NCBI GenBank assembly: GCA_030429365.1
Contig: JAUIEW010000025.1
Location: forward strand, 1-32,240
Reading direction: 5' to 3'
DNA: 32,240 nucleotides
From: Phycisphaerae bacterium
GTDB lineage: Bacteria; Planctomycetota; Phycisphaerae; UBA1845
Below are positions 1-32,240 of the stretch, piece after piece. The notes beneath the pieces were generated by a model. The model searched no databases. It had not been told where the DNA came from and saw only the letters and a list, made by a program, of their open reading frames with translations. A program made the position numbers and the translations under genes. The stretch's first letter is position 1; each line of letters starts with the position of its first letter.

Positions 1-519
1 AACTTCCTTGTCGTGACGCGTTCGCCCGCTCGCTTCCAGGACGATGTTGCCGTTGGGCTTGACGTCCACGATCTTCGCGGTGATGCGCGTGGTCAGCGTG
101 TCTTCGCGTTCCGATTCGGCGTCATTACGCTGGTTGAACGTGCTCTTGTAATTGATATTGGGCTTGCCGCGCCTGAATGGTGTTGCTCCGATGCCCCCAC
201 CGGTGAACTTGATGAATGCATCGAGTTCGCTGCGAAGATCGGCTTGACGTCGGGCGTTGGCTGTGCCTTCGGCTTCATAGAGCGTTCGTTCGCGAACGAT
301 GATCGTGATCAAGTCATGCACCTTGTACTTCTTGGGTTCGCTCGCCTTGACTGAGATCAGCGACGACGATTCGATCACCGGGTTTGCGGGTTTCGGCGGT
401 TCTTCGCGGGCGGGCGTCGCCTGCCTGGGAAGATCCGAGAAACGTCCGATCGATGACGACTGCGCCAACGCGACCGGGCAGATCACTAGAATCAATGTGA
501 TGGTGACGAAGTGTTTCAT
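1..519 (-). CDS. flgH: Flagellar L-ring protein FlgH (partial, 3' end off the window)
   Basis: FlgH forms the L-ring around the flagellar rod in the outer membrane. The visible 173 codons start with a signal peptide (MKHFVTITLILVICPVALAQ). A low-complexity Pro/Glu segment follows, then the FlgH core with KVHDLITIIVRE at about residues 66-77, INYKSTFNQRNDAESER and TRITAKIVDVKPNGNIVLEA. That core is the typical FlgH order of a short basic start, the 'V.E.....A.....R' region and the 'G.G....R.......T....V...LPNGNL' region. There is no clear lipobox Cys behind the signal peptide, unlike enterobacterial FlgH, so it may not be a classical lipoprotein. The ATG at 519 overlaps the flgA stop as ATGA, which implies translational coupling. 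The frame is open to base 1, so the gene continues beyond the left edge. Confidence 0.9.
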   Translation of the reverse strand, partial: MKHFVTITLILVICPVALAQSSSIGRFSDLPRQATPAREEPPKPANPVIESSSLISVKASEPKKYKVHDLITIIVRERTLYEAEGTANARRQADLRSELDAFIKFTGGGIGATPFRRGKPNINYKSTFNQRNDAESEREDTLTTRITAKIVDVKPNGNIVLEASGRTRHDKEV

Positions 520-1601
520 TGCTCACCTCCAAGGGCCAAATGTGTATCAGCACCCAAACCACCTGCATGGATCGGTCCGACGGAAACGAGTCCCGGACCG
601 GTGACCATCGCTGTGAATTTTCGTTTCGCACGATCGGCGGTCTGCAATTCAATGACGTCGCCATACGCCCCGGCTTTCATCACCCGACCGACCGATTCGA
701 TCACCACGCCACCCGCCTTCGAATGCACCTGCACAATCTGACCGCGTTTGACCAATGGCACTGGTTCGAGGTTTCGATCGCGGATGATCTCACCAACGCG
801 AATGAAACGCTTTGCCCGCTGTCCGATTACCGAATCGGTCGAGGCGAGCCCGGCGCTTTCAAATCGCTTGTAGCTCTTATTGACGATGCTGACGTCGCGC
901 TTGGACACGGTGGCGTTCAAGTTAATCGGACGGGCTGCGACAACAGTCGGCTTGATGAAGGTCACATTCGCGACGACGCCAACCCGCTGCACCGCTTGAC
1001 CGTTGGAAAAGACAACGACGTCCATGCTCACCAGGCCCAACTGTTTGTCATTGGTCCGGTGAATTTCAAACTCGTATTTGCCTTCACGCATGTCCAGCAT
1101 CGAACCGATCGATTTGCCGTAGACCACCTCGACCCAACCGCCCAGCGACTCGGCGTCACTGCCAAGATCCGCTTCAATGACTTCACGCAAAGTGCGGCCG
1201 CCATAACGTCGAGTACTGGCACCAGCGATCGGATCTGCAACTTGCCCTGCCGGGGGTTCAAATGTCCGAGCGATTCGTTTGACCGCACAATCAGTCGCAC
1301 CTTTGAAGGTCGTCACAGCCGGATTCAACCCGTTTTCCTGTAGAACGCGTCGAACATCGGCCATCGAAACAACCGCCGCCTCGCCAACCTTGGGAGCCTT
1401 GCCGATTGCGAGCGAATAGAACTGATCCGGCGTTGCATTATCAAACTGTGACAGGGTGCAGACGTCGCGAAGATAAATCTGGTCGTCCGTGATCGTTGCA
1501 TCACGCCACAGCTCGACCGATTCCGCACGCGCGGACTGGCTGATACCTGCGATGATCGCAATGAGCAGTCCGACTTTGAATTGATTTGAAGCTTTCATCA
1601 T
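516..1601 (-). CDS. flgA: Flagellar P-ring assembly chaperone FlgA
   Basis: FlgA is a periplasmic chaperone for P-ring (FlgI) assembly. The 361-aa product starts with a signal peptide ending near QSARA and finishes with a SAF-type domain. In that domain, 'RPINLNATVSKRDVSIV', 'GQRAKRFIRVGEIIRDRNLE' and 'VKRGQIVQVHSKAGGVVIES' (about residues 220-305) are the FlgA hallmark. It is much longer than enterobacterial FlgA (about 220 aa), because of an N-terminal region before the SAF part; long FlgA proteins are common outside Proteobacteria. Two adjacent ATGs open the gene (1601 and 1598). A Shine-Dalgarno AAGGA lies about 8 nt upstream of the first. It sits between flgG and flgH in the order flgF-flgG-flgA-flgH, and its stop codon overlaps the flgH start. 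Confidence 0.92.
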   Translation of the reverse strand: MMKASNQFKVGLLIAIIAGISQSARAESVELWRDATITDDQIYLRDVCTLSQFDNATPDQFYSLAIGKAPKVGEAAVVSMADVRRVLQENGLNPAVTTFKGATDCAVKRIARTFEPPAGQVADPIAGASTRRYGGRTLREVIEADLGSDAESLGGWVEVVYGKSIGSMLDMREGKYEFEIHRTNDKQLGLVSMDVVVFSNGQAVQRVGVVANVTFIKPTVVAARPINLNATVSKRDVSIVNKSYKRFESAGLASTDSVIGQRAKRFIRVGEIIRDRNLEPVPLVKRGQIVQVHSKAGGVVIESVGRVMKAGAYGDVIELQTADRAKRKFTAMVTGPGLVSVGPIHAGGLGADTHLALGGEQ

Positions 1602-1670
1602 GTCGCAATCCTTGCTTTGCGTCTCAGCATCCTGCTGCGCGTCATTTCAAACCGTGTCTAGATCAACCGA

Positions 1671-2480
1671 CTAGAATCGCCTTAAGTTCGAAACGGTCTG
1701 AAGCGCCTGCTCAGCCGACTGAATCGCCTGGCTGTTCATTTCAAACGATCGTTGCGTCGTGATCAGTGCGATCAACTCACGGACCGGATCAACGTTGCTC
1801 ATTTCCAACTGCCCCTGGGCAATCGCACCGAGACCATCAAGCTGCGGCGGACCGGTCACTGCCGGTCCCGAGGCATCCGTATCCAAATACAAGTTGCCGC
1901 CGATCTGCTTGAGTCCTTCTTCATTGACGAACCGGGCCAACTCGATCTGACCGACCTGCGTCAATTGCTGCTGTCCTGGCTGACGTACGCGCACCTCACC
2001 GTTTCGACCGATGGCGATGTCGGTTGCATCCGGTGGGACGGAGATCGGCGGTTCGAGGATTGGCCCGGCTTGTGTGCCCAATACGAGGTTGCCTTCCGAG
2101 TTCGTCGTGAAGTTGCCCGCTCGCGTGTAGGCAGTGATCGGTCCACCGTCGAAGTTCGTGCGCACCTGAAAGAAACCGGGCCCTTCGATCATCATGTCGA
2201 GGGGTTTGTCGGTCGGGTCGACGGGACCGCGTTCAAAGTCGAGTTGCGTTCCGGCGATGCGGACACCGAGACCCACCTGAATGCCGTGCGGGATCGGCTC
2301 GTCGTCCACGTTGGGCAGACCGGGCTCGCGCTTGGTTTGATACAGCAGGTCTTCGAAGTTGACGCGGCTGCGCTTGAAACCGGTGGTGTTGATGTTCGCC
2401 AGGTTGTTGGCGGTCACATCCAGTTTCGTGTCGAGCGCCTTCATGCCGCTCGCAGCCGCGTGTAATGCCATAATCGCCAT
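1671..2480 (-). CDS. flgG: Flagellar distal rod protein FlgG
   Basis: FlgG builds the distal rod of the flagellar basal body. The length of 269 aa is close to the family norm of about 260. The N-terminal rod signature ALHAAASGMKALDTKLDVTA continues into NNLANINTTGFKRSR (about residues 5-40). The C-terminal helix contains NVDPVRELIALITTQRSFEM followed by NSQAIQSAEQALQ, which is diagnostic of FlgG. There is no signal peptide, as expected for a substrate of the flagellar type III export apparatus. A strong AGGAGG lies about 9 nt before the ATG at 2480, and the flgF stop codon falls inside that ribosome-binding region. The gap to flgF is 13 nt, so the two are surely cotranscribed. Confidence 0.97.
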   Translation of the reverse strand: MAIMALHAAASGMKALDTKLDVTANNLANINTTGFKRSRVNFEDLLYQTKREPGLPNVDDEPIPHGIQVGLGVRIAGTQLDFERGPVDPTDKPLDMMIEGPGFFQVRTNFDGGPITAYTRAGNFTTNSEGNLVLGTQAGPILEPPISVPPDATDIAIGRNGEVRVRQPGQQQLTQVGQIELARFVNEEGLKQIGGNLYLDTDASGPAVTGPPQLDGLGAIAQGQLEMSNVDPVRELIALITTQRSFEMNSQAIQSAEQALQTVSNLRRF

Positions 2481-2493
2481 CTATCGCGTCCTC

Positions 2494-3264
2494 CTAGCCA
2501 ACCCGTCCAATTCGAGTCGTGGCCATCCCCAGGGTTTCGTCTTGCAAAGAGATCATTCGGGCGTTGAGCTCGTATGCCCGGCTGACCTCGATCATGCTTG
2601 TCAACGCGGCAATGGAATCGACCGTGGACGCTTCCACATTGCCGCCGTGAATATCCGCTGATGCCGGAATTGTCTGCGTATCACCGACCAGCTTGAGCGT
2701 GCTTTGACCGGCTTTCTTCAGGGCGGTTCGATCTTCAAAATCGACGACACCGATACGCCCCAGCACTTCGTCGCCTTGATTCACTTCACCGTTGCGCCCG
2801 ATTTTGATGGAACCGATGGACGGGTCGGCGATGTTGATCGGCAAACCGTTTTGATCCAACACGCGAAATCGTCCGCCATCGGCGCTAAGCACCAGATCGC
2901 CTGCCGCGTTGCGTGCAAATCGACCGTCACGCGTGTATCGCACTTCGCTGCCATCCGACACGGCAAAGAAACCGTCGCCATCAAGCGCGACATCGAGCGA
3001 TCGGCCGGTCTGCTCAAGCGTGCCTTGCGTGAAACTCGTGTACGTCGGCCGAACCCATGAACCGCCACCGAGGTCGCTGTATGGATTCGTTTCAAATATT
3101 TTCTGTGAAGGGTTTTCGCCCGACTCGCTGCGACGCTGACGAATGACTGCAAGGTCATTCTTGAAACCAACCGTATTGAGGTTGGCCATGTTGTTGGCCG
3201 CAAGCGACTGGCGATACTCGTTGACCTGCATACCGCCGACCGATGCCCAGATACCGTGAGTCAT
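2494..3264 (-). CDS. flgF: Flagellar proximal rod protein FlgF
   Basis: FlgF is a rod protein of the FlgE/F/G family, 256 aa long. It begins MTHGIWASVGGMQVNEYRQS and continues with LAANNMANLNTVGFKND, the family's N-terminal coiled-coil motif. The middle part has the family pattern RSLDVALDGDGFFAVSDG and YTRDGRFARNAAGDLV. It ends with a helix containing VEASTVDSIAALTSMIEVSR. I call it FlgF rather than FlgG because it directly precedes a canonical FlgG and has the less conserved C-terminus. A GAGGTGA sequence lies about 5 nt before the ATG. The ATG overlaps the stop of the small upstream ORF as ATGA. Transcription probably starts at the sigma-54 promoter about 275 nt upstream. Confidence 0.93.
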   Translation of the reverse strand: MTHGIWASVGGMQVNEYRQSLAANNMANLNTVGFKNDLAVIRQRRSESGENPSQKIFETNPYSDLGGGSWVRPTYTSFTQGTLEQTGRSLDVALDGDGFFAVSDGSEVRYTRDGRFARNAAGDLVLSADGGRFRVLDQNGLPINIADPSIGSIKIGRNGEVNQGDEVLGRIGVVDFEDRTALKKAGQSTLKLVGDTQTIPASADIHGGNVEASTVDSIAALTSMIEVSRAYELNARMISLQDETLGMATTRIGRVG

Positions 3265-3470
3265 GCGTTCACCTCACGATCCGCAAACGCGCCCGCAACG
3301 TTTTCGCAAAGATGGGCCGCCACCCGACGATGAGCCGACTCGCGTACGAGTTGCCCGATCGCGGCGCAATCCAATGACAACCAGTTGACCCGCGAACCGT
3401 TGTCGTTCGCGAAACCACCGATCACGTCATCGCTGACGACCGCACCGAGTTGTTGACTTCTCTTAAGCAA
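3261..3470 (-). CDS. Small hypothetical ORF coupled to flgF
   Basis: A 69-codon frame starts with TTG at 3470 and has AGAGG just upstream. Its stop codon overlaps the flgF ATG as ATGA. It lies entirely downstream of the predicted sigma-54 transcription start (about 3538), so it would be the first frame on the flagellar message. The product is hydrophilic with a helical-looking C-terminal half (VRESAHRRVAAHLCENVAGA). No family was recognised. It may be a real small flagellar or regulatory protein, or only a leader frame that couples translation into flgF. The exact overlap and the promoter position support translation; the TTG start and short length argue for caution. Confidence 0.35.
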   Translation of the reverse strand: MLKRSQQLGAVVSDDVIGGFANDNGSRVNWLSLDCAAIGQLVRESAHRRVAAHLCENVAGAFADREVNA

Positions 3471-3547
3471 ACTGGCCTCTCCATCTGCGAATCACAGAAA
3501 GCAATCTGCAGGAACACGCTGGACGCAGTTCCTCCGAGCCTCGCTAA

Positions 3548-3564
3548 ATGCAGGGGCTGTGCCA
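3548..3564 (-). promoter_or_regulatory. Sigma-54 (RpoN) promoter of the flagellar operon
   Basis: Read on the minus strand, the site is TGGCACAGCCCCTGCAT. It has the invariant GG (-24) and GC (-12) dinucleotides separated by exactly 10 bp, and it matches the consensus TGGCACGN4TTGCW except for two changes. The expected start is near 3538, about 70 nt before the small TTG ORF and 275 nt before flgF. Sigma-54 control of flagellar rod and ring operons is established in other phyla. An activator-binding site upstream was not identified. Confidence 0.75.
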
Positions 3565-3755
3565 TTGGCATGGATCGAAAAAAATACGAAAGCCGAGCCC
3601 TCATAAGTGATGCAAATATCAGGATTTACGACAATTGGATTTTTTTGATGGTTTCAGGCAGAAACGTGCGACAACTGCCGCGACGCGCAGGATACGCATG
3701 GTGGGCGGCAAGAACTGCGGGCGATCGATTCGAAAACTGACGAAATGTGCGCGTA

Positions 3756-5126
3756 TCAGCGGAGCGATTTAACAGCCGCTATGAACGCGTCGCCGCGCTC
3801 TTCATAATTACTGAATGCGTCGTAGCTGGGGCATCCGGGCGAGAGCAACACGACATCACCACTCTGCGCGATGGTTCGCGCTTTGGCGATCGCCGCATCA
3901 ATCGTCTGCTCTGATTGAACGATCTTGGGTCGCTTGTTCTTTTCCAGCGTGGCGATCATGTCGGCCAACCGTTTTGCAGCATCGCCGAAACTGACGACGG
4001 CCCGCACCGATTGCCAGGTGCAATTCTTGATGCGCTCCAGTTCGCTGCCAGTGTCCTTCCCGCCACACAACAACACGACCGGTTCCGCGAACGAACGAAG
4101 CGCCGTATCAATCGCCTCGACCGATGTTGACTTGGAATCGTTGTAGTAGCGCACACCGTCCACGCTGTCGGCGTACTGAATGCGATGGGCCAACCCGCCA
4201 AAATCTTTCAATGCCGCGCGGGACGCATCGAGTTCGACGCCCAACTGCTTTGCGATCAGCGCCGCAAACTGCGCATTCATCTGATTGTGCGGGCCGGGGA
4301 CTTGCAGATCGAAGTGTTCAGACAAGATGTCGGCTTTGATCGTGTGCCCTTTGTGATAACGCACGAGTGCTTCAATCCCTTCGCGCACGTTGTCATCCAC
4401 GCGACCGACCACAGCGCTGGCCCCCAGCGACATACTGCGGATCAGGTTCAGCTTTGCGTCGATATACGGTTCGTAACCACCGTGACGATCCAGATGATGC
4501 GGCGCGATGTTGGTGATGCCGACCACGGGCCAATCGCCGGTGAGATTCGGCAGTGCATCAAGTTGAAAACTAGACAATTCCAACACGATCAAATCGTCAG
4601 CCGTCATCTCGGCCAAGTCGCCCAACAGCGATCGCCCGATGTTGCCCCCGAGATACGTGCGGCGGTGGTTGGCCGACGACTTCGCCCGCTCCGATTCCAG
4701 GATGCAATGCAGCATCGCGCATGTGGTACTCTTGCCGATCGAACCGGTCACGCCGATCATCCGTCCCGGGCAACGCTCGATGAATATCCCCATCTCGGTC
4801 GTCCAGGCGATACCGCGATTGAGGGCGGTTTGCACGAATTCGCTATTGGTGCGATCGACAGCCGGACTGACCACGAGCAAATCCGCACCATCGAGGTCGG
4901 CGACATCGTGCGAGCCCAACCGGTATTCGATGTTCAAGTCACTCAGTGCATTCAGCGGCGCCTGCAGTGTCGCAGCGTCGGCCATGTCGGTGACGAGAAC
5001 CTTCGCCCCGCGCCCCGCCAAAAACCGCGTCACGCCGACACCACCGCCAAACCGTCCCAAGCCCATGACGACGACGCGAGCGCCGGCCAACTGCTCATCC
5101 GATACGTAATTCGGGATATCGTTCAT
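3756..5126 (-). CDS. murD: UDP-N-acetylmuramoylalanine--D-glutamate ligase MurD
   Basis: MurD is the cytoplasmic ligase that adds D-glutamate to UDP-MurNAc-L-Ala with ATP during peptidoglycan precursor synthesis. From the ATG at 5126 the product has 456 aa, the normal size. It has an N-terminal nucleotide-binding fold (VVVMGLGRFGGGVGVTRFLA), the ATP loop GVTGSIGKSTTCAM at about residues 125-138, the central NIAPHHLDRHGGYEPYIDAK and the C-terminal YYNDSKSTSVEAIDTAL with LLCGGKDTGSELE. In the P-loop, Ser replaces the Thr of the usual G-T/S-N/D-GK-TT. A TTG at 5150 could extend the protein by eight residues but has no ribosome-binding site. The gene follows pyrF by about 30 nt and is probably cotranscribed with it. 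Its presence shows that this lineage makes peptidoglycan. Confidence 0.95.
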   Translation of the reverse strand: MNDIPNYVSDEQLAGARVVVMGLGRFGGGVGVTRFLAGRGAKVLVTDMADAATLQAPLNALSDLNIEYRLGSHDVADLDGADLLVVSPAVDRTNSEFVQTALNRGIAWTTEMGIFIERCPGRMIGVTGSIGKSTTCAMLHCILESERAKSSANHRRTYLGGNIGRSLLGDLAEMTADDLIVLELSSFQLDALPNLTGDWPVVGITNIAPHHLDRHGGYEPYIDAKLNLIRSMSLGASAVVGRVDDNVREGIEALVRYHKGHTIKADILSEHFDLQVPGPHNQMNAQFAALIAKQLGVELDASRAALKDFGGLAHRIQYADSVDGVRYYNDSKSTSVEAIDTALRSFAEPVVLLCGGKDTGSELERIKNCTWQSVRAVVSFGDAAKRLADMIATLEKNKRPKIVQSEQTIDAAIAKARTIAQSGDVVLLSPGCPSYDAFSNYEERGDAFIAAVKSLR

Positions 5127-5156
5127 CGCATGCACCACCGCCCACGACAACCGGGC

Positions 5157-6068
5157 TCAAACGTTTTCGTGAATTGACTTCAGCGCGGTAATGAATTCAT
5201 CGCACGCCCGCGCCACCGATTCCTGCCACGATGTGTCACTGCTTTCGCCTTCTTCGTACGCAAAGATCACGCTGCGCGATGCATTGACAATCGCCCCACG
5301 CCCGCGTTCATCAAAACAAGCAGCCACCTGCTCGACCGAACGCCCTTGCGCCCCGAAGCCCGGCACCAGAAAAATGCCGTGCGGCATGAGGCGTCGCAAC
5401 ATGCGGGCGATTTCCAGATTGCCCGGAGCAGCCACCGCACCGATGCTACTGAATCCCGATGAACCGATAGACGACTGGCCCCACGCTTCAACCAACGCAG
5501 CAACTTCCTCGACCACCATGCGGTCATCCTCCAGCGTCAGGTGCTGCAATTGGGCAGCCGACTTGTTGCTCGTATGCACCAGAACGAAGACACCTCGCCC
5601 GGTGTTATTCGCCGCCTCGACAAATGGCGCGACGCCGTCAATGCCCAGATAACCGTTGATGGTCACCGCATCGGGAATCGAATCGTCTTCCGCACCGTCG
5701 CCAATCAAATGGGCGGCTGCATAGCTTGCGCTGGAATGTCCGATGTCGCTGCGTTTGATGTCACCGATGACGAGCAACCCGCGTTTGTGGGCATATCGAA
5801 CGGATTCGTGGTAAGCGTCGACGCCAGCTCCGCGAAACGGTTCGAAGAAGGCAATGTTCAGTTTGATAACGGGAACGCTGTCAGCCACCGCATCGATGAT
5901 GCCTTTGGAGAACTGTTCAAGCAAACCCGCCGACCTCTTGCGATCGGCGATATCACCGCCTCGCAGCGACTCCGGCAGACGTTCCAGGACCGGATCAATC
6001 CCGACGCAGGCACACGTTCCACATCGTTCGATACCCTGCATCAACCTATCGGCGAATCCTTCGGCCAT
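5157..6068 (-). CDS. pyrF: Orotidine 5'-phosphate decarboxylase (type 2) PyrF
   Basis: PyrF converts OMP to UMP, the last step of de novo pyrimidine synthesis. The 303-aa length fits the long 'type 2' subfamily; the common bacterial form is about 235 aa. Motifs are CVGIDPVLERLPESL at about residues 21-35, VIKLNIAFFEPFRGAG at 68-83, and the catalytic loop GDIKRSDIGHSSASYA at 102-117 with Lys105 between two Asp residues. Near the C-terminus, FLVPGFGAQGRSVEQV and GAIVNASRSVIFAYE form the phosphate-binding part. It heads a two-gene minus-strand unit with murD and is divergent from rsgA, so 6069-6212 must hold both promoters. I saw no attenuator or uracil-responsive leader there. Confidence 0.95.
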   Translation of the reverse strand: MAEGFADRLMQGIERCGTCACVGIDPVLERLPESLRGGDIADRKRSAGLLEQFSKGIIDAVADSVPVIKLNIAFFEPFRGAGVDAYHESVRYAHKRGLLVIGDIKRSDIGHSSASYAAAHLIGDGAEDDSIPDAVTINGYLGIDGVAPFVEAANNTGRGVFVLVHTSNKSAAQLQHLTLEDDRMVVEEVAALVEAWGQSSIGSSGFSSIGAVAAPGNLEIARMLRRLMPHGIFLVPGFGAQGRSVEQVAACFDERGRGAIVNASRSVIFAYEEGESSDTSWQESVARACDEFITALKSIHENV

Positions 6069-6212
6069 GCTTTCTCCATCCGTTGTCAGGTGTGTTGGTA
6101 GGCTGGCAATATAAAGGTGCGAACCGGCGCACGCAACGCACCACCCAACGCCAATTCCAACAATCGATCCAAAACCGCTTTCGTCTTATCACAGAGTTGC
6201 GATAATGGGTTG

Positions 6213-7343
6213 ATGGCCAAGCGCGACAAAGACACCAACGACAAGTCCGGCAAGAAGGTCCGGGTCTCCCTGCGCCGAAATCGCGGCAAGCCCGCCCGCG
6301 CCAAAGACTGGACCCGCATCCATCGCGATGATGAAGACCGAGCCGCCGACGCCATCCTCGACGAAAACGTCATCTCAAAAGGCTCGATGTCGCGCAAGCG
6401 GACGATCATCGAAAACGATCCGAAAGACCAGGACCTTTCCAAAGGCGTCGTCATTGCGATGCGCGGTTTGATCGCGGAAGTCGATGACGGCGAACGCGTT
6501 TGGCCGTGCACCGTACGGCGCGTCCTGCGCACGCGGTTGATCAAAGAACGACAGCCCGTCACCGTTGGCGATCGCGTTTTGTTTTCCATCGAAGCCGACC
6601 AGGAAGCCGTCACCAACGAAGGCGTCATCGAACAGGTCGAACCGCGCAAGGGCATGCTCACCCGGGTCAGCGGCAAACGCGTACACACGATCGTCGCCAA
6701 CGTCGATCAGGTCATCGTCGTCACGTCAGCCGTCCAGCCCAGCCCCAAACCGCACTTGATCGATCGCTACATCGTCGCAGCCCATGCCGGCGACATCACC
6801 CCGGTCATCTGCTGTAACAAGATCGATCTCGACGAAGACGACGAAGCCAAGAACATGCTGACGCTATACGAAGGTCTGGGCTATCAAACGCTGACAACCA
6901 GCACCATCACCGGGCACGGCATCGATCAACTGCGCGAAATCTTCCGCGATAAGACGTCGGCTGTCGCGGGTCAAAGCGGCGTCGGTAAAAGTTCGCTGCT
7001 CAACGCGCTCGATCCAACGCTCAACCTTCGCACGGCTGAGGTAGCCGACGATACCAACAAGGGCCGCCACGCGACGACCACCGCGATGCTCTACAAACTG
7101 CCATTCGGTGGGTTTGTCGCCGACACGCCAGGTGTGCGTTCCTTCGACCTGTCAGCCGTTCCGATCAACGAAATCGAAATGCACTTTGTCGAGTTCGCCG
7201 AGCACGTGCCGCACTGCAAGTTCGCCGATTGCACGCATCGCCACGAAATCAAGTGCGCGGTGATGCAAGCCGTTGATGATGGGGCGATTTCGGAAATGCG
7301 GTATGAAAGTTATTGCCGGATGTTTGAGGAACAGATCGATTAG
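6213..7343 (+). CDS. rsgA: Ribosome small-subunit biogenesis GTPase RsgA
   Basis: RsgA is a circularly permuted GTPase that helps late 30S subunit maturation. The product has 376 aa from the ATG at 6213. In order it has a basic N-terminal tail (residues 1-35), an OB-fold (about 78-145), and then the G-motifs in permuted order: NKID at 202-205, GQSGVGKSSLLN at 253-264 and DTPG at 304-307. The C-terminal zinc site is C335-x4-C340-x-H342-x5-C348, the spacing seen in characterised RsgA. An upstream ATG at 6117 is in frame, but its 32 extra codons do not look like family sequence. No strong Shine-Dalgarno precedes 6213. A -10-like GATAAT lies at 6201-6206, only 6 bp before the ATG, so a leaderless message is possible. 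The gene converges on nadC across the palindromic repeat. Confidence 0.95.
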   Translation: MAKRDKDTNDKSGKKVRVSLRRNRGKPARAKDWTRIHRDDEDRAADAILDENVISKGSMSRKRTIIENDPKDQDLSKGVVIAMRGLIAEVDDGERVWPCTVRRVLRTRLIKERQPVTVGDRVLFSIEADQEAVTNEGVIEQVEPRKGMLTRVSGKRVHTIVANVDQVIVVTSAVQPSPKPHLIDRYIVAAHAGDITPVICCNKIDLDEDDEAKNMLTLYEGLGYQTLTTSTITGHGIDQLREIFRDKTSAVAGQSGVGKSSLLNALDPTLNLRTAEVADDTNKGRHATTTAMLYKLPFGGFVADTPGVRSFDLSAVPINEIEMHFVEFAEHVPHCKFADCTHRHEIKCAVMQAVDDGAISEMRYESYCRMFEEQID

Positions 7344-7358
7344 CGCAGAGATCGCCTC

Positions 7359-7422
7359 GTAGGGTGGGCCGTGCCCACCACCGTTTGAATACCAGCGACA
7401 TGGTGGGCACGGCCCACCCTAC
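7359..7422. repeat. Palindromic repeat, copy 1, between convergent rsgA and nadC
   Basis: The arms at 7359-7380 and 7401-7422 are perfect 22-bp inverted repeats with the core GGGTGGGCCGTGCCCACC, separated by a 20-nt loop. The same 18-bp core in the same arrangement occurs at 28245-28305. In both copies the right arm is followed by GATGCGTTC. The element overlaps the last codons and the TAG stop of nadC. It can fold on both strands, so it could act as a bidirectional terminator or RNA-stabilising hairpin. The second copy suggests a dispersed REP- or MITE-like family. Confidence 0.9.
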
Positions 7423-8330
7423 CTGATGCGTTCCAGCGATAAATCTATCGCCGTTGCTGAATGCGTCAGCGCTCCGACCGAAATATAATCCACGCCCGTC
7501 TTGGCAATGTCCGCGACTGTATCAAGATTCACGCCGCCGGATGCTTCCAGTTTCACCTTGTCCTGCAGATTCAACGACGCCCGCAGTGCGACGGCTTCTC
7601 GCGAATCAGCCAACGAAAAATTGTCCAACAAGATCACATCGACGCCGACGACGCTGAACAACTGGCGAACCTGGTCAAGCGTGTCGGCTTCCACTTCGAT
7701 GAAATTGGGCGGCGGATCGATGCTGCCGACCCGGTTGAGCATGTCGAACACGACGGCTGACGTGTGCGATGTCGGTTGACTGGCGAGATGATTGTCTTTG
7801 ATCAAAACCGCATCGTGCAGACCCATGCGGTGATTCTGCCCCCCGCCGCAACGCACCGCGTACTTTTCAAGGTGTCGCCAACCCGGTGTCGTCTTTCGCG
7901 TATCGAGAATGATCGCGTTCGTCCCCTGCACCGCATCGACAAATCGACGCGTCTTGGTCGCGATGCCGCTGAGTCGTTGGAGGAAATTCAGCAACACGCG
8001 CTCGAGCGTCAGAATCGTGTTCACCGGACCCGTTAGTTCGACGAGCGACGCATGCTCCGCGCCAAACGCATGGCCATCCACACCGATCGGCTGCCACGAC
8101 AGGGATACGTCCGACGTGTATTCGGCCACGATCGTTTCGGCGATCTCGCGTCCGGCGAACACGCCCGGCTCCTTGTTGATCAAACGAAACGTGCCGGTTC
8201 CCGGATCGCCAAGCAGGCTGCTGGTCAGATCACCGCGGCCCAGGTCTTCTTCCTTGGCCATTCGCGCGAGCGTTTGGGTTTGTTGTATCAGCGCGTCACG
8301 GTCGACTGGAATCAACGATCGGTTACTCAT
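7419..8330 (-). CDS. nadC: Nicotinate-nucleotide pyrophosphorylase (carboxylating) NadC
   Basis: NadC converts quinolinate and PRPP to nicotinate mononucleotide in NAD synthesis. The 303-aa product carries the full active-site block at residues 143-171: [18 protein letters not shown] followed by [11 protein letters not shown]. It also has the start [14 protein letters not shown], the dimer helix [25 protein letters not shown], and the C-terminal [18 protein letters not shown] with [14 protein letters not shown]. The ATG overlaps the uvrB stop as ATGA, so translation is coupled to uvrB. The last codons (E-R-I-R-stop) lie inside or at the edge of the palindromic repeat, meaning the element supplies the stop codon. 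No nadA or nadB is in the window. Confidence 0.96.
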
Positions 8331-10387
8331 GAGAAGCGTCTGCCCTTTCGTCCGGTGCTTTTCGGTCGCAGCGGTGCGGTGTCCACATCAAGCGACGTTT
8401 CCGGTACCGTTTCGATTGACTTGTCGGCTTTGATTTCTTCCATGCGGTCGCGAAGTTTCGCCGCCCGTTCGAAATCCAGTTGCTCAGCGGCTTCGAGCAT
8501 TTGAGCTTTCAGCATTTCGATGGCTTCGCTGCGATCCAACTGCGCCGCAGACTGCTTGACCGCCTCTGCCGCAACCTTTCGAGCGGAAAGTACCGTCTCC
8601 AACCCGGAGCGCACTTCCTTGCGAATGGTGGTTGGCGTGATGCCATGCTCTTCGTTGTAAGCGAGTTGGATCGCGCGACGACGGTTGGTTTCATCCATCG
8701 CCCGCTGCATGCTCGGCGTCACCTTATCCGCATAGAGAATCACTTCCGCGTTCACATTGCGGGCCGTCCGTCCAATCATCTGAATCAGCGACGACTCACT
8801 TCGCAAAAATCCTTCCTTGTCCGCATCAAGAATCGCCACGAGCGAAACCTGCGGCAAGTCGAGCCCTTCGCGCAGCAGATTGACGCCGACGAGCGCATCA
8901 AAATCACCGGCTTGCAGTGCTTTTAAGATCTTGACCCGATCAAGCGTATCGATCTCGCTGTGCAGGTACTCCGCCCGCAGACCTTCACGCTTGAGATAAT
9001 CCGACAAGTCCTCGGCCAACCGTTTCGTCAGCGTCGTAATCAGCACGCTTTCCTTAGCCGCCGCCCGTTGCGCAACGCGCTGAATCAAATCGGGAACCTG
9101 CCCACGCGCTGGCAGCACTTCGATCGGCGGATCGATCAAACCGGTCGGACGAATCACCTGCTCGACCACTTCGCCCTTGCACTTTTCAAGTTCGTAGGGT
9201 CCCGGCGTCGCCGACATGAACGTGACGTGATGCCACGACTCTTCGAATTCTTCGAAACGAAGCGGGCGGTTGTCCATCGCTGACGGCAGACGAAAACCGT
9301 GATCGACCAGCACTTGTTTGCGACTTCGATCGCCGGCAAACATCGCCCGAATCTGCGGGATGGTAACGTGTGACTCATCGATGATGAGGTGAAAATCATC
9401 CGGGAAATAGTTGATGAGCGTCGACGGTTTCGCCCCCGGTGGCGCCCCGGTCAGATGCCGCGAGTAGTTCTCGATCCCGCTGCAATATCCGACCTCTTGG
9501 ATCATCTCCATATCGTACTTCGTGCGCGCCGCGAGCCTTTGGGCTTCGAGCAGCTTGCCCTTTTGTCGAAGTTCGATCAGCCGCTGATCCAACTCAGCCG
9601 AGATCGACGCGACCGCCGATTCGATCCGCTCCTCGGGCATGACATAGTGGACGGCTGGGAAGATGAAAATCCGATCTTCGTTGGCCAACACTTCGCCTGA
9701 GGTCGGGTTGATCAGGTCCAGGCGATCGACCTCGTCGCCGAACATTTCGATGCGGTAAGCGAACTGTTCGTACGCCGGATAGACTTCGACAACGTCGCCG
9801 CGCACGCGAAACGTCGCCCGCTTGAGGTCGGTGTTGTTGCGAGCGTATTGCAGATCGACGAACCGCCGGAGGAGTTTGTCGCGTTCGATTTCCTCACCGA
9901 CGGCCAGCGACAGCATGCTGGCTTTGTAGTCTTCGGGCGAGCCCAAACCGAAAATGCACGACACGCTCGCGACGATGATGACGTCTTTCCGCGACGACAG
10001 CGAACTCGTGGTCCGCAGGCGCAAACGGTCGAGATCGTCATTGCGCGATGCGTCCTTTTCGATATAGATGTCGCGCTGGGGGATGTATGCTTCCGGCTGA
10101 TAGTAATCGTAATAGCTGACGAAGTACTCGACCGCGTTGTTCGGAAACAGTTCGCGGAATTCTTCATAGAGCTGAGCCGCCAGGGTTTTGTTGTGGGAGA
10201 TGACGAGCGTCGGTTTTTCCAATCGCTCGATGACGTTGGCGACGGTGAACGTTTTTCCAGAACCGGTGACGCCCATCAGACAGGCGTAGCCCACCTTGTC
10301 ATTGTAAGCGCGTACCAGCTTTTCGATGGCCTGCGGTTGATCACCTGCCGGTGAAAATTCGCTCGTGAGTTTGAATCCCTGGTGCAT
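8327..10387 (-). CDS. uvrB: Excinuclease ABC subunit B, UvrB
   Basis: UvrB is the damage-verifying helicase-like subunit of nucleotide excision repair and works with UvrA and UvrC. The 686-aa length is normal. It has Walker [14 protein letters not shown] at residues 39-51, the DNA-gripping beta-hairpin around [16 protein letters not shown] at 91-106, the DEAD-like [12 protein letters not shown], the C-terminal helicase motifs [20 protein letters not shown] and QMIGRTARN, and a C-terminal UVR motif ([17 protein letters not shown]) that binds UvrC. It overlaps nadC by 4 nt. About 400 nt of non-coding DNA precede it. I did not identify a LexA box, though only common consensus forms were considered. 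Confidence 0.97.
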
Positions 10388-10792
10388 CGATTCCTGCCTG
10401 AAGGTTTATCCTGAGACGTCGCATGGCAGTATATCGATGCCGGCAGAATCGGTCCAAGGCAGGGAATCCCAGAAGTCATCAGGCTTGGGGCATCCAACCG
10501 ATTGCGCCGAACGGCTCCCCTGAGGCCATGCACGGCGATTTGGCCGTGCCGCAAAACCCGATCACCGATTGCGCCGATATAGTAGCATGGTTTGATCCGA
10601 ACGCGGTCGTCAACTGCTGGCGATGGTTTCGGCGAAAATCTGATTTGTCTGCTGTGCCCTTTGGGGCTAAGTTCCAGCGACGCATACGACAATCAAACGG
10701 ACTTGACTTAGATCGAACCGAGGCAAGAATTGAGGCCTTCAATCAGGATCGCAGTCAAGCAACGTGCAGAATACTTGGAAAGGAATCTGATC
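10388..10792. other. Intergenic region between divergent uvrB and small lipoprotein gene
   Basis: No convincing gene lies here. A 160-codon plus frame crosses the region but reads into the real lipoprotein gene in another frame and has no family-like sequence. Two small structures are visible: a 13-bp direct repeat CCGATTGCGCCGA at 10498-10510 and 10565-10577, and between them a perfect hairpin GCACGGC-6 nt-GCCGTGC at 10530-10549. The hairpin has no T-run, so it is not an intrinsic terminator. Promoters for both flanking genes should lie here. Confidence 0.5.
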
Positions 10793-10987
10793 GTGACACA
10801 AAAGACAAGACATTTCAGGCTTCTGGGCATCATCACGATGTGCGGCATGATCTTGACGAGTTCAATCGGCTGCATCTCAAGCCGGACTTACAGAGACATC
10901 GTTGAAACGTCGGTCAAGACCGTTGCAGCCACCCTGCTTGATCTTATCATCATCGACAACCTTGAAGCGCGGGCCAACGACAACTAA
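10793..10987 (+). CDS. Small lipoprotein, function unknown
   Basis: A 64-aa product starts with GTG at 10793 and has AAGGA about 8 nt upstream. It opens with a short basic n-region (MTQKTRHFR), a hydrophobic stretch and the lipobox-like SSIGC, giving a mature peptide of about 38 residues starting at Cys27. The mature part is amphipathic (VETSVKTVAATLLDLIIIDN) and could lie on the membrane as one helix. No family was recognised. Longer in-frame starts exist at 10730, but the GTG places the signal peptide correctly. A strong intrinsic terminator follows 30 nt after the stop, so this is a monocistronic, independently controlled gene. That supports it being real despite its size. Confidence 0.65.
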   Translation: MTQKTRHFRLLGIITMCGMILTSSIGCISSRTYRDIVETSVKTVAATLLDLIIIDNLEARANDN

Positions 10988-11015
10988 CAAGCGGTACGCG
11001 CCAAACAAATAGACG

Positions 11016-11055
11016 AAGAGGCGAGCCATCGTGCTGATGACTCGCCTCTTTTTTG
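11016..11055 (+). terminator. Intrinsic terminator of the small lipoprotein gene
   Basis: A perfect 10-bp stem (AAGAGGCGAG at 11016-11025 pairs with CTCGCCTCTT at 11041-11050) is followed by a T-run to 11054. Outer A-rich and T-rich flanks extend the pairing, so it may also work on the minus strand. Confidence 0.9.
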
Positions 11056-11163
11056 TTTGCCTAACCAATCAAGTTCGGGGATGTCAATCCAGAGGTAGCA
11101 TAGCCTCCGTCATCCCCTCTCAGGACAGTGTCTCGTTTTGACCAGGATTGGTATCGCTTTCTC

Positions 11164-11192
11164 CTGGATTCCCGCCTGCGCGGGAATGACGG
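11164..11192. repeat. Short dispersed-type palindrome, ATTCCC-N8-GGGAAT
   Basis: ATTCCC at 11168-11173 and GGGAAT at 11182-11187 enclose GCCTGCGC, so the whole reads as a compact hairpin flanked by CTGG and GACGG. The pattern ATTCCC-N8-GGGAAT equals the dRS3 repeat described in Neisseria, and near-identical elements are known from many other bacteria. It lies between the plus-strand terminator and the 3' end of the minus-strand lipoprotein gene, a tolerant landing place. It could also stop transcription of that gene. Only one copy is present in this window. Confidence 0.7.
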
Positions 11193-11227
11193 CGCTGTCG
11201 CGTCGCGACGTCAGATCTCAAAGCGCT

Positions 11228-12400
11228 CTAGTTCTGATCTTCTGCCTCGACAAGCCAGAGCTGTCGCGGTGCACGCAACTGCGTATCCGTACCGTCAAGT
11301 GTGCGATCCGGTCCCAACGTTCCGGATTTCGTCGCAATATCGTCGTACGAATAGATGGCACCGTTCTCGCGATCCGCCACCATTCCCGTCCCATTCTTCG
11401 ACACCACAATGCCTTGAAGATTCGTCAGGGCGATGTTGACCGTCAGCGTGGTCGGCGTCACCGTTTCGTCCCCGATGGTCGAGACATCTGGCACAATCTT
11501 AATCGTATCGGTCGCGTCAACGATGTAGAGATTGTCCTCGTTGTCGACGAAGATGTCTTCATGCTTTTCCCAATCGTTGCTGTTGAGACGCTGAGCAAAC
11601 GGTGTTTCGCCATCGGCTTCGCCCGGATTGGTGAAGACGAGGATACGGTTGCGGTTCACCGAAATATCACCCTGGGTTTCGCTGACAAAGAGGTCGCCAT
11701 TCGGCGCGACACAGAGCGCATCTATTGTAATTTCTGTCGGGTCAAAAGGTGCGCGATCCGGCGGTCCAAACGTGCGATTCGGGGCGACCTCTTCGTCAAA
11801 CGCCACATTGGAGACGTTATCAAAAACCAGGATGCCGTCCTGCGCGTTGGCGTTGCCGACAAACAGGCGATCCGCGCTGGCGTCGTAGGCCATCGCGATC
11901 GGCGATTCCAGCCCGGTGTTGTTTCCTTCAACCACCAGGTCAGCCGTCGTGTTGTCGTCCAACGCGGTGGAATCATTATAACCAACGATGCCGCCGTTCT
12001 GCCGGCTGACGAGCAGGCGTCCCGATTCTGTCACGACAATTGAGCGCGGTTGGAATAGTGAGGTTGCAGCGCCTGCATCAAGCTTGCCATCCGGGGCAAT
12101 CTCACCATCAAGCGATTCTGCACCTGTGTAGAATGTGACAGAAGGTCCGGCATTGTTGGCGACAAACAGCATTGAAGCGTCGACGTCTCCACCGTCGTCG
12201 CCACCATTGGTGTTCATGTCACCATTGTCGCCGCCATCATTGCCTCCGTTGTCTCCGCCATTGTCACCTCCTCCATTGTCTCCCCCGCCATTGTCGCCAC
12301 CTCCATTGTTCCCGCCACCGCCCATCGGCGTGCAGCCCAGCCCCCCAGCCAGTCCCATCGCCATCAAAAGAGTTAAGAACTTCGCCTTGGATGTAAGCAT
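11228..12400 (-). CDS. Lipoprotein with beta-propeller-like repeats
   Basis: The 390-aa product starts at ATG 12400, which has AGGAG about 10 nt upstream. A longer in-frame start 78 nt upstream lacks any signal sequence. The signal peptide MLTSKAKFLTLLMAMGLAGG is followed by LGC, so Cys23 is probably lipidated. A linker of Gly, Asn and Asp (residues 27-72) leads to a globular domain with repeating units such as SMLFVANNAGPSVTFYTGAE, GRLLVSRQNGGIVGYND, DRLFVGNANAQDGILVFDN and DNLYIVDATDTIKIV. That rhythm is typical of NHL/SMP-30-like beta-propellers, which bind ligands or proteins at the cell surface. No catalytic residues could be assigned. The linker shares DMNTNG with the lipoprotein encoded just upstream. 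Confidence 0.75.
   Translation of the reverse strand: MLTSKAKFLTLLMAMGLAGGLGCTPMGGGGNNGGGDNGGGDNGGGDNGGDNGGNDGGDNGDMNTNGGDDGGDVDASMLFVANNAGPSVTFYTGAESLDGEIAPDGKLDAGAATSLFQPRSIVVTESGRLLVSRQNGGIVGYNDSTALDDNTTADLVVEGNNTGLESPIAMAYDASADRLFVGNANAQDGILVFDNVSNVAFDEEVAPNRTFGPPDRAPFDPTEITIDALCVAPNGDLFVSETQGDISVNRNRILVFTNPGEADGETPFAQRLNSNDWEKHEDIFVDNEDNLYIVDATDTIKIVPDVSTIGDETVTPTTLTVNIALTNLQGIVVSKNGTGMVADRENGAIYSYDDIATKSGTLGPDRTLDGTDTQLRAPRQLWLVEAEDQN
12185..12322 (-). repeat. Low-complexity Gly/Asn/Asp linker repeat
   Basis: This stretch encodes residues 27-72 of the propeller lipoprotein as imperfect NGGGD and NGGD units. In DNA it shows as reiterated CCATTGTC/CCGCC blocks on the plus strand. Such repeats are prone to slippage, but only in-frame unit changes would keep the protein intact. 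It is a spacer between lipid anchor and domain, not a CRISPR. Confidence 0.85.
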
Positions 12401-12580
12401 GGTGTGTCTCCTGATCGGTCGCAAACGTGGCGACCAGCCCCAAGTCCAGTCGGACCGCCCATCGGCCCAATGGTTCATTCGCGTGCTGCAAACAGATTGG
12501 TTTCAAATTGGAAAATCGGCCCTTACGTTGGTGCAATCAAGCTCATCGATATGAGTCGCATTGCCCAATCGTGATTGTTC

Positions 12581-12602
12581 AGAAAAGAAGCGCAGGCGCT
12601 TC
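12581..12602 (-). terminator. Intrinsic terminator downstream of the 180-aa lipoprotein gene
   Basis: On the minus strand the hairpin GAAGCGCCTGCGCTTC (12602-12587) is followed directly by TTTTCT. It lies 38 nt after the stop codon at 12641, so it closes that gene before the propeller lipoprotein gene. The two lipoproteins are therefore probably separate transcripts. Confidence 0.6.
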
Positions 12603-12640
12603 GTATGCGGTCATGTCGACACAAAGCGTCTGCGATCAGA

Positions 12641-13183
12641 TTATTCCTGGGGAACCTCAACGCTGGTTGCGAAGATACTCAGTGAACCGTTGTTGACGAC
12701 CAGATCGCAAATCGTTGGCGGACTCACCTCGGTGAAATAGACACGTCGTTCGCCGTCCTCGGTACCGAAACGTGCCCGAAAAGGACTGTTGCCGAAAATC
12801 AAACTCGTGCCTTCGACGCGCCAGTTGGCGATACGCGTTCCGGCGGCGAGCCAGACAAGTTCGTCGGTTTCCGTATCGAATTGCATGAGTTCGCCGTCGA
12901 TGTCGCGCACTTCGGTCGTTGTAAAATCGCTGTCGGGATCTTCGAACTTTGCAAGGTTTGCATTGTCATCGGCGTTATCGTCCATGTCTTCGCCATTGGT
13001 GTCTATATCCTGGCCGTTGGTGTTGACGTCCTCACCATTGGAATTCATGTCCGCACCGTTGGTGTTCATGTCCTGGGGGTCACCGTCGCCATCACCGTTA
13101 TTTCCGTTTGGAATCTGCATGTCGCAACCGGTTTGCAATGACAACAGAGACAGAAGCACAACCAACAACCTGAACCTTCGCAT
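12641..13183 (-). CDS. Lipoprotein with heptad Asp/Asn linker, function unknown
   Basis: The 180-aa product starts at ATG 13183 behind an excellent GGAGGA. The signal peptide MRRFRLLVVLLSLLSLQTGC has its lipobox at Cys20. Residues 38-72 are five degenerate 7-residue units of the form D-M/V/I-N-T-N-G-E. A C-terminal domain of about 100 residues follows (ELMQFDTETDELVWLAAGTR, GNSPFRARFGTEDGERRVYF). It looks all-beta but matches no family I know. An in-frame ATG at 13258 lies upstream, but it would bury the signal peptide. It resembles the downstream lipoprotein only in the linker. Confidence 0.7.
   Translation of the reverse strand: MRRFRLLVVLLSLLSLQTGCDMQIPNGNNGDGDGDPQDMNTNGADMNSNGEDVNTNGQDIDTNGEDMDDNADDNANLAKFEDPDSDFTTTEVRDIDGELMQFDTETDELVWLAAGTRIANWRVEGTSLIFGNSPFRARFGTEDGERRVYFTEVSPPTICDLVVNNGSLSIFATSVEVPQE
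12968..13072 (-). repeat. 21-bp tandem repeat coding for Asp/Asn heptads
   Basis: Five imperfect 21-bp units encode DMNTNGA, DMNSNGE, DVNTNGQ, DIDTNGE and DMDDNAD. Third-position variation between units shows the array is old and kept at the protein level. It is probably a surface spacer. Confidence 0.85.
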
Positions 13184-13388
13184 GGACTGATCCTCCAGTG
13201 ACCTTGTGAATCTACTGGCGCACTCCAACCCGGGATGCACCTCGCCGTTGGGCACCATGAGTAACGTTGATCAGGTCAGATCGCAACTTCCACAGCAAAA
13301 TTGAGGGCTGACGGGCAAGAAACGCGAATTGATGACCATGCGCGCGGAGTTTCCCCGCATGTGCAGTACAGGTCTCATTTATCGGTGA

Positions 13389-15467
13389 TTAAGGGCTGGG
13401 GCAACTGGTCTGGCCGCAATCCGTACCGATCCCTTCGAAGGTCCCCGACGCACCGCCGCAATCGGATTCGGTCAGGTCGAGACAGAATCCATTCGGCAGA
13501 CAGCACGCCCCCTCGCAGGCATCGACCGTGCACGTCGTCCCGTCACCGCGATAGATACCGGAGTTTGCGCCACAGGTAATCGGCGATTGTTCGACACACG
13601 TGTCGTTCGGCAGGCAACACGCGCCGGTGATCGACCCGGTGTAAAGTCGCTGAAACTCCGCTGCATCAGCGAGATCAACATCGCCATCGCCATCGAGGTC
13701 AACGCATTCGCAGCCGCCCGTCGCCGACGAATCAGGTCCGGCAATGCAGGCGTTCACTTCGGCGTAGTCTTCCAAGTCGACATCGGCATCGCCATCGCGG
13801 TCGGCTGATGCGACCACATTCACATCGAAGGTCTGGGTTCCGTTGCCCACAGCATTCGTCGCGCGAATGGTTACGGAATATGGACCGCCGATTTGCGGAT
13901 CGCTCCAAGAAACCTGCCCCGTGTTGAAATCGATGGACATGCCGCCCGGTCCGGAATCGAGCGACCAATTGATGATCGGATCCATGCAAGCCGGGTTTGA
14001 AATCGCCGGGATTGGCCCTTCGAAAGCAACGCCGCAATGCGCGGTTTGAGTTGCGACTGGAATAACTTCCGGCTCGGCTGACGACACGCCCAGAAACAGC
14101 GATTGCGTCGACGAGCCTGCACTGTTCGTCGCCCTGAGGAAGATGACATACGGGAACTCAGAACGAACCGGATCGGGCCACGATATCTCTCCCGTCGAAG
14201 CGTTGATCGTCATGCCCGGCTGGGGATTGTCGATGCTCCACGTCAGCGTGGCCATGTTCAACGGGTGCGTCACCACTGGAGCCGGTCCGGTGTATGGCGT
14301 ACCGCAAGCGGTCGATTCCTGGGGGATATCATTGATGACCGGAACCAACTGATTGATGGTCAGCAAATCGCAATAGGAAAGCGCATTGTTGTCTTCGTAG
14401 ACTTCGGCGATCTCATTCGCATGATCGAGAATCGTCCCAACGAAATAGTCACCTGCGGGCAAATCGACCGGCATGTCCACATCGACGTCGAATTCAAAGG
14501 CATCTTGAAACGGGATGTCCCAGAGCAATTCACCCAGGAACATGTCGGTGTCTTCAATCAGTGCGTCGTCGGAAAGATAGAAGCCCTGCCCCACCATGAA
14601 CTCGTTCGTCGTACCGAGGTTTTCGATGACGCTGCGAACGGTCAACACGTCTCCAGGGTCAACGGCTGACGGCGTAAAATACGAAGGAATCGCTTTTCCA
14701 AGAGTGGCGCTGCTCGTAAATGCCGCGGTCGCCAGATCAACGTGTGGTGGTTCGGATGGTCCCGAATGTGGATAGAGAAAACGCAGCCCGCTTTGATCGT
14801 CGGTGTGCAACTCAACGATGTTTTCCTGACCGGTCGCGCCACCGCTCGGGTAGCGCGGGTTCATGGTCGCGATGAACCAGGGCGTGCCCGGTGATTCATC
14901 GCCAACCGGATCATGCCCCAACCCCAATGAGTGCCCCAATTCGTGCACAGCGACCAGCAGGAATGAAAACCCGTTGACGGGTGTTGGTTCTGCGACAACA
15001 TCGCAAGGCGGGTTGTCGATGAAATACCAGCCAATCCCTTCGGGCACATCGCTGAACACCATGTCCATGTCGAACCAGACGCTGCCTTGGTTGACAAGAA
15101 ACGTCACCCCAAGAACACCGGGGTCAAGCTCGCTGGCCGACACGGCGGCGGTGTCGCTGAAACCATCGAAATTGTCGATCGGGAAATCCTGATCGGCATG
15201 AATGTACTGGTATTCGAAGTCGGCGGCTGGCACGAGGTTCCACAGACCCATCGATGCCAGATAATGAAGGTCGGGTCCGGAATCAATTGGAAACGTGGAT
15301 GGCGAAAGATAACGCACACTCAAACCGCCCGGCCAGACAACATTGATCCCGCCGACCTGAAAGAACGTGAAACCATCGGCGCGGTGTCCGGCTAGAAAGC
15401 AGCAGGCTACGGCCAACACCAGCGTCAACGATCGGGAAACGAATTTGAAGGAGTGGCCGCGATTCAT
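13389..15467 (-). CDS. Secreted matrixin-type metalloprotease with CARDB, Ig-like, dockerin-type and Cys-rich repeats
   Basis: The 692-aa protein has a signal peptide (about 1-32). A metzincin catalytic domain follows, with the zinc motif HELGHSLGLGHD at 175-186 and a Met-turn at M202 (ATMNPRYPSGG). A CARDB-like domain covers about 242-370, and two putative Ig (He_PIG-like) domains cover about 385-460 and 470-552, each with a 'W-S-L/I-D...G-x-x-S/T-I/N' core. A dockerin-type pair of Ca loops lies at 555-612 (DRDGDADVDLEDY, DLDGDGDVDLADAAEF). Two 'GACCLPN-x-C' Cys-rich repeats lie at 614-690. No cysteine-switch propeptide was seen, so latency control is unclear. It is probably a secreted or cell-surface protease. 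AAGGAGGTG precedes the ATG, which overlaps the upstream gene's stop as ATGA. Confidence 0.9.
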   Translation of the reverse strand: MNRGHSFKFVSRSLTLVLAVACCFLAGHRADGFTFFQVGGINVVWPGGLSVRYLSPSTFPIDSGPDLHYLASMGLWNLVPAADFEYQYIHADQDFPIDNFDGFSDTAAVSASELDPGVLGVTFLVNQGSVWFDMDMVFSDVPEGIGWYFIDNPPCDVVAEPTPVNGFSFLLVAVHELGHSLGLGHDPVGDESPGTPWFIATMNPRYPSGGATGQENIVELHTDDQSGLRFLYPHSGPSEPPHVDLATAAFTSSATLGKAIPSYFTPSAVDPGDVLTVRSVIENLGTTNEFMVGQGFYLSDDALIEDTDMFLGELLWDIPFQDAFEFDVDVDMPVDLPAGDYFVGTILDHANEIAEVYEDNNALSYCDLLTINQLVPVINDIPQESTACGTPYTGPAPVVTHPLNMATLTWSIDNPQPGMTINASTGEISWPDPVRSEFPYVIFLRATNSAGSSTQSLFLGVSSAEPEVIPVATQTAHCGVAFEGPIPAISNPACMDPIINWSLDSGPGGMSIDFNTGQVSWSDPQIGGPYSVTIRATNAVGNGTQTFDVNVVASADRDGDADVDLEDYAEVNACIAGPDSSATGGCECVDLDGDGDVDLADAAEFQRLYTGSITGACCLPNDTCVEQSPITCGANSGIYRGDGTTCTVDACEGACCLPNGFCLDLTESDCGGASGTFEGIGTDCGQTSCPSP

Positions 15468-16291
15468 CGTGACACCTCCTTCTTTGGTGCATCATTGCGC
15501 GGATCAACCTTTGCCTGGGCAGGTCTTGGCAATTCGCGATGAGGCGAATCATGACCTCGCTCCGCCGCCCGCGCCATCGGCGATGGTTTCAAGGCAACGG
15601 GACTCAAGTCGGGTCGGACCGGGGTCCCCGCCGGTTGATTCATCACATGCTGTCGACTGGCAGCCAACACCGGCGCCAGCCTGTCAACGAATTCCGCAAA
15701 CCCAATGGCCTCATCAGCAGCATATTCGCGGGTTGAAGCAGCTATCAGATGAACACCACGTTCCGCAATCAAGTGCTCCGCCGCGCCTTGCCGTGCCTGT
15801 CCTTCGATGACCAGATGACCAGAGGCATCAATACCGGTGACCGATCGTTTGGCCGCATTGTAGACTCGTTCGACGCCGTTGCCGTCTTCCACAACTCGCA
15901 GCGCGCCGCGATAGATGCCGACGACAGGATAGGTCTTGTACGTCGGGAGCAACATCAACACCCACTTGTCGCCGACGGTAAATTCCGGAGCACAACATAC
16001 GCGCATTTGGAATTCACCAACGGTTCCGCCGGGGACGGTCAACGTAAGCGTTTTGTTGGGAAGGGCTCGCTCGCCCTTTAGAAATGACACCCCTTCGAAC
16101 GTCACCTCGGACTCGATCCGCCGTGGATTCTCACGCCATTGCGACGCAACACTTGAGACCGTCCCGACGATGACTTCGCCCGAGTAGTCAGCAAGTTGCT
16201 CGATACTCATAGGCACGATCTGCGACGCAAGCACGCGCGCAGACGTTGCCATAAGCAGACCGAAAACCAGAAGAGAACGCTTTACCCGCAT
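15464..16291 (-). CDS. Exported protein of unknown function, coupled to the matrixin protease
   Basis: The 275-aa product starts at ATG 16291, with a signal peptide MRVKRSLLVFGLLMATSARV ending near LAS. In-frame ATGs at 16306 and 16354 also exist; none has a strong ribosome-binding site, so the start is uncertain. After the signal come SIEQLADYSGEVIVGTVSSV, then TFEGVSFLKGE and TLTVPGGTVGEF, then APEFTVGDKWVLMLLPTY and YPVVGIYRGALRV. This beta-rich pattern is one I associate with unannotated proteins next to matrixin genes. The C-terminal 70 residues are Pro/Ala/Arg-rich and probably disordered. Its stop overlaps the protease start as ATGA, so the two are made together. It might be a partner, inhibitor or chaperone of the protease; this is inference from coupling only. 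Confidence 0.7.
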   Translation of the reverse strand: MRVKRSLLVFGLLMATSARVLASQIVPMSIEQLADYSGEVIVGTVSSVASQWRENPRRIESEVTFEGVSFLKGERALPNKTLTLTVPGGTVGEFQMRVCCAPEFTVGDKWVLMLLPTYKTYPVVGIYRGALRVVEDGNGVERVYNAAKRSVTGIDASGHLVIEGQARQGAAEHLIAERGVHLIAASTREYAADEAIGFAEFVDRLAPVLAASRQHVMNQPAGTPVRPDLSPVALKPSPMARAAERGHDSPHRELPRPAQAKVDPRNDAPKKEVSR

Positions 16292-16742
16292 AGAACCAAT
16301 CCACATCGTGTCGCCCGATGTACACATGATATCAGCCGCCGCTGCGCCGATCAAGGAATCACGTTTGTTATCAGAACTCCCAGCGGCCAGCCGATTCGTC
16401 GCTGATCGCTGAGTTCCAAGTCAGGCCCATTTCCCTGCGAGATCAAGGCGGACTTGCTTGCTCTGATGTGAGTTCAAGTCAGGACCCGCATGCGTTCATT
16501 TTCGGACGCCAAACTTCGAAACCAACTCTGGGTTTACGGTGAATTCAGCCAATACGACCTCGAACGCCCCTTGCTTGGAATCGCTGTTAACGACCGGGAA
16601 ACAGGCATTTTTCTGAAGTACCCGCGATTTAAAAAGTGGACCTGCCGATAATACACGGAATGGCCGTGTCTCTGGCGCGGTTTCATCTGTTGGCAACCAT
16701 ATCGCAGCGCAACCGGGCCAATCGGCCCTTGGGAAAAAATCG
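16292..16742. other. Intergenic region upstream of the nonulosonate cluster
   Basis: No credible gene was found. It holds an imperfect direct repeat (GAGTTCCAAGTCAGGCCC at 16411-16428 and GAGTTCAAGTCAGGACCC at 16470-16487). It also holds a small perfect inverted repeat ACACGG-5-CCGTGT at 16653-16669 and a GATAAT -10-like box at 16647-16652, about 90 nt before the methyltransferase ATG. No good -35 was seen at the right distance. Divergent promoters for the cluster and for the matrixin operon must lie here. Confidence 0.5.
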
Positions 16743-17708
16743 ATGTCAGTGACACAGATCGAATCTAATACACGTCAGGCCGAACCCTCTTCACGTTTGC
16801 AGCGCTTCCTCAATTGCTATTGGCTTCGGCCTGAGAATGCATTCTGGATGAGCCTTCGCAGTCAAGCACTTGAGTCGCATCCAATGACGGGTCCGAGCAT
16901 TGACTTGAGTTGCGGCGACGGCGTGTTCAGCTTTCTTCATGCCGGCGGAGATTTCTCTTGCGAATATGACGTTTTTCAAGAGGTAGGCCATCTGGACGAT
17001 GTGCGCGACGCGTTCGCTGACATGTTTGATCATGCCAGTGTTGGACATGAGCCTGAAATTACTAATCGACCAGACTCGAAGTTTGATGTCGGCACGGATC
17101 TGAAGCCCAACATGCTTCTTAAAGCGTGCCGTCTCGATTTCTACGAATGCCTCGTCGAACATGACCACAACCTCGAGATGCCTTTCGAGAATGACGCCTT
17201 CCAAACCGTTCACTGCAATTCTGCCTATTGGGTTCAGAACATCGACCAGTTCATGCGCGAGCTGCGCCGCATCACCCGCAGCGGCGGCCGCATTCTCCTT
17301 TCGGTCAAACTCGATGCGATGCGCGACTACACACTCAACTCCCATCGCGACAAGCTCGGTCAGCGCTGGCTCGACATCATCGGACGCGGTCGAATCGAAT
17401 CCTGGCCCAGCCTGTGCAGCGACGAAACATGGAAGCAGCGATTCAAGTCTGCTGGTCTGGACATCGTCTCGCGTACGCCGTTCATCACCGCGACCCACGC
17501 GCACATCTGGGACATCGGCCTGCGTCCCATCGCCCCGCTGCTCGTCCGGATGGCCAATGCCTTGGAAGAGCACACGCGGCAGGAAATAAAGTCAGATTGG
17601 ATCGACCTGCTCTCCGAATTGTTGCTCCCACTCCACGATGCAAGCTTCAACCTCGCACCGCAAAAGCAGGAACCGGCGGAAATTCTCTACGAATTGACCC
17701 CAAATTAG
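16743..17708 (+). CDS. SAM-dependent methyltransferase
   Basis: The 321-aa product is a class I methyltransferase. It has motif I SIDLSCGDGVFSF (residues 52-64), an acidic segment DVGTDLKPNMLLKA (115-128) and the motif IV/post-IV region MPFENDAFQTVHCNSAYWVQ (146-165). The 'FMRELRRITRSGGRILLSV' helix-strand (170-188) resembles the Methyltransf_11/ubiE-like family. The region between motif I and motif II is longer than usual (residues 65-115). The substrate is unknown; position at the head of a sugar-acid cluster suggests a surface glycan or lipid-linked sugar. The ATG at 16743 is preceded only by a weak GGGAAAA. The next gene follows after 129 nt, which is loose compared with the tight overlaps further on. 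Confidence 0.8.
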   Translation: MSVTQIESNTRQAEPSSRLQRFLNCYWLRPENAFWMSLRSQALESHPMTGPSIDLSCGDGVFSFLHAGGDFSCEYDVFQEVGHLDDVRDAFADMFDHASVGHEPEITNRPDSKFDVGTDLKPNMLLKACRLDFYECLVEHDHNLEMPFENDAFQTVHCNSAYWVQNIDQFMRELRRITRSGGRILLSVKLDAMRDYTLNSHRDKLGQRWLDIIGRGRIESWPSLCSDETWKQRFKSAGLDIVSRTPFITATHAHIWDIGLRPIAPLLVRMANALEEHTRQEIKSDWIDLLSELLLPLHDASFNLAPQKQEPAEILYELTPN

Positions 17709-17837
17709 CGATTCAGACCGATCAAATGAGGTGAATTCTGTCTCCACCGCAGCATCGTCGGCGACCGATAACATCACTGGTGGCAGTGCGCAAACGCAAC
17801 GAAGTGCAACACCGCATCAAACGAGCTCGCAGTCTAA

Positions 17838-18824
17838 ATGGACGGTAGATTGGCAATGCATCCTCACGGAATCATGTTCCACCATTTTCACGGCGGCGCC
17901 CATGCGCCAAGCCAGGGTTCGATTGACGCTCAAGCGATGCGCGATCTGATCCAACACGTCGGCGTCGAACGAATCATCTCTGCTGACGAATGGCTCTGCC
18001 GCGCCGAGAGCGACAGCCTTGAACCTCAGGATGTATGCCTGACTTTCGACGACGCCCTTCGCTGCCAACTCGACATCGCCAAGCCGGTCCTGGACGAACT
18101 GGGGTTGACCGGTTTCTGGTTTGTGCACACGTCGATGCTGGAGGGCGAATACTCGCGGTTGGAAGTCTACCGTCAATTCCGCGAAACGTGCTTCGATTCA
18201 CTGATTCAGTTCTACAGCGCGTTTGAGGAACAAGCCCGCAATGCTGTCGGGTGCCAGACCGTTTCCAACGCGCTCGATCGTCTCGACATTGGAACGTACC
18301 TCGCCGAGTATCCATTCTACACACCGGCTGACCGGCGATTCCGTTTCATTCGAAACCAGATTCTCGGCGAAGAACGCTACACGAGAATCATGGACGACAT
18401 GATCGGCATGTTCGGGCAATCCATCGAAGCACTCGCAAGAGACCTTTGGATCAACGCGGAAGACATTCGCAACCTGTCCGACGCAGGTCATGTCATTGGC
18501 CTGCATTCGCACACGCATCCGGTCGCGATCGGCGAACTACCGCCCGATCGCCAGAAATGGGAATACAAGACGAACGCACAGAAGCTCGAAAATATCATCG
18601 GCAGTGCGCCAAGGGTAATGGCTCACCCGTGCAATTCCTACACACATGCAACGCTCGATGTCTTGCGCGAGTTGGGAATTGCGTTCGGGTTCCGCGCCAA
18701 CATGGTCGAGGGCAATTGGTCGCCTTTGGAATGCCCCCGTGAAGATCACAGTAACATCATCAGAGAAATGCAGGCATGCGAATCACCGTCTTCACCGGCA
18801 ACCAGCCTCGCCACGTCGCGTTGA
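17838..18824 (+). CDS. Polysaccharide deacetylase-like protein
   Basis: The 328-aa product belongs to the NodB-type carbohydrate esterase 4 superfamily. It has the metal and catalytic motif VCLTFDDA (residues 66-73), GLHSHTHP (221-228, the HxxxH metal ligands) and a C-terminal MAHPCNSYTHATLDVLRE (261-278). A large insert at about 105-205 separates the first two motifs. This form is often encoded in surface polysaccharide and sialic-acid-like loci, where it would remove N-acetyl groups. It has no signal peptide, so it probably acts on a cytoplasmic sugar intermediate. A TAA stands directly before the ATG at 17838; ATGs at 17856 or 17874 are also possible. The last 16 codons overlap the start of the formyltransferase gene, and the C-terminal tail looks non-conserved. 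Confidence 0.8.
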   Translation: MDGRLAMHPHGIMFHHFHGGAHAPSQGSIDAQAMRDLIQHVGVERIISADEWLCRAESDSLEPQDVCLTFDDALRCQLDIAKPVLDELGLTGFWFVHTSMLEGEYSRLEVYRQFRETCFDSLIQFYSAFEEQARNAVGCQTVSNALDRLDIGTYLAEYPFYTPADRRFRFIRNQILGEERYTRIMDDMIGMFGQSIEALARDLWINAEDIRNLSDAGHVIGLHSHTHPVAIGELPPDRQKWEYKTNAQKLENIIGSAPRVMAHPCNSYTHATLDVLRELGIAFGFRANMVEGNWSPLECPREDHSNIIREMQACESPSSPATSLATSR

Positions 18825-19570
18825 TTGAAGCGCTGGCCGACGTCGCCGACGAAGTCTTCGCGATTCAGGAATGCACGACGATCTTCCCAGGTCAGGTGAA
18901 TGACTTCTTTCGCAAGTCGGACACGATGCAGCGTTATTTTCGGCGTGTGCAGTCGGCAGAGCAATTGGTCTTTGGTCAACCAAGATTCGTACCGCCCCAT
19001 GCGAGACAATTGGCGCTTCGCATGGGGGACCTGTCGCAGACATCGCCAAGTGTGTTGGCTCCAGCGCTTCAGTCGGATGTCTATGTGGTGTTTGGGGCGA
19101 GTTACATCAAGGGGCCCCTGTGCGACCACCTGGTGGCCCACCGAGCGGTGAACATTCACATGGGTGTGTCGCCCCATTACCGCGGGAGTTCGACAAACTT
19201 CTGGGCGATGTACGATGACGCACCGCAGTATGTTGGCGCGACGATACACCGGCTGACGGCTGGTCTGGATTCGGGCCCGATCATCTGCCATTCGTTTCCG
19301 CGCGCGGAAGCGGCAGATCCGTTTGTCGTCGGCATGCAAGCCGTCCAGTCGGCCCATCGCGCGGTCGTGGGCATGTTGCAATCGAACGAGTTACTGCGCG
19401 TCGATCCGGTCGCGCAGAATCGTTCTCTGGAACGGCGCTATTCGCGCAACGCTGACTTCACGGACGACGTCGCGGCAGAGTACCTCGCGCGCATACCGAC
19501 GGCAGCAGACATGGAAAAGGCTCTAACCGAACGGACGTTTGATGGCATGATTCGTCCATTCGTTGCATGA
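18776..19570 (+). CDS. Formyltransferase-like protein (Fmt/sugar N-formyltransferase fold)
   Basis: The 264-aa product has the formyltransferase core with N126, H128 and D165 as the likely catalytic triad: AVNIHMGVSPHYRGSST and then GATIHRLTAGLDSGPII. N-IH....PHYRG and LD-GPII are the signature of methionyl-tRNA formyltransferase and of sugar N-formyltransferases that use 10-formyltetrahydrofolate. The usual C-terminal tRNA-binding domain of Fmt is absent, and the gene sits in a sugar cluster. A sugar amine is thus a more likely acceptor than Met-tRNA; this is inference. It starts inside the deacetylase gene (49-nt overlap), and its stop overlaps the next start as ATGA. Confidence 0.8.
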   Translation: MRITVFTGNQPRHVALIEALADVADEVFAIQECTTIFPGQVNDFFRKSDTMQRYFRRVQSAEQLVFGQPRFVPPHARQLALRMGDLSQTSPSVLAPALQSDVYVVFGASYIKGPLCDHLVAHRAVNIHMGVSPHYRGSSTNFWAMYDDAPQYVGATIHRLTAGLDSGPIICHSFPRAEAADPFVVGMQAVQSAHRAVVGMLQSNELLRVDPVAQNRSLERRYSRNADFTDDVAAEYLARIPTAADMEKALTERTFDGMIRPFVA

Positions 19571-21333
19571 GGCAAAGAGGAATTGACGCATTGAATACCG
19601 TATCGCATCGAACATTGTTCGCCATTCTCGCCCGCGGCGGCAGCAAGCGCCTGCCGGACAAGAACCTGCTTGAGATCGGCGGTGTTTCGTTGTTGGGTCG
19701 AGCGATCCAATGCGCCCGCGCCTGCGCCCACCGATTGCCAAACGACTGCACCGTCGTCGTTAACACCGACGCTGACGACATTGCCGAAGAGGCCAGACAT
19801 TGGGGCGCGGAAGTTCCTTTCATGCGCAGCGCCGAACTCGCCGGTGACACAACCCCGTCCATCGCTCCACTTCGCCATCTAGTCAATTGGTATGCCGACA
19901 AAGGCAAAACGTTTTCAGAAGTTGTCTTGCTTCAACCAACGTCGCCATTTCGATTGCCAGACGATGTCCTAAGCTGCATCATGCGGTTTCGCGAGAATCC
20001 TGACGCGACGTGTGTGAGCGTTTTGAGTGATCCAGACAACATCAGCAAATGGCGATACGAATCGCGCGACGACTGGCTTCACGCACCTTGCGAGAAGTCA
20101 TCGCAATCAAAGGATGCTTCGACCGTCGCGCTAAACGGCGCGGTGTATGCTTGTTCGCCGCGATGGATTCAGGAGAACGAAAAACTGTGTGTTGCCGGGC
20201 GATCAATGGGAGTCGCCATGCCCTCCCAGCGATCCATCGACATCGACACCGCTGACGATCTCGCACACGCCAGAGAATTTCACGCATCAACCGTCCCGTG
20301 GTCATCCGACCGCTGTTTTGTGATTGCGGAGGCGGGCGTCAATCACAACGGTTGCATCGAAACCGCCCGCAGGCTCGTCGAGGAAGCGGCCCGCGCCGGT
20401 GCCGACGCGATCAAGTTCCAGACGTTCTCTGCCGAACGGTTGGCCACTCGAAATGCCCCAAAAGCCGACTACCAAAAGCACAACGCCCCCGAGGACGAAT
20501 CGCAATTTGAAATGCTCCAGCGTCTGGAGCTCTCACCTGACGAACATCGCGCCCTGATTGAGCATTGCGATGCGAACAACATTCGCTTTCTGTCATCTGC
20601 CTTCTCCAATGAAGACATCGATCTTCTCGACGAGTTGGATGTGTCGGCGATCAAGCTCGGCAGCGCGGAGATTACCAATCACCCGTTGTTGGCGCACGCA
20701 GCCAGCACGCTCCGCCCGATCATTCTCTCGACGGGCTGCAGTTGGTTGGACGAAGTGGAATCCGCGGTTCGCGTCTTGCGGGAAAATGGATGCACCGACC
20801 TCGCCTTGTTGCATTGCGTCAGCGCCTATCCCGCCGCCTGTAAAGACGTCAACTTGCGGGCGATGACCACCCTGGCAGGTGCGACCGGCGTGCCGATCGG
20901 ATTCAGCGACCACACCGAAGGCATTGCGCTTGCGGGTGCGGCGGTCGCGATGGGCGCTCGTATCATCGAGAAACACTTCACACTCGATCGGACTGCGGAT
21001 GGACCAGATCACCGTGCATCGCTTGAGCCGGCTTCACTCAGATCCATGATCGAGTCGATTCGCGCGATTGAATCGGCCATGGGCGACGGCATCAAGCGCC
21101 CTACCGATGCCGAGATGAACACACGACAGGTGGCCCGACGAAGCCTTGTTGCGGTGCAGGACCTTGACGTTGGCACGGTCCTGGAACCCAGGCATCTCGC
21201 AGCGAGACGCCCCGGCACCGCGATACCCCCGTCAGAACTCAAGCGTGTGCTTGGGCAGATCATTGTCAAAAACGTTCGATTAGACGAACCATTGACCTGG
21301 GACCACTTTGCCCCTGCGGAGGCCGCGTCGTGA
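19567..21333 (+). CDS. Fused CMP-nonulosonate cytidylyltransferase and nonulosonate synthase (NeuA-NeuB)
   Basis: A single 588-aa frame joins two enzymes. Residues 15-240 are a NeuA-type cytidylyltransferase: ARGGSKRLPDKN at 22-33, LLQPTSPFRLPDDV at 121-134 and SIDIDTADDL at 223-232. Residues 249-505 are a NeuB-type synthase that condenses PEP with an N-acetylhexosamine: FVIAEAGVNHNG at 251-262, AIKFQTF at 281-287, GFSDHTEG at 445-452 and EKHFTLDR at 468-475. A SAF (antifreeze-like) domain ends the protein at about 523-582. NeuA activates the acid that NeuB makes, so the fusion joins two consecutive steps. The ATG overlaps the previous stop; a TTG at 19591 with AGAGGA upstream is an alternative start. 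The substrate (ManNAc or a 6-deoxy di-N-acetyl sugar) cannot be decided. Confidence 0.93.
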   Translation: MRQRGIDALNTVSHRTLFAILARGGSKRLPDKNLLEIGGVSLLGRAIQCARACAHRLPNDCTVVVNTDADDIAEEARHWGAEVPFMRSAELAGDTTPSIAPLRHLVNWYADKGKTFSEVVLLQPTSPFRLPDDVLSCIMRFRENPDATCVSVLSDPDNISKWRYESRDDWLHAPCEKSSQSKDASTVALNGAVYACSPRWIQENEKLCVAGRSMGVAMPSQRSIDIDTADDLAHAREFHASTVPWSSDRCFVIAEAGVNHNGCIETARRLVEEAARAGADAIKFQTFSAERLATRNAPKADYQKHNAPEDESQFEMLQRLELSPDEHRALIEHCDANNIRFLSSAFSNEDIDLLDELDVSAIKLGSAEITNHPLLAHAASTLRPIILSTGCSWLDEVESAVRVLRENGCTDLALLHCVSAYPAACKDVNLRAMTTLAGATGVPIGFSDHTEGIALAGAAVAMGARIIEKHFTLDRTADGPDHRASLEPASLRSMIESIRAIESAMGDGIKRPTDAEMNTRQVARRSLVAVQDLDVGTVLEPRHLAARRPGTAIPPSELKRVLGQIIVKNVRLDEPLTWDHFAPAEAAS

Positions 21334-22586
21334 GACAAATAACCTTGGTTACGACATCACGCAGCGAATGGGGCATCCAGCGACCGATCGCGGAAGCTCT
21401 CAGGGACCGTGACGATGTCGCCCTCAGTATTGTGGCAGGCGGCATGCACCTTTCCAAGGTGTTTGGAACGACGGTCACAGACATCCAGGCAGATGGATTC
21501 GAGGTTTCGGCGGGACTCGCCTACTTGCCGCCGGGGGACACTGAACTCGACGTTGCCCATGGCATGAGCCAAGGTGTCACTTCGTTCGCCAGGTGTTTCG
21601 CAGGCGCCCGTCCAGATCTGATCAGCGTTCTGGGCGACCGATACGACATGTTCCCCGCGGTCATTGCAGCGCTCCCATTCGGTATCCCTATTGCGCACAT
21701 TCACGGCGGCGAACGAACTGAAGGGGCGTTCGATGACAGCATTCGTCACGCAATCACCAAGATGAGCCACATTCATCTTACATCGACGCGTGAGTATGCC
21801 GATCGCGTGATCCAGATGGGCGAATCACCAGAGAATGTCCATTGTGTCGGAGCGCCCGGGCTGGACGACATCGCTTCATACACCCCGATTGATAATGCCA
21901 CACTTCGCGAGACGTACGGCTTTGAAACCGGAAAGACAAACGTACTTGTCATCTACCATCCCGAGACAAGAGCCCATACCTATCGAACGCCCGCTGAATC
22001 CATGGCCGTCTTGCTCGGTGCGGTCGAAGAATCCTTGGGTGACAACGCCAACATTGTCATAATCTCACCGAACGCGGACACAGGCTTTGGCGGCATCAAT
22101 GCCGTCATCGAAAACTACTGCGAAGAGCATGCCCGGGCGCTTCATTTTCAAACGATCCCGCGGCGGGCATTTCTTTCTCTGATGGACTCAGCGACGCTGA
22201 TGATCGGCAACAGTTCTGCCGGCATCATCGAAGCGCCCAGTTTCAAAACACCTGCAATCAATGTGGGAACGAGGCAGGCTGGGCGCATCCGCGCAGCCAA
22301 CGTAATCGACACCGAGGCGGATCCAATCGCGATTGGCCGCGCGATCAAACGTGCGCAGTCAGCCGAATTTCTCGCGTCATTGCGTGATTTGGAAAATCCA
22401 TACGGAGACGGTCAAAGCGCCGAACGCATCGCCGATATTCTCGCGACAACACCCATCACGCCTCAACTGCTCGCCAAGCAATTCGTTGATCAACCAGATT
22501 GCTCGCCCCACAACTTGGCAAGTTCAACCAGCACACGGACAGCCGACTCCATTTCTTCCAGGCACGCCCACTCTTTCGGCGAGTGA
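21330..22586 (+). CDS. neuC: UDP-N-acetylglucosamine 2-epimerase (hydrolysing), NeuC/LegG family
   Basis: NeuC releases UDP from UDP-GlcNAc with inversion at C2 to give ManNAc, the NeuB substrate; LegG does the same on a di-N-acetyl sugar. The 418-aa product has LGDRYDMF at 101-108, AHIHGGERTEGAFDDSIRH at 122-140, IYHPETRAHTYRTP near 208-221, IGNSSAGIIEAPSF at 292-305 and NVGTRQAGRIRAANVI at 311-326. The start is GTG at 21330, overlapping the neuA-neuB stop (GTGA). The family normally ends near 'GDG.SAERI..IL' (residues 359-371). The last 32 codons overlap the 3' end of pepT on the other strand and look like antisense reading (S/T/H-rich), so the tail is probably a recent extension. Confidence 0.92.
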   Translation: MRQITLVTTSRSEWGIQRPIAEALRDRDDVALSIVAGGMHLSKVFGTTVTDIQADGFEVSAGLAYLPPGDTELDVAHGMSQGVTSFARCFAGARPDLISVLGDRYDMFPAVIAALPFGIPIAHIHGGERTEGAFDDSIRHAITKMSHIHLTSTREYADRVIQMGESPENVHCVGAPGLDDIASYTPIDNATLRETYGFETGKTNVLVIYHPETRAHTYRTPAESMAVLLGAVEESLGDNANIVIISPNADTGFGGINAVIENYCEEHARALHFQTIPRRAFLSLMDSATLMIGNSSAGIIEAPSFKTPAINVGTRQAGRIRAANVIDTEADPIAIGRAIKRAQSAEFLASLRDLENPYGDGQSAERIADILATTPITPQLLAKQFVDQPDCSPHNLASSTSTRTADSISSRHAHSFGE

Positions 22587-23722
22587 TAGTCGTGCATCCC
22601 GGTCGAAAGATTCGGGGTCGGCAACCCCATTTCAGTCAATCGCGAACCATCCGTCCCGCCGCGTACGAGCGAACTCTTGGGCTCCAGGCCCGCACGACTC
22701 ATTGCTTCGCGCGCAAGATCGACGGCTCGGGGTTCTTTGGCGATACCGGCGGCCATGTTGCGATACTGCTCCTTGATGACTACGCTGATCTGCGCTTTCG
22801 GATGTTCATCGAGAAGTTCGTTGGCGATCGAGTGCAACAGGTCGCGATACTCGGTGAGTTTGGCGTCATCAAAGTCGCGCAGCAAAATCCGGATCTTCGA
22901 TTCGGCCACACCACCCTCGAAAACATACGGATGCAAGAACCCTTCACGTCCTTCGGTGACAGCTGGATCGAGACGATCAGCCGGCATTCTTTGAATAAAC
23001 TCCGATGCAATGCGAATGGCGTTGACCATCTTGCCTTTGGCATAACCGGGGTGGGTGTTGACACCGGTCACGGTGACAGTCGCGAGGTCGGCTGAAAACG
23101 TCTCAAACTCAACATAGCCCTGCCCTTCGCCATCGAGCGTGTACCCGACAACCGCACCAAGCTTGTTCAATTCAACGTGATCGACGCCATGTCCGATTTC
23201 CTCATCGCATGTGAAACACACGCGAATGTCACCACGCTTGATTTCACCATGGTCCATCAGGTACTGGGCCGCGTCCATGATGACGGCGATCCCGGCTTTG
23301 TCGTCAGCGCCGAGCAAAGTGGTACCGTCAGTGGTGATGATCGTCTTTCCCTTCAGCGCCGCGAGGTCGTCATTTTCAGTTGGGCGGATGACCCGGCTGG
23401 TGCAACCGGGCAGGACAATGTCGCCGCCGTCGTAGCTTTCGTGCACAATGGGTTTGACGTTGAGTCCAGTGAATTCTGGCGAAGTGTCGACGTGGGCAAT
23501 CCAGGCAATCACCGGCGCATTTGGCATGTTCCCCGGGATGGTGCCCATGACGATTCCGTGCTCGTCCATCGACACATCTTTCAGGCCCATCGCCTCAAGT
23601 TCACCTGTCAGTAATTTCCCCATTTCAAGCTGCCCCGGCGAACTGGGGTAGTTTGAAGCGCCTTCGACTGCTCCGCTTTCGATTTTGACGTACCGGCAAA
23701 ACCGGTCGAGAAGTGAATCCAT
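22490..23722 (-). CDS. pepT: Peptidase T (tripeptide aminopeptidase)
   Basis: PepT is a cytoplasmic dizinc M20-family peptidase that removes the N-terminal residue of tripeptides. The length of 410 aa matches the family (about 408). Visible motifs are IAWIAHVDTSPEFTG (zinc His/Asp) at about 72-86, GTTLLGADDKAGIAVIMDAA at 133-152, VCFTCDEEIGHGVDHV with the catalytic Glu and zinc Glu, VTGVNTHPGYAKGKMVNA, and the C-terminal SLVRGGTDGSRLTEMGLPTP followed by NLSTGMHDYHSPKEW. The ATG at 23722 has GGAGGA about 8 nt upstream. Its last 97 nt overlap the 3' end of neuC on the opposite strand. Because PepT ends where the family ends, the unusual part of the overlap belongs to neuC. Confidence 0.95.
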   Translation of the reverse strand: MDSLLDRFCRYVKIESGAVEGASNYPSSPGQLEMGKLLTGELEAMGLKDVSMDEHGIVMGTIPGNMPNAPVIAWIAHVDTSPEFTGLNVKPIVHESYDGGDIVLPGCTSRVIRPTENDDLAALKGKTIITTDGTTLLGADDKAGIAVIMDAAQYLMDHGEIKRGDIRVCFTCDEEIGHGVDHVELNKLGAVVGYTLDGEGQGYVEFETFSADLATVTVTGVNTHPGYAKGKMVNAIRIASEFIQRMPADRLDPAVTEGREGFLHPYVFEGGVAESKIRILLRDFDDAKLTEYRDLLHSIANELLDEHPKAQISVVIKEQYRNMAAGIAKEPRAVDLAREAMSRAGLEPKSSLVRGGTDGSRLTEMGLPTPNLSTGMHDYHSPKEWACLEEMESAVRVLVELAKLWGEQSG

Positions 23723-24743
23723 CGGTTGTCCTCCGTCAGGGGGCTATTTGGACCAAACGTCGAATCCTATGACATGCGTGAGCCGTCCGAAAGTGGGCTG
23801 CTTCCATGGTCCTGAAATGCGTTGCAACCAACTTCGACGGGACCTCAGGCGACACCTTAGGCCTTTCAGCATTCTGCTTGACAGGAGGGCACCTGGGCCT
23901 ATACTCCGTTCGGCTGGACGAATTGTCCGCTAAGTATTTGTAATCAAACAGTTAACAACCGAAAGCCGCAACCGCGTGGGTGAGGTTTGAACGCACACGG
24001 GGTGTTGGGCGGTGATCGGCAGGTAAGGAATTTGTTTGCATTGAGGGTTCGCAAACTCTCACAGCGATTTAGCCTTAATAAGCAGTTGACGTACGAGAAA
24101 GTTGGTCGTTCGAGATTCTAATACCTCTTGACCACGAGTGAGCATCGCCGGATCCCGGATTCGAGACAGTCGGCAACCGGATCGGTGCCATCAGAAATCC
24201 ATCGTGTAGCGAGTCGTTTGATCATGATGTTGGTGTCCTGGTTCATTCTGAGTCTGGTGTTGGTTGTTGGCTGTGCGCGACGCGCATTGACCACGCTGCC
24301 AGAACTCCTCCCGAATGGGGTTATGCCGCCTGGAATGCCCCTGCTCGGAATTATGAAACTGCAAACCTGTTCCATTGCTTTTGGCGATGGACGGGCGGGT
24401 CGGTTTCACCGGACGCCACGTTGTCCTTCGGAAGCATGCGGTCGATCCATCAGGTATCTGCCGGTCCGCGCCCCTTTGCCCATCAACCGATCTGGGTAGA
24501 GCGATCGATCTTTGATGTTCGAATCGATCAGGACAACAAAACCGATCCGCACACGTTGGTGGTCTAGAATCTCATTCTTTCTCCAAATCGCTGTTAGACC
24601 CCTCGGTTGAATCAGGCCCATCGTTGATGGTGGCTGGCCCAGCCCACCCCTCATTGCAAGCTCCAGAGTCCCGCGAATGCTTCGCCCGGATACACGACGG
24701 ACGTTCGCGTAAAAATTGAAACCCTAAACTGGATGGACTTCAG
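23723..24743. other. Gene-poor kilobase between pepT and rny
   Basis: About 1 kb separates the divergent pepT and rny, with no recognised gene. It holds the promoters of both. Also visible are a hairpin GTTTGC-11 nt-GCAAAC at 24034-24056, a doubtful lipoprotein-like frame (24227-24499) and a short near-palindrome GGCTGGCCCAGCC at about 24633-24645. The last is related in flavour, not in sequence, to the palindromic repeats elsewhere in the window. A structured RNA is possible, but no known family (tmRNA, RNase P RNA, 6S) could be supported. Confidence 0.5.
24227..24499 (+). CDS. Doubtful or degenerate small lipoprotein ORF
   Basis: This frame starts MLVSWFILSLVLVVGC, a short but good type II signal with lipobox VVGC, and then runs 75 more codons. 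The mature part is Pro/Arg/Ser-rich and not protein-like towards the end (PVRAPLPINRSG). The -1 frame is open without a start codon from upstream of 24180 to a TAG at 24565. Its last part (RSIHQVSAGPRPFAHQPIWV, SIFDVRIDQDNKTD) looks more like real protein. A frameshifted relic is one explanation; chance is another. No ribosome-binding site was seen. Confidence 0.22.
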   Translation: MLVSWFILSLVLVVGCARRALTTLPELLPNGVMPPGMPLLGIMKLQTCSIAFGDGRAGRFHRTPRCPSEACGRSIRYLPVRAPLPINRSG

Positions 24744-26330
24744 ATGCTCGCGATTATCAACACAAGGCTCATCGCGGCGTTCGATTCGCCCGACCTCGCA
24801 TACGGCGGCATCATTGGTATCGCCCTGGCCCTGGTCGGCGTACTCGTTCGCAGCAAGATGCGAGCCGCATCGCAACGCGCCGAAGCCGATGGCATTGTGC
24901 AGGAAGCCCGCCGCGAAGCCGAAACACTGCTCAAAGCCGCCGAAGTAGACGCCAAAGCGGAAGCGCTCAAACGACAGGAAGAATTCGCCAAGGAAACAGC
25001 CACCGTCCGTGCCGAATTCAAGGAAACCGAAAAGCGGCTTTCCAAACGCGAAGACAGTGTCGACAGCAAGCTCGACACGCTCGCCACCAAAGAACGCAAC
25101 ATCGAAGCCAACGAAAAGAAACTCGCCAAACGCGAGGAAGAAGTTTCCGCCAAGGAAGCCAGGCTCGACGAAGCCCTCGAACGCGAGCAAGCCGAACTCG
25201 TCCGAATCAGCAGCATGAGCGTCGACGAAGCCAAACGCCGCCTCCTCGAAATCGTCAAGCACGATATCGAAAACGATGCGGCCCGCCTGATCGACCGCAC
25301 ACTGACCGAAGCCAAAGAAGAAGCCGACGAAAAGGCCCGCGAAATCATCATCACCGCGATCCAGCGGTCGGCGGCTGAGCATACGTCAGCCAGCACCGTC
25401 TCGACCGTCGACATCCCGTCGGACGAAATGAAAGGCCGCGTCATCGGTCGTGAAGGGCGCAACATCCGTGCATTCGAGAAAGCCACCGGTGTCGACGTCA
25501 TTGTCGACGACACGCCCGGTGTGGTCATCGTCAGCGCGTTCGACCCGGTTCGCCGCGAAGTCGCCCGTCGGTCGTTGGAGCGACTTATTCAGGACGGCCG
25601 AATTCACCCGGGGCGAATCGAAGAACTCGTCGAGGAGACGGCCAAGGATGTCGAAAAGGACGTGATGGCCGCCGGAAAAGCAGCAAGCGTCGAAGCCAAT
25701 ATCGGCGGGCTGCACAAACGCCAGATGGAGCTTTTGGGCCGCCTTTCCTACCGCACCAGTTACGGTCAAAACGTCCTACGCCACAGCATCGAAGTGGCGT
25801 TCCTTTGCCAGAATATGGCCGACGAACTCGGTCTCGATGGCCGCCTGGCCCGTCGCTGCGGTCTGCTGCACGACATCGGAAAAGCCATCGACCACGAGCA
25901 GGAAGGCGGGCACCCGCTGGTGGGATACGAGTTCTGCAAACGCTACAATGAAAAACCGGAAGTCCTCAACGCCATTTGGGGACACCACGGCGACGTCGAG
26001 GCCACAAGCCCATACACACCACTGGTCGCGGCGGCAGATGCGATCAGCGCATCACGTCCCGGTGGTCGTCGCGAATCGTTGGAACGGTACATTAAGCGAC
26101 TCGAACAGCTTGAGTCACTGGCGACAGAACAACACGGCGTTCGACAGGCGTTTGCCATCCAAGCCGGTCGCGAAGTGCGTGTGATTGTCGATGCCAAGAA
26201 GGTCGACGACGCGCGAGCGTCCAAGATCGCCCACGATATCGCCAAGCGAATCGAAGAGGAAATGACCTATCCCGGCGAAGTACGGGTCACGGTGTTGCGC
26301 GAAATTCGCGCTGTGGGCATTGCACGATAA
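24744..26330 (+). CDS. rny: Ribonuclease Y
   Basis: RNase Y is a membrane-anchored endoribonuclease that starts mRNA decay. The 528-aa product has the standard layout. An N-terminal membrane helix (about 20-36, [16 protein letters not shown]) is followed by a long charged coiled coil (about 40-205, many Glu/Lys/Arg/Ala). A KH domain follows with [20 protein letters not shown] (227-246). Then comes an HD domain with [12 protein letters not shown] (343-354), [19 protein letters not shown] (372-390) and [19 protein letters not shown]. The His and Asp of the HD motif are present (H347, H376, D377). It is followed 55 nt later by ymdB, the same pairing as in Bacillus. Only a weak GGATGGA precedes the ATG. 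Confidence 0.97.
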
Positions 26331-26385
26331 TCGATCGTATCGCCCCGCCACGCAAACGGCGGCAAACAGAAAGCACGATGTGTCA

Positions 26386-27183
26386 ATGGGTATCAATGTT
26401 CTTTGTGCAGGCGATGTGGTCGGGAATCCTGGCAGGAAGGCAATCGCGCACGAATTGCCCAAGATCGTCAAAGAACGCAACATTGAATGCGCAATCGTCA
26501 ACGCCGAAAACATCTCGTCCGGTTCGGGCATCACGCCCACGCTCTTTGAGAAACTTCTCAAGTCGGGTGTCAACCTCGTGACACTCGGCGACCATATCTA
26601 TCGTCGCCGCGAAATCATCGCGACTTTGGAAACCGCACCACAAATCGTCAAACCCGCCAACCTTCCGCCCACAGCACCGGGGCGGGAATTCGCGATCCAC
26701 GAAACCGATAACGGTACGCAGATCGCCGTATTTTCGCTGCTTGGACGTCTCTACATGAAACCCCAGGGCGACTGCCCTTTCAAAGCCGCCGACCGCGTCC
26801 TCGCCAAGATTCCAAGCGAAGTAAAGATCATCGTGTGCGACATGCACGCGGAAGCCACCAGCGAAAAAGTCGCGATGGGTTGGCACCTCGACGGGCGCGT
26901 CAGCATCTTATACGGCACGCACACACATATCCCGACAGCCGACGAGCGTGTACTCCCAGGTGGAACCGGCTACATCACCGACCTGGGCATGACGGGCCCG
27001 TACGACGGCGTCCTCGGGAGAGACAAAGCCCGCGTGCTGCAGTCGATGGTCCACGCCATCCCCGCACGGTTCGACGTCGCCACCGATGACGTCAACATCT
27101 GCGGAATCATCGCAAGTGTCGATCCCAACAGTGGCCGATGCGAACACATCGAGCGCATCAAGCTGCCACACCACGTATCCTAA
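26386..27183 (+). CDS. ymdB: YmdB-family metallophosphoesterase
   Basis: YmdB proteins are dinuclear metal phosphodiesterases; the Bacillus enzyme hydrolyses 2',3'-cyclic nucleotides and affects biofilm and sporulation programmes. The 265-aa product from ATG 26386 has VLCAGDVVGNPGR (D10), IVNAENISSGSGIT (E41, N42), CDMHAEATSEKVAMGW and LYGTHTHIPTADERVLPGG. It also has GYITDLGMTGPYDGVLGRD, all in family order. One metal-site position differs: the usual G-N-H reads G-D-H (LVTLGDHIYRR, D69). An ATG at 26320 inside rny is in frame, but its extra 22 residues are not family-like. It lies 55 nt after rny, so the two are probably cotranscribed. Confidence 0.93.
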   Translation: MGINVLCAGDVVGNPGRKAIAHELPKIVKERNIECAIVNAENISSGSGITPTLFEKLLKSGVNLVTLGDHIYRRREIIATLETAPQIVKPANLPPTAPGREFAIHETDNGTQIAVFSLLGRLYMKPQGDCPFKAADRVLAKIPSEVKIIVCDMHAEATSEKVAMGWHLDGRVSILYGTHTHIPTADERVLPGGTGYITDLGMTGPYDGVLGRDKARVLQSMVHAIPARFDVATDDVNICGIIASVDPNSGRCEHIERIKLPHHVS

Positions 27184-27245
27184 GGTTGATTCCCCAACAA
27201 GCTGTTCAAGTTCCGATAATCTCGGGATCATTCCCTATAGCTACT

Positions 27246-27271
27246 GCCCCTTTTTGGGGGTACCTTTTTCT
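27246..27271 (+). terminator. Possible weak terminator after ymdB
   Basis: CCCC-TTTTT-GGGG (27247-27259) can form a short stem and is followed by TACCTTTTTC. The stem is only 4-5 bp, so termination would be weak. It separates ymdB from the sigma-factor gene. Confidence 0.3.
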
Positions 27272-27430
27272 TGCCAAGATCGAGTCCTCCTTTTCAGGTC
27301 AAGTCGCGCCCACTCTGTTTGAAATCAAAACTTGAGATTCCAAAGTCGGAATCAATACGCGCTTCGCGCCAACAAATCCCATGCACGGACGGCGTGCGCC
27401 CGGACTCAGCCCGCGGTAAGGAGGAACGCG

Positions 27431-28216
27431 ATGAAAGCAGGAAGAGCACACACGGAAGTCGAACAAAAACTGTGGCGACGGTACTTGCAGGACCGTACCA
27501 AGAAGGACCGAAACGCATTGGTCCAGCGATATGTCCCGTTGGTAAATCAGCATGCCGGACGGATGGCTCGCCGACTCCCGCCGCACATTTCATACGACGA
27601 AATCCGTTGTGCCGCGTTCGACGGTTTGGTGCAAGCGATCGAAACCTACAACCCCAGCGGTGGCGCGACTTTTCCCACCTATTGTCGTCAACGACTCTTC
27701 GGCGCCGTCGTCGATTGGATGCGAACGATCGACACGCATGGGCGAGCGATTCGCACGTTTGAAAAGAAACGGGATCAGATCGCGCACATGCTCCGTGCAG
27801 CCCACGAGCGCAATCCCTTACCACAGGAAATCGCGGATCGAATGGGCATGTCCGTCCCAAAGTTCAACCGCATGTCGCGCATTTCGTCGATGGGACAGGC
27901 CGTCCCATTCAGCACGCTGGAATCATCTCGCGATCGAAACGCTGCCGAACAACGGGCGCTCTCCATTCCCGACCCGCAAGCCCATGACCCGTCGAACAAT
28001 ATTTCGCGATCGATGCTCGCCGCATATCTGAGCCGCGGTTTGTCGAAAAACGAAAAAGCCATTCTTGTGCTTTACTACTATGAAAACCTGACGATGTCGG
28101 AAATCGGCAGCGTGCTGTCACTGTCCGAATCACGCGTCAGCCAGATTCATCAAGACGTGCTCGACCGATTGCGCAAAAACGGCGGCAACAGGCTTCGCGA
28201 AGAGTTGGCCGGGTAG
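27431..28216 (+). CDS. fliA: FliA/WhiG-type RNA polymerase sigma factor
   Basis: This is an alternative sigma factor of the sigma-28 group, which typically directs late flagellar genes. The 261-aa product has region 2 at about 28-100 (LVNQHAGRMARRLPPHISYD, AAFDGLVQAIETYNPSGGAT, FPTYCRQRLFGAVVDWMR), region 3 at about 112-190 (PLPQEIADRMGMSVPKFNRM) and region 4 at 205-250 (KNEKAILVLYYYENLTMSEI, LSESRVSQIHQDVLDRLR). Absence of region 1.1 and the wording 'LYYYE.LT..EIG..L..SESRVSQIH' point to FliA/SigD/WhiG rather than to a house-keeping or ECF sigma. AAGGAGG at 27418-27424 sets the start at ATG 27431; the in-frame ATG at 27332 has no such site. The window's flagellar operon has a sigma-54 promoter instead, so this factor probably acts on later genes elsewhere. 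Confidence 0.9.
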   Translation: MKAGRAHTEVEQKLWRRYLQDRTKKDRNALVQRYVPLVNQHAGRMARRLPPHISYDEIRCAAFDGLVQAIETYNPSGGATFPTYCRQRLFGAVVDWMRTIDTHGRAIRTFEKKRDQIAHMLRAAHERNPLPQEIADRMGMSVPKFNRMSRISSMGQAVPFSTLESSRDRNAAEQRALSIPDPQAHDPSNNISRSMLAAYLSRGLSKNEKAILVLYYYENLTMSEIGSVLSLSESRVSQIHQDVLDRLRKNGGNRLREELAG

Positions 28217-28244
28217 GCAAATGCTCTACCGAAAGTCGACGCAA

Positions 28245-28305
28245 GGGTGGGCCGTGCCCACCATTTTGTTGTTGTATCGTAAACGGCGGTGGGCACGGCC
28301 CACCC
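28245..28305. repeat. Palindromic repeat, copy 2, between convergent fliA and phosphatase genes
   Basis: Perfect 18-bp arms (GGGTGGGCCGTGCCCACC at 28245-28262 and its complement at 28288-28305) surround a 25-nt loop. The arm sequence is identical to the core of copy 1 at 7359-7422. The right arm is again followed by GATGCGTTC, while the loops differ. Both copies sit between the 3' ends of convergent genes. Confidence 0.9.
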
Positions 28306-28312
28306 GATGCGT

Positions 28313-29179
28313 TCAGACTTTCACTAGGTGCAACAGCTTACCGATGACTTTGAGGTTCTCCCCCAGCGAGGGTCGCGGTGTGCGGGCGGCATTGTGGCGA
28401 ATCAGAATTGCGGTGACATCGTCACCTTCGTCGACGCCGCCGCGAAACTCAGCCAATCGGCCGCGGAGCGATGCAACAAACGTCTCATGCTCGTCAACAT
28501 CGATCTCTGCGACCAGATTCATAAGTCCCGCTTGACCAAGCTGCTTGCCATCGGCATCAGTCGTCTCAGGAAGACCGTCGGTGTAAAACAACACGAGATC
28601 ATCAACTTCGAGTTTCACCGCATACTGATAGAACTTCGTCTCGGAGATAATGCCCAACGGAAGATTGGCGGCTGACCCCGACGTTTCCGGTTCGTTGGGA
28701 TTCAACTCGTGCCAGGTTTCCTTCGCCGCCCGATAGAGCAGCGGTGGCGGATGGCCCGCATTGCAGATGATCAGATCTTCGGACGGCGCGAAGTAGGTCG
28801 CCACGATCGCCGTCGCGAAATGCGTCCCGTCGGCTTGGCGCAGAAAACTCCGATTGAGATGGCGAACGATGCGCGTTTGATTCGCACGATTGATGTATCG
28901 CCGCATGAAGTTGCGCAGTTGACTCGCGAGTTCACCAACGCTTCCGCCATGACCAGAGACATCCGCAACCGCCAACCGCGTGATCTTGCTTCCCCCGCAC
29001 ACCGAAAGGTAGTGAATGTCTCCGCCGGCTTCATCCCCGCCGAACGGCTTGCTGTAAATCCAGGCATCGATACCGGGAACTGACACCGCGCCGTCGTACG
29101 CCTTGTTGCCCCCCATGATTTCCATGCAGGTAAGCTTGCGCTTGTCGGCGGGTTCTGGTCGCGGTTCGACTGATTCCAT
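28313..29179 (-). CDS. PP2C-type (SpoIIE/RsbU) serine phosphatase
   Basis: The 288-aa product consists of one SpoIIE/RsbU-like phosphatase domain with no sensor, HAMP or response-regulator part. Metal-binding and core motifs are SKPFGGDEAGGDIHYL (43-58), LAVADVSGHG (69-78), THFATAIVATYF (119-130), ICNAGHPPPLLYR (138-150), LVLFYTDGLPETTDADG (195-211) and EGDDVTAILI (251-260). Such enzymes dephosphorylate anti-anti-sigma (STAS) proteins in partner-switching systems, or other phosphoproteins. No anti-sigma or STAS gene is in the window. It converges on the fliA-type gene but is not in its operon, so a link to that sigma is only suggestive. The ATG at 29179 lacks a clear ribosome-binding site; ATG 29125 is an alternative start. 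Confidence 0.88.
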   Translation of the reverse strand: MESVEPRPEPADKRKLTCMEIMGGNKAYDGAVSVPGIDAWIYSKPFGGDEAGGDIHYLSVCGGSKITRLAVADVSGHGGSVGELASQLRNFMRRYINRANQTRIVRHLNRSFLRQADGTHFATAIVATYFAPSEDLIICNAGHPPPLLYRAAKETWHELNPNEPETSGSAANLPLGIISETKFYQYAVKLEVDDLVLFYTDGLPETTDADGKQLGQAGLMNLVAEIDVDEHETFVASLRGRLAEFRGGVDEGDDVTAILIRHNAARTPRPSLGENLKVIGKLLHLVKV

Positions 29180-29487
29180 GGAGGCAAACTCTCGTCAAAT
29201 TCTGATTGGCCCGTGTTCCTTTGGGTTCAAAGGAAGTATGGTGCGAGCGGCGTCAAACGGCAACCTTGGGTCTTTCACATCAACTCCTGCACCGGCCCGA
29301 CGTCCGATTCCGTACACCGATCGCAACCAGTGGTGGCGGCAACTTTGCAGACACACTTCGGATAACTTCGCAGAAATGTCAAATTATGTAGCCCCGTCAA
29401 CCAACTCCAGTGATCATTCGTTGAATCTGCCCCGGCAAGCGCATAAATTAGGGTGGGGGAATTTGTGTGGGTGGACAGCCGAATCGA
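29180..29487. other. Intergenic region between divergent phosphatase and M6 protease genes
   Basis: No gene is seen. Apart from the hairpin at 29216-29235, nothing distinctive was recognised. The region must hold promoters for both divergent genes. A GTG at 29467 is in frame with the protease but would add residues before a good signal peptide. Confidence 0.5.
29216..29235. promoter_or_regulatory. Perfect inverted repeat upstream of the phosphatase gene
   Basis: TTCCTTTG-GGTT-CAAAGGAA is an 8-bp perfect inverted repeat with a 4-nt loop, 37-56 nt before the phosphatase ATG. It has no T-run, so it could be an operator or a 5' leader hairpin rather than a terminator. Confidence 0.35.
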
Positions 29488-32240
29488 ATGGGTACGACGA
29501 TGTCATCGCGAATGAAACCGGTACAAGCAGGGAGCGTCCGCGCGCTGCTTCTATTCGCATTCGTTCTCGTGACGTACAGCGTCGCCCCGATCGTTTCCGC
29601 GATGCCGGCATCGCCGACACCCATTCAACTGCTTCAACCGGACGGTACCCCCATCACGCTGCGAATATTTGGTTACCCCGAGTACCACTGGTTTGAAGAT
29701 ATGCAAGGCTTCACCGTGGTCCTCAAGAATAAATCGTACGTCTACGCAAAACGCAGCGATCGCGGTGAACTGACCGCCACTGACCTCTTGGTTGGCAAAT
29801 CCGATCCTGCAGCGGCGGGTCTCACGCCCAAGTTACAACCCGACGATCGCGTGATCGAAACAACGCGCAGGCGTTTGCTGGCCGACCCACCGACCTCTGT
29901 GTTGAGTAAATCGCGGGACAAGATGGAATCCGGCGCAACCGGAACGGTGAAGAATCTCGTCGTGCTGTGCAAGTTTGCGGACCACGACTTCGGTGTTCAC
30001 ACGCGCCCGCGCGAAGACTTCGATGTGTTGTGGAACGCAGCCGGCGGCGATCCAACGCTCGCACCAACCGGCAGCGTTCGCGACTGCTTTCTCGAAAACT
30101 CGTATGGCCAACTCACCATCAACAGCACCGTCGCGGCATGGGTGACCCTGCCGCACGATGAGGCGTACTACGCAGCCGGTTCCAACGGCTTGACGCTCAA
30201 CTACCCGAACAACGCCCAGGGCATGGTCAAGGATGCCCTCGATGCTGTTGACCCATTCATTGACTTCGCCGACTTCGATCTTGACCTCGATGGTCGGATT
30301 GATGCCATCAGTATTATTCACTCCGGATACGGCGCTGAGACCGGCGGCGGAGGCGGAAACTGGATCTGGTCGCACCGTTGGGCGCTGTTTCAAATTCCCG
30401 GTACGGTCTGGTGGGTCAGCAACGATCTCAACAGCAATGGCGTGGCAGTTGATGTCTTTGACTATCACACCGAACCCGCGTTGTGGGGCAGTTCTGGAAA
30501 CGAGATCAGCCGAATCGGGGTCGCTGCCCACGAAACGGGTCACTTCTTCGGCCTGCCAGACTACTACGACATCAACGGTGGCGGCCAGGGCGCAGGTTCA
30601 TGGGGCATGATGGCCAACGCATGGGGATTCGATCAGTCGCAGTATCACCCGCCCCACTTTTCTGCGTATTCCAAAATCCAACTGGGCTGGCTTGAACCGA
30701 TCGTCATCGACTCACCCAATCGATACACCGCTCCCAACGTCGAGTTCAACCAAGTCGTATACCGCATCGATGCGGGTTATGCCGACCTCGAAGATGAGTA
30801 CCTTCTGATCGAAAATCGCCAACCAATCGGCATCGAAACGGCCATGCCGCAAGGCGGGCTCGCAATCTGGCATATTGACGAAGGCAAGGCGCAAAACACC
30901 GACGAGGGCTTTCCGGGTCAAGTCGGTTGGCCTCAGAATAACAACCATTATCGCATGGCGCTCTTGCAGGCCGACGGCAATTATGACCTGGAGCACGGGT
31001 TCAATCGGGGCGATGGCGGCGACGTCTATCACGGTGACGGAGTCGATCGCATTGATGAAACCACGACTCCCAACACCGACTCGTATCAGTTCGGTCAAAT
31101 TGTTCCAACCGGAAACGTCATCGCCAATATCAGCACATCTGGCTTGACCATGACGTTCACCTATGGCGACGTGACCACTTGCGGATCGTCCAGCGAATGC
31201 GGTGACGGTTTGTATTGCAATGGTGTCGAAGCATGCATCGATGGCTTGTGTCTGCCGCCGGGGTCGCCCTGTGCCGTTGGCGAATTCTGTGCCGAAGATC
31301 TCGACACGTGCATGACCACGATGTTGGAAGACGACTTCGAAAATGGCAACACCAACGGCTGGGACCTGCGCGGCTTCGGTAGCACCGCCACGCAAGGCGA
31401 CTGGATCATCGGAAATCCGATTGGCACGTTCAGCGGGAACGACCAGGGCCAGCCGGAAGACGCATTTGAAGGAACCAACTGCGCATTCACGGCGCAGAAC
31501 AGCAGTTTGGGCAACCAGGACGTTGACAACGGCATCGTCCATATGGTCACGCCGCCGATCGACATGAGCGGGCAATTGACGGCCAGGCTTGCTTTTGCAC
31601 GTTGGTTCTTCAACCGCGACATCGGCGAAGACCCTGGTGATTTCTTCGCGGCTGAAGTCAGTGACGACGGCGCCAATTGGGTCACGGTTGACTTCGTGCC
31701 ATATGATGAACCGGGCACCAATCTATGGACCAGCGTGTCGGTCAACATTCACGAATTCATTGACTTAACAGATACCGTTCATGTTCGCTTCAGTGCCAGT
31801 GATGGCGTGTCGACGGGACAGGGCAGCGTGATCGAAGCGGCGATCGATAATGTCTTCGTAGCCGCTTCCGCCAATTGCTTTGCCAACGCCGATTGCGACG
31901 ATGGTGATGGGTGCAACGGTGAAGAAGTTTGCAGCAACGGCGTCTGCCATGCGGGCATCCCGCTCGTCTGCGACGATGAGGACGCGTGCAATGGCGTTGA
32001 GTTCTGTAGCAACGGCGTGTGCATTGCGGGTGATCCGGTTGTCTGCGACGACGGCGATGCGTGTAACGGTTTGGAACTGTGCAGCAATGGCATTTGCATC
32101 GAGGGCGACCCGGTTGAATGTGACGACGGGGACGCCTGTAACGGTGTCGAATTCTGTAGCAACGGAATATGCTTCGAAGGAATACCCGTCGAATGCGATG
32201 ACGGTGAGCCGTGCAACGGAATTGAGTTCTGCAGCAACGG
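29488..32240 (+). CDS. Secreted M6-family metalloprotease with Cys-rich tandem repeats (partial, 3' end off the window)
   Basis: The frame is open from ATG 29488 to the right edge (917 codons seen). A signal peptide (VRALLLFAFVLVTYSVAPIV, cleavage near SAMPASP) is followed by a propeptide. The M6 catalytic domain has the zinc motif HETGHFFGLPDYYD at residues 348-361 (HExxHxxGxxD) and ends near residue 560. One Cys-rich unit (CGDGLYCNGVEACIDGLCLP) follows at about 570. A jelly-roll, MAM-like domain lies at about 614-790 (DDFENGNTNGWDLRGFGSTA, FFAAEVSDDGANWVTVDFV). From about residue 803 a 25-residue Cys-rich unit repeats tandemly to the edge. Likely a secreted or surface-bound protease. ATGs at 29500 and 29512 are alternative starts; ribosome-binding sites are weak for all. 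Confidence 0.9.
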   Translation, partial: MGTTMSSRMKPVQAGSVRALLLFAFVLVTYSVAPIVSAMPASPTPIQLLQPDGTPITLRIFGYPEYHWFEDMQGFTVVLKNKSYVYAKRSDRGELTATDLLVGKSDPAAAGLTPKLQPDDRVIETTRRRLLADPPTSVLSKSRDKMESGATGTVKNLVVLCKFADHDFGVHTRPREDFDVLWNAAGGDPTLAPTGSVRDCFLENSYGQLTINSTVAAWVTLPHDEAYYAAGSNGLTLNYPNNAQGMVKDALDAVDPFIDFADFDLDLDGRIDAISIIHSGYGAETGGGGGNWIWSHRWALFQIPGTVWWVSNDLNSNGVAVDVFDYHTEPALWGSSGNEISRIGVAAHETGHFFGLPDYYDINGGGQGAGSWGMMANAWGFDQSQYHPPHFSAYSKIQLGWLEPIVIDSPNRYTAPNVEFNQVVYRIDAGYADLEDEYLLIENRQPIGIETAMPQGGLAIWHIDEGKAQNTDEGFPGQVGWPQNNNHYRMALLQADGNYDLEHGFNRGDGGDVYHGDGVDRIDETTTPNTDSYQFGQIVPTGNVIANISTSGLTMTFTYGDVTTCGSSSECGDGLYCNGVEACIDGLCLPPGSPCAVGEFCAEDLDTCMTTMLEDDFENGNTNGWDLRGFGSTATQGDWIIGNPIGTFSGNDQGQPEDAFEGTNCAFTAQNSSLGNQDVDNGIVHMVTPPIDMSGQLTARLAFARWFFNRDIGEDPGDFFAAEVSDDGANWVTVDFVPYDEPGTNLWTSVSVNIHEFIDLTDTVHVRFSASDGVSTGQGSVIEAAIDNVFVAASANCFANADCDDGDGCNGEEVCSNGVCHAGIPLVCDDEDACNGVEFCSNGVCIAGDPVVCDDGDACNGLELCSNGICIEGDPVECDDGDACNGVEFCSNGICFEGIPVECDDGEPCNGIEFCSN
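31894..32240 (+). repeat. 75-bp tandem repeat encoding Cys-rich 25-residue units
   Basis: Units start with the Cys codon at 31894, 31969, 32044, 32119 and 32194, exactly 75 bp apart, and the array runs past the edge. Each encodes a variant of CDDGDACNGVEFCSNGICIE plus GDPVE, with four Cys per unit. Units 2-5 are closer to each other than to unit 1, which suggests recent duplication at the 3' side. A diverged single unit lies before the MAM-like domain (about 31199-31272). Confidence 0.93.

Follow-up and report, generated by a model that had tools for sequence, protein, structure and literature searches.

In CMP-Neu5Ac synthetases an arginine pairs with the carboxylate of the acid (PMC2901514, PMC6580227), and an Arg165-Gln166 motif in Neisseria meningitidis numbering both binds this carboxylate and holds the quaternary structure together (PMC2901514). 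Exchange of these residues is costly, as the N. meningitidis R165A variant has zero activity and that of Q166A is strongly reduced (PMC2901514). Our search of the open-licence literature found no paper on a natural fusion of such a cytidylyltransferase (NeuA) with a nonulosonate synthase (NeuB), and only a NeuB-phosphatase fusion from Leptospira. Here we analyse a 32,240-nucleotide stretch of contig JAUIEW010000025.1 from a Phycisphaerae bacterium (the window), which we think encodes a genuine NeuA-NeuB fusion enzyme serving a three-step CMP-nonulosonate pathway run from two genes, a reading to which we assign a probability of roughly 0.6.

The fusion gene (19567-21333, forward strand) is a single open frame that runs from ATG to stop through 588 aa with zero internal stops. 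Pfam places CTP_transf_3 at residues 20-145 (E 1.8e-12), NeuB at 270-510 (E 1.6e-94) and SAF at 524-581 (E 9.2e-10), which bears out the domains, the domain order and the uninterrupted fusion described in the initial annotation; its point that both halves are made in equal amounts follows from their being one polypeptide, whereas the channelling that it also raised is unsupported by the present evidence. The NeuA motifs end with DIDTADDL (225-232) and those of NeuB begin with IAEAGVNH (253-260); across the junction of about 20 residues that separates the two, all 12 aligned homologues are free of stop codons. An AlphaFold2 model of the fusion, built with 29 natural fusions, contains both folds with a mean pLDDT of 91 and a pTM of 0.86. 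Both halves are under purifying selection, weaker in NeuA (dN/dS 0.10-0.30 vs 0.05-0.12 in NeuB, so that NeuA evolves ~1 to 4 times faster), ratios that are rough because dS is saturated.

The synthase half retains all of the catalytic residues examined. It comprises a TIM barrel and a C-terminal SAF domain with the catalytic residues in place, its residues 242-582 match the fold of N. meningitidis NeuB (NmNeuB; 1xuu/2wqp) with Z 37, and the counterparts of NmNeuB E25, K53, K129, E134, H215, E234, H236, D247 and R314, whose roles we take to be those described for that enzyme, are all conserved. The NCBIfam model NeuB_NnaB (TIGR03569, N-acetylneuraminate synthase) scores 437.5 bits, over its curated equivalog cut-off of 399.65, and the pseudaminic acid synthase model PseI reaches 288.2, below its cut-off of 340.25.

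Table 1. Features of the fusion gene and its probable operon in the window
Feature	Coordinates	Strand	Basis
Methyltransferase (Methyltransf_23), first gene of probable operon	16743..17708	+	Pfam; conserved neighbour in G001-G004
Polysaccharide deacetylase (CE4/NodB-type; TFDD, HSHTH motifs)	17838..18824	+	Pfam PF01522 1.4e-15; conserved in genus
Formyltransferase, sugar N-formyltransferase-like	18776..19570	+	Pfam PF00551 1.8e-8; conserved in genus
NeuA half (cytidylyltransferase; model fold residues ~12-242)	19567..20277	+	Pfam, alignment, AlphaFold2 model; lacks Arg165/Gln166
Junction (residues ~238-249), no separate start codon	20278..20313	+	Alignment of homologues
NeuB half and C-terminal SAF domain	20314..21333	+	Pfam, NCBIfam, fold match; catalytic residues E255, K283, K363, E368, H449, H470, R548 conserved
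NeuC, hydrolysing UDP-GlcNAc 2-epimerase family	21330..22586	+	TIGR03568 415.6 bits vs cut-off 235.9

The five genes follow one another in the order of Table 1 with overlapping ends: the fusion gene shares 4 bases with the preceding formyltransferase and 4 with the following neuC, and the deacetylase and formyltransferase genes overlap by 49. The same arrangement, flanking genes included, recurs in four other genomes: G001, G002, G004 and, as far as the contig end, G003. NeuC is the only copy over its cut-off in the genome, and together with a NeuA-NeuB fusion it would complete a route from UDP-GlcNAc to CMP-Neu5Ac. In the pathway that we propose, NeuC would make ManNAc from UDP-GlcNAc, NeuB+SAF at the C-terminus would form a Neu5Ac-type acid by condensing this ManNAc with phosphoenolpyruvate, and the NeuA half at the N-terminus would use CTP to activate the acid. 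We infer which sugar is made, most simply one of the Neu5Ac type, that each half is active and that the product ends up on a glycan. Among the CTP_transf_3 matches in the genome (~95% complete; many of those compared with it are drafts) no other NeuA-like partner for NeuB was found, the remaining matches being a strong one on C107 (182 bits), which we read as KdsB, and a GlmU-like one on C329.

No glycosyltransferase is present in the operon. Flagellar genes (flgF/G/A-like and a FliA-like sigma factor, read from ORF sequences) flank it, and a Maf-type flagellin glycosyltransferase is encoded elsewhere in the genome; since housekeeping genes flank the operon too, we do not claim flagellin as the glycan acceptor. 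The Maf/PseD-type gene (G000:C3:2541-6082, L194) is directly followed by one for a SPASM radical SAM protein. Elsewhere in the window, positions 11228-13258 encode two adjoining putative lipoproteins with low-complexity repeats of the GGGDN and DMNTNG type after the signal region.

The cytidylyltransferase half lacks one motif of the known enzymes. Its residues 12-242 match CMP-Neu5Ac synthetases with Z 24-27 (V. cholerae 6ifd, 26.8; N. meningitidis NmCSS 1eyr, 26.2), and R12, S15, K16, K21, N22, R71, Q104-P-T-S, N175, Y179, D209 and D211 (N. meningitidis numbering) are conserved in its clade. The cytidylyltransferase fold, the CTP P-loop and the Mg aspartates (R12, K16, K21, N22, D209, D211) are those of a CMP-N-acetylneuraminate synthetase (NeuA), and the pseudaminic cytidylyltransferase model PseF, at 91.3, stays below its cut-off of 205.7. 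The Arg165-Gln166 motif, by contrast, is missing from each of the five species in the genus. Outside the clade 110 of 114 homologues retain Gln166, vs none of the seven members inside it, and 99 of the 114 retain Arg165; inside the clade six of seven have lost Arg165, only G044 having an arginine there. The five species of the genus carry Q, Q, C, G and F at the Arg165 position in a shortened loop, whose residues 178-181 are poorly ordered in the AlphaFold2 model (pLDDT under 50). The initial claim of intact signature motifs in both halves thus holds for the motifs that it quoted, for the NeuB catalytic residues and for the CTP- and Mg-binding residues of NeuA, but not for this pair. Unfused NeuA proteins encoded beside neuB in G032, G036 and G039 (L006, L007, L011) also depart from the usual Arg165-Gln166 pattern and form a branch of their own.

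With Arg165 and Gln166 missing, the NeuA half would therefore either bind the carboxylate of the acid differently or be impaired. The CMP-transfer step is uncertain because the CTP and Mg residues are retained without this pair: judged from these residues, CMP transfer is likely, though it may be altered or lost. We tentatively propose that the fused NeuA of this genus and of the sister genus, having given up the arginine and glutamine on which related proteins rely, either holds the nonulosonic acid, perhaps a modified one, in a new way or has become a partner of the synthase that binds CTP without being catalytic.

How widespread are such fusions? The frame turned up in many genomes in a search of the family and in many others in a search of the phylum, which gene content suggests to be Planctomycetota. 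Domain models applied to the loci yielded about 38 distinct NeuA-NeuB fusions, each counted as a separate fused entry of the NeuA tree, which come from the family, the phylum, one Anaeromyxobacter MAG and one Thermoplasmata MAG; Pfam matched both CTP_transf_3 and NeuB in 29 of 29 that were aligned. The two genes are normally separate, as first annotated, in general but not within this family and phylum, where fusion is common; the fusion is thus already common, as the annotation had allowed it might be, but not already characterised, as far as reports could be found. Every fusion runs NeuA-NeuB. The order opposite to that of the pathway, pointed out in the initial annotation, needs no functional reason, since unfused neighbouring genes, their ends often abutting or overlapping, run neuA-neuB in 35 cases vs neuB-neuA in 3, and the seemingly reversed order of the fusion is the inherited gene order. 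In a Verrucomicrobiaceae MAG (L022 5707-7719) NeuA and NeuB occupy the same frame with one stop codon alone between them. In our reading, the fusion arose through loss of the stop between adjacent, co-oriented neuA and neuB genes, and did so more than once.

Fused and unfused NeuA-NeuB pairs interleave on the trees of both domains. The NeuB tree requires 15 fused/unfused changes, at least 9 of them forced by starred branches, and the NeuA tree 11, at least 5 of them forced; these counts rule out a single origin of all fusions, and joins, perhaps also splits, have therefore recurred. At a minimum, two or three separate joining events produced the fusions. The window's version (type 1) is shared with further genomes from its phylum and with an Anaeromyxobacter MAG, whose fusion (L021) keeps RRQ. 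On the NeuA tree the window's type clusters with the Anaeromyxobacter fusion and others of the phylum, and this tree, taken alone, suggests that all 17 type-1 fusions go back to one event (93/93, although a single unfused row, from Armatimonadota, falls within the group). Most other members of the window's family carry fusions of another type on the same tree. In the cytidylyltransferase half of this second type (L104, L020, L107, L116, L105, L108, L118, L120, L017) the RRQ motif is kept, but Asn22 is often replaced by Cys and Gln104/Thr106 by Tyr/Asn, which suggests another sugar or nucleotide specificity.

Several other readings of the locus have to be weighed. The initial annotation had named a sequencing error hiding a stop or frameshift at residues 235-250 as a threat to the fusion. 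Nothing was found in favour of an assembly or sequencing artefact of this kind; unfused neighbours in the same order do exist, and in L022 a single in-frame stop lies between the two. We give an artefact practically no credence: the identical uninterrupted frame recurs in ~30 other genomes and in all five of the genus, each assembled separately (in G003 the contig ends within NeuB), and its presence in all five excludes a sequencing error. It is also highly improbable that a separate NeuB is produced in addition to the fusion by internal translation initiation. The nearest in-frame ATG upstream of the junction is that of Met218, a methionine conserved in the genus, but it falls inside the last strand region of NeuA, no clear ribosome-binding site is apparent by eye, and the junction of the window protein itself holds no start codon for a cleanly separate NeuB.

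Two alternatives to a conventional Neu5Ac pathway deserve more weight, although we regard both as unlikely. One is that the NeuA half no longer makes a CMP-sugar and is retained because it binds CTP for the synthase or supports its structure, as in nucleotide sensing or dimer support, the acid being activated by another cytidylyltransferase or used free. The vanished motif, the short, disordered loop with unrelated residues in each species, the inactive or nearly inactive R165A and Q166A mutants (PMC2901514) and the faster evolution of NeuA all fit this reading; yet the CTP and metal residues and the pocket residues S82, Q104 and Y179 do not vary among the seven clade members, purifying selection still acts on a domain whose motif was already missing at the base of g1+g38, and G000 yielded no dedicated second NeuA, though the PseF of its second nonulosonate cluster may lie on a missing stretch. 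The other is that the enzyme acts on legionaminic acid rather than Neu5Ac, as a LegI/LegF fusion working with a LegG-type epimerase. The models used do not separate NeuB from LegI or NeuC from LegG, and contig C50 encodes a LegB-like dehydratase (403 bits, cut-off 475) next to a sugar nucleotidyltransferase, which makes legionaminic acid a possible product; against this, LegB, LegC and LegH are absent from the operon, the best LegC match in the genome has 272 bits vs a cut-off of 420, none stands beside the LegB-like gene, and LegB and LegC yield only matches under their cut-offs in the cluster and the ~95% complete genome. We therefore retain the Neu5Ac-type fusion as the preferred reading.

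A second, pseudaminate-type nonulosonate cluster is present in G001 (C129, L175) and partly in G000 (C273, L174). It encodes a PseB-like dehydratase just under the cut-off, PseC, PseG, two different NeuB-family synthases, several methyltransferases and a formyltransferase, and in G001 also a PseF-like protein and a PIG-L deacetylase.

As for modification of the product, N-formylation of legionaminic acid is known from Halorubrum sp. PV6, which has a formyltransferase gene in its Leg cluster (PMC6137143). The best NCBIfam match of the formyltransferase in the window is to dTDP-4-amino-4,6-dideoxyglucose formyltransferase, weak and below cut-off, and by analogy we would guess that it and the CE4 deacetylase exchange N-acetyl for N-formyl, giving an acid with an N-formyl group. 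These two genes do not explain the loss of the Arg165-Gln166 motif, because no homologues turned up next to the G045 fusion, in which the motif has been lost as well.

That nature has repeatedly joined the final two steps on the way to CMP-sialic acids offers ready-made bifunctional enzymes for making these compounds, and the fusion described here is a clean natural test of whether Arg165 and Gln166 are indispensable in CMP-nonulosonate synthetases. With the N. meningitidis and V. cholerae CMP-Neu5Ac synthetases (1eyr, 6ifd) its NeuA half shares the fold, the P-loop, the CTP- and Mg-binding residues and several residues of the sugar pocket; it differs in lacking Arg165/Gln166, in having a shortened loop ahead of the NGA(I/V)Y strand and in being fused to NeuB. 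N. meningitidis NeuB/SiaC (1xuu, 2wqp) has the same fold across the whole NeuB+SAF half and all checked catalytic and metal residues, but is a stand-alone protein, whereas the window NeuB carries an N-terminal NeuA domain. The unfused neuA-neuB pairs of Chloroflexota, Clostridium, Methanolobus and Verrucomicrobia resemble the fusion in gene order and homologous domains and have abutting or overlapping ends, but encode separate polypeptides. In the Leptospira protein (PMC3438082) a nonulosonate synthase is likewise naturally fused to a neighbouring enzyme of the pathway, its partner being a C-terminal phosphatase, in contrast to the N-terminal cytidylyltransferase of the window fusion.
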